From assembly GCF_014201195.1 (NCBI RefSeq), contig NZ_JACHDS010000001.1:2170001-2234000 (forward strand): a DNA stretch of 64,000 nt. Direction: 5' to 3'. A program made the translations under genes and the position numbers. The DNA comes from Nocardiopsis mwathae. Its GTDB lineage: Bacteria > Actinomycetota > Actinomycetes > Streptosporangiales > Streptosporangiaceae. The notes beneath the pieces are model-generated. The model ran no database searches and was not told where the DNA came from. It saw only the letters and a list, made by a program, of their open reading frames with translations. Of this stretch, positions 1-64,000 are shown in pieces. The number at the start of each line of letters is the position of its first letter. Position 1 is the first letter of the stretch.

Positions 1-216
1 GGCATCGGTGAAGGCGGCGTCGCTCTTGCGCGACCAGATCGTCTCTCCTCCCAGTCGCACCTCGAACACCCCACCGGTGCCGGGGACGAGGCTGACCTCG
101 CGGAGGTCGCGTTCGAACGTCGTCAGCAGCTCCTGCGCCATCCACGCCGCCCGCGTCAGCCAGCGGCACTGGACGCAGTACTCGATCTCGATGCTCGGCT
201 TCTTCTCGTCTATCAC
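1..216 (-). CDS. SelT/SelW/SelH (Rdx) family protein, 3' end cut by window
   Basis: The first 72 codons are present, from a GTG at 216 to the left edge. The protein opens IDEKKPSIEIEYCVQC, a beta strand followed by the CxxC motif of the thioredoxin-like Rdx fold. A helix (RWLTRAAWMAQELLTTF) and then EVSLVPGTGGVFEVRLGGE, the usual strand-turn-strand of SelW-type proteins, follow. Family members are small (about 80-100 aa) putative redox proteins of unclear substrate, so only the last residues should be missing. The selenocysteine position is Cys here. An upstream GTG is immediately followed by a stop, so 216 is the only good start. CATACT lies 6 nt before the GTG and no Shine-Dalgarno is visible, which suggests a leaderless transcript. 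Confidence 0.8.
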   Translation of the reverse strand, partial: MIDEKKPSIEIEYCVQCRWLTRAAWMAQELLTTFERDLREVSLVPGTGGVFEVRLGGETIWSRKSDAAFTDA

Positions 217-262
217 ACGCCCAGTATGGCCACGCCGTCGACGCATCCGCACGAAAGAGCTG

Positions 263-1201
263 CTATGGCTGGAGTTCTTCGGGGAAGAAGATGTCTTCAG
301 CGCGTTCGGCGGTGAAGGCCCGCTGCAGCCATGCCTCGATCTGTTCGAGATCGCCGCACGTCGTGATGCGACCGCGGATCTCATCAGAGATCTTGATCCC
401 GCGGCTATCCACACCACGGAGGAGGATTTCGGCGGCTTCCCTGGTTCTCCCTTCCTGGAGCCCTTCCTGGAGCCCTTCCAGGATTCCTTCTTTCAACCCC
501 TCTTTCAGCCCTTCTTCTTTTCCGCGGCCGAAGTGCTCGCGCGCGAAGGGGCTGGAGACGGGCCAGGACGTCGAGGACATGATCTCCTCCAGAAGCCGCC
601 GCACCATCGGCGCGGCTGTGCGGTGAGCGTGTTCATAATAGCGGGGGGCGACCTGGGGATCCATCTTTTCCATGCCCGCGACAAAGGCTTCCACTACGCT
701 GCGTCGATCTCCATGGGCCATGACCCCCATGACCGCCAGCTCAGGGTCGTCGATGACCGCACCGGCGTCAGTAAGGACAGGGATGTCCCCAGGTCCTACC
801 ACTATGGACTCATGTGTGTAGCCAGCCAGGTCTGTCGTTATCGGTTTGGCGTACTCAGCCGCGGCCTGGCGCGTCGGGCACACGACCAGTACGGCGACTG
901 GGCACTTGAGGAACAGCCACAGCGCGGCGGCGTACCGGGGGAGCTGTCTGAGCTTGGACTCGGACTTCGCCTTCTGGATCTCTACGACGATCGCGTGATC
1001 CGGGTGGTGCTTGGGGCCGATGAGGATCACCGTGTCCGGGAAAAGGTCACGCGAGGGGCGGTCGTTGAGGTTGTTTTCTCCCAGCTGGACAGGGGCGGTG
1101 TCGGGGAGCTTGATGTTCCCCAGCTTGCGGATGAACTCGACGGCCAGGGATGGGCGCTCCCGGAAGAGGTCGTTGAGGGTGTCGTGTAGTGGCGAAGGCA
1201 C
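263..1201 (-). CDS. Rpn/PD-(D/E)XK nuclease-like protein with EGL repeats
   Basis: 312 aa. The N-terminal half holds FPDTVILIG and AIVVEIQKAK, the PD...ExQ core of Rpn-type PD-(D/E)XK nucleases (recombination-promoting nuclease/putative transposase family). The middle carries a helical Glu-Gly-Leu repeat (about residues 228-252: KEEGLKEGLKEG, then LEGLQEGLQEG), typical of this family and prone to copy-number change. The C-terminus is charged and helical. The GTG start at 1201 has no Shine-Dalgarno but has TAGCCT 7 nt upstream, which fits a leaderless start. It lies downstream of and in the same direction as dnaE2, but with a 185-nt gap containing no recognised element. Actual nuclease activity is inferred from the family only. 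Confidence 0.65.
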   Translation of the reverse strand: MPSPLHDTLNDLFRERPSLAVEFIRKLGNIKLPDTAPVQLGENNLNDRPSRDLFPDTVILIGPKHHPDHAIVVEIQKAKSESKLRQLPRYAAALWLFLKCPVAVLVVCPTRQAAAEYAKPITTDLAGYTHESIVVGPGDIPVLTDAGAVIDDPELAVMGVMAHGDRRSVVEAFVAGMEKMDPQVAPRYYEHAHRTAAPMVRRLLEEIMSSTSWPVSSPFAREHFGRGKEEGLKEGLKEGILEGLQEGLQEGRTREAAEILLRGVDSRGIKISDEIRGRITTCGDLEQIEAWLQRAFTAERAEDIFFPEELQP

Positions 1202-1386
1202 GGCAGGAAGGCTAGGGAACGCCCGCGCTGGCGGGGGCGGTTTCAGGGATAGTCATCCAGGGTCGAGTCGGCCTACCCCCTGGAGTGAGGTCCGATAGAC
1301 CGATGTTCGGGCAGGTCACGGCAGTCGACTCCCGGCCAGGTGAGAGGTAGGGCAGCCGAGGGACATTGCTGAGAGCCACCTGGTTT

Positions 1387-4300
1387 TCACCTTCCGGAAC
1401 TTCCTGGGCTGGCGTGCCACAACTTCCTCGGGGCGGAGTCCGCTCCTGCCGGGGAGATGTCGGCGTAGGTGGACAGCTCGTAGCCGTTGGCGTAGCGGAT
1501 GCGGCGCCCGCCGACGCCGGTGAGAGGGGAGGACGGTGCTGCAGCACCGAGGTGGGCGTGGAGGGACTCGCGGCCCCCGTCGGTCCACGCCTGAGACAGT
1601 TCGTCCAGATCGTAGGCGTGGGTCGCGTTGATCGTGGGCAGACCGGAGCCGCCGACGCGGCGGATACGGCCGCGCACCGCCAGCAGCCAGGATCCGAACA
1701 CCGTCGCGGCGCAGCGGTCCTGGACCGATTCGAAAAAGGTCAGGTCCACCAGCCCCGTTGCGTCGTCCAGGGTGGTGAAGATGATGCGCTGACCCGAGCG
1801 CACCGCCGGGGTCTGGGTCGCCACCTTCACCCCCAGGACGAGGACATCCTCCCCCGGACGGGCCCGGTGCAGGTCGCGGGCGAGCACTGCGCCATGGTGG
1901 GAGACGAGTTCGGCGATCAGCTCGGCGTAGCAGCCGAGCAGGTGCCGGGACGCGTCGTACCCCAGGACCTCCAGCTCGGTCTGCACCTCTTCCGCCATGG
2001 TCATCTCCGGCAGCTCGCCGGCGCTCGTCTCCTCCACCAGGCCGATCGGCAGCTGCCCGCCGCCCAGCGCGCGGCGCCCCGCCCGCTCCACCGCCCCTGC
2101 CTGCAGCAGCAGGTCGCGTCGGCTCGGCGCGGTCGGGTCGGCCCCGATGTGGTACAGCGCGTCGAACGCGCCCACCCGCACCAGCCGGTCCAGCACGTCA
2201 CGGGCGGGCCGGGCCCGGTTCGCGAAGTCGGGCAGCGAGAAGTAGGGGCGCCCCGCCGTGATCGCCTCCACCTCGGCGTCGGTGATGCCCTTGACGTCGG
2301 CCAGTGCCGCGCGGATCCCCCACACGCCGCCGTCCGTGCGCTCCATCCGCCACTCGCGGTCGGAGGCGTTGACGTCGACCCCGAGGATGGGTACCCCGAA
2401 GCGGCGGGCGTCGTCCAGGATCGCGCGGCGCGGGTACATCCCGGGCTCGTGGGTGAGGACGCCCGCATAAAACGCCGCCGGGTAGTACCGCTTCAGCCAC
2501 GCCGACTGGTAGGTGGGCAGCGCGAACGCGGCGGCGTGGGCCTTGCAGAACCCGAACGCGCCGAAGGCGGCGATGATCTCCCACACCCGCTCCACGACGT
2601 CCTCGGGGTGGCCGCAGTCCCGGGCCAGGCCGGTGAAGATCTCGCGCACCTTCTCCTTGCCCTCATCGGTACCCAGCCGGCGGCGCATCGCCTCGGCCTG
2701 GTCCAGCCCGCATCCGGTCATCGCGTGCAGCACGTTGATCACCTGCTCGTGGAAGATGACCACGCCTCCGGTCTCGGTGAGGACGTCGGACAGCGCGGGG
2801 GAGGGGAACTCCGGGGGCTGTTCGCCGTTCCGGACGGCGATGTAGGGCGTGATCATGTCGCTGTTCACCGGGCCCGGCCGGAACAGGGAGATGTCGACGA
2901 TGAGGTCGCCCAGGCCGGCCGGTCGGAGGCGGCTGACGAGCTCGCGTTGGCCCGGCGACTCGATCTGGAAGCAGCCGAGGGTGCGGGAGTCGCGGATCAT
3001 CGCGTAGGTGGCGGGGTCGTCGGCGATGATCGTGACGAGGTCGTCGTCCCTGATGCCCGTGCCCCCTGCTCGCTGCACCGCCGACACACTCGGGCCTCCG
3101 GCCACCGGAGTCGACGCCTCCGCTCGCTGCGTCGCACTCGCGTCGGTACCACCCCCCGCGCTCGCACTCCTCACTCGCTGCACCGCCGACACACTCGGGC
3201 CTCCGGCCACCGGAGTCGACGCCTCCGCTCGCTGCGTCGCACTCGCGTCGGTACCACCCCCCGCGCTCGCACTCCTCACTCGCTGCACCGCCGACACACT
3301 CGGGCCTCCGGCCACCGGAGTCGACGCCTCCGCTCGCTGCGTCGCACTCGCGTCGGTACCACCCCCCGCGCTCGCACTCCTCACTCGCTGCACCGCCGAC
3401 ACACTCGGGCCTCCGGCCACCGGAGTCGACGCCTCCGCTCGCTGCGTCGCACTCGCGTCGATGTCGACCTTTTTTCCTTCCGTCCGCCGGACCTCGGACA
3501 GGGCGTGGGTCATCGCCGACTGCATGCGTACGCCGATGACGTCGAGTTTGATCAGCCCCATCTCCTCGACGTCGTTCTTGTCGAACTGGGTCATCTCGTA
3601 GCCGATCGCTCCGGGCTCCAGCGGGGTGCGGTCCCGCAGGGAGGAGTCGGAGATGACGATGCCGCAAGGGTGCAGGGCGGTGTGGCGGGGGAGTCCGTCG
3701 AGGCGTTCGGCCATCTGGAACAGTACGGACGCCGAGGGGCCGTCCAGACCCCCGGCGCGGAGTTCGGGGAGGTCGTCGCAGGCGGCGCGGATCTGGCGGG
3801 CGCGGATGTGCGGGAACATCTTGGCCAGCCGGTCGACCTCATGCGGTGGGACGCCCATGACCGCCCCGACGTCGCGGATGGCGCTACGGGCACGGTAGGT
3901 CTCCATCATCGACACGCAGGCGGCGTCCGGGTAGGCGTCGAAGATCGCGTCGTAGGCCTCCAGGCGCCGGGCCGACTCCACGTCGAGGTCGATGTCGGGC
4001 AGCCCGCTACGGCTCTCGGTGAGGAACCGCTCCATCAGCAGCCCGTGCGCCAGCGGGTCGACGGCGGAGATCCCGATGAGGTGGTTGACCAGGCTGCCGG
4101 CCCCGGAGCCGCGGATGGAGCAGCGGATGCCGCGGGCGCGGATCCTGTCGGCGATGTCGGCGACGGTGAGGAAGTAGGAGGAGAAGCCCTTGCCCTCGAT
4201 GATCTCCAGTTCGCGGGCGAGGCGGGAACGGGCCCGTTGGTCGCGGTGGAGGCCGAGCCTGGTCAGGCCCTCACCGCAGGCCCGCCACAGCCGGTCGCGC

Positions 4301-5157
4301 GCGTCGGGGAACTCCGGCAGGTGGGGGCGGCCCAGGCCCAGGTCGGCCGCCGGGTCCAGGGCACAGGAGGAGGCCAGCGCGCGGGTGTGGGCGAGGAGCC
4401 GCCGCGCCGCGGTGCGGTCGGGGCCGCAGAGCCGCTCGGCGACGGCGGCCATCTCCTCGCCGCTCTTCAGGTAGGCCTGGGAGACGGCCGGGACGGGGGT
4501 TCCCCCGACTCCGGGCCGGCGGCGGTGGACCTCGTCCAGGACGTGGGCGACCTCGGCGTCGGCGGCGCGGGGGTAGCGGGCGGCGTTGGTGAGCACCGCC
4601 AGGGTGCGGGTCTCGGTAGCCAGTCGGAGCAGGGCCGTGGCCTGCCGGTGTCGGCCGGGGCCGTAGTGGTCGACCAGTTCGATGGCCACGTCGGCGATCG
4701 CCCGCCAGCGGTCGAGCAGGCGCCGTGCCCGCTGCAGGTGGTGGTCGGCGGCGGCCAGGCCGACGTCGGAGCCGGGGCCGAGGAGGATGACCAGACCGTC
4801 GGCGTGTTCGGCGACGGAGTCGGGGGTGACGGAGGGGACGCCGCGTGTCCCGGTGGCGTGTGCCGCGGTGATGAGTCGGCACAGCGAGGCCCAGCCGCGT
4901 TTCCCTCTGGCCAGGGCGGTGATGCGGCCGCCGTCGGGGGCGGCGACGGCGAGGTCGGCGCCGAGGATGGGCCGGATTCCGGCCTGTTCGCAGGCGCGCA
5001 CGTGTTTGACGGCGCCGTAGACGCCGTCGCGGTCGGTGAGGGCGAGCATGTCCATGCCCAGCTCGGCCGCGCGTTCGGCCAGCGCGGGCGGGTGGGCTGT
5101 GCCGTAGCGCATGGATGCCGACGAGGCCACGTTGAGGTGGGTGAAAGCGTCCGGCAA
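1387..5157 (-). CDS. dnaE2: DnaE2-type (ImuC-like) DNA polymerase III alpha subunit
   Basis: About 1256 aa. The N-terminal PHP domain is visible (FTHLNVASSASMRYG, then LTDRDGVYGAVKH). The C-family catalytic aspartates lie in LPDIDLD (about residue 386) and GLIKLDVIG (about 535), followed by FQIESPGQRELVSRLRP and SLFRPGPV. A helix-hairpin-helix and OB-like region fill the C-terminus. The motif style matches the actinobacterial second DnaE used in SOS translesion synthesis; imuA/imuB are not adjacent. I prefer TTG at 5157, which follows GGGGGAG at correct spacing and starts at the conserved PDAFTHL; ATG at 5205 is the alternative. A LexA-like box and TATAAT lie upstream. The oddity is about 130 residues of tandem repeat (about 566-695) inserted just after the third catalytic aspartate. 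Confidence 0.85.
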   Translation of the reverse strand: MPDAFTHLNVASSASMRYGTAHPPALAERAAELGMDMLALTDRDGVYGAVKHVRACEQAGIRPILGADLAVAAPDGGRITALARGKRGWASLCRLITAAHATGTRGVPSVTPDSVAEHADGLVILLGPGSDVGLAAADHHLQRARRLLDRWRAIADVAIELVDHYGPGRHRQATALLRLATETRTLAVLTNAARYPRAADAEVAHVLDEVHRRRPGVGGTPVPAVSQAYLKSGEEMAAVAERLCGPDRTAARRLLAHTRALASSCALDPAADLGLGRPHLPEFPDARDRLWRACGEGLTRLGLHRDQRARSRLARELEIIEGKGFSSYFLTVADIADRIRARGIRCSIRGSGAGSLVNHLIGISAVDPLAHGLLMERFLTESRSGLPDIDLDVESARRLEAYDAIFDAYPDAACVSMMETYRARSAIRDVGAVMGVPPHEVDRLAKMFPHIRARQIRAACDDLPELRAGGLDGPSASVLFQMAERLDGLPRHTALHPCGIVISDSSLRDRTPLEPGAIGYEMTQFDKNDVEEMGLIKLDVIGVRMQSAMTHALSEVRRTEGKKVDIDASATQRAEASTPVAGGPSVSAVQRVRSASAGGGTDASATQRAEASTPVAGGPSVSAVQRVRSASAGGGTDASATQRAEASTPVAGGPSVSAVQRVRSASAGGGTDASATQRAEASTPVAGGPSVSAVQRAGGTGIRDDDLVTIIADDPATYAMIRDSRTLGCFQIESPGQRELVSRLRPAGLGDLIVDISLFRPGPVNSDMITPYIAVRNGEQPPEFPSPALSDVLTETGGVVIFHEQVINVLHAMTGCGLDQAEAMRRRLGTDEGKEKVREIFTGLARDCGHPEDVVERVWEIIAAFGAFGFCKAHAAAFALPTYQSAWLKRYYPAAFYAGVLTHEPGMYPRRAILDDARRFGVPILGVDVNASDREWRMERTDGGVWGIRAALADVKGITDAEVEAITAGRPYFSLPDFANRARPARDVLDRLVRVGAFDALYHIGADPTAPSRRDLLLQAGAVERAGRRALGGGQLPIGLVEETSAGELPEMTMAEEVQTELEVLGYDASRHLLGCYAELIAELVSHHGAVLARDLHRARPGEDVLVLGVKVATQTPAVRSGQRIIFTTLDDATGLVDLTFFESVQDRCAATVFGSWLLAVRGRIRRVGGSGLPTINATHAYDLDELSQAWTDGGRESLHAHLGAAAPSSPLTGVGGRRIRYANGYELSTYADISPAGADSAPRKLWHASPGSSGR
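3071..3459. repeat. 105-bp in-frame tandem repeat inside dnaE2 (3.7 copies)
   Basis: Units begin at 3071, 3176, 3281 and 3386. The first three are 105 bp and essentially identical; the fourth stops after about 74 bp. Each encodes 35 residues on the minus strand (starting DASATQRAEAST, then PVAGGPSVSAVQ and RVRSASAGGGT). Being a multiple of three, copy-number change keeps the polymerase in frame. All six frames stay open through the array, so reading frame alone does not prove function, but the flanking polymerase sequence is intact. The insertion sits where normal DnaE proteins have only a short link before the DDPATY segment, and next to an A6 run in the coding strand. Confidence 0.95.
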
Positions 5158-5225
5158 TGGTCTCCCCCGAAGACGGTGCTGCGGCCTGAGGTGCGCGAGG
5201 CGCACCTGGGGAAGACGGGCCTTGA

Positions 5226-5247
5226 TCGAACCTATGTACGAATTATA
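5226..5247 (-). promoter_or_regulatory. LexA-like SOS box overlapping dnaE2 promoter
   Basis: TCGAACCTATGTACGA at 5226-5241 matches the actinobacterial LexA consensus TCGAAC-N4-GTTCGA at 11 of 12 fixed positions. On the minus strand it directly follows a perfect TATAAT at 5247-5242, so bound repressor would cover the transcription start. It lies about 70 nt before the chosen dnaE2 start. No convincing -35 is seen. DNA-damage control of dnaE2 is established in mycobacteria and inferred here. Confidence 0.7.
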
Positions 5248-5423
5248 CCTCGGATCATCCGCCCTGCATCCATGACCTGGGCGAATGCTCTCGGCGCTGC
5301 CGCAACGCCCGAAGGATGCCCAGAAATCAGCAGATCTCGCCTTTCGCCACCCTCATAGCCGACACTCTGGGTAAATTGATAACAACGCTATGTGATCATC
5401 CTGTTGGTAGGGAGGCGAGGCAT

Positions 5424-6485
5424 ATGAACAAGCGCCCCGGCACGGTCGAATCGTTCGATGCTGACACGGGACTGGGGTACATCATCCCGGACGGCGACCT
5501 TCCCTCTCTTCGCTTCGACTCCTCGTGCGTGTCCCGAGGGCTGGAGGCCATCGCCGCCGGGCGCCGCGTCGCATTCGACCTCCTGGTCGGCTCGCGAGGG
5601 CAGACGGCCGTGAACGTCGTGCCGCTGTGGCAGCGCGCGCACCACGGTCTCCAGCAGCGCACCGGTCGCAGCGCCGACCGCGACGACGGCGTGCGCACCG
5701 GGTTCCCCCCGCACGGCGCCGGTCGCGGCGATCACAGCGCGTCGGGCGTCCTTCCAGTTCGCGATACCGTGGCGAACATGGGGAACGCATCCGACCGGCC
5801 GTCCACGTCGGTCGAGGACTACGTGAAGGTGATCTACGACCTTCAGGAGCGCGGTTCGGGCCCGGTGACGATATCCGGGATGGCCGAACGGCTGTCGGTG
5901 TCCAATTCCTCCGTCTCCGGCATGCTGCGCAAGCTCGGCGAACTCGGTCTGGTAGACCACCGGCGCTACGGCCACGTCCGCCTCACCGACACCGGCACCA
6001 AGGCCGCGCTGGCCGTGCTGCGGCGGCACCGCCTCCTGGAGACCTATCTGGTCGAGGCGCTCGGCTACTCATGGGACGAGGTGCACGACGAGGCCGAGGA
6101 GCTGGAGCACGCCGTCTCCGACAAGTTCGTCGACCGGATCGCCGAGCACCTGGGCGACCCCCTGGTGGACCCGCACGGCGACCCCATTCCCACGCGCGAC
6201 GGCAGGATCGTGGAACGGGACACCCATCTTCTGTCGGAGGCCGGTGCCGGCACCACCGGGGTGATCGTCCGCGTCAACGACACCGACCCCGATCTGCTGC
6301 GCTACCTCGCCGACCAGCGCATCGGCATCGGCATGCGCATCGAGGTGGTCGAGCGCCAGCCCTTCGGCGGCTCACTGCTGATCCGCATCGGAGCGCCCGG
6401 CGAGCAGCGGGACCAGGCGCTGGGACTGGTCGCGGCCGAGGCGCTGTGGATCGCGCCGACCCCGCAGGAGGCCACGGACGGCTGA
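5424..6485 (+). CDS. Predicted fusion: cold-shock-like domain + DtxR/MntR-family metalloregulator
   Basis: 353 aa in one uninterrupted frame. Residues 1-68 resemble a cold-shock (CSD) domain: GTVESFDADTGLGYIIPDG, then a GRRVAFDLL...GQTAVNVVP ending. A low-complexity linker (about 69-118) leads to a complete DtxR-family regulator: winged helix (ISGMAERLSVSNSSVSGMLR), dimerisation/metal region (RRHRLLETYL, DEAEELEHAVSD) and C-terminal SH3-like domain. The ATG at 5424 has a strong GGGAGGCGAGG. A second possible start, ATG at 5778 (residue 119), would give a normal-size DtxR protein; it has no Shine-Dalgarno but TACCGT lies 7 nt upstream, so a leaderless short form is possible. A likely target is the metal ABC operon at 10979. 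Whether the metal is Mn or Fe cannot be told. Confidence 0.75.
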   Translation: MNKRPGTVESFDADTGLGYIIPDGDLPSLRFDSSCVSRGLEAIAAGRRVAFDLLVGSRGQTAVNVVPLWQRAHHGLQQRTGRSADRDDGVRTGFPPHGAGRGDHSASGVLPVRDTVANMGNASDRPSTSVEDYVKVIYDLQERGSGPVTISGMAERLSVSNSSVSGMLRKLGELGLVDHRRYGHVRLTDTGTKAALAVLRRHRLLETYLVEALGYSWDEVHDEAEELEHAVSDKFVDRIAEHLGDPLVDPHGDPIPTRDGRIVERDTHLLSEAGAGTTGVIVRVNDTDPDLLRYLADQRIGIGMRIEVVERQPFGGSLLIRIGAPGEQRDQALGLVAAEALWIAPTPQEATDG

Positions 6486-6543
6486 GCACCGCGTCGCGCA
6501 CCGGGGAAGAGAGGGGCGATGCGGCGGGGAGGGAGTGGGCGTC

Positions 6544-7317
6544 TCAGGCGTCGTTCTCCGCCTGGGCCCGCTTCGCCCGGCGTTCCTTCTCCTCCGCCTT
6601 GCGCGCGGCCTTCTCGGCTTTGCGCTCCTCCTTGGCGGCCCGCGCGCGCTCCTCCTTCACCGTCTTGGCGTAGCGGTCGACGTACTCCTGGCCCGACAGC
6701 CGCATGAGCGCGTACATGATCTCGTCGGTGATCGAGCGCAGTACGAGGTGGTCGTCCTCCATCCCGTAGTACCGGGAGAAGTCGAGGGGTTCGCCGAACC
6801 GTACGCGGGGCCGGACGCCGAGACGGGGGATGGTGGTTCCGGGCGGCATGATCTTCTCGGCGTTGATCATCGCCATGGGGACCACGGGGACCTTGGCTTT
6901 GAGGATGAGCCGGGCGACGCCTGTCTTACCGCGGTAGAGCTTGCCGTCCGGTGAGCGGGTGCCCTCGGGGTAGATGCCCAGCAGCTCGCCCCGCTCCAGC
7001 ACTTTGAGCCCGGCACGCAGTGCCGCCTCGCTGGCCTTTCCGCCCGCGCGGTCGATCGGAATCGCGCCGGCCCCGCGGAAGAACAGCCGGGCGATCGCGC
7101 CCTTGGCTCCGCTTCCGGTGAAGTAGTCCGACTTGGCGATGAAGTTGATCTTGCGTGGAACCGGCAGGGGGCCGAAGAAATGGTCGGCGACCGAGAGGTG
7201 ATTTCCGACCATGATCGCCGGCCCGTGCAGTGGGACGTGTTCGACCCCCTCAGCCCTGGGCTGCCACAACACCGCCAGTATCGGCCCCAGGACCAGCTTG
7301 AGAAGCCAGTAGATCAC
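6544..7317 (-). CDS. 1-acyl-sn-glycerol-3-phosphate acyltransferase (PlsC family)
   Basis: 257 aa. It carries the acyltransferase motifs NHLSVADHFF (NHx4D, catalytic His and Asp), the FFRGAGAIPIDR segment and YPEGTRSPDGKLYRGKTG, with a hydrophobic N-terminal anchor (IYWLLKLVLGPILAVLW). The enzyme acylates lysophosphatidic acid in membrane phospholipid synthesis. The last 40 residues are a highly charged Lys/Glu/Ala helix or coiled coil, a common actinobacterial extension. The GTG start at 7317 has GAGGTG 9 nt upstream. It converges with the DtxR-fusion gene and is probably monocistronic. Confidence 0.88.
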   Translation of the reverse strand: MIYWLLKLVLGPILAVLWQPRAEGVEHVPLHGPAIMVGNHLSVADHFFGPLPVPRKINFIAKSDYFTGSGAKGAIARLFFRGAGAIPIDRAGGKASEAALRAGLKVLERGELLGIYPEGTRSPDGKLYRGKTGVARLILKAKVPVVPMAMINAEKIMPPGTTIPRLGVRPRVRFGEPLDFSRYYGMEDDHLVLRSITDEIMYALMRLSGQEYVDRYAKTVKEERARAAKEERKAEKAARKAEEKERRAKRAQAENDA

Positions 7318-7576
7318 CGCAGGTCACCTCACCCGTCACCCGAGTTTTTCCCCGATGACCCTATCCGGAACCCCGACCGGATACCCGCAGCGGACGGCAG
7401 TGCTGCCGCCGTGCCGCCGACCTGAGCACCGGAGCGGAATCCTCCGGCAGCGGATAATCGGACTGCTCCCTCTTTCCTGTTTTCCTCGACGTCGAAGGTG
7501 AATTTCAATTCCAACCAGAGGAATTCGGCGTTTTCATCGTCGTCTCGGGACCCGCGGGCGAGCCAGGGGCATGTGC

Positions 7577-7936
7577 CTACGCGGCCTCGCGGGCCGCGGC
7601 CTGGAGGAAGCCCGACAGCGACTCCCGTGTCGTGCGCAGCGCATCCATGCGCGCGTCGATGGCGCCGAGCTCGCGGCGCAGGGTCGCCAGCAGGTTCGGG
7701 CAGGGCTCCAGCGTCGGCACCTCGCCCCGGGCGCACGGCAGCACGTCCTTGATGACCTGGGTCGACAGCCCGGCCGCCAGAAGCGCGCGGATCTGGTGGA
7801 CCGTGGCGACCGCGCCATCGCCGTAAGAGCGGTATCCGTTGGGCAGCCGCTCGGCGTCCAGCAGTCCCTGCTCCTCGTAATAGCGCAGCAGCCGGGTGCT
7901 GACCCCGGTGCGCCTCGACAGTTCCCCGATCCGCAT
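7577..7936 (-). CDS. MerR-family transcriptional regulator
   Basis: 119 aa. The opening MRIGELSRRTGVSTRLLRYY and the following EEQGLLDAERLPNGYR are a classic MerR winged helix. The C-terminal half forms the dimerisation helix with two cysteines (CARGEV...PCPNLL) that might sense a ligand, although no full metal-site signature is present. The ATG at 7936 has GAGGTG at good spacing. It is divergent from an alpha/beta hydrolase, and the 52-bp gap contains a perfect palindrome in an over-long promoter spacer, so it probably controls that hydrolase. The inducer is unknown. Confidence 0.88.
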   Translation of the reverse strand: MRIGELSRRTGVSTRLLRYYEEQGLLDAERLPNGYRSYGDGAVATVHQIRALLAAGLSTQVIKDVLPCARGEVPTLEPCPNLLATLRRELGAIDARMDALRTTRESLSGFLQAAAREAA

Positions 7937-7950
7937 GCGCCCACCTCGAC

Positions 7951-7982
7951 TTGACCTTCACACCGGTGTGAAACCCTAGCCT
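7951..7982 (+). promoter_or_regulatory. MerR-type promoter with palindromic operator in a 20-bp spacer
   Basis: TTGACC (-35, 7951-7956) and TAGCCT (-10, 7977-7982) are 20 bp apart. The spacer contains the perfect 16-bp palindrome TTCACACCGGTGTGAA (7957-7972). Spacers of 19-20 bp that need MerR twisting are diagnostic of this family. The -10 ends 6 nt before the ATG at 7989 and no Shine-Dalgarno exists, so the hydrolase mRNA should be leaderless. Confidence 0.8.
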
Positions 7983-7988
7983 CCCCTC

Positions 7989-8705
7989 ATGACCACACAG
8001 CCGCAGGGGCTCTCCCTGCACGACATCAGCCTGTCCGCCACAACGCTGGGCAGCGGCCCCGGCCTGCTGCTCGCCCACGGCGCGACCGGGTGGGTGGACG
8101 CCAACTTCGGACCGATCCTCGGCGACCTCGCCCGCCACCGCACCGTCGTCGCGCCCGACTACCCGGGCTCGGGCTCCACGCCGCGCGCCGCCGGCCCGCT
8201 CGACCTGGACACGCTCGCCGACCGCCTCGTGGCCGCCGCCGTCGAGGCAGGGCTGGAGCGGTTCGCCTTGCTCGGATACTCCATGGGCACGATGGTCGCG
8301 GTGCGCGCCGCCGCCCGGCACCCCGAACGGGTCACCGCCCTCGTCCTGACCGCGGGACTGGCCTACCCGCTCCCGCACGCGCGGCGGATCTTCGACGGCT
8401 GGCACACCGAGATGGCAGGCACCGAGCTCCCGCCGGAGCGGGCCGGCGCCTTGGAGCAGATCGAGCTGCTCCAGCGGGCGGACACGCGCGGCGACCTGCC
8501 GGGAATCGCCGCTCCGACGCTGGTGATCGCGACCATGGCCGACGACCTGGTGTCCCCCGACCATTCCGATGTCCTGGCCGAGGCGATCCCGGGTGCCCAG
8601 CGGGCCGAGCTGGACTGCGGGCACCTGGTCGCCGAGGATGCCCCGAAGGAGTGGGCGCGTCTGGTCACCGGTTTCCTGGACCGGGTGGTGCCGGTCTCCG
8701 GATAG
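7989..8705 (+). CDS. Alpha/beta-hydrolase, predicted MerR-regulated
   Basis: 238 aa. It has an alpha/beta-hydrolase fold with oxyanion strand LLLAHGATG, nucleophile elbow GYSMGT (Ser), acid in the TMADDLVSP region and catalytic His in DCGHLVAED. No signal peptide is seen, so it is cytoplasmic. The substrate cannot be told; the closest style is the non-heme haloperoxidase/esterase group. It is driven by the MerR-type promoter immediately upstream and likely translated leaderless from ATG 7989. An open frame after its stop (8702-8866) looks codon-biased but has no start codon. Confidence 0.82.
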   Translation: MTTQPQGLSLHDISLSATTLGSGPGLLLAHGATGWVDANFGPILGDLARHRTVVAPDYPGSGSTPRAAGPLDLDTLADRLVAAAVEAGLERFALLGYSMGTMVAVRAAARHPERVTALVLTAGLAYPLPHARRIFDGWHTEMAGTELPPERAGALEQIELLQRADTRGDLPGIAAPTLVIATMADDLVSPDHSDVLAEAIPGAQRAELDCGHLVAEDAPKEWARLVTGFLDRVVPVSG

Positions 8706-8911
8706 CCGACGGGGGAGCCCCGGCTTGCGGGGCGACCGCGCTTCGGCTCGACGCGCTCCTGGACGGGCGGTCCTCAGCGCTGTCCCCGGCGGAGGCGGCC
8801 CTGCTGCGCGAGTGGCTGCGCCGTCTGGCCGCCGATGACGGGAAGAGCGGCGAGGAACGGCGGTGACGGCTCGCTCGCCCCTGCTCCCGGCCCGCTTCCG
8901 ATGGCGCGAGG

Positions 8912-9685
8912 TCAGTGGGCGCTGGACGGGCGCGACCGGGCGGTGGGCGCCAGAGCGCAGTCGCCGCACTTGGCGCAGCCGGGGATGCGGTAGTACAGGC
9001 AGCAGGTCGAGCGGGTGAAGGACGGCGTCCCGGCGTCCGGCCGGGAGAAGGCGCCGAGCCCGGCCAGGGGGCTGCGGCGCATCAGGGCCTCGCCCAGATC
9101 CAGGGCCGCATCGGCGTGCCGCGGCCGGCCGTGGGCCAGCTGAAGGACCGTTCCGGCCAGTGAGGATGCCGCGTTGCCCCACAGCAGCCGCAGCGCGACC
9201 TTGACCTGGGCGCGCACGGCCGCGCCGGTCGGGTCGAGCACGCCCTGAATGACCCGGTCGTGCACGAACCGGGCCGCGGCCTCAGGCCCGGAGCCCCCCG
9301 GGGCGTCGAGTCCGGGGCCTGCGCCCAGCGCGAAGACCAGTGGTCCGGTGCGTGCGGGGCGCCACCGCAGCGACGCGGGGTCGGGGGAGCGGCCGTGGCA
9401 CAGGGCCGCGGCGATGACCGGCGACAGCAGCCGGGAGGCCAGTCCCTGATAGAGGATCGACGCGGCGACCCGGGGCTCCACGGCGTCGAGGCCGACCCCC
9501 GCACGCGCGGCCAGCCTGCCGCGCACGTCGGCGATCTCGGCGGCCAGCAGGTCCGGCTGCCGCCACAGGGCGGAGACGGGCACCCAGCCGTCTCCGGCGG
9601 GCACCGGTTCGACCGCGAAGAAGGGGTTGATCGTGCCGATGTCGCGGAGTACCGCGCGGAGCGTGAGATCAGTCATCGGCTTCAT
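8912..9685 (-). CDS. FhuF-like siderophore-iron reductase, (2Fe-2S) protein
   Basis: 257 aa. The C-terminus contains CCLYYRIPGCAKCGDC, the CC-x10-C-x2-C arrangement of the FhuF-type [2Fe-2S] domain, which reduces ferric siderophores in the cytoplasm to release iron. The rest is the helical IucA/FhuF-like region. There are two close ATGs (9685 and 9676, MKP and MTD), both with weak ribosome sites. No DtxR box was found just upstream. The nearby metal ABC transporter and DtxR-family gene make a metal-homeostasis neighbourhood, but this gene is separately oriented. Confidence 0.82.
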   Translation of the reverse strand: MKPMTDLTLRAVLRDIGTINPFFAVEPVPAGDGWVPVSALWRQPDLLAAEIADVRGRLAARAGVGLDAVEPRVAASILYQGLASRLLSPVIAAALCHGRSPDPASLRWRPARTGPLVFALGAGPGLDAPGGSGPEAAARFVHDRVIQGVLDPTGAAVRAQVKVALRLLWGNAASSLAGTVLQLAHGRPRHADAALDLGEALMRRSPLAGLGAFSRPDAGTPSFTRSTCCLYYRIPGCAKCGDCALAPTARSRPSSAH

Positions 9686-9766
9686 TCTCGTCGATACCGG
9701 CAGGCGGCCGGAGACCGGGTGGGGCGGCCCCGCTCCCCACCCCTCCCGGCCTGCGCGACCGCCTGT

Positions 9767-9793
9767 GGTGCGGGGCCGAGACGGCCCCGCACC
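9767..9793. terminator. Hairpin downstream of the DUF4360 gene
   Basis: Twelve-base arms GGTGCGGGGCCG (9767-9778) and CGGCCCCGCACC (9782-9793) with a 3-nt loop lie 108 nt past the stop of the DUF4360 gene (minus strand) and about 80 nt before the FhuF-like gene. No T-tract is present, as is usual for actinobacterial terminators. Confidence 0.5.
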
Positions 9794-9901
9794 GCGAGCC
9801 GCCGGGCCCCCGTCGCCACTCCCCGCCCTACCGGTGGCACCGGGAAGAGAAAGGGAGAAACGGACAGGGGAATCCTCCGACGAGCGCCCGCCCGGTCGCG
9901 C

Positions 9902-10543
9902 TCAGTTGCACTTCTTCCAGGAGAAGTGGTACGTGGTCATGATGCTGCCGTCGGTGGAGTCCATCGCCATGAAGCTGGTGGTCCGCGGGTCGGAGGTTCC
10001 CGCGTTCACCCGGAGTTCGGTGTTGATATTGAAGTTGCGTATCGCGTTGCAGGGCGCATACACGTGCACCCCGGTCGTGTCTCCGAACTGCCAGTTGTCC
10101 GCGTGCGGGCCGCGGATGTTGTGGGTGACGGGAATGGTTTCCGGCATGCCCTGGAAATAGTAGCTGGCTCTCTGCGTGCCCGTCGCGCCCCGCTTCAGGT
10201 CCGCATACCCGCGGTAGTCGGCGCGCGCGATGGCGTAGGTGTACCCCTGCGGGACCTTGACCTGGACGGCGAGCTGGCAGTTCTTCCGCGCGTCGGTGGG
10301 TCTGGTCCCGGCGCCGGCCTGGGCGAGGTACTCGCTGTAGGTGACGGTGAAGGCGGTGTTGTCGGGAGCCACGGCCACGGCGGCGGTCCCGGGGCGGCAG
10401 CCGGATCCGTTGATGGTCACCAGGTCGATGGTGATCTGGCCGGGTGGCGGGGGTGTGAAGTGGAGGTCGGCGTTCGCGGGGGCTGTGAAGAGGGAGGACA
10501 GCAGGGCGGCCGCGCCTGCGACGGCAGCGATGGACTTGAGCAT
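9902..10543 (-). CDS. Secreted DUF4360-family protein
   Basis: 213 aa. A Sec signal peptide (MLKSIAAVAGAAALLSSLFT, cleavage after APANA) precedes a beta-rich domain with scattered cysteines: GSGCRPGTAAVAVAPDNTAFTV, ARKNCQLAVQVKVPQGY, and the ending TTYHFSWKKCN. This pattern fits the DUF4360 family of small exported proteins of unknown role. ATG 10543 is preceded by a relatively AT-rich leader that probably holds its promoter. No partner gene is linked. Confidence 0.75.
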   Translation of the reverse strand: MLKSIAAVAGAAALLSSLFTAPANADLHFTPPPPGQITIDLVTINGSGCRPGTAAVAVAPDNTAFTVTYSEYLAQAGAGTRPTDARKNCQLAVQVKVPQGYTYAIARADYRGYADLKRGATGTQRASYYFQGMPETIPVTHNIRGPHADNWQFGDTTGVHVYAPCNAIRNFNINTELRVNAGTSDPRTTSFMAMDSTDGSIMTTYHFSWKKCN

Positions 10544-10966
10544 GGGGGATCACTTCCGATCGTCGTGATGGAAGAACGCGTAGAGTCCCTGGGCCGGGTG
10601 TCGCGATTCCCGGATTTTCACCACGGATTTCTCTGGCATCCGGCGGGGCGCGCATTCGGAGAAATGATCTTCTCTCCGCTGGCTTTCGGCGCACCGGGAG
10701 CCGGAAGTTGTAACGGCATGGTATTTAGGGCGCAACACGCCGTCAATATGCCCGTTGCAGCGTTTCGGGTTCATAGGAAATTCCCAGAAAACAGGAAGAG
10801 GCGATATCCACCATCCCATCGTTGGATGACGGACAGTCGGGAATGCGTTTTCCGGTTATCTCCTCCTCCGGATCGAAGGGACCGCAACGACCCTTGAGGC
10901 GCCCGGAGGGCGCGCATCGGGCGTCGGCCACCAGAGGCCGCCTACCTCGCACACCGCCCGATGTGG
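10544..10966. other. Divergent intergenic region, no gene
   Basis: About 420 bp between the DUF4360 gene and the metal ABC operon, noticeably more AT-rich than its surroundings. It must contain promoters for both sides. Open frames here lack codon bias and homology features. No RNA structure was recognised. Confidence 0.6.
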
Positions 10967-10972
10967 TAAAAG

Positions 10973-10991
10973 TTAGGCGTGCCGAACATTA
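10973..10991 (+). promoter_or_regulatory. DtxR/MntR-like operator over the ABC operon start
   Basis: TTAGGCGTGCCGAACATTA matches the 19-bp DtxR consensus TTAGGTTAGCCTAACCTAA at 13 positions and contains the imperfect dyad GTTAGGCG / TGCCGAAC. It covers the GTG start of the substrate-binding protein, with TAAAAG just upstream, so metal-loaded repressor would block transcription. The DtxR-family fusion gene at 5424 is the obvious candidate regulator. Confidence 0.55.
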
Positions 10992-11926
10992 GAGATTGGT
11001 CGCCTTTAACCCGGTCCATGACGACCCTCCCCGCCGCGGCCGCGCTCCTCAGCGCGGCCGCCTGTTCGGGCCTGCCCCCCGTGGCCTCCGACGACGGTCG
11101 ACTCAAGGTCCTCACCACCTTCACCGTGATCGCCGACATGGCCCGCAACGTCGCCGGAGACGAGGTCGACGTCGAATCGATCACCCGCGTCGGCGCGGAG
11201 ATCCACACTTACGAGCCCACCCCCGACGACCTCGTCCGCGGCCAGGGCGCCGACCTCATCCTGGCCAACGGGCTCGGCCTGGAGGCCTGGTTCGAGAAGT
11301 TCACCGACCGCATCGACGCCCCCACCGCCACTCTCACCGAGGGGGTGGAGACCATGCCCATCACGTCCGGCACCTACGAGGGCGAGGCCAACCCGCACGC
11401 CTGGATGTCGCCGGACAACGCCATGATCTACGTCGACAACATCCGCGACGCGCTCAGCGACCTCGACCCCGACAACGCCGCCGCCTACAGCGCCAACGCC
11501 GCGGACTACAAGGACGAGCTCGCCGAGATCAGCGGTTTCCTCGACGCCGAGCTCGGCGAACTGCCCGAGAACCAGCGCGCCCTGGTCACCTGCGAAGGCG
11601 CCTTCTCCTACCTCGCGCGCGACGTCGGGCTGGAGGAGAAGTACCTGTGGCCGGTCAACGCCGACAGCCAGGGCACCCCCCAGCAGATCGCCTCGGTCAC
11701 CGCGTTCGTCCGCGACAACGAGGTCCCCGCGGTCTTCTGCGAGACGACCGTGAACGACGGCGCCCAGCAGCGGGTGGCCGACGAGGCCGGGGCCCGCATG
11801 GGGGACAAGCTCTACGTCGACTCCCTCTCCGAGGCAGACGGCCCCGTCCCCACCTACGTCGACCTGCTGCGCTACGACGCCGAGGCGATCGTGGCCGGGC
11901 TGACCGGACAGGAGCGCGCCTCATGA
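10979..11926 (+). CDS. Metal ABC transporter substrate-binding lipoprotein (ZnuA/MntC family)
   Basis: 315 aa from GTG 10979. The N-terminal signal with Arg residues ends in a lipobox-like SAAAC (Cys at about 29). The mature protein is cluster A-I: LKVLTTFTVIADMARNVAGD, EIHTYEPTPDD (metal His), NPHAWMSPDNA (second His), and CEGAFSYLARDVGL. It binds Mn2+, Zn2+ or Fe2+ outside the membrane and delivers it to the permease. The stop overlaps the ATPase start (ATGA). An ATG at 11018 is the alternative start but loses the positively charged region of the signal. The DtxR-like box on the start suggests Mn or Fe control. Confidence 0.87.
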   Translation: MPNIRDWSPLTRSMTTLPAAAALLSAAACSGLPPVASDDGRLKVLTTFTVIADMARNVAGDEVDVESITRVGAEIHTYEPTPDDLVRGQGADLILANGLGLEAWFEKFTDRIDAPTATLTEGVETMPITSGTYEGEANPHAWMSPDNAMIYVDNIRDALSDLDPDNAAAYSANAADYKDELAEISGFLDAELGELPENQRALVTCEGAFSYLARDVGLEEKYLWPVNADSQGTPQQIASVTAFVRDNEVPAVFCETTVNDGAQQRVADEAGARMGDKLYVDSLSEADGPVPTYVDLLRYDAEAIVAGLTGQERAS

Positions 11927-12708
11927 CGGTGACGACACCCACCGGCACGGTCGCGTCGGCGTCGGCCGCCGCTCCGGCCATCGAGGCCAGCGGGGTCACC
12001 GTGCGCTACGGCGACGTGCTGGCTCTGGACGGCGTGGACCTGGCGCTGGCGCCCGGGCGCGTCTGCGGCCTGCTGGGCACCAACGGCTCGGGCAAGTCCA
12101 CGCTGTTCAAGACCGTCCTGGGGCTGGTCGCCGCCGAACGGGGCCGGATCCTGCTGCACGGGCAGGACCCGGCCGCCGCACGCAAGGGCGGGCTGGTGGG
12201 CTACGTCCCGCAGTCCGAGCAGGTGGACTGGGCGTTTCCGGTACGGGTCGTCGACGTGGTGATGATGGGCCGCTACGGGCACATGGGCATCACCCGCCGT
12301 CCCCGGCGGGCCGACCGCGAGGCCGTCGCCGAGGCTCTGGAGCGCACCGACCTCACCGCCCTGGCGCACCGGCAGATCGGCGCGCTCTCCGGCGGGCAGC
12401 GCAAGCGCGCGTTCGTCGCACGCGGGATCGCCCAGGGCGCGAGCGTGTTCCTGCTCGACGAACCGTTCGCCGGGGTGGACAAGCGCTCCGAGGCCACCAT
12501 CATCGAGGTGCTGCGCGCGATGCGCGCCGCCGGCCACACCCTCCTGGTCTCCACCCACGACCTGGCCAGCGTCCCGGGGTTCTGCGACGAGGCGGTGCTG
12601 CTCCAGCGCCGCGTGATCGCACAGGGCGACCCCGCCGACGTGCTCACCCCCGAGCGGCTGTTCGCGGCGTTCGGCATCGACTCGCACCCGGCCGGGGAGC
12701 AGCGGTGA
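11923..12708 (+). CDS. Metal ABC transporter ATPase
   Basis: 261 aa. Walker A GTNGSGKST, Q-loop (GYVPQSEQVDWAFP, typical of Mn/Zn transporters), signature LSGGQRKRAF, Walker B SVFLLDEPF and H-loop STHD are all present. Its ATG overlaps the stop of the binding protein by four bases. The DW(A)FP residues after the Q-loop are characteristic of Mn/Fe/Zn-type ATPases. The permease gene starts 73 nt downstream; translation is therefore not coupled there. Confidence 0.92.
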   Translation: MTVTTPTGTVASASAAAPAIEASGVTVRYGDVLALDGVDLALAPGRVCGLLGTNGSGKSTLFKTVLGLVAAERGRILLHGQDPAAARKGGLVGYVPQSEQVDWAFPVRVVDVVMMGRYGHMGITRRPRRADREAVAEALERTDLTALAHRQIGALSGGQRKRAFVARGIAQGASVFLLDEPFAGVDKRSEATIIEVLRAMRAAGHTLLVSTHDLASVPGFCDEAVLLQRRVIAQGDPADVLTPERLFAAFGIDSHPAGEQR

Positions 12709-12781
12709 GCGCACCGGACCCCCTCCATCCGCGGACCCGCCGCAGACGGGCCGCCGACAGCGGACGAAGAGGTGGAGCCTG

Positions 12782-13657
12782 ATGGCGGGGTTCGCGGAGT
12801 GGCTGCTGATGCCGTTCCAGTTCGACTTCATGTGGCGGGCGCTGCTGGTGAGCACGGTGGCCGGGATCGTGTGCGCGGTCCTGTCCTGCTGGATGACGCT
12901 CATCGGCTGGTCGCTGCTGGGCGATGCGGTGTCGCACGCAGTGCTGCCCGGCGTGGTGCTGTCCTACCTGCTGGGCTGGCCGTTCGCGGTCGGCGCGCTG
13001 GTGTTCGGGGCGGGCTCGGTGGCGCTGATCGGCACCGTCAACCGCACCTCGCGGGTCAAGGAGGACGCCGCCATCGGCATCGTGTTCACCGCGATGTTCG
13101 GGATCGGGGTGGTGATGATCTCCAAGATCCCCAGCGACACCGACCTGATGCACATCCTGTTCGGCAACGTGCTGGGCGTCTCGGACTCCGAGATCGCCCA
13201 GGTGCTGATCATGGGCGCTGTGGTGCTGGCTGTGGTGGTGGCTGAGCACCGCGACCTGACGCTGTTCGCGTTCGACGCCACGCACGCCCACGCCATCGGG
13301 CTCAACCCGCGCCGCCTGGAGATGCTGCTGCTGGGCCTGCTGTCGGTCACGGTGGTGATCGCCCTGCAGGCGGTCGGGATCATCCTCGTGGTCGCCATGG
13401 TCATCATCCCGGGCGCCACGGCCTACCTGCTGACCGACCGGTTCGAGCGGATGCTGCTGATCGCGGTGGGGGTGTCGGTCGCTGCCTCGGTACTGGGCAC
13501 CTACGTCAGCTTCCAGGCCGACGTCGCCACCGGCGGTGCGATCGTGGTCGCCCAGGCCTACGCGTTCGCCCTGGCCTACCTGTTCGCCCCCGAGCACGGC
13601 GTCCTGCGCCGTACCGCCCGCCGCAGGGAGGCGCGGCAGGAGCACGCCGGTTCCTGA
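12782..13657 (+). CDS. Metal ABC transporter permease (ABC-3 family)
   Basis: 291 aa with roughly eight hydrophobic helices. The opening FDFMWRALLVSTVAGIVCAV, the conserved GWSLLGDAVSHAVLPGVVLSY and the coupling-helix region AHAIGLNPRRLEML identify the ZnuB/MntB/TroC permease family. The start follows GGTGGAGCCTG. A strong bidirectional terminator follows the stop. With the two preceding genes it forms a complete ATP-driven metal importer. Confidence 0.9.
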   Translation: MAGFAEWLLMPFQFDFMWRALLVSTVAGIVCAVLSCWMTLIGWSLLGDAVSHAVLPGVVLSYLLGWPFAVGALVFGAGSVALIGTVNRTSRVKEDAAIGIVFTAMFGIGVVMISKIPSDTDLMHILFGNVLGVSDSEIAQVLIMGAVVLAVVVAEHRDLTLFAFDATHAHAIGLNPRRLEMLLLGLLSVTVVIALQAVGIILVVAMVIIPGATAYLLTDRFERMLLIAVGVSVAASVLGTYVSFQADVATGGAIVVAQAYAFALAYLFAPEHGVLRRTARRREARQEHAGS

Positions 13658-13659
13658 GC

Positions 13660-13711
13660 CCGACCCCGGGGGCCGCTTCACCCAGGAAGGCGAAGCGGCC
13701 CCCGGGGTCGG
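13660..13711. terminator. Bidirectional terminator hairpin
   Basis: Perfect 20-bp arms (13660-13679 and 13692-13711) around a 12-nt loop sit between the convergent metal permease gene and the following minus-strand gene. It probably serves both. Confidence 0.75.
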
Positions 13712-13718
13712 CGGTGGC

Positions 13719-14519
13719 CTATTTCCACTGGGGTGCCCAGCCCGCGCTGTCGGAGACGCCGGGGGGCAGCGGGGGGAGGAGTCCAGCGCCGGGCGGTGTG
13801 GCGGGGACGGGCGCGGGCTCGGGCGGCTCCGGCGTTCGAGGCGCTTCTTCCGGGGCGTGGTCGGGCACGGCCGCGTTTTCGGGCACGGCCGCACTGTCGG
13901 GCGCGAGTGCCCGCAGCAACCCGTGGACCTCGCCGTACTCGGCGATCTCAGTGGAGAGCCGGCCGGCGATGTGTGTCAGCTCCTCCAGGAACGCCGTCTC
14001 CTGCGGCGCGGCGGGGACGGTGCACAGGGCCGCGCGCGTGTCGGCATCGGTGAGGACGGCCTTGGCGGCCAGGCCGTAGCGGTGCGCGACCCACCAGCCG
14101 GTGGTCGCCACACGCGCGAGCTCGTTGAGGGAGGCGGCGACGCGCTGCTCCTCGGCTGCGGTCACCTCCATCGGCGGGGGCGGGCTGCCGCCACCGGTCT
14201 GCTCCCAGGCCTGCAGGAAGACGTCGGCGGCCTTGCCGTAGTGGGCGAGCTGGCGCATGACCTCGATGCCGGCCTGCCCGGCCGGGGTGTCGGCCTCCAC
14301 CAGTGCTCCGGCGAGAACGGCCAGGTCGGCGGCGATGCCGGCGATGGGCTCGCACTCCCGCATGACGGGGACGAGTGCTTCCAGGGCGAAGACGCGCTCT
14401 TCCTGCGGCACCTGGGGAGAGAGCCGGAAAACCTCGTGCATGGCGGAGCGGAACTCGGGCGACTGCGCCACGGAGGCGTCGAGCAGCCTCTGAAACGCGA
14501 CGCGGAACTCATTGATCAC
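13719..14519 (-). CDS. Unrecognised family A, short member (LLPPLPPGVSDS tail)
   Basis: 266 aa, function unknown. Residues 1-190 are predicted alpha-helical (INEFRVAFQRLLDASVA, VPQEERVFALEALVPVM, QAWEQTGGGSPPP, WWVAHRYGLAAKAVL). A Pro/Glu/Ala-rich linker follows, then the C-terminus LLPPLPPGVSDSAGWAPQWK. The gene at 45037 has the same N-terminal domain and nearly the same last 20 residues, so the two are paralogues. The GTG at 14519 has no Shine-Dalgarno; AAAGAT lies 7 nt upstream, and the paralogue has GAAGAT at the same place, which supports leaderless starts. It has no signal peptide or membrane segment and no catalytic motif that I recognise. Confidence 0.7.
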   Translation of the reverse strand: MINEFRVAFQRLLDASVAQSPEFRSAMHEVFRLSPQVPQEERVFALEALVPVMRECEPIAGIAADLAVLAGALVEADTPAGQAGIEVMRQLAHYGKAADVFLQAWEQTGGGSPPPPMEVTAAEEQRVAASLNELARVATTGWWVAHRYGLAAKAVLTDADTRAALCTVPAAPQETAFLEELTHIAGRLSTEIAEYGEVHGLLRALAPDSAAVPENAAVPDHAPEEAPRTPEPPEPAPVPATPPGAGLLPPLPPGVSDSAGWAPQWK

Positions 14520-14600
14520 ATACGGAATCTTTGCACAGAAATCCGAGCGGATATCACCGCGACCACGGGTTTCAGGGGTGCGCCGCGCCGCGGTCAGGGG

Positions 14601-14870
14601 TCAGTCGGCGGGCACCAGGGTGATGCGCGTGCGCGTGGCACTGCACGGCCTCCTCGCCGGAGAGGAGCGGGACGTGGTTCTCCGCACACCACAGCGCGGC
14701 GAGGTCACCGGTGCACTCCGCGCGGGTCGCCGGACCGGCCGGGGGCGTCGACGGTGCGGGAGGCTTCCCGGTCACCGACGTCGAAGACCGTCCGCGGCGC
14801 AACACCGTCGACCTGCTCGACGGTGTCCGGATGCCGGAACGACGCGGCGACCGTGCCCCAGACGCCACCC
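14601..14870 (-). pseudogene. Possible decayed gene fragment
   Basis: The minus strand reads codon-biased peptides in shifting frames: HPDTVEQVDGVAPRTVFDVG in one, then ECTGDLAALWCAENHVPLL and GEEAVQCHAHA in another. A further one-base shift gives RITLVPAD and a stop at 14601. At least two frameshifts are needed and no family was recognised. It fills a 664-bp stretch (14520-15183) with no other gene. This is a weak call. Confidence 0.25.
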
Positions 14871-15092
14871 GACGTCGGCGTGGGCGGAGCTCGGCGTCGA
14901 CGGCGGCAGGGCGTCGCGGGCTGCGGCGCCGGATCCGCCCCGCGCGTTCTCCCAGGTACCGCCGGCCCGGACGAGCGGACGGCACCCCGGCCCGGCGCCG
15001 TGAGACGCGCCACATTTCCGCCGTTCGCCCTGGCCGGCCGGGGTGGGCGGATCCCGATCTCACGGCGATGAGGAGCGCGACGTGATGTGTCT

Positions 15093-15108
15093 GTTTCGCG
15101 AGTGTTAC
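15093..15108 (-). promoter_or_regulatory. GlnR-type box upstream of narK
   Basis: On the minus strand the sequence reads GTAAC-ACTCGC-GAAAC, a perfect gTnAC-N6-GaAAC GlnR half-site pair. ATCAC follows at the same 6-nt spacing as a weaker third half-site. It lies 75 bp before the narK start and fits nitrogen-limitation activation by GlnR, as known for Streptomyces nitrate genes. Confidence 0.6.
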
Positions 15109-15183
15109 GGCATGACATGTCCCGGCAACGGCCGCTTCCTAGCGTCGACAGCGACACCACAGGCGAGCAGGAAAGGCCGGGAT

Positions 15184-16617
15184 GTGAGCGGCACCAACTC
15201 CCCCCAGTCCCACAGGACCGCAACCGGCGAACGACGCGCCGGTGGGCGCTGGATCGCCCACTGGGACCCCGAGGACACGACGTTCTGGGAACGCGGCGGG
15301 CGGCGGATCGCCCGGCGCAACCTGTGGGCGTCGATCTTCGCCGAGCACATCGGGTTCTCCGTGTGGAGCCTGTGGTCGGTGCTGGTTCTGTTCATGACAC
15401 CGGAGACCGGCTTCGCCTTCACCCCCGAGCAGAAGTTCCTGCTGGTGTCGGTGGTCGCGCTGGTCGGTGCGGTGCTGCGGGTGCCCTACACCCTGGCCGT
15501 TCCGATCTTCGGCGGCCGCAACTGGACGCTGGTCTCGGTGGTGGCCCTGCTGGTCCCCACCGCCCTGGCCATCGTCCTCATCCAGCGCCCCGAAACACCC
15601 TTCTGGGTGTTCCTGGCGCTGGCCGCCACCGCCGGTCTGGGCGGCGGGAACTTCTCCTCCTCCATGGCCAACATCAACGCCTTCTTCCCCGAGCGGGAGA
15701 AGGGGTGGGCGCTGGGGCTCAACGCCGGCGGCGGCAACATCGGCGTGGCCACCGTGCAGCTCGTCGGCCTCGGGGTCATCGCGCTGTTCACCGTGAACTC
15801 CGGAGCGTTCGTCCCGCTGTTCTACGTGCCCTTCCTGCTGCTGGCCACGTGGGTGGCCTGGCGCCACATGGACAACCTCTCCGGCGCCCGCGCCGATGCC
15901 GCCGCGCAGATCGCCGCGACCAAGGACCGGCACTTCTGGATCATGTCGTTCCTCTACATCGCGACCTTCGGCTCCTTCATCGGCTTCGGTTTCGCCTTCG
16001 GGCTGCTGCTGCAGAGCCAGTTCGACCGCACCCCGCTGGAGGCCGCCTCGGTCACCTTCATGGGCCCGGCCCTCGGCTCGCTGATCCGCCCCGTCGGCGG
16101 CTGGCTGGCCGACCGCTACGGCGGCGCACGCGTCACCCTGTGGAACTACATCGCGATGGTCGCCGGCACCGGGGTGGTCGTGATGGCCGTGACCGCCGAC
16201 TCCCTCCCGCTGTTCATCGCCGCGTTCGGCGTGCTGTTCGTGCTCACCGGGCTGGGCAACGGCTCCACCTACAAGATGATCCCCGGCATCTACGCGGCCA
16301 AGGCCGAGGACATGATCGCCGCGGGCACCCCGCGCGAGGAGGCCCTGGCCCACACCAAGCGCATCGCCAGCTCGATGCTGGGCCTCATCGGCGCCATGGG
16401 CGCGCTCGGCGGCGTCGGCATCAACCTCGTCTTCCGCGAGTCCTTCGCCGCCACCGGAACGGCGACGCCGGCCTTCATCTCCTTCCTCGCCTACTACGTG
16501 GTGTGCATCGCCGTCACCTACGTCGTCTACCTGCGCACACCGGCCGGCACCCGCCCCGCCGCCGGAGCCCGGCCCCGCGGCGGCCCCGACGCCGACACGG
16601 AGCGCGTCGCCTCATGA
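15184..16617 (+). CDS. narK: Nitrate/nitrite transporter, MFS NarK family
   Basis: 477 aa from GTG 15184, which has GGAAAGG upstream. Twelve transmembrane helices are expected. The nitrate-signature regions are visible: GLGGGNFSSSMANINAFFP and GLGNGSTYKMIPGIYAAKA (Gly-rich signatures of nitrate/nitrite porters), with GLNAGGGNIGVATVQL between them. It brings nitrate into the cell for the reductase encoded next. The stop overlaps the narB start (ATGA), so the two are translationally coupled. A GlnR-type site lies upstream. A longer open frame reaches back to 15043 but has no transporter-like sequence. Confidence 0.9.
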   Translation: MSGTNSPQSHRTATGERRAGGRWIAHWDPEDTTFWERGGRRIARRNLWASIFAEHIGFSVWSLWSVLVLFMTPETGFAFTPEQKFLLVSVVALVGAVLRVPYTLAVPIFGGRNWTLVSVVALLVPTALAIVLIQRPETPFWVFLALAATAGLGGGNFSSSMANINAFFPEREKGWALGLNAGGGNIGVATVQLVGLGVIALFTVNSGAFVPLFYVPFLLLATWVAWRHMDNLSGARADAAAQIAATKDRHFWIMSFLYIATFGSFIGFGFAFGLLLQSQFDRTPLEAASVTFMGPALGSLIRPVGGWLADRYGGARVTLWNYIAMVAGTGVVVMAVTADSLPLFIAAFGVLFVLTGLGNGSTYKMIPGIYAAKAEDMIAAGTPREEALAHTKRIASSMLGLIGAMGALGGVGINLVFRESFAATGTATPAFISFLAYYVVCIAVTYVVYLRTPAGTRPAAGARPRGGPDADTERVAS

Positions 16618-18701
16618 CCACCACACACTGCCCCTACTGCGCCCTGCAGTGCGCCATGCGCCTGGAGCCCGGCCCCGACGGCGCGCTGGCCGCCCGTCCG
16701 GCCGACTTCCCCACCAACCGGGGCGGGCTGTGCCGCAAGGGCTGGACCTCCGCCGAGGTACTGCGAACCCCCGACCGGCTCACCACCCCGCTGCTGCGCA
16801 AGGACCGCACCGCCGAGTTCACCGAGGTCGACTGGGACACCGCGCTGGACCACGTCGCCGACCGGTTGGCCGGCCTGCGCGCCGAGCACGGCCCCGACTC
16901 CGTGGCGGTGTTCGGCAGCGGCGGGCTGACCAACGAGAAGAGCTACCTGCTGGGCAAGTTCGCCCGGGTGGCGCTGGGCACCTCCCAGATCGACTACAAC
17001 GGCCGGTTCTGCATGTCCTCGGCCGCCGCCGGCTCGATGCGCGCGTTCGGCCTGGACCGGGGGATGCCCTTCCCGCTCACCGACGTCGGTGAGGCCGATG
17101 TTGTGCTGCTGGCCGGAGCCAACCCCGCCGAGACCATGCCGCCGATGATGGGCCACCTCTCCGCACCCACGCTGATCGTGGTGGACCCCCGCCGCTCGGC
17201 CACCGCCCAGCAGGCGCTCGCCCAGGGCGGTATGCACCTGGCGCCGCGGCCGGGCACCGACCTGGCGCTGGCCCTGGGACTGCTGCACGCCGTGCGTGCC
17301 GAGGGGCTGGCCGACACCGACTACATCGACGCCCGCACCACCGGCTTCGAGGCGACCTGGGCGCACGCCGCCGCCTGGTGGCCCGAGCAGACCGAGCACG
17401 TCACCGGTGTGCCGGCCACCCAGATCCGCGCGGCGGCGCGCCTGCTCGCCGAAGCATCCGGCGCCTACATCCTCACCGGGCGCGGCACCGAGCAGCACGC
17501 CAAGGGCACCGACACCGTCTCGGCGTGGATCAACCTCGCCCTGGCGCTGGGCCTGCCCGGCACCCGCGGGTCGGGCTACGGCTGCATCACCGGCCAGGGC
17601 AACGGGCAGGGCGGGCGCGAACACGGCCAGAAGGCCGACCAGCTCCCCGGATACCGCAAGATCGACGACCCCGCCGCCCGCGCCCACGTCGCCGGTGTGT
17701 GGGGGGTGGACCCCGACACGCTGCCCGGCCCCGGGCGCAGCGCCTTCGAACTGCTGGACGCGCTGGGCACCGAGACCGGGCCGCGCGCGATGCTGCTGTT
17801 CGGCTCCAACCCCGCCGTCTCCGCCCCCGACGCCGGGCGGGTACGCGACCGCATCGCCGCACTCGACCTGCTGGTCACCGCCGACTTCGTGCTCTCCGAG
17901 ACCGCCGCCATGGCCGACGTGGTCCTGCCCGTGGCCCAGTGGGCCGAAGAGACCGGCACCATGACCAACCTGGAGGGCCGCGTGCTGCGCCGACGCGCGG
18001 CCGCCGCCCCGCCCTCCGGCGTCCGCACCGACCTGGAGGTCCTGCACGGCCTGGCCACCCGCCTGGGCCAGCCCGCCCACCGGTTCCCCACCGAGCCCGA
18101 CACCGTGCTGGCCGAGCTGCGCGCGGCCTCGGCCCGCGGCGCCGCCGACTACTCCGGGGTGACCCCCGAGCGCCTGGAGTCGGGCGAGGCCCTGCACTGG
18201 CCGGTGCGCGAGGGCGCCGAGCCCACGCCCCGCCTGTTCCTCGACGGCTTCGCCCACGCCGACGGCCGCGCCCGGTTCACCCCGGTGGCCCACCGGCCGC
18301 CCGCCGAGGCCACCGACGCCGAGTTCCCGCTCATCGCCACCACCGGGCGCCTCATGGGCCACTACCAGTCCGGCGCCCAGACACGGCGCGTGGCCGAACT
18401 CGCCGAGGCCGAGCCCGCCGTCTACGTCGAGGTCCACCCCGATACCGCCGCCCGCTACGGGCTGGCCGAGCACGCCTGGGCGCGGGTCACCTCCCCGCGC
18501 GGCAGCACCCTGGCCCGGGTGCGGCTGCGCGGGGACGCGCGCCTGGACACAGTGTTCCTGCCGTTCCACTACGCCGGACAGCAGGCGGCGAACAACCTGA
18601 CCAACCCGGCGCTGGACCCGACCAGCCGGATGCCGGAATTCAAGGTCAGCGCCGTCCGACTGGAACCGGCCGCCCACCACACCGGAGGGGAGAACCCTTG
18701 A
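16614..18701 (+). CDS. narB: Assimilatory nitrate reductase catalytic subunit (molybdopterin)
   Basis: 695 aa. The N-terminal [4Fe-4S] cysteines are Cys6, Cys9, Cys13 and Cys40 (HCPYCALQC ... GGLCRKG). The Mo-bis-MGD ligand is the Cys in YNGRFCMSSA (about residue 133). Cofactor-binding motifs such as GCITGQGNGQGGREHGQ and ATTGRLMGHYQSGAQTRR follow. It reduces nitrate to nitrite in the cytoplasm using electrons from the flavoprotein encoded next. Its present stop codon (TTGA) is contributed by the inserted 317-bp element; without it the frame would end one codon later in a GTGA overlap with the following gene. Confidence 0.92.
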   Translation: MTTTHCPYCALQCAMRLEPGPDGALAARPADFPTNRGGLCRKGWTSAEVLRTPDRLTTPLLRKDRTAEFTEVDWDTALDHVADRLAGLRAEHGPDSVAVFGSGGLTNEKSYLLGKFARVALGTSQIDYNGRFCMSSAAAGSMRAFGLDRGMPFPLTDVGEADVVLLAGANPAETMPPMMGHLSAPTLIVVDPRRSATAQQALAQGGMHLAPRPGTDLALALGLLHAVRAEGLADTDYIDARTTGFEATWAHAAAWWPEQTEHVTGVPATQIRAAARLLAEASGAYILTGRGTEQHAKGTDTVSAWINLALALGLPGTRGSGYGCITGQGNGQGGREHGQKADQLPGYRKIDDPAARAHVAGVWGVDPDTLPGPGRSAFELLDALGTETGPRAMLLFGSNPAVSAPDAGRVRDRIAALDLLVTADFVLSETAAMADVVLPVAQWAEETGTMTNLEGRVLRRRAAAAPPSGVRTDLEVLHGLATRLGQPAHRFPTEPDTVLAELRAASARGAADYSGVTPERLESGEALHWPVREGAEPTPRLFLDGFAHADGRARFTPVAHRPPAEATDAEFPLIATTGRLMGHYQSGAQTRRVAELAEAEPAVYVEVHPDTAARYGLAEHAWARVTSPRGSTLARVRLRGDARLDTVFLPFHYAGQQAANNLTNPALDPTSRMPEFKVSAVRLEPAAHHTGGENP

Positions 18702-19014
18702 ACCCTCCCCCAGCTAAAGCAAGGGGATTCCTGGCTCAGGAGGCCCCGCAGGTCGGCGACCGGCAAGGTCTTACTCCCTCAACACCAGCCGGGTTGGAAC
18801 CAGCCCGGGGTCTTGAAACGAGTCCAAGAAGGTGCACGCGCTTGGTTCTCGCAACGTGCCGGTGTGCCAGCTTGGTTCTCGCTCAGCACAGCGCTGAGCT
18901 TACCCAATCATGTGGGCGGCGTCTCACCTTTGGGGCGAAACCCCGCTCCCTGCCCTGCTCCGCAGGAGTTCGATTCCTCCCCGGCCTGAAGGCCGGGGCA
19001 TCCTCGAAGGAGAA
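18698..19014 (+). mobile_element. 317-bp IS200/IS605-like non-autonomous element, copy 1
   Basis: It has no coding capacity. The left end has a small stem-loop (CCCC-cagctaaagcaa-GGGG); the right end has a strong hairpin, GTTCGATTCCTCC followed by CCCGGCCTGAAGGCCGGG, as in the ends of TnpB-type elements. It is identical over 316 bp to copy 2 (20761-21077), which is inverted. Removing 317 bp recreates a GTGA overlap between narB and the next gene, so it is a clean insertion without target duplication. Its right end (GAAGGAGA) now provides the ribosome binding site of the downstream gene. The class assignment is inferred from the end structures. Confidence 0.85.
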
Positions 19015-19017
19015 TCG

Positions 19018-20457
19018 GTGACTCAGCCCGTGCGCCACGTGGTGGTGATCGGCAACGGCATGGTCGGCGCCCGCTTCGCCGAGGAGGTCGCCCGGCGCGA
19101 CCCCGCAGGCCGGCGGCTGCGCCTGACCGTCGTCGGCGCCGAGGACCACCCCGCCTACAACCGGGTGCTGCTGCCCGGGGTCGTCGCCGGAACCTACGGC
19201 CCCGACGACATCACGCTGCCCTTCCCCGAGTCCGACGCCGTCACCCTGCGCACCGGAACCGCCGCCACCGCCCTTGACACCGCCGGGCGCCGGGTGCGGC
19301 TCGACGACGGTACCGACCTGGACTACGACGAGCTGGTGCTGGCCACCGGGGCGCGCGCCTCCTTCCCGCCGGTGACCGGGGTGGCCGCCGCCGACGGCAC
19401 GCCCGAGCCCGGGGTGACCGCGCTGCGCGACATGGCCGACTGCCACCGGGTGCGGGCGCTGGCCCGCCCCGGCGCGCCGGTGGTCGTGCTGGGCGGGGGA
19501 GTGCTGGGCCTGGAGGCCGCCCGCGCCCTGGCCGAACGCGGTGTGCGGGTCTCGGTGGTGGAGTCCTCGCCGTGGATCATGCGGCGCCAGATCGACCAGC
19601 CCGCCGCCGGGATCCTCGCCGAGTGCTACAAGGCGCTGGGGATCACCGTGCACTCCTGGCGGGTGGCGGCGCGCTGGATCCCGGGCACCGGTCTGGAGCT
19701 GGACGACGGCCGGGTGCTGGCCGGCGACGCGCTCGTGGTCACCGCCGGGGTGCGCGGCAACGTCGAACTGGCCAAGGACGCCGGGTTGGAGGTCGAGCAC
19801 GGCGTCGTCGTGGACGACACGCTGACCACCAGCGACCCGCGGGTGCACGCCATCGGCGACTGCGCCCAGCACGCGGGCGGCGGCGCGGGCCTGGTGCAGC
19901 CCGGTTGGGAGCAGGCCGCCGTGCTGGCCGACCTGCTCACCGGTACCGCCCTGGAGTCGCGCTACAGCGGGGCGCGCCCGGTCACGCGGCTCAAGGCCGA
20001 GGGGATCGAGCTGACGGCGATGGGTGACACCGGCGCCGATGACACCGCCGAGACCGTGACGATCTCCGACCCCTACGGGCGCCGCTACGCCAAGCTGTCG
20101 GTGCGCGAGGGCCGGGTGGCGGGCGCGGTGCTGCTCGGCTTCCCCGACGCGGCCGCCACCGTCGCCCAGCTGTACGACACCGGGGCGCCGGTGCCCACCG
20201 ACCGCCTGGCCCTCATCCAGGGCCGCCCCCAGCCCGATGCCGGGCCTGACCAGGGCGCCGGTGCGGCCGACCCGGTGGTGTGCCGGTGCAACGCGGTCAC
20301 CCGCGGCCAACTGGAGTCGGCGTGGCTGGACGGCTCCCGCACCCGCGACGCCATCGCCGAGGCCACCCGGGCCACCACCGGCTGCGGCGGCTGCGTGCGC
20401 GACGTCAACACCCTGCTGGCCGGCTGGGACGACACCTCCCCGGCCCCGGTGGGCTGA
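19018..20457 (+). CDS. NirB-like FAD/NAD(P)H oxidoreductase with BFD [2Fe-2S] domain (nitrate reductase electron donor)
   Basis: 479 aa. An N-terminal FAD Rossmann fold (VVVIGNGMVGARFAEEVARR), an NAD(P)H fold (VVVLGGGVLGLEAARALAER) and GDCAQH precede a C-terminal BFD-like iron-sulfur domain (VVCRCNAVTRGQ ... TGCGGCVRD). It equals the N-terminal half of NirB and lacks the siroheme reductase half, so it probably passes electrons from NAD(P)H to NarB, as NasB-type subunits do. GTG 19018 is preceded by AAGGAG 7 nt away, donated by the mobile element. It was originally coupled to narB by a GTGA overlap. Confidence 0.82.
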   Translation: MTQPVRHVVVIGNGMVGARFAEEVARRDPAGRRLRLTVVGAEDHPAYNRVLLPGVVAGTYGPDDITLPFPESDAVTLRTGTAATALDTAGRRVRLDDGTDLDYDELVLATGARASFPPVTGVAAADGTPEPGVTALRDMADCHRVRALARPGAPVVVLGGGVLGLEAARALAERGVRVSVVESSPWIMRRQIDQPAAGILAECYKALGITVHSWRVAARWIPGTGLELDDGRVLAGDALVVTAGVRGNVELAKDAGLEVEHGVVVDDTLTTSDPRVHAIGDCAQHAGGGAGLVQPGWEQAAVLADLLTGTALESRYSGARPVTRLKAEGIELTAMGDTGADDTAETVTISDPYGRRYAKLSVREGRVAGAVLLGFPDAAATVAQLYDTGAPVPTDRLALIQGRPQPDAGPDQGAGAADPVVCRCNAVTRGQLESAWLDGSRTRDAIAEATRATTGCGGCVRDVNTLLAGWDDTSPAPVG

Positions 20458-20591
20458 CCATACCGCCCACCGGCGGTCACCCGCGGATCTTCTCCCTGAG
20501 GTCGGCTGCTGGAACCGGGCGGCGGGGGCGGTTCTGAGCCTAGTGGGCGGAACCTCCCCTGCGGGGGAGGATCCGGGGGCATGATCGGTCC

Positions 20592-21691
20592 ATGAGCGAC
20601 TCCTCCACGCTGCTTCCCCTCGGGCCGCCGCTGGTCGTTGCGATCGTCCTGAGTGCGCTGGTGGCCGCCGCTGTCGCGGCTCTCGCCCGGTTGAGGGAGG
20701 GGGCCGCGGTGCTGCGGGCCGGGCTGCGGGCGGTGGTGCAGCTGGGGGCGGTGTCACTGAGTCTCCTTCGAGGATGCCCCGGCCTTCAGGCCGGGGAGGA
20801 ATCGAACTCCTGCGGAGCAGGGCAGGGAGCGGGGTTTCGCCCCAAAGGTGAGACGCCGCCCACATGATTGGGTAAGCTCAGCGCTGTGCTGAGCGAGAAC
20901 CAAGCTGGCACACCGGCACGTTGCGAGAACCAAGCGCGTGCACCTTCTTGGACTCGTTTCAAGACCCCGGGCTGGTTCCAACCCGGCTGGTGTTGAGGGA
21001 GTAAGACCTTGCCGGTCGCCGACCTGCGGGGCCTCCTGAGCCAGGAATCCCCTTGCTTTAGCTGGGGGAGGGTTCAATCATCATCGCCGCCGTCGTCAGC
21101 TCGGGGCCGCTGACGCTGCTGTATGTGGCGGTCATGCTGGGCGTGGCCGGGTTCACGGCGGGGCGGCGGTTCACCACCCGCGGGCGCGCGCCTGTGGCGG
21201 TGCTGCCGATCGGGGTGGCGGTGGTGCCGTTCGTGGGGGTGCTGGTGGCCGCCGGTGTGGTGCGCCTCGAAGGGCTCGTGCTCATTCCGATCAGCGGGAT
21301 CCTCATCGGCGCCGGGCTGACCGCGACGGCGCTGGCGGGGCTCCGCGCCATGGACGCCCTGGCGCTGCGCTGGGGAGAGGTGGAGGCGGCACTGGCCCTG
21401 GGGATGAGCCCGCGCGATGCGGTGCTGGAGATCTGCCGCCCGGCGGCGGTCTCGGCCCTGGTCCCGGCGCTGGATCAGACCCGCACGGTCGGGCTGGTGA
21501 CGCTGCCCGGCGCGTTCGTGGGGATGCTCATGGCCGGGGCCTCACCCCTGGCCGCGGGCGCGGTGCAGCTGTTCGTCCTCACCGGGGTGCTGCTGGTGCA
21601 GGTCATCGCGATCGCAGGCTGCCTGGAGCTCCTGGCGCGCGGCGTGTTCCCGCCCCGGGAGGGCCACCTGCGGGCGCGCGTGTGTCAGTAG
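20592..21691 (+). pseudogene. fetB-type (UPF0014) metal-export permease, disrupted by mobile element
   Basis: The first 56 codons (opening LLPLGPPLVVAIVLSALVA, ending RAVVQLGAVSL) and the last about 205 codons (IIIAAVVSSGPLTLLYV ... LRARVCQ) are the two halves of a FetB/YbbM-like membrane protein. They are separated by element copy 2. Deleting 317 bp restores a continuous frame (CTG then ATC ATC ATC) with the expected family sequence, so the break is recent. The reading frame now ends at 20867 inside the element. The downstream half from 21125 has internal ATGs but lacks the first helices. FetB normally pairs with a FetA ATPase; none is adjacent. Confidence 0.85.
20761..21077 (-). mobile_element. 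317-bp IS200/IS605-like non-autonomous element, copy 2 (inverted)
   Basis: Identical over 316 bp to copy 1 but in opposite orientation, 1.75 kb away, with the nirB-like gene between them. It is inserted in the fetB-type gene, with no target-site duplication (a one-base ambiguity remains at the edge). The exact identity points to very recent movement. The two copies form long inverted repeats that could support inversion of the enclosed 1.7 kb. No transposase is encoded in the window, so it depends on one elsewhere. Confidence 0.88.
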
Positions 21692-21699
21692 TTCGCGGT

Positions 21700-21972
21700 T
21701 CAGTAGTTGGTGTCGGCGCCGCAGGTGGGGCAGGTCTTGCGCCAGGTCTCGATCATCGCGCCGCAGTTGGAGCAGTTCTTCTGGTCGATGTGCGGCGGCT
21801 GGAACAGGGGGGATTCGGCCAGCTCCACGATGCCCTTGCAGAAGGGGCAGTTGGCGTAGTAGCCGATGTCGTCGTCGGGGACGAAGTCGTTCCAGCAGCG
21901 CGGGCAGTTCATCGAGGTGCGGGAGCTGCCGCTGGCCGGGAGCATGGACGAGCCTTTCTCGACGGTGACCAC
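21700..21972 (-). CDS. Zinc-ribbon protein with four CxxC knuckles
   Basis: 90 aa. CPRC, CPFC, CSNC and CPTC give two predicted Zn(Cys)4 ribbons: NCPRCWNDFVPDDD...ANCPFCKG and KNCSNCGAMIE...TCPTCGADTNY. The function is unknown; such proteins often act in protein or nucleic-acid binding. The GTG at 21972 has no ribosome site, but TAGTCT lies exactly 6 nt upstream, giving a leaderless start. The same TAGTCTGGAAGA block precedes the ankyrin gene at 47643. It is divergent from the LAL-type regulator. Confidence 0.72.
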   Translation of the reverse strand: MVTVEKGSSMLPASGSSRTSMNCPRCWNDFVPDDDIGYYANCPFCKGIVELAESPLFQPPHIDQKNCSNCGAMIETWRKTCPTCGADTNY

Positions 21973-22019
21973 TCTTCCAGACTACGCGCCTACCCACGGC
22001 ACACACAGTGCAGCCACCC

Positions 22020-22043
22020 GGAGCGGCCGGTACCGGCCGCTCC
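22020..22043. repeat. Perfect 24-bp palindrome in divergent promoter region
   Basis: Self-complementary sequence with half GGAGCGGCCGGT, between the zinc-ribbon gene and the LAL regulator. It could be an operator for the regulator or a cruciform/terminator-like structure; it is not followed by a T-tract. Confidence 0.6.
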
Positions 22044-22150
22044 GGCACCGCGACCGAAATACCCTGAAACAGCCCCCATAGCGGGATAAAAACGAATTCG
22101 TAACCGCGGCGGCGATGGGCTGCGCACGCGATCCGCTGTACCTTCCAGGC

Positions 22151-24973
22151 GTGTGCAGCCCCCCACTCGTGGGCCGGGACAGAGAACGGGGCCTCTTGGC
22201 CCGGGCCACCGCACAGCAGCGCGCCGTCGTCCTCATCTCCGGCGAAGCCGGAACCGGCAAGACCCGGCTCGTCCACGAGCTGGGCGTGCCCCCCGACGCC
22301 CCCGCCCGAGCCGGGCCGCTCCTGGGCCGCTGCCACCCCGCACCCGCCCCCTTCCCCTACGGCCCGCTCATCGAGGCCCTGCGCGGCGCTCCCATCCCCG
22401 CCAGGCTCAACCCCGTGTGCGGGACCCTGCACCCGCTGCTGCCCGAATGCGCCCACCTGCTGCCCGACCCCCCGCCCGCGCCGGCCGACCACAGCAGCCG
22501 ACGCCACCGCCTCTTCCGGGCCTTCCGGGAGATCCTCACCGCCCTGGCCCCCGCCGTGCTGGTCATCGAGGACGTCCACTGGATCGATCCCGACACCCGC
22601 GCCCTGCTGGACTTCCTCGTCCCACGCCCGCCCGACCGGCTCACCCTCGTCCTGACCTACCGCCCCGAAGAGCTACCCGGCGACTACCCCGTGGCGGCGC
22701 TCGCCGCCCGCCTCCCACCCGGAACGTTCCGCGCCGAACTCGAACTGGACCCCCTGACCCCCGACGACATCGGGCACCTGTGCGACGCCATGCTCGGCGA
22801 CCACCGCCCGCTGCCCGGCGGCTTCGCCGCCCGCCTGCACACCCGCACCCGCGGCAACCCCCTGGCCGCCGTGGAACTCCTGCGCCACCTGCGCGCCACC
22901 GGCACCGACCCCGCCCGCCCCACCGGCCCGGACGACACCGGCCTGCCCCCCGCGCTGCGCGACGCCCTGCTCGAACGCCTCTCCCGGCTGGGCCGCCACG
23001 CGCGGGCCATCGTGCACACCGCCGCCGTCCTGGGCGAACCCGCCACCGAGGCCCTGCTCACCGCCGTCGCCGAACTCACCCCCGTCCACGCCGCCCGTGG
23101 CCTGGACCAGGCCCTCACCCGCCGCATCCTGCACACCGCCCCCGACGGCGCCATCGGCTTCCCCCACCCCCTCATGCTCCAGGCCGCCTACAACTCCCTG
23201 CCTCTGGCCCGGCGCCGCCGCCTGCACCGGCGCGCCGCCGCCGTCCTGGGCACGGAACCGGACCCGCCGTACGCCGCCATGGCCGCCCACAGCCGCGAGG
23301 CCGGCCTCCACGACGCCTGGACCACCTATGCCGAACAGGCCGCCGACCGCGCCGTGGCCACCGGCGACGACGGCACCGCCGCCGAGCTCCTGCGCGACGC
23401 CCTGACCCGGCCCCGCCTCACCCCGGCCGCCCGCAGCCGCCTGGCCGTCAAGCTCGGCCGGGCGGCCCTGACCGGCCTGGCCACCGAGGAGACCATCACC
23501 CTGCTGCGCCAGATCATCGACGAGCAGGGCCTGTCCGCGGGGATCCGCGGCGAACTGCGCCTGGAACTGGGCCTGCTGCTGCTCAACCAGGCCGGGCAGG
23601 GCGCCCAGGCCCGCAACGAACTGGCCCGCGCCTGCGCCGAGCTCTCCCACCGCCCCGCCCTGGCCGCCCGCGCCATGTCCGCCCTGGCCGTGCCGCGCTC
23701 CACCCCCGAGCCCGTCGACGCCCACCGCCGGTGGCTGCGGCGCGCCACCGCGGCCGCCGGGCACAGCGGCGACCCGGTCATCAGCACGGCGGTCGCGGTC
23801 AACCGCGCCACGCTGCTGGCCCAGCTGGGCGACGCCCGCGCCTGGGAGGTCGCCCTTCCCGACCCCGCCGACCCGCTGGAGCGGGCGCAGCGCCGTGAGT
23901 TCACCCGCGGTGCCCTCAATCTGGCCGACGCCGCGGTGATGCTGGGCGACTACCCGCGCGCCGAGCACTACCTGCGGCTCACCACCGAACTGGCGACCAC
24001 CGCCGAGGTGCCCTTCACGCTGGTCCTGGTGGGGGCCGAGTCCACCGGTCTGCTGCTGGACTGGGCGCGGGGCCGCTGGGAGGGCCTGGCCGAGCGGGCC
24101 CGGGGCGCCGCGCGCTCCCCGCACCTGGCCGGCCTTCCCCTGGTGGCCGCCGAGATCGACCTGGTGCGCGCCAACCTGGCGCTGGCGCAGGGGGATCCGG
24201 CCGAGGCCGAGGAGCTGCTGCGCGGGGTCGGGGGTGCCGCGGCGGCCCACCTGGTGCCGATCCGGGCGGCGGCCCTGGGGACACTGGGCCGGATCCTGCT
24301 GGCCCGCGGGGAGGCCGAGGGGGCCTGGCGGGGGATCGACCCGGTGCTGTGCCTGATCCGGTCCAAGGGGATCTGGGTGTGGGCCAGCGACCTGACCCCC
24401 GGCCTGGAGGCGCTGCTGGCGCTGGGGCACGACACGCTCGCCGACGACCTGCTCACGCGCTTCGCCGCAGGGGTGGAGGGCGCAGCGGCCCCGGCCGCGG
24501 CGGCGGCGCTGCCGCGCTGGCGGGCCCTGGTCGCCGAGCACCGGGGGCAGGCGGCGGAGGCGGCCGCGTTGTTCGCGCAGGCCGAGGCGGCCTACCGGGC
24601 GCTGCCCCGCCCCTATGACGCCGCGCGGATGCTGGAGGCGCGCGGGCGCTGCCTGCCGGGAGAGGGGGAGACCGCGGTGCTGGCCGAGGCGCTGCGCGCC
24701 TACCTGGTCCTGGGCGCGTCATGGGACGCGGCGCGCTGCCGCCGGGCCCTGCGCGAGCGGGGGGTCAGCACCCCGCACGTGGGGCAGCGGGGCTATGGGG
24801 GAGCGCTCTCGCCCCGCGAGCAGGAGATCGTCCGGCTCGCCGCGGGCGGGCGCACCAACCGGGAGATCGCGGCGATGCTGTATCTGTCCCCGCGCACGGT
24901 GGAGACCCACGTCGCCAACGCCCTGGGCAAGCTGGGCCTGCGCTCCCGCAAGGAGCTGGCGCGCGGGCGCTGA
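22151..24973 (+). CDS. LAL-type (LuxR C-terminal, AAA ATPase) transcriptional regulator
   Basis: 940 aa. Walker A GEAGTGKT (about residue 32) and Walker B VLVIEDVHWID lie in an N-terminal STAND/AAA domain that opens LVGRDRERGLL. A long helical TPR-like middle follows, and a C-terminal LuxR helix-turn-helix (LSPREQEIVRLAAGGRTNRE, RTVETHVANALGKL). Such large ATP-binding LuxR proteins are activators of secondary metabolism or sugar genes. No biosynthetic cluster is adjacent and its target is unknown. GTG 22151 is preceded by TACCTT and 6 nt, with no ribosome site, so it is probably leaderless; an in-frame start at 22115 is possible. Confidence 0.88.
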   Translation: MCSPPLVGRDRERGLLARATAQQRAVVLISGEAGTGKTRLVHELGVPPDAPARAGPLLGRCHPAPAPFPYGPLIEALRGAPIPARLNPVCGTLHPLLPECAHLLPDPPPAPADHSSRRHRLFRAFREILTALAPAVLVIEDVHWIDPDTRALLDFLVPRPPDRLTLVLTYRPEELPGDYPVAALAARLPPGTFRAELELDPLTPDDIGHLCDAMLGDHRPLPGGFAARLHTRTRGNPLAAVELLRHLRATGTDPARPTGPDDTGLPPALRDALLERLSRLGRHARAIVHTAAVLGEPATEALLTAVAELTPVHAARGLDQALTRRILHTAPDGAIGFPHPLMLQAAYNSLPLARRRRLHRRAAAVLGTEPDPPYAAMAAHSREAGLHDAWTTYAEQAADRAVATGDDGTAAELLRDALTRPRLTPAARSRLAVKLGRAALTGLATEETITLLRQIIDEQGLSAGIRGELRLELGLLLLNQAGQGAQARNELARACAELSHRPALAARAMSALAVPRSTPEPVDAHRRWLRRATAAAGHSGDPVISTAVAVNRATLLAQLGDARAWEVALPDPADPLERAQRREFTRGALNLADAAVMLGDYPRAEHYLRLTTELATTAEVPFTLVLVGAESTGLLLDWARGRWEGLAERARGAARSPHLAGLPLVAAEIDLVRANLALAQGDPAEAEELLRGVGGAAAAHLVPIRAAALGTLGRILLARGEAEGAWRGIDPVLCLIRSKGIWVWASDLTPGLEALLALGHDTLADDLLTRFAAGVEGAAAPAAAAALPRWRALVAEHRGQAAEAAALFAQAEAAYRALPRPYDAARMLEARGRCLPGEGETAVLAEALRAYLVLGASWDAARCRRALRERGVSTPHVGQRGYGGALSPREQEIVRLAAGGRTNREIAAMLYLSPRTVETHVANALGKLGLRSRKELARGR

Positions 24974-24987
24974 TCCGCGGCGGCCGG

Positions 24988-25647
24988 TCAGGAGGCGGGC
25001 GAAGCACCGACGGCGGGCAGGATGGCCTGGTCGACGATGGCGGCGATGTATTCGTCGGGCGGGGCCTGCTGGTGGTCGAAGGCGTACTTGGCCATCAGCG
25101 CCTCACCGATGTCGACGACCACAGGGGTCAGCCGGGCGGGGTCGAGGTGGCCGCGCTCGGCGTAGTGCAGCAGGACCGTGCGGGTGAAGCGCCCACCGCG
25201 GGGATGGAAGACCCGCTCCCACAGCGCGTCGAAGAGGTCGGCGCGCCGGAAGGACTCGGCGATGACCGAGACCATCGCCTTGCCCAGGGGATCGGAGGTC
25301 AGGGAATCGCGCATGAGCCGCAGGGCCCGGATGAGGTCGCCGCGCAGGTCGTCGGCTGACGGGGAGGGCGACTCCTGGGGGAACCGGCGGTAGAGCGCGT
25401 CGATGAGGATGTCCTCGGGGCTGGACCAGCGCCGGTAGAGGGAGGTCTTGGCGGCCCCGGCGCGCCGGGCGATCCCCTCCATGGTCAGCCGGCCCGCACC
25501 GACGTCGGCCGCCTCGGCCACGGCGGCGTCCTCGATGGCGTGGACGAGGTGCTCGCCGCGCCTGCGCTGGACCCGCGGCTCAGGCCGGGTCGCCGACGGC
25601 GCGGGCGGCTCCGCGGGCCGCGCGCCTGTCCGGTTCCGGTCACCCAT
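24988..25647 (-). CDS. TetR-family transcriptional regulator
   Basis: 219 aa from ATG 25647 (GTG 25653 is an alternative). The DNA-binding helix-turn-helix is LTMEGIARRAGAAKTSLYRR after a short basic N-terminus. The ligand-binding domain (DLIRALRLMRDSLTSD, YIAAIVDQAILPAVG) is unspecific. It is divergent from a membrane-protein gene and the intergenic region carries two near-identical inverted repeats, so it most likely represses that gene and itself. It converges with the LAL regulator with a 14-nt gap. Confidence 0.88.
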   Translation of the reverse strand: MGDRNRTGARPAEPPAPSATRPEPRVQRRRGEHLVHAIEDAAVAEAADVGAGRLTMEGIARRAGAAKTSLYRRWSSPEDILIDALYRRFPQESPSPSADDLRGDLIRALRLMRDSLTSDPLGKAMVSVIAESFRRADLFDALWERVFHPRGGRFTRTVLLHYAERGHLDPARLTPVVVDIGEALMAKYAFDHQQAPPDEYIAAIVDQAILPAVGASPAS

Positions 25648-25663
25648 GCACACCCACCCTTTG

Positions 25664-25681
25664 AGATACGGTCCCGTATCT
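25664..25681. promoter_or_regulatory. TetR operator O1
   Basis: Perfect inverted repeat AGATACGG-tc-CCGTATCT, just upstream of the tetR start. It shares the core GATACG-N4-CGTATC with O2, whose centre is 33 bp away (three helical turns). Confidence 0.75.
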
Positions 25682-25693
25682 TAGAAAAAAGAG

Positions 25694-25717
25694 TTTGGAT
25701 ACGGGAGCGTATCCAAA
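25694..25717. promoter_or_regulatory. TetR operator O2
   Basis: Perfect inverted repeat with arms TTTGGATACG and CGTATCCAAA and a 4-nt centre. Its same-face spacing relative to O1 suggests cooperative dimer binding. It lies 50 bp before the divergent membrane-protein gene. Confidence 0.75.
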
Positions 25718-25767
25718 CTACCGTGGCCGATCGCAGAATCGGCGCACCCGATGATCGGAGCCCCACG

Positions 25768-26967
25768 ATGCCCGGCACTTCGGCACCCGGAGCCCCGCCC
25801 GCCGCGGGGCTGGCACCGTCCCAGCGCGCACTGGCCCCCGACCTCGCCCGCGGCGTCATGCTCCTGGTGATCGCCGTGGTCCACGCACACATCTTCCGCC
25901 TGATCCAGACCCCAGAGGGCGGCTACACACTCTCGGGCACCCTGGACGTGGTGGTGACCGGCGCCGTGACCCTGTTCGCCGAGAACCGCGGCTACCCCAT
26001 GTTCGCGGCGCTGTTCGGCTACGGCCTGACCCAGGTCTACCTGCGCCGGACCGCCGAAGGCCGGGAGTGGCCGTGGGTGCGCCGCCTGCTGCGCCGCCGC
26101 GGCCGCTGGCTGGTCGCCATCGGGCTGGCCCACGTCACCTTCATCTACTACGGCGACATCATCTCCGTCTACGGCCTGGTCGCGCTGCTGTTCGCCGGAA
26201 CGCTGCGGTACACCGACCGGCGCCTGCTGGCGCACGCCTTCACCTGGCTGGCGGTGGGATCACTCGTCTACACCCTCTTCAACTCCTCCGCGCTGAACAG
26301 CGCGGCCCAGGGCGAAGGGGCCTACCCCGCGGAAGCCACCGCGCTGACTGACCTGCTCATCCGCCTGTTCTCCTGGCCGTTCACCACGCCGCTGCTCGTC
26401 ATCATCACCGTGTTCCCGTTCATGATCGGCGCCTGGGCGGCGCGGCGGCGCCTGCTGGAGGAGCCCGAGCGCCACCGCGACCTGCTGCGCCGGGTGGCGG
26501 GTATCGGCATCCCACTGGCCGTGCTAGGCGGCGTCCCCTACGCCCTGGTGACCACCGAACTGTGGGATGCCGGGACGCTCGCCGAAGCCGCGGCGTTCTG
26601 GACGCACGTGGTGACCGGGTACGCCGGCGGGTTCGGGTATGCGGCGCTGATCGCGCTCATCGCCGTACGCATCGGCACCAGCCCCGGTCCGGTGACCCGC
26701 GCCCTGGCGGCGACCGGGCAGCGGTCGATGACCTGCTACCTGCTGCAGTCGGTGGCCTGGGCGGTGCTGTTCTCCCCCTACGCCCTGGGCCTTGCCGGCC
26801 GGATGTCCGACACGGCCGCCGTGGCAACCGGCGTCGGCGTGTGGCTGGCCACGGTCGTGCTGGCCGACCTGATGCGCCGCGCGGGCGTGCGCGGCCCCGC
26901 CGAGGCGGCGCTGCGCAGGCTGACCTACGGCCGCCCGGCCCGGGAGACGGCCCCCATCGCCCGATGA
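25768..26967 (+). CDS. DUF418-type multi-pass membrane protein
   Basis: 399 aa. About ten hydrophobic helices, starting with LAPDLARGVMLLVIAVVHAH (the ALDxxRGxAllgi opening typical of DUF418 and related acyltransferase-like membrane proteins), an ENRGYPMFAALFGYG loop, and a C-terminal GQRSMTCYLLQSVAWAVLF segment characteristic of DUF418. The biochemical role is unknown; the family is suspected to be transport- or acyl-transfer-related. It is under the divergent TetR repressor via O1/O2, which suggests induction by a small compound. Start ATG 25768 with GGAG upstream. Confidence 0.8.
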   Translation: MPGTSAPGAPPAAGLAPSQRALAPDLARGVMLLVIAVVHAHIFRLIQTPEGGYTLSGTLDVVVTGAVTLFAENRGYPMFAALFGYGLTQVYLRRTAEGREWPWVRRLLRRRGRWLVAIGLAHVTFIYYGDIISVYGLVALLFAGTLRYTDRRLLAHAFTWLAVGSLVYTLFNSSALNSAAQGEGAYPAEATALTDLLIRLFSWPFTTPLLVIITVFPFMIGAWAARRRLLEEPERHRDLLRRVAGIGIPLAVLGGVPYALVTTELWDAGTLAEAAAFWTHVVTGYAGGFGYAALIALIAVRIGTSPGPVTRALAATGQRSMTCYLLQSVAWAVLFSPYALGLAGRMSDTAAVATGVGVWLATVVLADLMRRAGVRGPAEAALRRLTYGRPARETAPIAR

Positions 26968-26984
26968 CCCGGTGCGGCCTCCGC

Positions 26985-27028
26985 TACGTAGCCCGGCCCG
27001 GCGGCCAACTTTACGTAGGTAATACGTA
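26985..27028. promoter_or_regulatory. Cluster of three TACGTA sites before the subtilase gene
   Basis: TACGTA occurs at 26985, 27012 and 27023 (the latter two exactly 11 bp apart, one helical turn) in an AT-rich patch of the otherwise GC-rich 200-bp gap before the protease gene. This may be a regulatory cluster; no known factor was assigned. Confidence 0.35.
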
Positions 27029-27167
27029 TTTCCACTACCGCCCACTCGGCCGATGCTGCTGTCCAGGAGCCGCCTTAAGGATCCACCCCGCTCCCGACCC
27101 CTAGGCGGCCCCCGCACATCCCCCACGCCCCTCCCCACCAGGGGCCCGCCGAAGGGCTGACGACACG

Positions 27168-28928
27168 ATGCGAAGAATCTTTGCCGTGCTCGCCTCCGCC
27201 GCACTCATCCCGGTGCTCTCCGTGGCACCGGCCGCGGCCGATCCCACCCCCGACGCAACAGAACCCACCAAGGCCTACATCGTCGTCCTGGACGACGACG
27301 CCGACCCCCGCGAGGTCGCCGACCGGCACGGTGACCGCCCCCTGGGCGTCTACAAGCACGCCCTGACCGGGTACGCCGCCGAGATGACCGAGGCCCAGGC
27401 CCAGGAGCTGCGCTCCTACCCCGAGGTCGACTTCGTGCAGGAGGACGCGGTCGTCCGCATCGCCTCCCAGGAGATCCCCACCGGCATCTCCCGCGTCTTC
27501 GCCCCCGACAACGAGAACCTGAAGATCAACGGTCGGGACGACTTCCGCGCCGACGTCGACATCGCCATCCTCGACACCGGCATCGCCGCCCACCCCGACC
27601 TCGACATCGTGGAGCGCACCGACTGCACGACCGGGACCTGCCGCGACGGCTCGGGCAACGACGGCCACGGGCACGGCACCCACGTCGCCGGCACCGCCGC
27701 GGCCATCGACAGCGACTCCGGCGTCGTCGGGGTGGCCAACGGCGCCCGACTGTGGAGCGTCAAGGTCCTCAACGACAACGGCACCGGCACCATGCGCGCC
27801 ATAGCCGCCGGCATCGACTGGGTGACCGGCCGCGCCGCCGACATCGAGGTCGCCAACATGAGCCTGGGCTGCGCCAACTGCTTCGACCAGGCCGTCAGCC
27901 GGGCCATCACCAACTCGGTGGACGCGGGCATCGTGCACGTCGTGGCCGCCGGCAACAGCCGGATGGACGCGCGCAACTTCTTCCCCGCCAACCACGGCGA
28001 CGTGCTGACCGTCTCCGCGCTCGCCGACTCCGACGGCAAGCCGGGCGGCATCGGCGGGTCGCCCTCCTGCCGCCCCGACACCGACGACACCCTCGCCGAC
28101 TTCTCCAACTTCGGCCAGGTCGTCGACGTCGCCGCGCCGGGCGTGTGCATCCTGTCCACCCACCTCCGCGGCGGACACTCCACCCTCAGCGGCACCTCGA
28201 TGGCCGCCCCGCACGTCGCCGGCGCCGCCGGCCTGCTCGCCGTCGGCGACGCCAAGCCCACCAGCCGCGCCGACGTCATGGCCGTCTACGAGACGATCAA
28301 GGAGACCGGCAACCACGACTGGCGCGACACCTCCAACGACGGCTTCCACGAACCGCTGCTGGACGTCGGCGACCCCGACACCTACCCGGCCGACGGCGAG
28401 AGCGCACCCGGCGACCGACCCACCGCCGTCATCGGCCACACCTGCGACGACACCACTCTGACCTGCCGATTCGACGGCACCGGCTCCGCCGCCCCCGACG
28501 GCGACATCACCGCCTACGCCTGGGACTTCGGCGACGGCACCACCAGCCGGGACGCCACCCCCACCCACACCTACACCGACGAGGGCACCTACACCGTCAC
28601 CCTGACCGTCACCGCCTCCACCGGCGCCACCGGCAGCGCGTCGGTGGACCTCACCGTCGGCACCGACCCCGGAAACGAGGCGCCCACCGCCGCGTTCGAC
28701 GCGACCTGCTACTCCTTCTGGGGCCTGTGCGCCTTCGACGCCTCGGCCTCCAGCGACCCGGACGGCACCATCGTCTCCTACGGCTGGGACTTCGGCGACG
28801 GCACCACCGGCAGCGGCCGGACCACCTGGCACTTCTACAGCACCGCCGGCACCTATGAGGTCACCCTGACCGTCACCGACGACCAGGGCGCCACCGGCAC
28901 CGCCACCAAGTCGGTCACCGTGCGCTGA
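27168..28928 (+). CDS. Secreted subtilisin-like serine protease (S8) with two PKD domains
   Basis: 586 aa. Order: Sec signal peptide (to about 25), I9 inhibitor propeptide (KAYIVVLDDDADPREV to about 100), then the S8 catalytic domain with Asp in DIAILDTGIAAHP, His in GHGHGTHVAGT and Ser in LSGTSMAAPHVAG. Two PKD domains follow, each with the WDFGDGTT motif (AYAWDFGDGTTSRD and SYGWDFGDGTTGSG). It is an extracellular protease; PKD domains usually aid binding of insoluble protein or spacing from the surface. There is no LPxTG anchor. The start ATG has AAGGG upstream, and a strong hairpin follows the stop. Confidence 0.93.
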   Translation: MRRIFAVLASAALIPVLSVAPAAADPTPDATEPTKAYIVVLDDDADPREVADRHGDRPLGVYKHALTGYAAEMTEAQAQELRSYPEVDFVQEDAVVRIASQEIPTGISRVFAPDNENLKINGRDDFRADVDIAILDTGIAAHPDLDIVERTDCTTGTCRDGSGNDGHGHGTHVAGTAAAIDSDSGVVGVANGARLWSVKVLNDNGTGTMRAIAAGIDWVTGRAADIEVANMSLGCANCFDQAVSRAITNSVDAGIVHVVAAGNSRMDARNFFPANHGDVLTVSALADSDGKPGGIGGSPSCRPDTDDTLADFSNFGQVVDVAAPGVCILSTHLRGGHSTLSGTSMAAPHVAGAAGLLAVGDAKPTSRADVMAVYETIKETGNHDWRDTSNDGFHEPLLDVGDPDTYPADGESAPGDRPTAVIGHTCDDTTLTCRFDGTGSAAPDGDITAYAWDFGDGTTSRDATPTHTYTDEGTYTVTLTVTASTGATGSASVDLTVGTDPGNEAPTAAFDATCYSFWGLCAFDASASSDPDGTIVSYGWDFGDGTTGSGRTTWHFYSTAGTYEVTLTVTDDQGATGTATKSVTVR

Positions 28929-28976
28929 CGCCCGGCCGACCCACGCGGCCGCCGCCGGCCGCGGGCACCCACACCA

Positions 28977-29030
28977 CCCCGGGCGGCGCCCCCACCCCCA
29001 CCCTGCCGGGGGAGGGGGCGCCGCCCGGGG
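28977..29030. terminator. Bidirectional terminator hairpin
   Basis: Perfect 17-bp arms (28977-28993 and 29014-29030) with a 20-nt loop lie between the convergent protease and ADP-ribosylglycohydrolase genes. Confidence 0.75.
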
Positions 29031-29036
29031 GAGACC

Positions 29037-29942
29037 TCACACGGGCACCCACTCCGGCAGCGGCTCGGTGCGCCGCCGCCACTCCTCGGGCAGCCGACCG
29101 CCGGGCAGCCGGGTGCCCACGACCCCGCCGACGATCGCGCACGTGGTGTCGAGATCCCCGCCGGCCCGCACACCCGCCGCCGCGGCCGCCCACAGCGCCC
29201 CCGGGAAGTCGTCGTGGTGCTTGGCCGCCGTCCACAGCGCGAACGGCACGGTGTCGCGGGCGCCGATGAGCTCACCGCAGCCCAGCTCCGCGGCGACCGC
29301 GCACGGATCGGCGGAGATCAGCAGGGCGCGCGCATCGGCCACACCCTCGCGCACGGTCCCGGAGGGCACGTGGTCCAGGACCTCGTCGAGGAACTCGTGC
29401 GACCCCAGCGGGTCCCCGCGCGCCGCCACCGCCGCCGCGACAGCCACGGCCACCGCCCCGGCGACACCGTCGGGGTGGGTGTGGGTCACCCGGGCCGACA
29501 GCGCCGCCTGGCGCGCCGCCTCGGCCACGTCGTCGGCGAACCAGGCGCCCAGCGGCGCCACCCGCATCGCCGCGCCGCTGCCCCACGAGCCGGCCCCGCC
29601 GAACTGGGCCGGCGCCAGCGCCCGCCAGTCACCGCCCGCCCGCACCGACCTCAGCAGGTGGTCGGTGGCCCGGTGGTAGCCGCGCAGCGCGTCGTAGTGC
29701 GCGGCGAAACCCGCCACCAGCGCGTCCTGGTCCACCCGCCCGCAGCGGTAGAGCACCGCATAGACCGAGCAGGCCATCTCGGTGTCATCCGTCCACTCCC
29801 AGGGCCCCGGCGGCAGCACCCGCCCGCGCACCGCCTGCGCCCCGTCGGGCTCCAGCAGCCGCGCCCCGAAGGCGTCACCGGCCGCGAGCGCGCTCAGCGA
29901 CACCGCCGCGCGCCCGGCACGGGTGGAAACATTGGTCGACAT
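29037..29942 (-). CDS. ADP-ribosylglycohydrolase (DraG/ARH family)
   Basis: About 301 aa. The metal-binding motifs are all intact: WTDDTEM near the N-terminus, GSWGSGAAMRVAPLGAW, and GGDLDTTCAIVGGVVG near the C-terminus. The enzyme removes ADP-ribose from proteins or nucleic acids using two Mg2+ ions. The start is either the ATG at 29942 (STNVSTRAGRA) or 29957; neither has a strong ribosome site. It is divergent from nirB and shares the 230-bp region holding the GlnR-type operator; in diazotrophs DraG acts in nitrogen control, but no DraT or nitrogenase is present here, so any link is speculative. Confidence 0.88.
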   Translation of the reverse strand: MSTNVSTRAGRAAVSLSALAAGDAFGARLLEPDGAQAVRGRVLPPGPWEWTDDTEMACSVYAVLYRCGRVDQDALVAGFAAHYDALRGYHRATDHLLRSVRAGGDWRALAPAQFGGAGSWGSGAAMRVAPLGAWFADDVAEAARQAALSARVTHTHPDGVAGAVAVAVAAAVAARGDPLGSHEFLDEVLDHVPSGTVREGVADARALLISADPCAVAAELGCGELIGARDTVPFALWTAAKHHDDFPGALWAAAAAGVRAGGDLDTTCAIVGGVVGTRLPGGRLPEEWRRRTEPLPEWVPV

Positions 29943-30048
29943 CGCACCTAGCACCATGCCCGCCCGCCCCCCGCTCTACCCCCGACCTGCGCCCCTGCCG
30001 CACCCCACCGCCCGTTCACCACACCGTGACCTGCGATGGCAGGGAAAC

Positions 30049-30086
30049 GAAACATGCGCGTCACACACGGCTGACCACCCGGAAAC
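30049..30086 (+). promoter_or_regulatory. GlnR-type operator with four half-sites upstream of nirB
   Basis: GAAAC-N6-GTCAC-N6-CTGAC-N6-GAAAC, with all three gaps exactly 6 nt, so half-sites repeat every 11 bp. A further GAAAC at 30104 keeps the same phase. This is the arrangement of actinobacterial GlnR operators. It lies about 90-125 bp before nirB and also upstream of the divergent DraG-like gene. Confidence 0.7.
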
Positions 30087-30174
30087 ACCCCCTGGGTTGC
30101 CTGGAAACCCACGGAGGCGACCGGTCGGCGCCGCCACCGGCACCAGCCGACCACCGAGGGAGAAGAACTCGCAC

Positions 30175-32712
30175 ATGAGACAACTCGTCGTCATCGGCAA
30201 CGGCATGGTCGGCCACCGCCTGGTCGAAGCGATCCGCGACCGCGACACCGACGGCCGCTGGAACATCGTGGTCCTGGGCGAGGAACCGCGCCCCGCCTAC
30301 GACCGCGTCGCGCTGTCCTCCTACTTCGACGGCGCCACCGAAGAGGACCTGCGCCTGGGCGACCTGGGCGACCGCGTCACGCTGCGTTCGGGGGAACGCG
30401 CCACCGACATCGACCGCTCCGCCAAGAAGGTCACCACCTCCACCGGCGACGTCCTCGGCTACGACACCCTGGTGCTGGCCACCGGCTCCTACCCCTTCGT
30501 GCCACCCCTTCCCGGCCACGACCTGCCCGGCTGCCACGTCTACCGCACCATCGAGGACCTCGACGCCATCACCGACTCCGCCCGCGCCGCCACCACCGGC
30601 GTCGTCATCGGCGGCGGCCTGCTGGGCCTGGAAGCGGCCAACGCCCTGCGGCTGCTCGGCGTCGACACCCACGTCGTCGAACTCGCCCCCTGGCTCATGC
30701 CCGCCCAGATCGACGAGGGCGGCGGCGCCCTGCTGGGCCGCCTGATCGACGAGCTCGGCGTCACCGTGCACACCGGCACCGGCACCTCCCGCATCGAGGC
30801 CGGCGACGACGGCCGCCCCGCAGCGGTCCGCCTGGGCGAAGAGCGCATCGACGCCGACATGGTCGTGTTCTCCGTGGGCATCCGCCCCCGCGACGAGATC
30901 GCCCGCGCCGCCGGCCTGGAGATCGGCGAACGCGGCGGCGTCGTCATCGACGACGCCTGCCGCACCAGCGACCCCGACATCTACGCCGTCGGCGAGGTCG
31001 CCTGCCACGCCGGCACCGTCTACGGGCTCATCGCCCCGGGCAACGCCATGGCCGAGGTCGTCGCCGACCGCCTGGTAGGCGGCACCGCCGCCTTCACCGG
31101 CGCCGACACCTCCACCAAGCTCAAACTCCTGGGCGTGGACGTGGCCAGCTTCGGCGACGCCCACGGCCGCACCGAGGGCGCCCTGGACGTCGTCGTCAAC
31201 GACGCCGCCGGACGCCGCTACGCCAAACTCGTCGTCTCCGACGACGCCTCCACGCTGCTGGGCGGGGTCCTGGTCGGCGACGCCTCCGCCTACGCCGCGC
31301 TGCGCCCCCTGGTCGGCCACGAGCTGCCCGGCGACCCGCTGGCGCTGATCTCTCCGGCCGGAGCCGAAGGCGGCGGCGTGGGCGCCGGCGCCCTTCCCGA
31401 CGACGCCCAGATCTGCTCCTGCAACGCCGTCACCAAGGGCGACCTGACCCACGCCATCGCCGGAGGAGCCTGCGACGTGGCCGCCCTCAAGGGCTGCACC
31501 ACCGCCGGCACCAGCTGCGGCTCGTGCGTGCCCATGCTCAAGCAGCTGCTGGAGGCCTCCGGGGTCGAGCAGTCCAGCGCCCTGTGCGAGCACTTCACCC
31601 ACTCGCGCGCCGAACTCCTGGAGATCGTGCGGGCCACCGGCATCGGCACCTTCTCCGAGCTCATCGACCGGCACGGCACCGGGCGCGGCTGCGACATCTG
31701 CAAGCCGGCCGTGGCCTCCATCCTCGCCTCGCTGGGCGGCGGCCACATCCTGGAGGGCGAGCAGGCCGCACTGCAGGACACCAACGACCACTTCCTCGCC
31801 AACCTCCAGCGCAACGGCACCTACTCGGTGGTGCCGCGCATCCCCGGCGGCGAGATCACCCCCGACAAGCTCATCGTCATCGGCGAGGTCGCCCGCGACT
31901 TCGGCCTCTACACCAAGATCACCGGCGGCCAGCGCATCGACCTGTTCGGCGCCCGCGTCGAACAGCTGCCCGCGATCTGGGCCCGCCTGGTGGACGCAGG
32001 ATTCGAGTCCGGGCACGCCTACGGCAAGGCGCTGCGCACCGTCAAATCGTGTGTGGGCACCACCTGGTGCCGCTACGGCGTCCAGGACTCCGTACGCATG
32101 GCCATCGACCTGGAACTGCGCTACCGGGGCCTGCGCTCCCCGCACAAGATCAAGGCCGCCGTCTCCGGCTGCGCCCGCGAGTGCGCCGAGGCCCGCGGCA
32201 AGGACTTCGGCGTCATCGCCACCGACAAGGGCTGGAACCTGTATGTGGGCGGCAACGGCGGCTTCACCCCCCGCCACGCCGAACTGCTCGCCTCCGACCT
32301 GGACGACGCCACCCTCATCCGCTACATCGACCGCTTCCTGATGTTCTACATCCGCACCGCCGACCGGCTGCAGCGCACCTCCACCTGGATCGAGAACCTG
32401 GAGGGCGGCCTGGACCACCTGCGCGCCGTCGTCGTCGACGACTCCCTGGGCATCGCCGCCGACCTGGAACGCGACATGGCCGCCCACGTCGCCGCCTACG
32501 CCGACGAATGGCGCGGCGTCCTGGAGGACCCCGACAAGCTCGCCCGGTTCGCGTCCTTCGCCAACGCCCCCCAGGCCCCCGACCCCACCATCAGCTTCGC
32601 CACCGAGCGCGACCAGCCCGTCCCGGCCGGCCCCGTCGCGCTGGGCATGCCCGCACCGCCCGTCGGCGACGCACGGCCCGCACCCAACGGATCCGCACCC
32701 GTGGAGGTCTGA
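30175..32712 (+). CDS. nirB: Assimilatory nitrite reductase large subunit
   Basis: 845 aa, full length. FAD fold (LVVIGNGMVGHRLVEAI), NADH fold (VVIGGGLLGLEAANALR), BFD-type [2Fe-2S] region (CSCNAVTKG ... TSCGSC) and a C-terminal siroheme/[4Fe-4S] module with C-x5-C (KSCVGTTWCRYG) and C-x3-C (SGCARECAEA). It reduces nitrite to ammonium with NAD(P)H in the cytoplasm, together with NirD. The ribosome site is weak (GGGAG 13 nt from ATG 30175). nirD begins 4 nt after its stop. The four-half-site GlnR-type operator upstream and nnaR downstream indicate nitrogen control. Confidence 0.95.
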   Translation: MRQLVVIGNGMVGHRLVEAIRDRDTDGRWNIVVLGEEPRPAYDRVALSSYFDGATEEDLRLGDLGDRVTLRSGERATDIDRSAKKVTTSTGDVLGYDTLVLATGSYPFVPPLPGHDLPGCHVYRTIEDLDAITDSARAATTGVVIGGGLLGLEAANALRLLGVDTHVVELAPWLMPAQIDEGGGALLGRLIDELGVTVHTGTGTSRIEAGDDGRPAAVRLGEERIDADMVVFSVGIRPRDEIARAAGLEIGERGGVVIDDACRTSDPDIYAVGEVACHAGTVYGLIAPGNAMAEVVADRLVGGTAAFTGADTSTKLKLLGVDVASFGDAHGRTEGALDVVVNDAAGRRYAKLVVSDDASTLLGGVLVGDASAYAALRPLVGHELPGDPLALISPAGAEGGGVGAGALPDDAQICSCNAVTKGDLTHAIAGGACDVAALKGCTTAGTSCGSCVPMLKQLLEASGVEQSSALCEHFTHSRAELLEIVRATGIGTFSELIDRHGTGRGCDICKPAVASILASLGGGHILEGEQAALQDTNDHFLANLQRNGTYSVVPRIPGGEITPDKLIVIGEVARDFGLYTKITGGQRIDLFGARVEQLPAIWARLVDAGFESGHAYGKALRTVKSCVGTTWCRYGVQDSVRMAIDLELRYRGLRSPHKIKAAVSGCARECAEARGKDFGVIATDKGWNLYVGGNGGFTPRHAELLASDLDDATLIRYIDRFLMFYIRTADRLQRTSTWIENLEGGLDHLRAVVVDDSLGIAADLERDMAAHVAAYADEWRGVLEDPDKLARFASFANAPQAPDPTISFATERDQPVPAGPVALGMPAPPVGDARPAPNGSAPVEV

Positions 32713-32715
32713 CCG

Positions 32716-33111
32716 ATGACCGCACCCGCCCCCACCGCCCTGCCCGCGGTGCCCACCACCCCCGACGGCCAGTGGGTCCCCGCCTGCCCCGCCGAACGGC
32801 TCCTGCCCGAGCGCGGTGTGGCCGTCCTGCTGCCCTGCGGCGGCCAGGCCGCCCTGTTCCGCACCCACGACGGCACCCTCTACGCCCTGGACAACATCGA
32901 CCCGTTCAGCGGCGCGGCGGTGATGTCCCGCGGCATCGTCGGCGACCGCGCCGGGGAGCCCACCGTGGCCTCTCCCATGCTCAAGCAGGTGTTCTCGCTG
33001 CGCACCGGCGTCTGCCTGGACGACCCCCAGGTACGCCTGGCCACCCACCGGGTGCGCGAGCACGACGGCGCCGTCCAGGTCAGCGCCCGGCCCGCGGGGG
33101 AGTCGCGGTGA
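32716..33111 (+). CDS. nirD: Nitrite reductase small subunit
   Basis: 131 aa. Rieske-like fold without the cluster ligands, as usual for NirD: ACPAERLLPERGVAVLL, LYALDNIDPFSGAAVMSRGI, ASPMLKQVFSLRTGVCLDD. It is the partner of NirB in the nitrite reductase complex. Its stop overlaps the nnaR start (GTGA), which implies translational coupling of the regulator to the enzyme. Confidence 0.93.
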   Translation: MTAPAPTALPAVPTTPDGQWVPACPAERLLPERGVAVLLPCGGQAALFRTHDGTLYALDNIDPFSGAAVMSRGIVGDRAGEPTVASPMLKQVFSLRTGVCLDDPQVRLATHRVREHDGAVQVSARPAGESR

Positions 33112-34283
33112 GCACCTCCGCCCACAGCCCGCCCCACAGCCCGCCCCGCACCCGCCCCCAACCCGCCGCCGCGGTACCCCCTCTGGCCGGGTTCACCGTC
33201 GCGGTCACCGCGGCGCGGCGCGCCGACGAGCTGGCCGCCCTGCTGCGCCGCAAGGGCGCGGAGGTCGTGTGCGCCCCCGCGCTGCGCATCGTCCCGCTCA
33301 GCGACGACCAGCGCCTGGCCGCCGTCTCCCGCCGCCTGATCGCCGAGCCCGCCGACGTCGTCGTGGCCACCACCGGCATCGGATTCCGCGGCTGGGTGGA
33401 GGCCTGCGAGACCTGGGGGCAGGCCGAGGGGCTGGTCTCCGCCATGGCCAACGCCCGGCTCATCGCCCGCGGGCCCAAGGCCAAGGGCGCCATCCGCGCG
33501 GCCGGGCTCACCGAGGAGTGGTCGCCCCCCTCGGAGTCCTCCGCCGAAGTCCTGGACTACCTGCTGTCCACCGGCGTGTCCGGGCTGCGCGTCGCCGTCC
33601 AGCTGCACGGCGAGCCGCTGCCCGACTTCTGCGCAGCCCTGCGCATGGCCGGCGCCGACGTCGTCGAGGTCCCCATCTACCGGTGGACCGAACCCGAGGA
33701 CGTCGCCCCCCTGGACCGGCTCATCGACGGCGTCGTCGGCGGCGCCGTCGACGCGGTGACCTTCACCAGCGCCCCGGCCGCCGCCGGGCTGCTGGCCCGC
33801 GCCGAGCAGACCGGCCTGCGGCACCCGCTGGTCGCCGCCCTGCGCACCGGCGCGCTGGCCATGTGCGTGGGCCCCGTCACCGCGCGCCCCCTCATGGCCC
33901 ACGACATCCCCACCGTGTGGCCCGCCCGCGCCCGCATCGGCGCCCAGGTCCGCAAGCTCACCGAGGAGCTGCCCGACCGCTACCCCCTGCTACCGGTCGC
34001 CGGACACCGGCTGCGGCTGCGCGGCCACGCGGTCCTGCTCGACGGGGTGGTCCGGCCCATCTCCCCGGCCCTCATGCGGGTGCTGCGGGAACTGGCCCGC
34101 CGCCCCGGCCAGGTACGCGACCGCGCCGACCTGCTGGCCGGCCTCGGAGGCGACGCCGACGCCCACGCCGTGGAGACGGCGGTGGCCCGGCTGCGCACCG
34201 CCCTGGGCGACCCCAAGATCATCCAGACCGTGGTCAAGCGGGGCTACCGGCTGGCCTTGGACAGCGGCGACTGCCCCGCCTAG
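33108..34283 (+). CDS. nnaR: NnaR-like regulator: uroporphyrinogen-III synthase-like domain + winged helix
   Basis: 391 aa. Residues about 25-280 resemble HemD (VAVTAARRADELAALLRRKG, VVVATTGIGFRGWVEA, AVTFTSAPAAAGLLA). Residues about 300-391 are an OmpR-type winged helix (VVRPISPALMRVLRELARRP, TAVARLRTALGDPKIIQTV, ending RGYRLAL). This two-domain layout directly after nirBD is that of Streptomyces NnaR, which helps GlnR activate nitrate/nitrite genes. It may also keep HemD activity for siroheme synthesis. The GTG start overlaps the nirD stop. Confidence 0.85.
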   Translation: MSTSAHSPPHSPPRTRPQPAAAVPPLAGFTVAVTAARRADELAALLRRKGAEVVCAPALRIVPLSDDQRLAAVSRRLIAEPADVVVATTGIGFRGWVEACETWGQAEGLVSAMANARLIARGPKAKGAIRAAGLTEEWSPPSESSAEVLDYLLSTGVSGLRVAVQLHGEPLPDFCAALRMAGADVVEVPIYRWTEPEDVAPLDRLIDGVVGGAVDAVTFTSAPAAAGLLARAEQTGLRHPLVAALRTGALAMCVGPVTARPLMAHDIPTVWPARARIGAQVRKLTEELPDRYPLLPVAGHRLRLRGHAVLLDGVVRPISPALMRVLRELARRPGQVRDRADLLAGLGGDADAHAVETAVARLRTALGDPKIIQTVVKRGYRLALDSGDCPA

Positions 34284-34293
34284 AGGAGGTCCG

Positions 34294-35058
34294 ATGCCCG
34301 CCTCACACCCGCTGGCCGCCGCCCCGGAGTCCCCGGCGGCGGCGCCCGGCGCCGCGCACCGCGCGCACGCCCCCACACTGCTGCTGGCCGTCCACGGCAC
34401 CCGCGACCCGCACGGCGTGGCGGTGGCCCGCGCGCTGGCCCGGCACGCGGCCCGCTGCGCCGGCGTACCGGTACACCTGGGCTTCGCCGACGTCCTGGGC
34501 CCTGATGTGGGGGAGGTCGCGGCCGCCGTCGAGGGGCCGGTGGTGGTCGTCCCGGCGTTCCTGTCCGCCGGGTACCACGTGCACGTGGACATCCCCGCCC
34601 AGCTGGAGCGGGCCGGGCGGGCCGATGCCGTGGTCGCCGGGGCGCTGGGCGGCGACGCGCGGCTGATCACCGCCGCGGCGCGGCGGCTGCGCCGGGCGGG
34701 GTGGGTGCCGGGCGACGCGGTGGTGCTGGCGGCCGCCGGGTCGTCGGACGCCGGGGCGCGCGCCCAGGTGCGCGGCGCCGCGGTGCGGCTGTCGCGCGCG
34801 CTGGACGCGCCCGTGGAGGTGGGCTACATCGCCACCGCCGAGCCGCGGGTGCCCGATGTCGTGGCGCGCGTACGGGGCCAGGGGAGGGGGACGGGCAGGG
34901 TCGCGATCGCGTCCTGGCTGCTGGCGCCGGGACTGTTCCACCGGCGCCTGGCCGAGGCCGGTGCCGATGCGGTGGCCGACCCGCTGTGCCCGGACGGCGC
35001 CGTGGCCCAGGCGGTGGCGGCCCGCTACCGCGAAGCGGTGGCCGCCCAGCCGGTGTAA
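34294..35058 (+). CDS. Sirohydrochlorin chelatase (CbiX/SirB-like)
   Basis: 254 aa. Two tandem CbiX-type half domains: LLLAVHGTRDPHG with VVVPAFLSAGYHVHVDIP (catalytic His residues), then VVLAAAGSSDAGARAQV and VAIASWLLAPGLFHRRL. It inserts Fe into sirohydrochlorin to make the siroheme that NirB needs, which explains its place at the end of this operon, 10 nt after nnaR with GAGGAGG as ribosome site. A cobalt-chelatase role cannot be excluded by sequence alone. Confidence 0.85.
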   Translation: MPASHPLAAAPESPAAAPGAAHRAHAPTLLLAVHGTRDPHGVAVARALARHAARCAGVPVHLGFADVLGPDVGEVAAAVEGPVVVVPAFLSAGYHVHVDIPAQLERAGRADAVVAGALGGDARLITAAARRLRRAGWVPGDAVVLAAAGSSDAGARAQVRGAAVRLSRALDAPVEVGYIATAEPRVPDVVARVRGQGRGTGRVAIASWLLAPGLFHRRLAEAGADAVADPLCPDGAVAQAVAARYREAVAAQPV

Positions 35059-35107
35059 GGGGCGCTTCCGGGGCGACCGGGGACCGTACCGGAGCGGTGC
35101 TGCGGAG

Positions 35108-35347
35108 TCATTTCCACTCGGCCGGCAGCGCGGTCAGCGGGTGGTCCTCGCCGGTGGAGCGGCGGTGCTGCGCGCAGACTTCGGCGAGGAACCCGTGCAG
35201 GTCCTGGGGCGCCATCCGCCGGAGGGCCCCGTCGGGCAGCGTGACGGCCACTTCGGTGTCGGTGGCGGTGCTGCCGTGCCTGCGGATCGCCCCGGTGTTC
35301 TCCAGGGCCGTGACGGTGACGATATGCAGATCACTCAACCCACTCAC
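35108..35347 (-). CDS. Small unrecognised protein, second gene of a two-gene operon
   Basis: 79 aa from GTG 35347. No known family was recognised: a beta-rich start (LSDLHIVTVTALENTGAIRR) with TDTEVAVTLPDGALRRMAP, and a helical end (DLHGFLAEVCAQHRR). The GTG overlaps the stop of the upstream zinc-ribbon peptide in a GTGA, so the two are coupled. A longer frame to 35413 exists but would run through the zinc-ribbon gene. It converges with cbiX. Codon use is normal for the genome. Confidence 0.6.
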   Translation of the reverse strand: MSGLSDLHIVTVTALENTGAIRRHGSTATDTEVAVTLPDGALRRMAPQDLHGFLAEVCAQHRRSTGEDHPLTALPAEWK

Positions 35348-35463
35348 GTCAGGCTCCCACAGATTCGGCATTCGGTGCGGAAATCCTCGCTGACGAATCC
35401 ACACCTGGAACATTTCCAGTCATAGATCACCGGAGTCGGCTTCGGCACGGGGGCTTCCTGCAC
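35344..35463 (-). CDS. 39-aa zinc-ribbon peptide
   Basis: A short frame VQEAPVPKPTPVIYDWKCSR... with two CxxC pairs (CSRC and CRIC, 13 residues apart: CGFVSEDFRTECRICG), predicted to bind one zinc like a rubredoxin-type knuckle. Its TGA overlaps the GTG of the next gene. The start is uncertain: the GTG at 35463 has no close ribosome site, while a strong GGAGGT 18 nt upstream serves an ATG in another frame that would give a 16-residue leader peptide. Small single-ribbon proteins often bind another protein. Confidence 0.55.
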   Translation of the reverse strand: MQEAPVPKPTPVIYDWKCSRCGFVSEDFRTECRICGSLT

Positions 35464-35630
35464 GTGGTGTCGTTCATCGATACCTCCGCCGCGGTGTCAT
35501 CGTCATCATCCCGTTACCCGGCCCGGGATCCGGCACCCGCGGTGTGGCCGGATCCGGCAACCTGCCTTCCAGTTGTTCTCTAGAGGGAATGTAGGAGGCG
35601 TGCGGACCGTGCGACGCGATGGGAGAGCCG

Positions 35631-36800
35631 ATGTCCTCCGCCCCGCAGCAGATCGAGACCGGTGCGGTCTGGGACCGCGACGACCCGCGGCTGGACCGCG
35701 CCGCCGGGGCATGGGTGGGCGCGGCGGCCGCGGCGTGCATCGTCGGGGCACCCCCGGCGGTGACCGCCGGGGTGTGCCACCCCAACGGCCGCGCCGGCGG
35801 GCCGTCGCGGCTGGCCTGGCTGATCGGCACGGCGCTGGCCGGCCTCAACGACCCCGCCGCGGCGGCGACGGGGGTGCAGTGCCCCACGGAGCGGGCCTGG
35901 ACGGTGGCGCTGGCGCGTACCGTGGCCGAGGGGCAGGTGCCGCCGATGGACCAGGTGGCCTCCGACCGCGGCCCGATCGCGACGGCGTGGCGGTCGGTGC
36001 TGCGCACCCCGGTGCCCGCGCCGGATCCCGCGCGCGGCTCCTTCCCCTGCTCGCAGCTGGTGGAAGCGGTGTGGCGGGCCTCTGCGCGCGGCGGCGACGC
36101 GGCGGCGATGTACGCCGGGGCGCTGGCGGGCGCACGCTGGGGGATGTCGGGGATCCCGCTGGAGGCGCAGCGGCGGCTGGCCGACACCGTGGCGCCGCGC
36201 AGCCTGGTGACGCGGGGTGTGGTGCGGGCGCGGGGCAGCGATCCGCGGGTCTGGCCCGAGCAGGTGCGCAACGGCCGCAGCGACAGCCCGCACATCCGCC
36301 ACCCGTTCGCGGTCGCCCACCCCTACGACCCGGGGGTGACGCTGTGCAATCTGGCCTACGTGCGCTCGCGGCGCGGCGCCGAGGCGGTGGTGTCGCTGTG
36401 CCGCACGGGTCCGGGCGACGTGCCGCCCGGCCTTGCGCCCGGTGACCGGGTGGAGGTGTGGCTGGCCGACCGGGAGGGGGTCAACCCCAACCTGCACTTC
36501 GTGCTGGACGAGGCGGCACGCGCGGTGGCGGCGCTGCGGGCGGAGGGCAAGCGGGTGCTGCTGCACTGCGCGGCCGGGCAGTCGCGCACACCCGCGGTCG
36601 CCGCGCACTACGCCGCGGCGGCATGCGGGGCCGACGTGGTCGAGGCGCTGCGGGCGACGATCCGGTCGGTGGGCGGCCATGTCGACACCCCGGAGCTGTC
36701 CCGGGCAGCGGCGGCGCTGAACGGTGTGGACCTGGCCGACCCGGCCAAGGAGCTGTTCCCCGACGGGCTGCCCGCCCTGCGGCCGAGCCCGCCGGTCTGA
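35631..36800 (+). CDS. Degenerate ADP-ribosylglycohydrolase domain fused to dual-specificity phosphatase
   Basis: 389 aa from ATG 35631 (GGGAG 5 nt upstream; ATG 35619 also possible). Residues about 15-200 follow the ARH fold (RAAGAWVGAAAAACIVG, ARGGDAAAMYAGALAGARWG), but the metal motif GGDxDTxAAI has become GGDAAAMYAG and the N-terminal DDT motif is absent, so hydrolase activity is unlikely. Residues about 240-375 are a tyrosine/dual-specificity phosphatase with intact CX5R loop LLHCAAGQSRTPAVAAHYA and the general-acid region. It may bind ADP-ribose and dephosphorylate a partner. The neighbours give no pathway, but an active DraG-like enzyme lies 6 kb away. Confidence 0.75.
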   Translation: MSSAPQQIETGAVWDRDDPRLDRAAGAWVGAAAAACIVGAPPAVTAGVCHPNGRAGGPSRLAWLIGTALAGLNDPAAAATGVQCPTERAWTVALARTVAEGQVPPMDQVASDRGPIATAWRSVLRTPVPAPDPARGSFPCSQLVEAVWRASARGGDAAAMYAGALAGARWGMSGIPLEAQRRLADTVAPRSLVTRGVVRARGSDPRVWPEQVRNGRSDSPHIRHPFAVAHPYDPGVTLCNLAYVRSRRGAEAVVSLCRTGPGDVPPGLAPGDRVEVWLADREGVNPNLHFVLDEAARAVAALRAEGKRVLLHCAAGQSRTPAVAAHYAAAACGADVVEALRATIRSVGGHVDTPELSRAAAALNGVDLADPAKELFPDGLPALRPSPPV

Positions 36801-36825
36801 TCCGGGTGTGCGCCGACCCCGGCGG

Positions 36826-37044
36826 CTAGTTCTTGCGTTCCTCCAGGCGCAGTGCGACACCGAGGGCGAAGAAGGTGGGCGCCCACTGGCCCACGAAGAT
36901 GCCCCAGCGGTCGGCGCGGGCCATGTCGGCGTCCTCGCCCTTCTTGGAGGCGAGCCAGGTGAGGATGCTCAGCCCGATGGAAGCGGCCCCGGCGGAGTAG
37001 GCCATGCCGGAGGTGACTCCCGCTTCTGACAGCTTGGCGATCAT
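36826..37044 (-). CDS. Small actinobacterial membrane protein
   Basis: 72 aa. Two hydrophobic segments, GMAYSAGAASIGLSILTWLA and WGIFVGQWAPTFFALGVAL, separated by a charged loop (SKKGEDADMARADR), so both ends should be on the same side. It resembles short conserved hypothetical membrane proteins of actinobacteria, but I know of no function. ATG 37044 has GGGGGG 5 nt upstream. Confidence 0.65.
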   Translation of the reverse strand: MIAKLSEAGVTSGMAYSAGAASIGLSILTWLASKKGEDADMARADRWGIFVGQWAPTFFALGVALRLEERKN

Positions 37045-37522
37045 GTGTGCCCCCCTGTGGTGTTCGGCTGGTCATGCCCGGACTACCCGAGCCGCCGTCG
37101 GCGGAACCTCCATGGAGCGTCAAGGGGTACGGGTCTCCCCGGAGGCGGGAACGCGTTGCCGTTCTGCGACGGTCGCAGGTCGGGCATCCCGGCCCGGAGG
37201 GGGCGAGCGCGGGCGCAGGAGTCCGCATGGTGTGCATCACCCCACGCACTACACAGGGGAGCGTAAAGCAGACCCAACGTAGACAAAGTAAGTGACAAGT
37301 AACACAAACCCCCCGAATTTGTTTCCGTGACCCTCCCGTTATGCGTACGCTCTCCCGAGTCGGTCGATAGCCCTGACCTGCGGCTTAACCCCCGACCGGC
37401 CACCCCCGCCCCGTGATTCCGGGTGGAAGCGCTGTGCCCCCGGCACCCGCAGCAGAACCCCCATGGTTCCGCGGCCCCCGTGCGCACAGCCGGTCCCTGT
37501 CTCCGTTCAAAGGACTTTCCTC
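37045..37522. other. Long leader region upstream of the RlpA-like gene
   Basis: 478 bp without a credible gene. It contains an AT-rich promoter-like patch (37280-37345) with the direct repeat GTAAG/GTAAC 11 bp apart (37288 and 37299), reminiscent of MtrA-type sites. A GC-rich transcribed leader of about 170 nt follows, with a possible outer stem (CGGTCG near 37360 and CGACCG near 37400). I looked for the conserved blocks of the c-di-AMP (ydaO) riboswitch, common before cell-wall hydrolase genes, and did not find them. Confidence 0.4.
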
Positions 37523-38224
37523 GTGGGCAATCATGAGCCCTCTCGTACTCCGCTGCTCGAACGCCTGAAGACCAAGCGCGCCGTCGTCGCGGCCGCGGCC
37601 ACAGGCGCCGTCCTCATCACCGGCGGCACCGCCGGCGCGGCCGTTCTGAGCGACATGGGCAAGCTGGACGGCCCGCAGAGCGCCGCCAATGAGATGAAGG
37701 TGCCCTCCGCCGAGGTCAACGACCTCGGCGCCGAGGCCTCCGACACCCCGGCCGCACCGGACGCCGATGAGCGCAAGCAGACCGAGGAGCAGCGCGACCA
37801 GGCATCGGAGGAGGCCGCCCAGCCGCTCAAGGGTTCGGCCGCCGAGCCGAAGAAGGAAGAGCCCAAGCCGGAGCCGAAGAAGAAGGACGAGGAGTCCTCC
37901 TCGTCCTCCTCGTCCGACGACTCCGGACTGACCCCCACCGGTCAGGGCGGCTCCTGCGAAGCGTCGATGTACAGCGACCCGCAGCCCACCGCCAGCGGCG
38001 AGACCTTCAACCCCAGCGCGATGACCGCGGCCCACAAGACCCTGCCGATGGGCACCATGGTCAAGGTGACCAACCCGTCCAACGGCAAGTCGGTCACCGT
38101 GCGCATCAACGACCGCGGCCCCTACATCGCCGGACGCTGCCTGGACCTGTCCACCGCGTCCTTCACCTCCATCGCCTCGGCCAGCCAGGGCGTCGTCAAC
38201 GTCGACTGGCAGATCGTCAGCTAG
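37523..38224 (+). CDS. RlpA-like (double-psi beta-barrel) secreted protein
   Basis: 233 aa from GTG 37523 (AAAGGA 8 nt upstream). An N-terminal hydrophobic segment (RAVVAAAATGAVLITGGTAG) acts as signal or anchor. A long Lys/Glu/Ser-rich stretch (about 60-140) follows, then a C-terminal RlpA-type barrel: GGSCEASMYSDPQPTASGE, AAHKTLPMGTMVKVTNPSNG, VRINDRGPYIAGRCLDLS. The Asp in INDRGP is the conserved catalytic residue of septal lytic transglycosylases of this family. It probably acts on peptidoglycan outside the membrane. A terminator with T-tract follows. Confidence 0.83.
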   Translation: MGNHEPSRTPLLERLKTKRAVVAAAATGAVLITGGTAGAAVLSDMGKLDGPQSAANEMKVPSAEVNDLGAEASDTPAAPDADERKQTEEQRDQASEEAAQPLKGSAAEPKKEEPKPEPKKKDEESSSSSSSDDSGLTPTGQGGSCEASMYSDPQPTASGETFNPSAMTAAHKTLPMGTMVKVTNPSNGKSVTVRINDRGPYIAGRCLDLSTASFTSIASASQGVVNVDWQIVS

Positions 38225-38274
38225 GCGCCGACCCCCGGCCCACCCGAGGCCGCAACGGCGGCCGTGGCCGCCGC

Positions 38275-38331
38275 GTGGCTCCCCGGGACCCCGGTCCCCG
38301 GGGAGCCACACCCCTTTTCTCCTCTTTTTCT
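38275..38331 (+). terminator. Intrinsic terminator with T-tract after the rlpA-like gene
   Basis: Hairpin arms from 38275 (GTGGCTCCCCGGGACC) and 38293 (GGTCCCCGGGGAGCCAC), with one bulged base, followed by a pyrimidine/T-rich run (CCCCTTTTCTCC, then CTTTTTC). This is one of the few T-tract terminators in the window. Confidence 0.8.
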
Positions 38332-38428
38332 CCTCCGCCCGCGCACCCGGCCCGCGCGACACCGCCGACCGGGTGCGCGCCCCGTGACACAATGCCCCCA
38401 CAGCGACGCCGGGAGGTGGCAGAGGACG

Positions 38429-41400
38429 GTGTTCCGCAACGAGACCGGATGGGTGATCTCACCCACCGACCTGGTCGACGCCATGGAGTGCGACCACCGC
38501 AGCGCGCTCAAGGCCGCGCTGGCCGCGCACCTGCCCGGCGCGCCCGCCCCCGCCGACATCGACCCGCTGGTCGCCCGCAGCGGCGCCGCCCACGAACAGG
38601 CCGAACTCGACCGGCTGCGGTCCCTGTTCAGCGACGGCGTCGTGGCCATCGACAACCCTGAACCCACCCACGCCGCCATGCGCCGCGCCGCCGAGGAGAC
38701 CGCGGCCGCCATGCGCTCCGGCGCACCCGTCGTCTACCAGGGCGTGTTCTACGAGCCCGGCCGACACGGCGTCGCCTTCCACGGCCGCGCCGACTTCCTG
38801 ATCCGCGACGACCTGGACCCCGCCACCGGGCGGCCCCGCACGGGCACCGGCACCTACGAGCCCTACGACACCAAGCTCGCCCACCACCCCGGCCCCGGCG
38901 CACTGGTGCAGCTGGCCGCCTACGCCGCCGCTCTGGCCCGCATGGGCCAGGGCGACCCCGCCCACATGTACCTCGTCACCGGGGACGGCTCCACCCACGC
39001 CTACCGGGTCGCCGACTTCACCCCCCTGCTCGCCTCGGTCACCGACCGCCTCACCGCGCGCCTGTGCGCCCCCATCACCGCCCCCGACCCGCTGTGGGGC
39101 GAACCCCGCCCCGCCTGCGACGGCTGCGCCTACGCCGAGATGTGCCGACAGGGCCGCACCACCGCCCGCCACCTCACCCTCGTCGCCGGAATCCGCAACG
39201 ACCAGGCCCGCAAACTCACCGACACCGGCATCACCACCATCGACGCCCTGGCCGCCGCCACACCGCAGGACCGGCCCACGGACCTACCCCGCCACACCTA
39301 CACCCGGCTGCGCGAACAGGCCGCCCTCCAGGTCCGCCAGGACGCCACCCGCACCCCGGCCAACCCCACCGGACAGGTCATCGCCGAGGTCTACGCCCCC
39401 GACGGACTGGCCGCCCTCCCCGCCCCCAGCCCCGGCGACATCTTCTTCGACATGGAGGGCTACCCCTACTTCGACGGCGCCGACGGCCGCGGCCTGGAGT
39501 ACCTCTTCGGCGCCGTCACCGAGGACGGCACCCAGCGCTTCCATGCCTTCTGGGCCCACGACCGCGCCGCAGAGAAGCGCGCCTTCGAAGACTTCGTCGA
39601 CTTCGCCACCGACCGCCTGGACGCCGACCCCCACGCGCACATCTACCACTACGCCTCCTACGAGGTCGACCGCCTCACGTCCCTGGCCTCGGCATTCGCC
39701 ACCCGCGAAGCCGAAGTCGACCGCCTGCTGCGCACCGGCCGCATGATCGACCTCTACACCGTGGTCAAGAAGAGCCTGCGCGTCTCCCAGCGCTCCTACT
39801 CCATCAAGTACCTGGAGCCGCTGTACTTCGAGACCCGCGACGGCGACGTGGCCACCGCCACCGCCAGCATCGACGCCTACGCCGACTACCTCGGCGCCCG
39901 CGAGGCCGGCGACCGGGACCGCGCCGAGAAGACCCTCGCCGACATCGGCGCCTACAACTTCGACGACTGCGTGTCCACCGCCCGGCTGCGCGACTGGCTG
40001 GAGGAGCGCCGCACCGCCGAGGGCATCACCGTGCGCCCGGCCGCGCAGACCGAACTCAGCACCGAGGAGGACGAGCGGCGCCGCAAGCGCGAGGAGAAGG
40101 ACGCGCGCCTGCGCGCCCTGACCGAACCCCTCCTGGAGGGCGTACCCGCCGACGCCCTGGCCCGCGACGCCGCCCAGCAGGCCCGCGCCCGCCTGGCCGC
40201 CCTGGCCGGCTACTACCCCCGCGAGGAGAAGCCCTCCTGGTGGGAGTTCTTCCGCCGGGTCTCGGCCCCGGTGGAAGAACTGGAAGCCGACAACGACTGC
40301 CTGGTGCCGGTCCGCGTGGAGGCGGGGGAGTGGCAGGAGCCCACCGGCCGCCAGCGCCGCGCCCGCCGCGAACTGCGCCTGCGCGCCGACCCCACCCGGC
40401 CCCACCCCTTCACCGCCGAGGAGCGGGTGCGGCTCCTCTACCCCGGCCCGCCCGGACAGGGCGCCGACACCGTCGACGCCACCGTCACCGCCGCATCCGC
40501 CGACCGGCTCACCCTCACCGAGACCGCCGACCCCGAGCACCTCTACACCCGCGCCCCGGCCGCCGTCCTGCCCGGGCCGCCCATCCAGGCCGCACCCAAG
40601 GACGCCGCACTGGAAGCACTCGTCGAGCGGGCGATCGCCCACCGTCCCGACTGGTGCGCCGAGCCCGGCCTGGACGTGCTGCGCCGCCTGCCACCCCGGC
40701 TGCGCGGCGGCACCGCACTGCCCGACCCCGCCGAGCACGGCGGCGACCCCATCGCGGCCGCCATCGCCGCCGTGGACCGCCTGGACGGCTCCTACCTGGC
40801 CGTTCAGGGCCCGCCCGGGGCCGGCAAGACCTACCTCGCCGCCCGGCTCATCACCCACCTGGTCGCCCGCGGCGCCACCGTCGGCGTCTGCTCCACCAGC
40901 CACAAGGCCGTGGAGAACGTCCTGGCGGCCGCCGTGCGCGCCGGAGCCGACGCCGACGTCCCCGTGCCCGCCGCCAAGCGCCCCAACGGCAAGCAGCCGC
41001 CCGACCCCGACGCGCCCTGGCACCAGCCCCGCAGCCTCAACGCCCTGTCGGCCTGGCGAGCCAAGCAGGACGGCGGCCACCTCATCGGCGCCACCGCCTG
41101 GGGCATGGCCAACGCCACCATGCTCGACGACCCGCTGGACGTCCTCATCATCGACGAGGCCGGCCAGTTCGCGCTGGCCGACACCCTCGCCGTCTCGGCC
41201 GCCGCCCGCAACCTCGTCCTGCTCGGCGACCCCCAGCAGCTCCCGCAGGTCGTCCAGGGCACCCACGCCGACGGCGCCGACGCCTCGGCCCTGGAGCACC
41301 TCGTGGGCGACGAGGAGATCATCGACGCCTCCCGCGGCTACTTCCTGGACCAGACCCGCCGCATGCACCCGGCCGTGTGCGCCCCGGTCTCCGACCTGTC

Positions 41401-41971
41401 CTACCGGGGCCGGCTGCACGCCCACCCCTCGGCCGCCCGCCGCGGCCTGGACGGCATCGACGCCGGCCTGTACCGGCTGCAGGTGGGCCACACCGGGCGC
41501 AGCACCCACAGCCCCGAGGAGGTGGAGGCAGCCGTGGGCCTGGCCCGCCGCCTGGTGGGCACCGCCTACACCGAGCCCGGCGCCCCCGCCCGCCCGCTGC
41601 GCCCCGAGGACATCCTGCTGGTCGCCCCCTACAACCTGCAGGTGCGTGCGCTGCGCCGGGGCCTGCGCGACGCCGGCCTGGAGGGCGCGCGCGTGGGCAC
41701 CGTCGACCGGTTCCAGGGCCAGGAGGCGCCGGTGGTGATCTGCTCCATGACGGTCTCCAGCGCCGTGGAGGTGCCGCGCGGCCTGGACTTCGTCCTCTCC
41801 CGCAACCGGCTCAACGTGGCCCTGTCCCGCGCCCAGGTGCTGGCGGCACTGGTCTACTCGCCGGACCTGCTGACCGCGGCCCCGCGCTCGGTGAACGAAC
41901 TGCGCGTCCTGGCCGGATTCGCCGGACTGTGCCACCGGGCACACCCCTGGCCGCACCCGCCCGCGCGGTGA
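38429..41971 (+). CDS. TM0106-like RecB-family nuclease / DEDD exonuclease / SF1 helicase
   Basis: 1180 aa. N-terminal Cas4/RecB-like nuclease with Fe-S cysteines split around the domain (MECDHRSALKAAL and PACDGCAYAEMCRQG) and catalytic DTK (YEPYDTKLAHH). The middle is an RNase H-like 3'-5' exonuclease (IFFDMEGYPYFDG, HIYHYASYEVDRL, YNFDDCVSTARLRDWL). The C-terminal Upf1-like SF1 helicase has QGPPGAGKTYLAARL (Walker A), VLIIDEAGQFALAD (Walker B), LLGDPQQLPQV, VGTVDRFQGQEAPVV and LNVALSRA. The layout resembles Dna2-like nuclease-helicases. The role is probably DNA repair or phage defence; no partner gene is linked. Start GTG 38429 has GAGGA upstream. Confidence 0.85.
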   Translation: MFRNETGWVISPTDLVDAMECDHRSALKAALAAHLPGAPAPADIDPLVARSGAAHEQAELDRLRSLFSDGVVAIDNPEPTHAAMRRAAEETAAAMRSGAPVVYQGVFYEPGRHGVAFHGRADFLIRDDLDPATGRPRTGTGTYEPYDTKLAHHPGPGALVQLAAYAAALARMGQGDPAHMYLVTGDGSTHAYRVADFTPLLASVTDRLTARLCAPITAPDPLWGEPRPACDGCAYAEMCRQGRTTARHLTLVAGIRNDQARKLTDTGITTIDALAAATPQDRPTDLPRHTYTRLREQAALQVRQDATRTPANPTGQVIAEVYAPDGLAALPAPSPGDIFFDMEGYPYFDGADGRGLEYLFGAVTEDGTQRFHAFWAHDRAAEKRAFEDFVDFATDRLDADPHAHIYHYASYEVDRLTSLASAFATREAEVDRLLRTGRMIDLYTVVKKSLRVSQRSYSIKYLEPLYFETRDGDVATATASIDAYADYLGAREAGDRDRAEKTLADIGAYNFDDCVSTARLRDWLEERRTAEGITVRPAAQTELSTEEDERRRKREEKDARLRALTEPLLEGVPADALARDAAQQARARLAALAGYYPREEKPSWWEFFRRVSAPVEELEADNDCLVPVRVEAGEWQEPTGRQRRARRELRLRADPTRPHPFTAEERVRLLYPGPPGQGADTVDATVTAASADRLTLTETADPEHLYTRAPAAVLPGPPIQAAPKDAALEALVERAIAHRPDWCAEPGLDVLRRLPPRLRGGTALPDPAEHGGDPIAAAIAAVDRLDGSYLAVQGPPGAGKTYLAARLITHLVARGATVGVCSTSHKAVENVLAAAVRAGADADVPVPAAKRPNGKQPPDPDAPWHQPRSLNALSAWRAKQDGGHLIGATAWGMANATMLDDPLDVLIIDEAGQFALADTLAVSAAARNLVLLGDPQQLPQVVQGTHADGADASALEHLVGDEEIIDASRGYFLDQTRRMHPAVCAPVSDLSYRGRLHAHPSAARRGLDGIDAGLYRLQVGHTGRSTHSPEEVEAAVGLARRLVGTAYTEPGAPARPLRPEDILLVAPYNLQVRALRRGLRDAGLEGARVGTVDRFQGQEAPVVICSMTVSSAVEVPRGLDFVLSRNRLNVALSRAQVLAALVYSPDLLTAAPRSVNELRVLAGFAGLCHRAHPWPHPPAR

Positions 41972-42217
41972 CGCCGACGACACGCCGACGCCGCACGCGA
42001 TCCGGTACCGCGCCGCAGCGGACAGGCGGGGGAGATCGACGACACTCGGCCCCGTTCCCTCTTGATCGACAGGCCCGAGCCGAGTTGGATGGTCGATATC
42101 GCGTCCGGGTGGCGCCCCCGGAGACCGCCCGCCGCCGTCCGCCGCCGGCACGCCCCACCCGCCCGACCGACACCGCCGTCCGCTTCACCCGTCCCGCTGA
42201 AAGGCATCACCGACACC

Positions 42218-42607
42218 GTGCTCGATTCTCCGTCCACGCCGCGCACGCCCCGGCGCGGCGCCTCGCGAACCCTGTGGGAGAAGGTGCGATCCCCGTTGCC
42301 GCCGGTCGAAAATGGAGGCCCTCCGATCCGCAACACCCGCCACCCCGTCGGTGTCCGCGTCACTGCGGCCATCCTGGGACTGGCCGGAGTGGTCCTGGGG
42401 CCCGTCGGCTACCTCAAGGCCGTGGCCGCCGACTCCGGGTCGGCCGCCGAGTGGTTCACCCTGGGCTTCGGCGCCGCGGTGGGCCTGCCGCTGCTCGCGG
42501 CCGCCATCACCACGGTCGCCGGGGACCGCGTCGCCGCGCGCTGGTCGCTGGCGCTGCTGCTGTGGCCGATCGCCTACCTGGCCTTGGCCAAACTTCTCCT
42601 GGCCTGA
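42218..42607 (+). CDS. Small membrane protein with three predicted helices (start uncertain)
   Basis: The frame ends with three hydrophobic helices (VTAAILGLAGVVLGPVGYLK, WFTLGFGAAVGLPLLAAAIT, WSLALLLWPIAYLALAKLLL). No known family was recognised. The start is unclear: the in-frame GTG 42218 has only AAAGG 14 nt away, whereas a strong GGAGG sits 7 nt before an in-frame ATC at 42327 just ahead of the conserved-looking part. If that non-standard codon is used the protein is about 93 aa. Its last codons run close to the decayed mobile element. Confidence 0.5.
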   Translation: MLDSPSTPRTPRRGASRTLWEKVRSPLPPVENGGPPIRNTRHPVGVRVTAAILGLAGVVLGPVGYLKAVAADSGSAAEWFTLGFGAAVGLPLLAAAITTVAGDRVAARWSLALLLWPIAYLALAKLLLA

Positions 42608-42702
42608 GCCGGCCGGCCTCCGTCCTTCAGGTGGGCCGACGGCGCCGCCCGCCGAACCCGCCGCGGCAGCCGAGCGGACGGCGCACGGGCTGCGTCACCG
42701 AA

Positions 42703-42965
42703 TCTCCGTGGAGGATGCCCCGGCCTTCGGGCCGGGGAGGAATCGAACCCCTGCGGGGCAGGGCAGGGCGCGGGGTTTCGCCGCTGGCACACCGGCACGT
42801 TGCGAGAACCGAGCGCGTGCACCTTCTTGGACTCGTTCTCGGACTCGTTTCGCTACCCCGGGCCGGGTCCAACCCGGCTGGAGTCGAGGGAGTACGACCT
42901 CGCCGGTCGCCGACCTGCGGGGCTTCCTGACCCAGGAACCCCCTTGCTTCAGCCGGGGGAGGGTG
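42703..42965 (-). mobile_element. IS200/IS605-like non-autonomous element, copy 3 (decayed)
   Basis: About 263 bp, clearly homologous to the 317-bp copies but with an internal deletion of about 54 bp and scattered substitutions. Both end hairpins are preserved, with a changed loop in the right one (CTTCAG to CTTCGG) and paired changes in the left one. Beyond its right end it shares 21 of 22 bases with the sequence following copy 1 (the first codons of the nirB-like gene), which suggests it carried along flank from such a site. It is non-coding. Confidence 0.75.
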
Positions 42966-43148
42966 CGAAGGACGCGGAGCTATTCGAGCACCCGCCCGGC
43001 TGCGAAGCGCCCCCCCCGACCGCGGTGGACGGCACGATCGGGCTCCACCTGTTCATCGCCGCATGACCAGGGCACCGGCCCCCGCCGCCTAGGGTGGGGC
43101 CGGTGCGGCCGTGCCCAGGGGGCCGCGCGCAAGGCCACTGGAGGGCGC

Positions 43149-43607
43149 GTGTCACCGAAGAAGAAGAACACCCGGAAACCGCGGGGTCGGCGCCCCGACC
43201 CCGCGGCGCCGACCACCCCCGCCACCGACCCGGCGCGGCCCGCCGCCCGCACCCCCGTCGTCCTGGAGGAGCCGCGCCGCTGGCCGGTGGCGGTGTGGAG
43301 CCTGCTCACCATCGCCTGGCTCGGCGGATCCGCCCTGTTCTTCCTGCTCTACCTCGCCGAGGGCTTCGCCATGCTCAACGCCGAGGAGGTCACCGACGCC
43401 GCCCGGCGCACCACCGCCTGGTACCTCGTCTGGCTGCTGGTCTTCGCCCTGCTGGTGCCGCTGGGCGGGGCCGCTGCCGCCGCCGCGCTGCGCCGCAAGG
43501 TCGCCGCGGTCATGTTCACCCTCGCGCTGCTGCTGTCGGGGGCGGTGCTGTTCTCCCTGGCCTCCCCGGCCGACATGGCCGCGGCCATCGGCGGCGCCCT
43601 GGGCTGA
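43149..43607 (+). CDS. Small membrane protein, basic N-terminus
   Basis: 152 aa. A strongly basic, Pro-rich cytoplasmic start (SPKKKNTRKPRGRRPDPAA) precedes three predicted helices (VAVWSLLTIAWLGGSALFFL, WYLVWLLVFALLVPLGGAAA, VMFTLALLLSGAVLFSLA). No known family. The GTG start has GGAGGG 4 nt upstream. It lies between the decayed element and the recombinase gene. Confidence 0.65.
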   Translation: MSPKKKNTRKPRGRRPDPAAPTTPATDPARPAARTPVVLEEPRRWPVAVWSLLTIAWLGGSALFFLLYLAEGFAMLNAEEVTDAARRTTAWYLVWLLVFALLVPLGGAAAAAALRRKVAAVMFTLALLLSGAVLFSLASPADMAAAIGGALG

Positions 43608-43675
43608 CCTCGGTGCGGGGCGCCGCCGCGCGCCCCGCACCGCCTGCCGGCCCCGATGCGCCATGATGGACAGTC

Positions 43676-44935
43676 GTGGACGACAACCAGGATCCCCATC
43701 ACCCCGGCGGCGGCGCCGCCGAAGTCCTGCCGGCCGAGGTCCGCACCCGGCTGGAACACGGAGCGCACAGCGTGCTCGTGGATACCCGCGCCCTGCAGGA
43801 GGTACGGCGCAGATTCGACGACGAGCAGGCCGACGCCCTGAGCCGCTACCTGGCCTCCGCCCAGTCGCCCAACACCCTGCGCGCCTACCGGTCCGACTGG
43901 TGCGCCTTCAGCGCCTGGTGCCTGGCCGAGGGCCGCCGCGCCCTGCCCGCCGACCCCGTCGACGTCGCCGTCTACCTGGCCGCCGCGGCCGACACCCTCG
44001 GCGAGGGCGACCCCACCCGCTGGGCGCTGTCCCCCTCCACCCTGGAGCGCAAGGCCGCCGCCATCGCCGCCGTCCACGGCGCCCACGGGCTGACCTCGCC
44101 CACCCGCGCCGACGTCGTCCGCATGACCCTGCGCGGTATCCGGCGGCGCCGCCGCGCCCGCCCCGACCGCAAGCGCCCCGTGCTCCTGCACACCCTCGAA
44201 GCCCTCCTCCAGGAGCGGCCCGCACCGGGCCACCCCACCGGCGCCGCCCGGCGCCGCGACGCCCTGCTGCTGCTCACCGGCTTCGCCGGGGCCCTGCGCC
44301 GCAGCGAGCTGGCCGCACTGACCTTCGACGACATCGCCCTGGACACCGACGCCAAGACCGGCGACCCGCTGCTGGTCGTGCGCCTGGCGGCCACCAAGAC
44401 CGACCAGGAGGCCCGCCACGGCCAGCAGGTCGCCCTGCCCCGGGGGCGGCGCAGCACCACCTGCCCGGTGTGCGCGTTCGCCGACTGGGCCGATGCCGTG
44501 CGGGCGCACCGGGACGGCGGCGCCGCGGGGCTGCGCGCATTCCTGGACGCCGACCCCGCCGTGCGTGATCCCCACCACTCCGGTGGGGCGCCCGCCCACC
44601 GCTGCCACACCTACACCGGCACCGACCTGGCCGACGGCACCGGGCGGCCCCTGTTCGTTCCCATCGACCGCCACGGCCGCCTGGGGGCGCGCGCGATCTC
44701 CGGGCGGGCCGTCGCCGAGCTGGTCAAACGCTACGCCGAGCGGGCCGGGCTGGACGCGAGCGCGTTCAGCGGGCACTCGCTGCGCTCGGGGTTCGCCACC
44801 CAGGCGGCGCTGGGCGGGGCCGCCGACCGGGAGATCATGCGGCAGGGCCGCTGGGCCAACCCCCGCACGGTGCACGGCTACATCCGCACGGCCAACCCGC
44901 TGGAGGACAACGCCGTCACGCGGCTGGGGCTGTGA
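43676..44935 (+). CDS. Tyrosine recombinase / phage-integrase family protein
   Basis: 419 aa. A SAM-like core-binding domain (SPNTLRAYRSDWCAFSAWC) is followed by a catalytic domain with Arg in GFAGALRRSELAAL, a beta-hairpin Lys in AATKTDQ, HxxR in GHSLRSGFATQAA, Trp in QGRWANP and the nucleophile Tyr in TVHGYIRTA. All catalytic residues are present. A His/Cys-containing insert (TTCPVCAFADW) lies between. No tRNA or att site was found beside it, so it may be a stand-alone or relic integrase. The GTG 43676 has no ribosome site; CATGAT lies 8 nt upstream. Confidence 0.85.
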   Translation: MDDNQDPHHPGGGAAEVLPAEVRTRLEHGAHSVLVDTRALQEVRRRFDDEQADALSRYLASAQSPNTLRAYRSDWCAFSAWCLAEGRRALPADPVDVAVYLAAAADTLGEGDPTRWALSPSTLERKAAAIAAVHGAHGLTSPTRADVVRMTLRGIRRRRRARPDRKRPVLLHTLEALLQERPAPGHPTGAARRRDALLLLTGFAGALRRSELAALTFDDIALDTDAKTGDPLLVVRLAATKTDQEARHGQQVALPRGRRSTTCPVCAFADWADAVRAHRDGGAAGLRAFLDADPAVRDPHHSGGAPAHRCHTYTGTDLADGTGRPLFVPIDRHGRLGARAISGRAVAELVKRYAERAGLDASAFSGHSLRSGFATQAALGGAADREIMRQGRWANPRTVHGYIRTANPLEDNAVTRLGL

Positions 44936-45036
44936 GGCGCCGCCGGGGCGCCGCACCTGCGCCCCGAGTTGCGGACGCAGCCCCACCGCACGGTCTGAGT
45001 GACCACAATGTGTCCGTTATGTGCGAAGATGCCGGG

Positions 45037-46863
45037 GTGATCGATGAGTTTCGCGCTGCTTTCCAGGAGCTGATCGACGCCTCAGTCGCGACGGATCCGC
45101 ACCCCTTCCCCGCCGCAGCCCACAAGGTCTACACCCTGGTACCTCAGGTACCAGAGGAAGAACGCGAGCTCGCGCTGGAGGCGCTGGCCCCCATCCTCGC
45201 CGGCGGCCACGCCCTGCCCGGCGTAGCCGCCGACCTGAGCCTCATCGCCGGGGCCATGGTCGAGTCCGGAACCGACCCCGGCACCACCGGCGTCGAAGTC
45301 GTGCGCCTGCTGCGGCTGATGGGCAAGGGCGCCGCCGTGTTCCTCTCGGCCTGGGAGCGCACCGGCGGCGGCACCCCTCCCGACCCCGACACCGTCACCG
45401 CCGAGGCCGAGGAACGCGTCGCCGCCGACCTCGCCGAAGCCGCCCCCACCGCCACCGTGTGCTGGTGGACCATCCGCCGCCACGGCCTGGCCGCCAAGAC
45501 CATGCTCGGCGAGTCCGCCGTCCGCGCCGCCATCCGCGCCGATGCCGCGCTGCACGCCGAACTCGTCGCCGTCTCCAACCAGCTCTCCGCCGCCCTGTGG
45601 GAGTTCGACGAGGTCCGCGCCCTGCTGCGGATGGCCGAGACCACCTCGGCCGTCGTCTTGGACCGCGCCTCCGGGCGGGCCTTCCGCGTCCTGTTCGACG
45701 GCATCGGCGACAACGTCCAACTGCACACCCTGCTGGCCGACGCGCTGGTGGGGCCCGAAGGCCGCGGACTGGACGGCCGGCGCCCCGACCCCCGCTGGAC
45801 CGCCTCCTACCGCACCGACGCCCCCGACCCCGAGGCCCGCGTCGTACGCGGCTGGTGGAACCTGACCGCCGCCGACGGGTCGTGGATCTGGAACGAGAGC
45901 GTCCCGGCCGACATCCCCGCCATCGACGGCGAACGCATCGTGGTCCTCGACCCCCAGACCTTCCCCCGCACCTGGAACGCGGGACGCCGCCACCCCCACG
46001 TCTCCGGCTGGCTGGAAGTGGAGGAGGAGCTCACCAGCGACGAGGCGTTCGGCTGGTGGCGGCGCGTGGCCAGCACCACCGCCACGGGCACCGCCGCCAC
46101 CCCCCACACGCCCACCCCGCCCTCGACCGGGGCGCCCCCCGCGGTACCCGACGGCTTCCCGGCCCCCACCGGGGACGACACCCCCGCGCAGCGCCCCGCC
46201 CTGGAGGAGATCCGCGCCTCGGCGGGCCCGGTCCCACCGACCGCCAAACGCACCGAACCCCGGGAACCGGCCGCCCCAGCGGACACACCGCCCCAGCCGC
46301 CGGCCGTCCCGGCCGATGCCGCCGCACCGGCACAGGCCCGGCAGGCCCACATCCCGGCCCCCGAGGAGGAAGTGCCGGGCGACCCCGCCCCCCGCACCGG
46401 CGACGGCGCCCCGGCCCCCGCCCGCGACCGGGCGGGGGCACCGCAGGAACCGGCCGACGACCCCCGGCGGGTGGACGCGTTCCTGGAGCGGACGCTGGGG
46501 TCCCTGCAGGTCACCGCCGAACAGAGCACCGCACCGGCGGCCGGCGACGGGCAACCCGCCCCCGCCGCCACCGCACCGGAGCCGGCACCGCACACCGCGG
46601 CCGCACCCGGCCGCGCCTCCGAACCCTACGCGGCGGCCACCGAGGTGTTCCCGGTGATCACCCCCGAGCTCATCGCCCAGGCCGAGCACGCCGACGAGGC
46701 ACGCACCGAGGGACACGGCCCGCCTTCCCCGACCGCCGGCCCCGACCCGGCCGGGCAGGGGGACGACGAGGAGGCCGACGCCCGCCCGCCGGGCGCCTCC
46801 CTCCTGCCCCCGCTGCCGCCCGGCGTCTCCGACAGCTCCCGCTGGGGACCGACCTGGCTCTGA
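45037..46863 (+). CDS. Unrecognised family A, long member (LLPPLPPGVSDS tail)
   Basis: 608 aa, function unknown. Residues 1-190 align with the protein at 13719-14519 (IDEFRAAFQELIDASVA, VPEEERELALEALAPIL, SAWERTGGGTPP, CWWTIRRHGLAAKTML). An extra beta-rich domain (about 200-350, with RAFRVLFDGIGDN, DGSWIWNESVP, HPHVSGWLEVEEE) is absent from the short member. A long Pro/Ala/Glu-rich linker follows, then the tail LLPPLPPGVSDSSRWGPTWL. The GTG 45037 lies 6 nt after GAAGAT without a ribosome site, mirroring the paralogue. It sits directly downstream of the tyrosine recombinase, in the same direction. Confidence 0.72.
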   Translation: MIDEFRAAFQELIDASVATDPHPFPAAAHKVYTLVPQVPEEERELALEALAPILAGGHALPGVAADLSLIAGAMVESGTDPGTTGVEVVRLLRLMGKGAAVFLSAWERTGGGTPPDPDTVTAEAEERVAADLAEAAPTATVCWWTIRRHGLAAKTMLGESAVRAAIRADAALHAELVAVSNQLSAALWEFDEVRALLRMAETTSAVVLDRASGRAFRVLFDGIGDNVQLHTLLADALVGPEGRGLDGRRPDPRWTASYRTDAPDPEARVVRGWWNLTAADGSWIWNESVPADIPAIDGERIVVLDPQTFPRTWNAGRRHPHVSGWLEVEEELTSDEAFGWWRRVASTTATGTAATPHTPTPPSTGAPPAVPDGFPAPTGDDTPAQRPALEEIRASAGPVPPTAKRTEPREPAAPADTPPQPPAVPADAAAPAQARQAHIPAPEEEVPGDPAPRTGDGAPAPARDRAGAPQEPADDPRRVDAFLERTLGSLQVTAEQSTAPAAGDGQPAPAATAPEPAPHTAAAPGRASEPYAAATEVFPVITPELIAQAEHADEARTEGHGPPSPTAGPDPAGQGDDEEADARPPGASLLPPLPPGVSDSSRWGPTWL

Positions 46864-46915
46864 CCGCGCCCGCAGGCCTGCCCGCCCGATCGGGGCCGGG
46901 CCCGCGGGGCACCGG

Positions 46916-47464
46916 TCAGGACGTGCGGCGGTGCTGGCCGCCGCGGGGCGCCGCAGCCGACTCGCGCCCGCGCCCGCCGGGGTCGGCGTCGTCGTCGGCG
47001 TGGTCTTCGTAGTCCTCGTCGTAGAGGCCGTCGAAGTACCCCTCGGGGCTGACGCCGCCCCGTTCCCCGCCCGCCCAGCGCGACGCCAGGAACATCGGGA
47101 CCACCAGCGCCAGGCCCACCGGAACGAAAACGCCGAGGGACAGCAGGTCGAGGGCTCCGCCGAGCCCGGGAGTCGCGGGAAGGCGGTCGGCCAGCTCGGG
47201 GCGCAGCACGCCGGCGGCGCTCAGCCCGACCAGGGCCAGACCGGCGACGCCCGGAAGCAGGGGAGTGAGCCGCGGCGCCGCCATGGCCACCGCCACCAGC
47301 AGCGCGAGCACACTGAGCACCGCCACGGTGGCGGCGCCCCCCGCGCCGAGGAAGGTGGCCTCCGCCGCGCTCGCACGCGCCAGGCGGGGCAGCGCCCAGC
47401 CGGCCCCGAGCATCACCACGGGCGCCAGCACCAGTCCGACCAGGAAGCCGACGACGTGTCGCAT
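46916..47464 (-). CDS. Membrane protein with acidic C-terminal tail
   Basis: 182 aa from ATG 47464 (AAGGAG 9 nt upstream). Four predicted helices: HVVGFLVGLVLAPVVMLGAG, ATVAVLSVLALLVAVAMAA, LLPGVAGLALVGLSAAGVL and LLSLGVFVPVGLALVVPMFL. An acidic, Tyr-containing cytoplasmic tail follows (YFDGLYDEDYEDHADDDAD). No known family was recognised; similar proteins of unknown function occur in filamentous actinobacteria. Confidence 0.65.
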   Translation of the reverse strand: MRHVVGFLVGLVLAPVVMLGAGWALPRLARASAAEATFLGAGGAATVAVLSVLALLVAVAMAAPRLTPLLPGVAGLALVGLSAAGVLRPELADRLPATPGLGGALDLLSLGVFVPVGLALVVPMFLASRWAGGERGGVSPEGYFDGLYDEDYEDHADDDADPGGRGRESAAAPRGGQHRRTS

Positions 47465-47642
47465 GGGGGGTGCTCCTTTCAGGACGTGAGGTAGCACCCT
47501 AGCGACATCCACCCGACAATGACCATGTCGGACAAGTCATCCCATCGCACTCCAGTGCCCCACCCGCCCCGCACACCCACCACCCCACCAGGCACAACAG
47601 CACCCCTACACCCCGCACCCCGCGGGCCCTAGTCTGGAAGAC

Positions 47643-48062
47643 GTGAGTACCGCCGACGGGTCCAGCGACCCCACCACCGACCCGGACATCATCGACCTGG
47701 CCACCACGGTCTTCGACTTCGCCCGTAACGGCGACACCGAACCCCTGGGGGCCTACATCGCCGCCGGCGTCCCGGTGAACCTCACCAACGACAGCGGCGA
47801 CACCCTGGTCATGCTCGCCTCCTACCACGGGCACGCCGACACCGTCGCCCACCTGTGCCGCCACGGCGCCGACGTCGACCGCCTCAACGACCGCGGCCAG
47901 TCACCCCTGGCCGGAGCCGTGTTCAAAGGCGAAGACGACGTCGTGGCCGTCCTGGTGGAACACGGCGCCGACCCGCAGGCGGGCACACCCTCGGCAACGG
48001 AGGCCGCGCGCATGTTCGACCAACGCCACTACCTGGAACTCTTCGGCGACCAGGACCACTGA
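47643..48062 (+). CDS. Ankyrin-repeat protein
   Basis: 139 aa. Three to four ankyrin repeats are visible: GDTEPLGAYIAAGVPVNLTN, GDTLVMLASYHGHADTVAHL, GQSPLAGAVFKGEDDVVAVL. It has no signal peptide, so it is cytoplasmic and probably protein-binding. The GTG 47643 is 7 nt after TAGTCT, in the same TAGTCTGGAAGA block seen before the zinc-ribbon gene at 21972, and is likely leaderless. The next gene starts 6 nt after its stop, so the two form an operon. Confidence 0.82.
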   Translation: MSTADGSSDPTTDPDIIDLATTVFDFARNGDTEPLGAYIAAGVPVNLTNDSGDTLVMLASYHGHADTVAHLCRHGADVDRLNDRGQSPLAGAVFKGEDDVVAVLVEHGADPQAGTPSATEAARMFDQRHYLELFGDQDH

Positions 48063-48068
48063 GGCCCC

Positions 48069-49022
48069 ATGGCCGCCCCGGACCCCCACCCACGGCCGGT
48101 GTTCGACCCCACCCTGCCCCCGGCCGACCGCGACCTGCTCGCCGCCCACCCCGAGGCACTCATCCCGGCCGGCCGCACACCCCCACCGCCCCTCCGCCCC
48201 CGCTGGGAGTTCCCCGACCTCCCCGACCGCATCCCCGCCCGCCTCACCGTCGTGGCCGCCCTGTTCCTCGTCGCACTGATGACCCGGTCCGGAGCCCTCA
48301 TCCTCATCACCGGCCTGGGCCTGGTCCTGGTCGCCATCAACCTCGCGATCGCCGGACTGCTGTCGGCCCGCCGCGTGGCCGAACCACCCGCCCGCGCCGC
48401 CGCACGCGCCCACCACGGCCGCTACCTGACCTCCGACGACCTCGACCGCCCCGCCCGCGCCCTACTCACCCGCGCACAGGCCGCCGTCGACGCCGCCACC
48501 TCGGCACCGCAGGCCGCCACCGGACACGCCGACACCATCGACAACACCGTGGTCCTGCCCGAACAGCTCTGGGACATCGCCACCCGCCTCCGCCACATCA
48601 CCGACCTGCGCGCCCGCGCACGCGTCGCCGAGAACATCCGGCTCGACATCGACGTCTCCGGCCTGCTGGCCGAGCGGCACGCCGCCCTGCGCGCCGCCGA
48701 CACCGCCGTCACCGGCCGGGTCCAGGCCCTGGAGCGCTACGCCGCCCACCTCACGGCCGCCGCCGAACACCACCGGCGCCTGCAGGAGCTGCAGAGGCTG
48801 CTGGACGAGCAGCAGGACTACCGCGACCTGCTCGCGCAGAACGCCGCCGACCCGCACGCCGTCCGCCCCGTCGAGGAGCTGACCGACCGCGCCCGCGCGG
48901 CCGAGGAGAACCTGCGCCGCTGCCTGGAGGAGGCGGCGCACGCCGCACGCATGCTGGACCCCGGCGACGCCGCACCCGACGAGGAGGAGGGGCCGGACCC
49001 GCCGCGCGGAACCACCGCCTGA
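48069..49022 (+). CDS. Membrane protein with C-terminal coiled coil
   Basis: 317 aa, unrecognised. An N-terminal Pro-rich region, then two adjacent helices (RLTVVAALFLVALMTRSGA and LILITGLGLVLVAINLAIAG), followed by a long soluble, strongly helical part likely to form a coiled coil (VQALERYAAHLTAAAEHHRR, RLQELQRLLDEQQDYRDLLA). In Streptomyces similar proteins of unknown role occur. It is cotranscribed with the ankyrin gene. The start has GAGG 5 nt upstream. Confidence 0.68.
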   Translation: MAAPDPHPRPVFDPTLPPADRDLLAAHPEALIPAGRTPPPPLRPRWEFPDLPDRIPARLTVVAALFLVALMTRSGALILITGLGLVLVAINLAIAGLLSARRVAEPPARAAARAHHGRYLTSDDLDRPARALLTRAQAAVDAATSAPQAATGHADTIDNTVVLPEQLWDIATRLRHITDLRARARVAENIRLDIDVSGLLAERHAALRAADTAVTGRVQALERYAAHLTAAAEHHRRLQELQRLLDEQQDYRDLLAQNAADPHAVRPVEELTDRARAAEENLRRCLEEAAHAARMLDPGDAAPDEEEGPDPPRGTTA

Positions 49023-49040
49023 GGGCCGCACCGCCCCCGG

Positions 49041-49535
49041 TCAACCGCCCCAGTCCACGGGGCGGCCGTCCTGCAGGTAGACGGTGAGCCCCGAGGCGGC
49101 GGCCTTCAACGCCGCCGCGCACCGACGCCCCCGCCCCCCGGGCAGCAGCAGCCCGAAGTCCGCGGTGTCGGCCAGCACCGCGTCGCTGAGCTCATCGGCC
49201 GGCAGCCGCACCTCGCCGAACCGCTCCGCGGGCAGCCGCCCGGAGAACACGAAGATGGTCGCCGGCCGGCCATCGGGGCTCAGGTCCGGCGGGATCCAGT
49301 CCACACACGCCAACCCGTCCAGGCGGGGAACGAACCCGATCTCCTCGGCGCACTCGCGCCGGCAGGCCGCCAGCGGCGACTCCCGCTGCTCGATCACCCC
49401 GCCGGGCAGGCTCCACCCGGGCTTGTAGGTCGGCTTGACCAGGAGCACCCGCTCATCCTCGGTCCGCAGCAGCGCGCAGGCCGCCCCACGGCTGCGCGGC
49501 AGGCTCTCGAAGAACTCCAGTTCGCTGTCGGCCAT
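49041..49535 (-). CDS. NUDIX hydrolase
   Basis: 164 aa. A complete Nudix box is visible, GGVIEQRESPLAACRREC followed by AEEIGF (Gx5Ex7REUxEExGU), so it should hydrolyse a nucleoside diphosphate linked to another moiety; the substrate cannot be predicted. ATG 49535 follows TAGGGT and 6 nt, without a ribosome site, so a leaderless transcript is likely. It converges with the coiled-coil membrane protein gene. Confidence 0.9.
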   Translation of the reverse strand: MADSELEFFESLPRSRGAACALLRTEDERVLLVKPTYKPGWSLPGGVIEQRESPLAACRRECAEEIGFVPRLDGLACVDWIPPDLSPDGRPATIFVFSGRLPAERFGEVRLPADELSDAVLADTADFGLLLPGGRGRRCAAALKAAASGLTVYLQDGRPVDWGG

Positions 49536-49599
49536 GCCACGACCCTACGCAACGGCGCCGGCACCGGCGGGCAGCAACCGCCCACCGGCGCCGACCGCC

Positions 49600-51036
49600 T
49601 CACCGCCGGCCGAGGTCCAGCGGCCGGTCGCTCACCGGCGTGGCACCCAGCCTGCTGCGCAGCTCATAGGCGACCAGCACGACCGCCACACTGGCGATGC
49701 TGCCCAGCAGCGGCCCCCGGTGCTCGGGCAGGAACGCCATCGCCGCCAGCACCGCCACCAGGGCCACCAGCGTCGCCCAGCTCAGGTAGGGGAACGCCCA
49801 CATGCGGAAGGTCAGCCGCTCGGGCTCATCGGCGCGCAGCCGCCGCCCCATGACCAGCTGGGAGGCGACGATCGTGATGAACAGGACCAGCAGGATCGCG
49901 CCGATGGACGCGATGAGGAAGCCCAGCACCGTCTCGGGCCACAGGTAGTTGCCGATGGCCGACACATACCCCACCACCGTGCCCAGCAGGATCGCGCGCG
50001 CGGGCACACCGCGCCGGTTGACCGACGACAGCGCCCGCGGCGCGTCCCCCTGCCGGGTGAGCACGTGCAGCATCCGCGAGGAGGTGTACAGCGCGGCGTT
50101 GAGCACGCTGAGCACCGCCACGAACACCACGACCTCCATGACGAGCGGGGCCGCCGGGACCCCCACCGTCTCCATCACCGCCACGAACGGGCTCTTGCCC
50201 AGCTCGGCGTCGTTCCACGGCAGCACCATCACCACCACCAGGATGGAGGCGATGTAGAACAGCGCGATGCGCCACAGCACGTTGGTGGTGGCCCGCGCCA
50301 CCCCCTGCTCGGGCTCGTCGCTCTCACCGGCGGCGATGGTCACGATCTCCACCCCGCCGAAGGAGAACAGCACCACCACCACGGCGGCGAACACCGCCAC
50401 CCAGCCGTTGGGGGCGAACCCGCCGTGCACCCACAGGTTGGCCACGCTCGCCCCGTCGGCGCTGGGCCACATGCCCGCCGCATACAGCCCGCCCAGAATC
50501 AGGAACGCGACGATGGTGGCGATCTTGATCAGGGAGAACACCGACTCGGTCTCGCCGAACACCTTCACCGAGATGAGGTTGGCGCCGGTCATGACCACCA
50601 GCAGGAGCAGCGACAGCAGCCAGGCCGGCGCCTCCACCCACCGGGACAGGATCGCCGCGCCGGCCACCGCCTCGGCGGCGACCAGGACGGCATAGAGCCA
50701 CCAGTACAGCCACCCGATGGAGAAGCCGACACGGGGCCCCAGGGCCATACGCGCGTAGTCGGAGAAGGACCCGGCGGCGGGCCGGGCCACTACCATCTCG
50801 CCCAGGGCGCGCAGGGTGAGCAGCACCAGCGCGCCTGCGACGGCGTAGGAGACGACGGCGGCCGGACCGGCGGCGGCGATCACGGCGCCGGAGCCGATGA
50901 ACAGCCCGGCGCCCACGGAACCGCCGATGGCGATCATGGTCATGTGCCGCCGCCGCAGCGTGTGCGCGAGACGCGGCCCAGATGCCGGGGACGTGGTAGT
51001 TTCCGCCTCGATGGGCGAAGTGTCGTGCGAGGTCAC
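49600..51036 (-). CDS. APC-superfamily amino-acid permease
   Basis: 478 aa with twelve predicted helices. The family signature is clear: RRHMTMIAIGGSVGAGLFIG near the N-terminus, then ALGEMVVARPAAGSFSDYAR and FSFGGVEIVTIAAGESDEPE. It imports an amino acid by proton symport; the closest style is the GABA/proline/aromatic group of AAT permeases. The start is GTG 51036, 8 nt after TAGTCT, with no ribosome site. The frame continues upstream to 51450 but loses membrane-protein character. Confidence 0.9.
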   Translation of the reverse strand: MTSHDTSPIEAETTTSPASGPRLAHTLRRRHMTMIAIGGSVGAGLFIGSGAVIAAAGPAAVVSYAVAGALVLLTLRALGEMVVARPAAGSFSDYARMALGPRVGFSIGWLYWWLYAVLVAAEAVAGAAILSRWVEAPAWLLSLLLLVVMTGANLISVKVFGETESVFSLIKIATIVAFLILGGLYAAGMWPSADGASVANLWVHGGFAPNGWVAVFAAVVVVLFSFGGVEIVTIAAGESDEPEQGVARATTNVLWRIALFYIASILVVVMVLPWNDAELGKSPFVAVMETVGVPAAPLVMEVVVFVAVLSVLNAALYTSSRMLHVLTRQGDAPRALSSVNRRGVPARAILLGTVVGYVSAIGNYLWPETVLGFLIASIGAILLVLFITIVASQLVMGRRLRADEPERLTFRMWAFPYLSWATLVALVAVLAAMAFLPEHRGPLLGSIASVAVVLVAYELRSRLGATPVSDRPLDLGRR

Positions 51037-51247
51037 GACCAGACAGACTATGTGGCACACCGCACCGCCGGCGCCCCGACCGGCCCCGACCGCCCCTACA
51101 AGCGGGGGACTGTGGGAGAGATCACCACCCGCCCGCCACCCGCCCGCCGACCGCCGGGGGAGGGGCACCCCGCACACCCGCACGGCCCGTACCACGGGAG
51201 ACCCGACCGGTGCTCGCGCGTGCCATCGCTTTCCCGCGCACCCGGCC

Positions 51248-51309
51248 GTTGATCTCGGGGCCGTCGACCGGATTCTCGCCGGTATCCGGTCGACGTCCCC
51301 GAGATCAAC
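51248..51309. repeat. 62-bp near-perfect hairpin, REP-like
   Basis: Two 26-nt arms with a single mismatch (GTTGATCTCGGGG, then C or A, then CGTCGACCGGAT, and its complement) around a 10-nt loop. It lies in the 328-bp gap between a small minus-strand gene and the permease gene. The length and perfection go beyond an ordinary terminator and suggest a dispersed palindromic element; termination of the upstream small gene is also possible. Nothing else is seen in this gap except the permease promoter. Confidence 0.7.
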
Positions 51310-51364
51310 GCAGGTCCGCCCCCGGCCGAGGCGCCCACCCGGCACGGAGAACGGACACACCCGG

Positions 51365-51649
51365 CTACGCGCCAGGTTCGGACACGTCGATCTCCCCGGC
51401 CTCACCCGGGTCCCCATGGCGGGAACTCCGCAACGGCCGCATCGCCTCATAGGCCTCGCCGTCGCTCAGCAGCCCGCTGCACACCGCCGCCCGCAACTCC
51501 TCCTTCGCGCGCAGGATGCACTGCCGGGAGCGCCCCGCCGGCCGCTCCAACCGACCCTCCCGCCACAGCGGCTTCAACGCCAAGTAGGCGTGGGCGTCGG
51601 TGAGCCGACCGTCGTCCAGCGCCGCCAGCAGTTCCTCCGTCGCGCTCAT
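51365..51649 (-). CDS. Small protein with an internal duplication
   Basis: 94 aa from ATG 51649. Two similar segments, LLAALDDGRLTDAHAYLALK and LRAAVCSGLLSDGEAYEAMR, suggest an ancient duplication of a roughly 25-residue helical unit, joined by a basic linker with one Cys (RSRQCILRAKEE). No family was recognised and no membrane segment is present. It is divergent from the histidine kinase gene. Confidence 0.5.
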   Translation of the reverse strand: MSATEELLAALDDGRLTDAHAYLALKPLWREGRLERPAGRSRQCILRAKEELRAAVCSGLLSDGEAYEAMRPLRSSRHGDPGEAGEIDVSEPGA

Positions 51650-51938
51650 CGGCCGATCATCTCTTCGTCTCATCTCCTCGCCGCATCACAGGGGTGGACA
51701 GGCAGACGCGGAGCCGCAGCCCACAGGCCCGGGACACCGCCGCCGCACCGCACACGCGCCCACCTGCCCCTACCGCACCCGAGCGTAGGAGACACCGCCG
51801 CCCGCACGCGGCGGTTTACGGCAAATCCACCCGTCATTCACCCCCGGGACCCACCCGCCCCCCCGTTCCCTCCCCGGCGCGCGACACTCCCCCCGGCGGG
51901 GGAGGCCCCGGGACACCACCGCATGCCACGATCGAGGA

Positions 51939-53225
51939 GTGCCGATCATCCGCCTGCTGCTCGCCCCGCTGTGGAGCACCACCACCTACACCCGGTGGGT
52001 CTACCTCATCATCGGCGGCGCGGTCTTCCTGCCCTACCTCCTGGCACCCACCGTGCTGGCCTCCATGTTCCTCACCCCGACCACCCCCGGCCCCGGCGAA
52101 GGACTGGGCGCCCTGGCCGCAGGCGCACCCCCCGCGGTACTCCTGGTCGCCGCATCGGCATGGATCCCCGGCGCCCGCACCCTGGAAGGCCAGGTCACCC
52201 GCGCCCTGCTACGCGGCCCCATCGCCCACGAACCCATCACCGAATCGACCTCCCGGCCCACCCGCGCCCGCACCGGGGCCTGGCTGGCCCTCCACCTGGT
52301 CCTCGGCTTCGCCGCCGCACTGGCCACCATGGTCGTCCTCACCGAGTGCGCGGCCCTGGCAGCCACCCCCTTCGCCTCCCGACCCCTGGCCGTGGCCCAG
52401 GGACCACTGACCCTCTTCGGCGCCGACCCGCCCACCGGCACCCAGCGCTGGCTCGCCCCCGCCATCGGCCTCGGCTACCTCCTCGCCCTCGTCTACACCA
52501 TGGCGCTGACCGGCACCGCCATGGCCCGGCTGGCGCCCCGCCTGCTGGGCCCCTCGGCCGCCGAACGGCTGGCCACCGCCCAACGGCGAGCCGACCACCT
52601 GGCCGAACGCAACCGCCTCGCCCGCGAACTGCACGACTCCATCGGCCACGCCCTGTCCGTGGTCGCCCTGCAGGCCGGCGCGGCCGCCCGCGTCCTGGAC
52701 TCCGACCCCGCCTTCGCCCGCCAATCCCTGCGCGCCATCGCCGACCAGGCCCGCACCGCCACCGCCGAACTCGACCACGTCCTCGGGCTGCTGCGCGACG
52801 ACCCCTCCACCGGCACCGCACCCCTGCGCGGCCTGGCCGACCTGCCCGGCCTCATCGAGGCCACCCGCGCCATCGGCGCCGACATACGCACCCGCATCGA
52901 CGGCGACACCACCCACGTCCCCGCCGCCGTCTCACGCGAGACCTACCGCATCTGCCAGGAAGGCATCACCAACGCCCTGCGCCACGGCGGTAACGTCCCC
53001 ATCACCCTGCACCTGACCATCGAACCCGAACGGCTGAGCGTGGAGATCACCAACCCGCACACCCCACCCGCCACCCCGACCCTGCACGCACTACGCCGCC
53101 GCGGCGGCCGCGGCCTGCACGGCATGCGCGAACGCCTGAGCATCCTCGGCGGCAACCTGGAAACCGGCCCCACCGACGGCCAATGGCGGCTGCACGCCGA
53201 CATCGCCTGGGGAGACGCCCGATGA
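51939..53225 (+). CDS. Sensor histidine kinase (NarL/DesK type, HisKA_3)
   Basis: 428 aa. Four to five N-terminal membrane helices (including WVYLIIGGAVFLPYLLAPTV and ARTGAWLALHLVLGFAAALA) are followed by a HisKA_3 dimerisation domain with the phospho-His in RNRLARELHDSIGHALSVVA. The ATPase domain is in YRICQEGITNALRHGGN and GGRGLHGMRERLSILGG. It autophosphorylates in response to an unknown membrane signal and passes phosphate to the next gene's product. The stop overlaps the regulator start (ATGA). Unlike most such pairs, no ABC transporter follows. Confidence 0.92.
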   Translation: MPIIRLLLAPLWSTTTYTRWVYLIIGGAVFLPYLLAPTVLASMFLTPTTPGPGEGLGALAAGAPPAVLLVAASAWIPGARTLEGQVTRALLRGPIAHEPITESTSRPTRARTGAWLALHLVLGFAAALATMVVLTECAALAATPFASRPLAVAQGPLTLFGADPPTGTQRWLAPAIGLGYLLALVYTMALTGTAMARLAPRLLGPSAAERLATAQRRADHLAERNRLARELHDSIGHALSVVALQAGAAARVLDSDPAFARQSLRAIADQARTATAELDHVLGLLRDDPSTGTAPLRGLADLPGLIEATRAIGADIRTRIDGDTTHVPAAVSRETYRICQEGITNALRHGGNVPITLHLTIEPERLSVEITNPHTPPATPTLHALRRRGGRGLHGMRERLSILGGNLETGPTDGQWRLHADIAWGDAR

Positions 53226-53926
53226 CCGCGCCCCCACACCCCGACCCCACACCCATCACCGTGGCACTCATCGACGACGAGACCCTCGTCCGCGCCGGAC
53301 TGCGCGCCCTCATCGACGCAGAAGCCGACCTGCGGGTCGTCGCCGAAGCCGAAGACGGCACCGGCGCGCTCGACCTGGCCCGCCGCACCCGCCCCGACAT
53401 CGTGCTGATGGACGTGCGCATGCCCCGCATGGACGGCATCCAGGCCACCACCGCACTCCTCTCCGCCCTGGACACCCCACCCAAGATCATCGTCGTCACG
53501 ACCTTCGAGAACGACGACTACGTCTACGGGGCGCTACGCGCCGGCGCCAGCGGCTTCCTCCTCAAACGCGCCCGCCCCGAGGACATCCTCACCGCCGTCC
53601 GGCTGGTCGCCCGCGGCGACTCCCTGCTCTTCCCGGCCGCGATCCGCTCCCTGGCCGCCACCCACGCCCACCCCGCCACACCCGCATCAGCGCAGATCCC
53701 CACACTCACCGACCGCGAGGCCGACACCCTGCGACTCATGGCCCGCGGCCTGTCCAACGCCGAGATCGCCGCCGAGCTGTACCTCGGAGTGCAGACCGTC
53801 AAGACCCACGTCTCCAACATCCTCGCCAAACTCGGCGTCCGCGACCGCACCCAGGCCGTCATCGCCGCCTACGACTCCGGCCTCATCCGCCCAGGCGCCC
53901 ACCCCCCGCAGGACGGCGGCACCTGA
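53222..53926 (+). CDS. Response regulator, NarL/LuxR family
   Basis: 234 aa. Receiver domain with acidic pocket (ALIDDE), phospho-Asp in DIVLMDVRMPRMDG, Thr in VVTTFENDDYVYGA and Lys in FLLKRARPED. The C-terminal LuxR helix-turn-helix is LTDREADTLRLMARGLSNAE and VKTHVSNILAKLGV. Translationally coupled to the kinase. Its target genes are not next to it. Confidence 0.95.
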   Translation: MTAPPHPDPTPITVALIDDETLVRAGLRALIDAEADLRVVAEAEDGTGALDLARRTRPDIVLMDVRMPRMDGIQATTALLSALDTPPKIIVVTTFENDDYVYGALRAGASGFLLKRARPEDILTAVRLVARGDSLLFPAAIRSLAATHAHPATPASAQIPTLTDREADTLRLMARGLSNAEIAAELYLGVQTVKTHVSNILAKLGVRDRTQAVIAAYDSGLIRPGAHPPQDGGT

Positions 53927-53932
53927 CGCCCC

Positions 53933-54577
53933 CTACCCGGCCCTGACGGCCCAACCGCCCCCGGCACCGGGCCGCACATCGACACACGACAGATCCCCCA
54001 CCACCACATCGGCCTCCAACCGGGCCGCCGCATGCGTGGTAGCCACCGCGACCGTGCGCGCACCCGCACCGCGCGCCGCCGCCAACCCGGCCGGGGCGTC
54101 CTCGAACACCACACACCGGCCCGCCGCCACACCCAACAGCCGCGCACCCAGCGCGAAGGGCTCGGGATCGGGCTTGCCGCGCGCCACATCATCGGCCGTC
54201 ACCAGCGTCGGCGCCACCAACCCCACCGCCTTCAACCGCGCCTCGGCCAGCGCACGCGTACACGACGTCACGATCGCCCACGCCCCGTCCGGAAGGACCG
54301 ACAGCAGCTCACGGGTACCGGGCAGGACCCGCAACCCCCCGGCGCGGTCGATCTCCAGCTGCTCGATCCGCGCCACCGCCTCGGGCACCACAGCGGCCGG
54401 CAGCAACGCAGCGGCGATCTGGCGGGCCGGGATACCGTGGCCGGCCCTCGCCGCCAGCTCCGCAGGAGAAATCCCGTACTCCGCGGCCCACGCCGCCCAG
54501 CACTCCTCCACCACCGCCCCGGAATCCACCAGGGTCCCGTCCATGTCGAACAGCAGCGCATCCGCAGAGATCATCAT
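53933..54577 (-). CDS. HAD-superfamily phosphatase (beta-phosphoglucomutase-like)
   Basis: 214 aa. Motif I DALLFDMDGTLVDS, motif II AIVTSC, motif III Lys in GKPDPEPFALGARLLG and motif IV VFEDAPAGLAAARGAG identify a subfamily I HAD with a cap inserted after motif I. Such enzymes act on sugar phosphates (for example DOG1-like phosphatases). ATG 54577 lies 7 nt after TAGACT without a ribosome site, so a leaderless start is likely. It converges with the response regulator with a 6-nt gap. Confidence 0.9.
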   Translation of the reverse strand: MMISADALLFDMDGTLVDSGAVVEECWAAWAAEYGISPAELAARAGHGIPARQIAAALLPAAVVPEAVARIEQLEIDRAGGLRVLPGTRELLSVLPDGAWAIVTSCTRALAEARLKAVGLVAPTLVTADDVARGKPDPEPFALGARLLGVAAGRCVVFEDAPAGLAAARGAGARTVAVATTHAAARLEADVVVGDLSCVDVRPGAGGGWAVRAG

Positions 54578-54646
54578 CCTGCGGAGTCTAGAAACCCCCA
54601 CCGCACCGGCCCACCCCGCAACGGGGTGATGCCTCCCACGCCCCCC

Positions 54647-55390
54647 TCACACCGACGGCGGACCCTCCACCGCCCGCCCAGAACGCACCCACACCACATC
54701 GGCGATATCGGCCACCAGCTTCGCGAAGTTCTCCGGCTGGTCCAGGCTCACCAAGTGCCCCGCCCGCGGCACGTTCAACAACCGCCCGTCCGCACACGCC
54801 TCCAAGAACCGCCGCTCATGGATCCGAAACGGATCCCGCGCCCCGTTGATCAGCCACACCGGCCCCGGGTAAGCACCCAACGCCCCCAACACATCCATCT
54901 CGGCGATCTCGTCGATCACCGCACGCGCCGCCTCCATCGCCAACCCGCCGTCCAACGCCGCCTCAGCCCCATCCGTAGGCAGCGTCAACCGGTGAAACCG
55001 CTCATTGACCGCCTCACCGTGATCCGGCAACCGGTCCAACAGCACCGCCGGAATCCGGTACACCTGCGCCAGCGCCTGCGCCGGCCGGGCCGTACACCCC
55101 ACCGCCGCCAACCCCGCCACCCGCCCCGGATGCGCCGCCGCCGCGGCGATCGACACGAACCCGCCCAGGCTCAACCCCACCACCAGCGCCCGGCCGCCCA
55201 CCGCGTCCACCGCCCCGGCCACCGCATCCACCGCACCACCCAGGGTGAACTCCTCACCCCGCCGCACCCCATGCCCCGGCAGATCCAACGCGACGACCCG
55301 CCGGCCCTGCGCCTCCAGCACCTCCTGCTGGGGCCGCCACATCGTCCCGGAGAACCGCAACCCATGGACAAGAACCACCGGCAACCCCAT
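54647..55390 (-). CDS. Alpha/beta-hydrolase
   Basis: 247 aa from ATG 55390 (GGGGGTG just upstream; a longer frame to 55441 exists). VVLVHGLRFSGTMW (oxyanion strand), nucleophile elbow VGLSLGGFVS, acid in GARDPFRIHE and His in AGHLVSLDQPE are all present. Cytoplasmic, with unknown substrate. Confidence 0.87.
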   Translation of the reverse strand: MGLPVVLVHGLRFSGTMWRPQQEVLEAQGRRVVALDLPGHGVRRGEEFTLGGAVDAVAGAVDAVGGRALVVGLSLGGFVSIAAAAAHPGRVAGLAAVGCTARPAQALAQVYRIPAVLLDRLPDHGEAVNERFHRLTLPTDGAEAALDGGLAMEAARAVIDEIAEMDVLGALGAYPGPVWLINGARDPFRIHERRFLEACADGRLLNVPRAGHLVSLDQPENFAKLVADIADVVWVRSGRAVEGPPSV

Positions 55391-55493
55391 CACCGCACCC
55401 CCATCGGCCGCTCCGAGCGCCAACGCATCCCACCTCCGCACTACCGGCGATACCCGCCCCGCCGCCGCGCACCCCCGCGCCGCGGGCCCACCC

Positions 55494-56294
55494 CTACACC
55501 TCGTAGGACACCGTCACCGGCGCATGGTCCGACCACCGCAGCCCATGGGCCTCGGCCCGCTCCACCCGCGCCTCCTTGGCCGCACCCGCCAACCCCGGAG
55601 TCGCCACGTGGTAGTCGATCCTCCACCCGGCGTCGTTGTCGAACGCCCGCCCGCGGTACGACCACCACGAATACGGGCCCTCCACCTCCGGCAGCAGCGA
55701 ACGCACCACGTCCACATACCCCGCCTCGTCGAACACCCGCGACAACCACGCCCGCTCCTCGGGCAGAAACCCCGCATTCTTCCGGTTGTTGCGCCAGTTC
55801 TTCAGATCCGCCTCACGATGCGCGATGTTCCAGTCCCCACACACCACCAACTCACGGCCCTCCGCCTCCACCTCGGCACGCCGCCGCACCAGATAGGGCA
55901 AGAACGCCGCCATGAACCGCTCCTTCTCCTCCTGACGCTCCGTCCCCACCTCACCCGAGGGCAGATACAGACTGGCCACACTCACCGGCCCCAGGTCCGC
56001 CTCCACATACCGGCCCGACCCGTCGAACTCCGCCGCACCGAACCCCACACGCACCGCCTCGGGCCGCGCACGCGAATACAGCGCCACCCCCGCACGCCCC
56101 TTGGCCGCCGCCGGCGCCAACACCACGTGCCAGCCCTCCGGCTCGATCACCTCGGCCGCCAGCTGGCCGCGCTCGGCCCGCGTCTCCTGCAGACACACCA
56201 CATCGGCCCCGGTGGCCGCCAGCCACTCCACGAAGCCCTTCCGCGCCGCCGCACGCAAACCATTGACATTCACCGTCGAGATCGTCGCACCCAC
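55494..56294 (-). CDS. xth: Exodeoxyribonuclease III
   Basis: 266 aa. The endonuclease/exonuclease/phosphatase fold has all catalytic motifs: STVNVNGLRAAARKG, VVCLQETRAE, ELVVCGDWNIAHREADLKNW, GWRIDYHVATP and RWSDHAPVTVSYEV. It repairs abasic sites and degrades 3' ends in base-excision repair. The GTG start at 56294 lies 7 nt after TAGGCT, without a ribosome site, which suggests a leaderless transcript. It is followed, 103 nt on, by the alpha/beta-hydrolase gene on the same strand. Confidence 0.93.
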   Translation of the reverse strand: MGATISTVNVNGLRAAARKGFVEWLAATGADVVCLQETRAERGQLAAEVIEPEGWHVVLAPAAAKGRAGVALYSRARPEAVRVGFGAAEFDGSGRYVEADLGPVSVASLYLPSGEVGTERQEEKERFMAAFLPYLVRRRAEVEAEGRELVVCGDWNIAHREADLKNWRNNRKNAGFLPEERAWLSRVFDEAGYVDVVRSLLPEVEGPYSWWSYRGRAFDNDAGWRIDYHVATPGLAGAAKEARVERAEAHGLRWSDHAPVTVSYEV

Positions 56295-56321
56295 GCCGGC
56301 CAGCCTAACCGCCCCACCCGC

Positions 56322-57353
56322 TCACCCCGCCGCACCCGCCTCCGCCGACGCCCCGTCCTCGGCCAGCCGCCGCAACACCCCATAAGTCCGGTTCGACCGC
56401 GCCGCCTCCCGCTGCGCCGACGCCGTCACATCGATGTAGGACTGCGAGGAGGTGATCGACGTGTGCCCCAGCAACCGCATGATCTCGGTGACCGACGCCC
56501 CGTCCTCGGCCAGCCGCGTGGCGAACGTATGCCGCAGCGCATGCACCAGCGTCCCCCGCGCCACCCGGTCGTGCACCCCGGCATGCCTATAGCACTGCCG
56601 CACCAGGTACTGCAGCCCGCCCCGGCGCAGCGGCCGCCCACGGTTGTCCACCAGCAGCGCATCGGCGCCCCGCACCCGACCCCCGAACCGCACCTCACGC
56701 GACCGCAGGTACGCCTCCACCAGCACCTCCAGCGGCGCCTCGATCGGCAGCGACCGCGTCCGCCCGCCCTTGCCCACCACCCGGATCCGCCGCTCACCCG
56801 CACGACCGCTCAGCGCATCCACCCGCAGCCCCAGCATCTCCGCCGACCGCAACCCCGTCAGCAGCGCCAGCGCCAACACCGCCAGATCCCGCTCCGGCCA
56901 CGGATCCCGCGCCCGGCGGCACCCCGCCGCCAACGCCTCCAGCAGCCGCTCCGGTGTGTCCTCACCCATCAGCGGCTTGGGCTCCGCCGGCTTCACCCGC
57001 GGCCGACGCACCCCCGGCATCGGATTCCCCTCCACGACCCCCTCGGCCACCAGGAACCCGAAGAACCCGTTCCACGTCGACCACGCCCGCACCACACTCG
57101 ACGGCGCCCGCTCCGCCGCGAACCCCGCGAACGCCTGGCGCAGCACCCCGCCCGACAGGTCCGCCACCCGCAACTCGGCACGCCCGCACCGCCCCACCTC
57201 GGCCACACACCCCAGCACACCCAGCAGGTCCCGCCGGTAGGCCGCGATCGTGTGCGGCGACGGCTTCGCCGCACCCCGCACCACCAGATACTCCTCAACC
57301 GCATCCACGGCCCGCATCGACGACGCCCGGGCCCCTGCCTCCGCAACGCTCAT
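56322..57353 (-). CDS. XerC/XerD-like tyrosine recombinase
   Basis: 343 aa. Core-binding domain (SPHTIAAYRRDLLGVLGCV) and catalytic domain with Arg (LLTGLRSAEMLGL), Lys (VVGKGGRTRSLP), HxxR (HALRHTFATRLAE), His (LLGHTSITS) and nucleophile Tyr (SQSYIDV). The size and HALRHTFAT motif fit Xer-type chromosome dimer resolution rather than phage integrases, but nothing here proves which Xer it is. Start ATG 57353 has GTGGGG upstream; 57365 is an alternative. Confidence 0.88.
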   Translation of the reverse strand: MSVAEAGARASSMRAVDAVEEYLVVRGAAKPSPHTIAAYRRDLLGVLGCVAEVGRCGRAELRVADLSGGVLRQAFAGFAAERAPSSVVRAWSTWNGFFGFLVAEGVVEGNPMPGVRRPRVKPAEPKPLMGEDTPERLLEALAAGCRRARDPWPERDLAVLALALLTGLRSAEMLGLRVDALSGRAGERRIRVVGKGGRTRSLPIEAPLEVLVEAYLRSREVRFGGRVRGADALLVDNRGRPLRRGGLQYLVRQCYRHAGVHDRVARGTLVHALRHTFATRLAEDGASVTEIMRLLGHTSITSSQSYIDVTASAQREAARSNRTYGVLRRLAEDGASAEAGAAG

Positions 57354-57509
57354 GCCCCACAGCATCCCCGATCCCGGCTCTGAGGATCACCCCGGCCCGG
57401 TGTTCCTTCGAACACCTCCACCACCGCTGTTCGACGCGCGTCCGCGACACGCACAGACCCCGCCCACGGCAGCCGGCGCCCGCACCACCGGCCCGGGGGA
57501 GGGGAGCGG

Positions 57510-58871
57510 TCAGGGGATACGGCGGGCCACCCACATCGACACCGCGTGCAGCGGACCCTCCAGCGGCCCGCGCCGCGCCACCAGCCGCCACAGCGTCGCG
57601 AACACCAGCGCGCCCAGCAGCACCGACCACGGCAACTGGTCGGCCACCGGCTGCAGCGGCGTCCCGTCCAGTACCCCCGATTCGGCCGCCCAGATCAGCA
57701 GGATGTGGCCTACATACGTCGTCAGCGCCAGCGCGCCCACCGCCGCAAGCGGGAACAGCACCCACCGCACGTACCGCCCCACCAGCAGGAACACGCCCAG
57801 TACCGCGATCGCCACCCCACCGGCCCCCACGACCTCGAACGGGGTGCCGCTGTGCGGCGCCGCCGTCAGCAGCCACGCCCAGTGGTCCACCGGAACCGTC
57901 CCGGGCAGCCCCTCCCGCAGCGCCTGGCCCACCGTGTCGGCCCCGGCCCTGTCCGGGTCGAAGGAGGCCTCCAGGCTGGAGCGAACGTCCAGCACCCGCA
58001 TCGCCGCCCACGAGGCGGTGTAGGCCGCGGCGGCCAGGCCCGCGCCGACGCCGGCCAGGGCCAGCTGCACCTTCGTCGAACGCAGGTTGAGGCGGCCGAT
58101 GGCCAGCCCCGCCAGCACGAACGGCATCCAGGTGATCGCCGGGTAGGAGCCGGTGACCAGGAAGTCCACGAAGCCTTCGCCGGACCAGGAAACGAACGGG
58201 TCATAGGAGTTGACGGCGTCGACGGGCGCCGCCAGCGCTCCGCCCGGCTCCATCAGGCGGCGCAGGTAGAAGGAGACCACCGGGCCGAGCACCGCGAGGA
58301 TCGCCGCGGTCCCGGCGACGATCTTCCACCGCTCGTCCATCAGCGGGGCGGCCAGGACGAAGAACACGGCGTAGTAGGCGAGGATCACCGAGACGGGGGT
58401 GCCCGTCATGGTGAGCAGGGTGCCGATGGGCAGCATGATCAGGCCGCGGATGACCACCCGCCACAGCGCGACCCCCATGTCGTGGCCCGACTTGGGCGCC
58501 GAGCCGCCGGACAGCAGGGCGATGGACACACCCGCCAGCAGGGCGAAGGTCGCCGCCGAGCGCCCGGCGACCGCCTCGGTCAGCGGGCTGCTGCCGTCGG
58601 CGGCCGTCCACCCGATGCCCACGTGCACGACGAACATCCCGAGGATGGCCAGGCCGCGGGCCATGTCGATGCCCACGAGGCGGCCGGTGTCGGCGCCGCG
58701 CAGCCCGGGCGGAACCAGCCTGCGGCGGCGCGGCGCCGACACCGCGGCCGGGGACGAAGAGGCGCCCCCGACGGTGCCGGCTGCCCCCGGACCGCCGCCG
58801 GATGCCGAGCCGTCGGCGGCGGTGTCCTCGGGGGAGTGGCTCTCTGATGAGGAGCTGATGCTGTTCGACAC
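57510..58871 (-). CDS. Multi-pass membrane protein, heparan-N-acetyltransferase/DUF418-like
   Basis: 453 aa. A disordered Ser/Gly-rich start (about 1-60), then GIDMARGLAILGMFVVHVG, the typical opening of membrane acyltransferase-like families (HGSNAT/DUF418/DUF1624), and about ten helices, ending with LTTYVGHILLIW and LVARRGPLEGPLHAVSMW, where DUF418-type proteins have their conserved C-terminus. The role is unknown; probable acyl transfer to a surface molecule, or transport. The other member of this general class is at 25768. Confidence 0.75.
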   Translation of the reverse strand: MSNSISSSSESHSPEDTAADGSASGGGPGAAGTVGGASSSPAAVSAPRRRRLVPPGLRGADTGRLVGIDMARGLAILGMFVVHVGIGWTAADGSSPLTEAVAGRSAATFALLAGVSIALLSGGSAPKSGHDMGVALWRVVIRGLIMLPIGTLLTMTGTPVSVILAYYAVFFVLAAPLMDERWKIVAGTAAILAVLGPVVSFYLRRLMEPGGALAAPVDAVNSYDPFVSWSGEGFVDFLVTGSYPAITWMPFVLAGLAIGRLNLRSTKVQLALAGVGAGLAAAAYTASWAAMRVLDVRSSLEASFDPDRAGADTVGQALREGLPGTVPVDHWAWLLTAAPHSGTPFEVVGAGGVAIAVLGVFLLVGRYVRWVLFPLAAVGALALTTYVGHILLIWAAESGVLDGTPLQPVADQLPWSVLLGALVFATLWRLVARRGPLEGPLHAVSMWVARRIP

Positions 58872-59222
58872 CCTTCGAGGATCCCCCGCTCGTCTCCCTC
58901 ATGCAGAGGTATTTCCCAAATATGACCGGTTGTGGCCGGGAATTCGCGCGCCGCACGGTGCCGGTCAACGGATCACACGGGGCGGGCGTCCCATGCTCAT
59001 GAGGTGTTGGCCGCATACGAGCGTATAGCGGGGGTGAGCGCGCCGGGAAGGGGGGAGCGGCGCGATGCGGCGCCGGCCGGCGGCGCGGTGCGGCGATCCA
59101 GGGGCCGGAGGAGCGGCCGGGAACACGCGGGGGCGTGGGGGCGTGGGGGCGGAACGCTCGCGCGGCCCCGCATCACACCGGATCGACCGGAAGCTTGGTC
59201 CGAATAATCCACATCATCCACT
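58872..59222. other. Divergent intergenic region
   Basis: About 350 bp without a gene. It contains G-rich direct repeats (GGGGGCGT three times near 59130) and an AT-rich stretch at 59200-59222 leading into the long palindrome before the exporter gene. No RNA gene was recognised. Confidence 0.5.
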
Positions 59223-59252
59223 TTTCATGCATAACGCACTTTATGCATGAAA
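59223..59252. promoter_or_regulatory. Long AT-rich inverted repeat upstream of the LysE-type gene
   Basis: Perfect 12-nt arms TTTCATGCATAA and TTATGCATGAAA with a 6-nt centre. Such an AT-rich palindrome is unusual in this GC-rich genome and looks like an operator. It overlaps the ATG at 59247, which argues for the downstream start at 59313. A smaller related dyad (ATAATG-CA-CATTAT) lies at 59914 after the gene. Confidence 0.7.
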
Positions 59253-59312
59253 CACGCGGAACCCCCGGCGCGGCGACCCAGGGGATCGCAGGATGCCCGG
59301 CATGCCCGAAGC

Positions 59313-59867
59313 ATGCCCGAACCCCATACCCTCGGACTCTTCCTCCTCGCCGCCGGCGCCCTGGTCCTCATCTACATCCTCACCCAGAGCGTCAGCCAGG
59401 GCCGCGCGGCCGGAGTCGTCTCGGCCCTGGGCGTGGAAACCGGCACGCTCGTCCACGTGACCTCGGCGGCCATCGGGCTGTCCTCGCTGCTGGCCACCTC
59501 AGCGCTCGCCTTCGACATCGTCGAATACCTCGGCGCCGCATACCTCGTCTACCTGGGCGTCCGCACCATCCTGACCCGCCCGGCCGAAACGCCCGGCCAC
59601 ACCGATCCCGGCACCCCGGCACCACGACCCACCGCGCGGATCTTCCGCGACGGACTGCTCGTCAACGTCCTCAACCCCACGGTGGCCTTGTTCTTCCTGG
59701 CGCTCCTGCCGCAGTTCGTGGACCCGGCCCAGGGACCGGCCGCCACGCAGATCCTCGTGTTCGGCGCGATCATGGCCGCGATGGGACTGACCGTCGACCT
59801 GGCCATGGCCCTGGGCGGCGTCTACCTCGCCATGGGCGCCGCAACAGCGCTGACCGGACGCCGCTGA
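59313..59867 (+). CDS. LysE/RhtB-type exporter lacking the PGP motif
   Basis: 184 aa from ATG 59313. Helices and motifs of the family are present: YILTQSVSQGRAAGVVSALG, FDIVEYLGAAYLVYLGVRTI and FRDGLLVNVLNPTVALFFLA. Normal members read ...tPGPn.ly... in the first helix, but here the sequence goes directly from ALVLI to YILTQ, missing about six residues including the conserved PGP. The protein may be non-functional or altered. The family exports basic amino acids, homoserine or similar. A palindromic operator lies just upstream, but no regulator gene is adjacent. The start at 59247 would add 22 poorly conserved residues. Confidence 0.75.
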   Translation: MPEPHTLGLFLLAAGALVLIYILTQSVSQGRAAGVVSALGVETGTLVHVTSAAIGLSSLLATSALAFDIVEYLGAAYLVYLGVRTILTRPAETPGHTDPGTPAPRPTARIFRDGLLVNVLNPTVALFFLALLPQFVDPAQGPAATQILVFGAIMAAMGLTVDLAMALGGVYLAMGAATALTGRR

Positions 59868-59971
59868 CGCCACCCGGCGCACACCCCTCTCGGCACCCGC
59901 CCCCGAAGCGCCGATAATGCACATTATGTCAAGTCGAACCTCAGGGGACCCCGCCACCGACCGGCCCACCC

Positions 59972-60739
59972 TCACACCGCCGAGCCGCCCACCTCACCGA
60001 CCACCCGCACGAACCCCAACGTCTCCCCGGCGTCCGCACGCAGCATCGCCGCCTCCTCCGCCACGAGCTCGACCGCCCCCTCCGGCGGCTCGCACTCCTC
60101 GATCCACGCCAACCAGTACCTCCAACCCTCCTCCAGAACATCGGCCCGATCCACCCGCACCGCCCCACTTGACGCAAAATTGGCACGCCACCACTCCGCG
60201 CTGTGAAACGACCGGTACGCCGCCTGCCAGAACGGCCGCAGCCGCTCCGGAACCGTCCCGTCCACCGGACGAACCAGCCCAGGCGACACGATCCCCAACC
60301 GACCCCCCGGCGCCACGAACCGCAGCAGATAATCCAGGTACAGATCATCGGTACCGAAATAGTGATAGGCATCGATCGAGATCACCGCATCGAAATACCC
60401 CTCCGCGAACGGCAGGTCCCGCGCCTCCGCCCGCAACGGAAACACACGGTCGGTCACACCCGCCTCACACACCCGCCGCCAATTGTCCCCCGGATCCACC
60501 CACAAATCCGCCGCAGTCACCCGGACACCGAACTCACGCGCAAGAAAAATCGAGGTCAGCGCCGTCCCCGCCCCCAGATCCAGCACCCGCTCCCCCGCAG
60601 CGACCGGCATCTCCTCCACCAGCCACTCCGCCAGCCACAGCGGGTTGGGTCCCATCATGTGCCTCTTCTGCCACTCCACGTCATAACCCGCACTCCGCGG
60701 AAAACGACCCGGCGGAATAGCCCCATCCACACTCCCCAT
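59972..60739 (-). CDS. SAM-dependent methyltransferase (class I)
   Basis: 255 aa from ATG 60739 (GGAGGG just upstream; the open frame extends further but is not conserved-looking). SAM-binding motif VLDLGAGTALTSIFLAREFG, the acidic loop VTAADLW, DAVISIDAYHYFG (motif II region) and FVAPGGRLGIVSPG (motif III). The YHYFG and WWRANFASSG segments resemble small-molecule methyltransferases of the cyclopropane/ubiquinone-like group. The substrate is unknown. Divergent from the arginase-family gene. Confidence 0.82.
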   Translation of the reverse strand: MGSVDGAIPPGRFPRSAGYDVEWQKRHMMGPNPLWLAEWLVEEMPVAAGERVLDLGAGTALTSIFLAREFGVRVTAADLWVDPGDNWRRVCEAGVTDRVFPLRAEARDLPFAEGYFDAVISIDAYHYFGTDDLYLDYLLRFVAPGGRLGIVSPGLVRPVDGTVPERLRPFWQAAYRSFHSAEWWRANFASSGAVRVDRADVLEEGWRYWLAWIEECEPPEGAVELVAEEAAMLRADAGETLGFVRVVGEVGGSAV

Positions 60740-60873
60740 AAACCCTCCACCCTCCCACGCGACGCCACCGACGAAAGTCGACACCCCCACCCGACCACAC
60801 CCGGACACCACACCACCGCACACCTGTCCACGTTTCCCTACCCCCACAGCCCCCCGACCCCTAAGGTTGGGAC

Positions 60874-61698
60874 ATGACCTGGCAGCGCGACGTCGATCTG
60901 GTGGTTCCGTTGTGGCAGGGCGGCGACGACGTCCGCACCGCCGCAGGCGCATCCGCCCTCGCCCGCCTCATCCCCCCCAACGGCAACCGCCTCCACGTCG
61001 CCGTCACCGACGGCCCCCGCACCACCATCGACGGCATCCGCAGCCTCGACGCCATCCACGGCACCCTCACCCGCCTGCGCGACCGCCTCACCCGCCGCGA
61101 CCCCCAACGCACCCTCACCCTCGGCGGCGACTGCCTCTCCGACCTCGTCGCCATCCAGCACCTCGCCACCCGCCACCCCGACATGACCCTCTACTGGGTC
61201 GACGCCCACCCCGACCTCAACACCCCCGCCACCTCCCCCAGCCAGCGCGCCCACGGCATGGTCCTGCGCACCCTCCTCGGCGACGGCCACCCCCGCCTCA
61301 CCGGAGCCAACGGCGCCGCCCTCCCCACCCCCGCCGTCACCCTCGTCGGCGCCCGCGACCTCGACCCACCCGAAACCCGCTATATCCGCCACCACGGCAT
61401 CGCCTGGGTCGACACCGTCGAACTCCTCGCCGACCCCACCCGCGTCACCGCCCCCAGACCAGCCGGCACCCCCGCCTACATCCACCTCGACATCGACGTC
61501 TGCGACCCCTTCGACCTCCCCGCCGTCGCCGTCCCCACTCCCGACGGTCCCCGCGCCGGCACCGTCGCCGAGGCCCTGGCCGCCATCACCGCGCACCACG
61601 ACGTCGTCGGCATCGGCATCTGCGAGTACGCCCCCGTCATCGAACACGACGAGGCCCGCCTGGCCACCCTCCTGGCCGCCCTCGACCTCACCGGCTGA
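60874..61698 (+). CDS. Arginase/agmatinase-family ureohydrolase
   Basis: 274 aa. Metal motifs: TLGGDCLSDLV (where arginases normally have GGDH; the first Mn ligand is Cys here, as in some bacterial relatives), YWVDAHPDLNTP (DAHxD) and IHLDIDVCDP (DxDxxDP). It probably hydrolyses a guanidino substrate to urea, but the exact substrate is uncertain. ATG 60874 lies 6 nt after TAAGGT with no ribosome site, so it is leaderless. Confidence 0.82.
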   Translation: MTWQRDVDLVVPLWQGGDDVRTAAGASALARLIPPNGNRLHVAVTDGPRTTIDGIRSLDAIHGTLTRLRDRLTRRDPQRTLTLGGDCLSDLVAIQHLATRHPDMTLYWVDAHPDLNTPATSPSQRAHGMVLRTLLGDGHPRLTGANGAALPTPAVTLVGARDLDPPETRYIRHHGIAWVDTVELLADPTRVTAPRPAGTPAYIHLDIDVCDPFDLPAVAVPTPDGPRAGTVAEALAAITAHHDVVGIGICEYAPVIEHDEARLATLLAALDLTG

Positions 61699-61742
61699 CC
61701 ACCCGCCCCGTCCACCCCCGCCCGGCGCCTATCCTGGCGGGC

Positions 61743-61934
61743 GTGGACGTCGCAATCGTGTGCCAGAGCTGCCAGGGCAGCGGTCTGAGAGTCGGCGTCG
61801 TCGGCTACGCCGGCGGCGACGGAGTCGGCGAGATGGTGGTGCCCCGCCGCTGCGCCGACTGCACCGGCTCCGGCCGCCTGCTCACCACCGGGTGGACCGC
61901 GCCCCCCGAACCCGCCGACACCCCCCGCCCCTGA
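61743..61934 (+). CDS. 63-aa protein with two CxxCxGxG knuckles
   Basis: CQSCQGSG and CADCTGSG are the two halves of a DnaJ-type zinc finger, separated by a glycine-rich hairpin (LRVGVVGYAGGDGVGE). Full DnaJ has four such repeats; this is one zinc site standing alone, so it may bind a protein or act as a small chaperone-like module. The GTG 61743 is 7 nt after TATCCT, without a ribosome site (leaderless). No J-domain is present. Confidence 0.68.
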   Translation: MDVAIVCQSCQGSGLRVGVVGYAGGDGVGEMVVPRRCADCTGSGRLLTTGWTAPPEPADTPRP

Positions 61935-61953
61935 ACCCGCTCGGGTACGGCGC

Positions 61954-62976
61954 TCACGGCAGCCGCAGCCACCCCGTGCGCACCTCCCAGCGCCGCCCCG
62001 CCCGCACATGCGCCACCGCCGCACGCTCCAGGCGCGTGCGCAGCGGCACCCCCTCCAACTCCACATCCGGGCGTCGGAACACGAACCGGAACACGTCGCG
62101 GTTCCCCGGAGCCGAGCGCTCCACCAGCGTGAACCGGCGCTGGAAGGCCAGAATGTTGGAGTCCGGCGCCAGATACTCCGCCAGCTGCGGGTCCAGCAGC
62201 CACGACGTACACGTCGCCACCGGGTAGTCCACGCCGAAGCAGGAGGCGAAGAACCCCCGCGCCCGCGCCAGCGACGCGTCGATCCCCCCGGCGTCCAGCC
62301 GCCCCCCGGACGGAATGTGCAGCCGCAGCGCCGGCGCCCCATGGGCGAGCTCAGGCGCCGCCCCGGCCGCCTCCTCTGCCGCGTACCAGGTCACCGCCCC
62401 CTGCTCGACCAGCCGCGCCGGCTCGTACTGCAGCCGTCCCAGCTCGAACAGTCCGCCCCGGAACGGCAGCGCGATCCACGAGGCCACCTCCAGCCCCACC
62501 CGACCGAACATCGTGCGGTTGTGTCCCACGTGCCGCCCGACGTCCCGCAGGGTCACCGCCCCCACCTCCCAGGGCACCCCGTTGCGGTCGTACCAGGCAC
62601 GAAGCGCCGGAACCGCCGCCGCGAACGCGAACACCGGCGTGCACCGCGCCCGCGCGTCGGCCACCTCCGGCAGCGGCGGCCAGTGCCGCCACTCCCCCGA
62701 ACCCGCGGCCAGGTCCGCCCGCAGGCGGGCATACATCCGTTCCACCAGCCACAGCAGCTCCGGCGACCAGGTGCCGTCGGGCCACAGGCCCACCAGCTCC
62801 GCCTCGTCCTGGGCGGACAGCCCGAAGGGCGCCAGCGCGGCGCCCGCGCCCGAGCGGGGCGGCAGCGGGCACGCCCCCTCCGGCAGCGGAAGAGCCGCTG
62901 CCTGCTCCAGCCAGCCGCGCATGTCCTCGTCAAGGTCGAACCGGCGCACCACAGCATCCACGTCCATGGGCCACAT
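61954..62976 (-). CDS. Two-domain (NAT_N/GNAT_C-type) acyltransferase
   Basis: 340 aa from ATG 62976 (GGGAGG 8 nt upstream). The sequence fits the two-domain acyltransferase family with an N-terminal helical domain (VRRFDLDEDMRGWLEQAAAL, VALRDVGRHVGHNRTMFGR region) and a GNAT-like C-terminal domain (LRLHIPSGGRLDAGGIDASL, CTSWLLDPQLAEYLAPDSNI, FQRRFTLVE). The acceptor is unknown; such enzymes are common in actinobacteria. It converges with the small CxxCxGxG protein gene. Confidence 0.78.
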   Translation of the reverse strand: MWPMDVDAVVRRFDLDEDMRGWLEQAAALPLPEGACPLPPRSGAGAALAPFGLSAQDEAELVGLWPDGTWSPELLWLVERMYARLRADLAAGSGEWRHWPPLPEVADARARCTPVFAFAAAVPALRAWYDRNGVPWEVGAVTLRDVGRHVGHNRTMFGRVGLEVASWIALPFRGGLFELGRLQYEPARLVEQGAVTWYAAEEAAGAAPELAHGAPALRLHIPSGGRLDAGGIDASLARARGFFASCFGVDYPVATCTSWLLDPQLAEYLAPDSNILAFQRRFTLVERSAPGNRDVFRFVFRRPDVELEGVPLRTRLERAAVAHVRAGRRWEVRTGWLRLP

Positions 62977-63154
62977 GGTGGCGCCTCCCCGCCGCCCGCG
63001 CCACCACCCCTCCCCCGTGCGGCGCGCCCGCGGCCGCGGCAGGGGCCGGTGACCACGGTCGCCCGCGGCTGAGGGCACCATCACACACAGGGGAATACTC
63101 TGGAACACGACCACAGCAACACCCACAATCCTCCAGAAAAGGGGACGACCACCG

Positions 63155-64000
63155 ATGCTCGACCCGGCGCAGCAGGTACGCGACTGGCTCGCCACCTACG
63201 ACTCCCCCACCGCATCGGTGGCCCACCTGCTGTGCGACCGCCATCCCCACGACGCCCTCGCCGTCACCGAGGTCGGCCCCGACCTTCTCCCCCGCGACCT
63301 CACCTACGGCGAACTCGCCGAGCGCTCCGCCGCGCTGGCCGCGGCCATGGCCGACCTGGGTATCACCCGCGGCGACCACGTCGCCACCCTCATGGGCAAG
63401 GGCACCGAGCTGGCCGTGGCGGCCGTGGCCATCTGGCGGCTGGGCGCCGTCCACGTGCCGCTGTTCACGGCGTTCGCTCCCAGCGCCATCGCCCACCGCC
63501 TGGTGGACTCGGGCAGCCGGCTGGTCATCTGCGACGACGAGCAGCGCCCCAAGCTCGATCCGGGCGAGGACGTGCCCGCCGACGCGCCGTGGTACGTCGT
63601 CACCACGGGGCCGCTTGCGCTGCGGGAGGGGGACCGCACGCTGGCGGAGTTGACGCGTGGGGCGGGTTCGGCTCCCGCTCCGGTGGCGGTGGGCGGGGAG
63701 GCGCCGTTCGTGCTGCTGTACACGACGGGGACGGCGGGCCCTCCGCGGGGGGTGGAGGTGCCGGTGCGGGCGCTGGCGGCGTTCCACGCCTATCACCGGT
63801 ACGGGTTGGACGTGGCCGATGACGACGTGTACTGGAACACGGCGGATCCCGGGTGGGCCTATGGGCTGTACTACGGGTTGGTGTCGCCGTTGCTGGCGGG
63901 GCATCGGACGCTGCAGTTGCGGGCGGGGTTCGATCCGGAGCTGACGCTGGATGTGCTGGCGATCTTCGGGGTGACGAATCTGGCCGCCGCTCCGACGGTG
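63155..64000 (+). CDS. AMP-forming acyl-CoA synthetase-like, 3' end cut by window
   Basis: 282 codons present from ATG 63155 (AGGGG upstream). The adenylate-forming fold: LTYGELAERSAALAAAMADL, VATLMGKGTELAVAAVAIW, the ATP loop LLYTTGTAGPPRGVEVP (YTSGTTGxPKG with Arg in place of Lys) and NTADPGWAYGLYYGLVSPLL. The style is that of acetyl/propionyl-CoA synthetases (AcsA-like) rather than NRPS domains. The C-terminal part lies beyond the window. Its neighbour on the minus strand is an acyltransferase, which hints at a shared acyl pathway. Confidence 0.85.
   Translation, partial: MLDPAQQVRDWLATYDSPTASVAHLLCDRHPHDALAVTEVGPDLLPRDLTYGELAERSAALAAAMADLGITRGDHVATLMGKGTELAVAAVAIWRLGAVHVPLFTAFAPSAIAHRLVDSGSRLVICDDEQRPKLDPGEDVPADAPWYVVTTGPLALREGDRTLAELTRGAGSAPAPVAVGGEAPFVLLYTTGTAGPPRGVEVPVRALAAFHAYHRYGLDVADDDVYWNTADPGWAYGLYYGLVSPLLAGHRTLQLRAGFDPELTLDVLAIFGVTNLAAAPTV

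Follow-up and report, generated by a model that had tools for sequence, protein, structure and literature searches.

Has the gene at 35619..36800 (plus strand) of the window, the whole 64,000-nucleotide stretch of Nocardiopsis mwathae DNA analysed here, simply let one of its two enzymes decay, or has a disabled enzyme been kept there for another task? A sequence-only reading had described it as an ADP-ribosylglycohydrolase (ARH) that has lost its last metal motif, fused to a phosphatase with an intact active site. Reading of the open reading frame (ORF) confirmed that an ARH-derived half and a phosphatase are encoded there. The ORF opens with an ATG at 35619, has a second in-frame ATG at 35631 and closes with a stop codon at 36798-36800, giving 393 residues from the first start and 389 from the second. 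The start at 35631 is likelier, since GGAG lies directly upstream of it and the ATG aligned with it is also a possible start in the nearest orthologue. Residues of the window protein are numbered from the ATG at 35619.

The C-terminal domain (residues 228-372; 36300..36734) was identified as a dual-specificity phosphatase (DSP) by Pfam DSPc (PF00782), which it matched at E 4e-7 with 30.2 bits; the gathering score is 33.5, and another member of the same family, L006, scored 34.1 bits. The nearest DSPs by sequence are archaeal TkPTP and ShufPTP. The N-terminal part (residues 22-209; 35682..36245) gave a far fainter signal. Pfam ADP_ribosyl_GH (PF03747) matched its tail only, at residues 144-181 with E 0.065 and 13.3 bits, below the cut-off of 26.2, and no Pfam match to this family was listed for three other proteins of the same short type. 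A profile of six such short forms alone, compared with solved structures, returned DSPs and no ARH chain at E up to 1; ARH hits among solved structures came from a profile that included five full-length relatives. Taken by itself, the window sequence therefore identifies an ARH weakly.

The link to ARH proteins is provided by full-length ARH-DSP fusions of 491-544 residues, such as WP_238546003.1 from Streptomyces clavuligerus plasmid pSCL3, which is annotated as 'ADP-ribosylglycohydrolase family protein'. These carry a complete ARH domain, scoring E 2.5e-46 to 3.3e-54 against Pfam ADP_ribosyl_GH in the four that were scanned. The window protein aligns with them at 39-46% identity over 206-271 residues, colinear through the end of the ARH, the linker and the DSP; the complete ARH domain is absent from it. 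Because the homology runs through the domain border, two independent fusions for the short and full forms are disfavoured. This colinearity makes the ARH ancestry of the N-terminal half secure, together with the ARH structures matched by a model for which six short forms alone were used (below).

We next set out what the two halves have lost and kept. From 60 extracted rows, 49 short and 11 full, motifs were counted in 45 aligned short and 10 full forms. Five rows were excluded from these counts and from the first tree: L071 was badly trimmed, L075, L078 and L079 were incomplete, and L085 is a full form without its N-terminus. Two short-form loci, L073 and L082 (in three pieces), have no whole frame. 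GDALG is present in all 10 full forms and is replaced mostly by Ala, Leu or Val in the short ones, SDDT is deleted in 45/45, GNGSLMR is replaced, and DTDT is gone from every one. By sequence and alignment, its place in the window protein is taken by the degenerate GGDAAAMYAG (residues 158-167; 36090..36119). The two Mg-site motifs SDDT and DTDT thus occur in 0 of 45 short forms compared to 9-10 of 10 full forms, and a search of all 49 extracted short rows for SDDT/TDDT and D[TS]D[TS] found none. The DRxxG-to-GARWG span has a median of 145 residues in the 37 short rows with both marks and of 284.5 in the 10 full forms, so ~140 residues are missing and the ARH part is cut to about half its length. 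The sequence-only reading was right about the last motif but understated the loss, which extends to GDALG, SDDT, GNGSLMR and these ~140 residues. According to the available text of PMC9738213, SDDT and DTDT-type motifs bind Mg in ARH1 and ARH3, and that of PMC8141533 names Thr76, Asp77, Asp78, Asp314, Asp316 and Thr317 as metal ligands of human ARH3. By deletion or replacement, the short forms have lost the positions equivalent to the metal and ribose ligands of ARH3 as well as the GNG loop.

The phosphatase, in contrast to the ARH part, has kept its catalytic residues. The alignment shows D284 (36468..36470) and, in the P-loop HCAAGQSRT (residues 316-324; 36564..36590), C317, S322, R323 and T324 in 45/45 short forms, and HC-x5-RT occurs in 49 of the 49 extracted short rows. 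The complete CX5R loop claimed earlier is therefore a property of the whole group. The full forms have the same P-loop, and D284, the presumed general acid by analogy with the PTP family, is also kept in 10/10 of them. Phosphatase activity of the short forms is predicted from these residues, and ADP-ribosylhydrolase activity is presumably absent. The C-terminal tail LFPDGLP (residues 379-385; 36753..36773) has its LF in 45/45 short forms, and the full forms lack it.

Structure prediction, a check that the sequence-only reading had proposed, recovered an ARH fold and a DSP fold. An AlphaFold2 model built on 41 rows, three of them full forms, reached pLDDT 92.7 and pTM 0.92; with six short forms only, the model was weaker (pLDDT 75.3, pTM 0.67). 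Residues 16-207 of this six-row model still matched ARH chains (Tri1 6dre, Z 14.8, 174 aligned, rmsd 3.1), and its DSP match reached Z 14.3. In the 41-row model, residues 17-202 matched 2yzw (Z 15.5, 166 aligned, rmsd 2.9), 6dre (Z 15.4, 168 aligned, rmsd 2.9) and DraG 2woc (Z 15.0, 168 aligned, rmsd 2.8), and residues 224-367 matched DUSP8 4jmk (Z 16.3, 136 aligned, rmsd 2.2). The ARH matches came from VIA-align; Foldseek gave no ARH among the 50 matches listed and nothing at E 0.001. Z ~14 can be reached by chance for helical models, but here numerous ARH entries give the same match, which extends over almost all of the ARH chain. We are confident that both folds are present in the modelled window protein.

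Is the motif loss peculiar to this gene? Orthologues share it, which rules out the decay of a single gene. The sequence-only reading would have given way to simple decay if orthologues had kept full ARH motifs; instead the degenerate site is conserved in them (SDDT and DTDT absent, DSP residues present throughout), and the motif-intact relatives form a separate group. A single branch with SH-aLRT 100 divides short from full forms in a tree of 45 + 10 rows and again in one of 36 + 33 rows, for which 36 of the 45 short rows were taken; both trees are unrooted, were made by a quick method and include two long-branch rows and several of odd composition. Since motif-intact fusions are widely spread and share their motifs with other ARH proteins, we infer that they represent the older state.

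Within the window's family, 54 of 297 genomes gave a match, representing 13 of 68 genera. By our reading of the match table and the extracted loci, 51 of the 297 have a short form (some incomplete), and three of the matching genomes (G030, G187, G264) have only a full form. Four genomes hold both forms together (G008, G154, G079, G296), and G072 has an incomplete full copy. Full-length fusions occur in many actinobacterial families. In the class sample, 110 of 394 genomes matched the full-form profile, many through the ARH part alone; both domains were spanned in 27 of 30 loci fetched, and these 27 long relatives show the DDT pattern in 25 cases, a DTDT-like motif in 26 and HC-x5-R in 26. The phylum sample gave 9 matches in 296 genomes, and the N-terminal remnant was covered only in that of the window's genome. 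Six of the other eight are full forms (G347, G042, G782, G811, G889, G859); the remaining two are a DSP-only frame of 181 aa (G869) and a sequence without ARH motif or HC-x5-R (G699). Together with a partial fusion from another family that has DTDT and lacks the N-terminal motifs (G420), these two count against a clean family border.

Named genomes contributed 73 loci, classed by pattern as 39 short, 27 full, 3 mixed and 4 unclassed. All but two of the short forms (37/39) belong to Nocardiopsidaceae, including Thermobifida fusca and many Nocardiopsis; the exceptions are a 172-residue piece from Micromonospora veneta, only putatively a short form, and a locus of 'Glycomyces fuscus' TRM 49117. 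The latter (L162, NYMS01000001.1) is a Nocardiopsis-type short form, and its species label is probably wrong. In the tree, G316 is likewise placed with rows of the Nocardiopsis type. On plasmids, 27 records matched, 25 of them from Streptomyces and none covering more than 80% of the query, and the two that were fetched are full-length. In a 166-aa frame of G023 (L010) the DRxxG start is followed immediately by the end of the ARH and by the DSP loop; from its sequence, this frame appears to be the remnant of a second ARH-DSP copy. No phage matched the window protein at E 1e-5, which argues against phage origin; in PHROGs, the separate ARH described below and two of the full forms have matches and the window protein has none. 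A defence role was likewise set aside, as searches with the window protein, the separate ARH and these full forms gave no PADLOC family at E 0.01.

Most short forms sit in a conserved gene neighbourhood, with nirB, a Rieske-type nirD, hemD and cbiX upstream and a gene with a DPBB domain downstream. In the window, the four upstream genes stand in a row at 29782-35058 on the plus strand, and hemD is fused to a response-regulator-type DNA-binding domain. Among 20 wide flanks, cbiX was found in 17, and nirB and the DPBB gene in 16 each. The four flanks without nirB are L049, which may end too soon, and L057-L059, where none of six neighbours matched. The conserved block extends well past the nitrite-reductase and sirohaem genes, so we rejected a functional link to them and take the adjacency as shared descent, which supports orthology rather than a joint task. 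A 72-residue ORF at 36826-37044 on the minus strand has no Pfam match, and of the 20 wide flanks only the congener's contains it.

The window also contains a separate ARH (29043-29957, minus strand) with the complete motifs TDDT, GSGAAMR and GGDLDT, 5.7 kb from the short gene and the only ARH above cut-off in this genome. It was found in 116 of 297 family genomes, and in 14 genomes no more than ~10 kb separates it from the short gene. At E 1e-25, 29 of 51 short-form genomes have it, compared to 87 of 246 genomes without a short form. An obligate partnership is ruled out by the other 22 short-form genomes, which gave no match at this threshold. In three genomes, G242, G273 and G319, and at the loci L042, L077 and L082, the nitrite-reductase genes do not lie in between, and the separate ARH and the pseudo-ARH-DSP gene are divergent neighbours ~200 bases apart.

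On balance, we think it probable that the pseudo-ARH has been retained because it plays a structural, regulatory or docking part in a predicted active phosphatase. An ancestral ARH-DSP fusion would have carried two active sites; the loss of ~140 ARH residues, with both Mg-site motifs and the GNG loop, would have turned its N-terminal ARH into a pseudoenzyme prior to the radiation of the window's family. The remaining helical core may still be packed against the phosphatase and would now most likely be a scaffold that keeps the DSP stable, regulates access to it or provides a docking site for a protein, either substrate or partner. The earlier suggestion of a protein sensor comes close to this docking role. 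The remnant could instead be a relic that persists only through packing of its core on the DSP and erodes slowly without a specific task, and the rates give this some weight. The median remnant/DSP p-distance ratio is 1.51 among short forms (988 pairs) and 0.83 for the same columns of full forms (45 pairs), and 16 of 183 remnant columns are conserved at 95% compared to 50 of 144 in the DSP. Between the window and its congener, dN/dS is 0.57 for the remnant and 0.25 for the DSP, values that come from simple counting under strong GC bias and are rough in absolute terms. Among the 24 closest pairs listed, the remnant is below 1 in 16 and above 1 in 8, in which the DSP stands at 0.38-0.54; all eight are from one genus and five involve the partial row L075 or L038. 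Relaxed constraint is thus possible. Yet the remnant is present in all 45 aligned short forms from 13 genera, is the slower part in 2 of the 24 closest pairs listed, and has a confidently predicted fold. Moreover, short forms share new residues, which counts against pure decay: P108 in 44/45, C144 in 43/45, and A170, I348, H354, A365, L379 and F380 in 45/45, all without counterpart in full forms. C144, however, has been lost in one species pair (G288, G276). Overall, we regard a mere relic as unlikely.

The sensor idea of the sequence-only reading, in which the pseudo-ARH would steer the phosphatase by binding ADP-ribose or a protein modified with it, seems improbable to us. It would draw on the ARH ancestry and on the nearby motif-intact ARH. 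Moreover, in the available text of PMC8141533, human ARH3 D77A, with one Mg fewer, still binds ADP-ribose, and more tightly, whereas D314A binds it 44-fold less, so metal loss by itself does not settle binding. However, SDDT, DTDT and the GNG loop, elements that a sensor would be expected to need, are gone along with the ARH3-ligand counterparts, and the separate ARH has no match in the 22 genomes mentioned above; the analysis does not support an ADP-ribose sensor. A link between two signalling modifications, as proposed there, is a better fit for the full-length relatives than for the window protein. We see little likelihood, too, that the pseudo-ARH is a reader that brings the phosphatase to a target carrying ADP-ribose or to the protein encoded by the separate ARH gene; if it did, an ancestral eraser of two modifications would have become a reader-eraser linking both. 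Finally, the substrate of the DSP might be a small phosphate derived from NAD, for instance NADP or ADP-ribose phosphates, instead of a protein. In favour of this are the ARH ancestry and a match below threshold to PTP-NADK, in which a DSP is fused to NAD kinase (E 0.01 in one full form, 0.05 in one short form), but at 13-16 bits against a cut-off of 27 that match is far outscored by DSPc, and most of the listed structural neighbours are protein phosphatases, which leaves a small-molecule substrate very improbable.

Compared to known proteins, the short forms share the colinear ARH-linker-DSP order and an identical P-loop and Asp with the full-length fusions, which differ in their complete ARH motifs, ~140 further residues and lack of the LFPxGxP tail. 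Residues 17-202 have the fold of DraG, ARH3 and Tri1-type ARHs, but in a short form without metal and GNG motifs that scores below the Pfam cut-off. The phosphatase resembles other DSPs in fold, HC-x5-RT loop and upstream Asp; unlike them it bears a pseudo-ARH, and its identity is 10-28% in the structure matches. The closest precedent is vertebrate ADPRHL1/ARH2, which the available text of PMC9738213 and PMC10601310 presents as an ARH-fold protein without critical residues; the short form is joined to a phosphatase, as ADPRHL1, going by that part of PMC9738213, apparently is not. Searches confined to an open-access library gave no description of an ARH-DSP fusion. The family would offer a clear natural example, in soil actinobacteria, of how the domain of a metalloenzyme can become a non-catalytic part of a different enzyme. 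The motif-intact fusion persists in relatives, sometimes in the same genome, and this pairing makes the function of the pseudoenzyme testable. The full-length forms, in turn, point to a widespread coupling of ADP-ribose removal and phosphate removal by fusion in Actinomycetota. As a minor observation, eight of the 45 short forms, among them L004, L026, L029 and L032-L036, have Cys in place of the P-loop Gly, giving HC-x-A-C-Q-S-R-T with a second Cys three residues past the catalytic one, a redox-sensor-like spacing.
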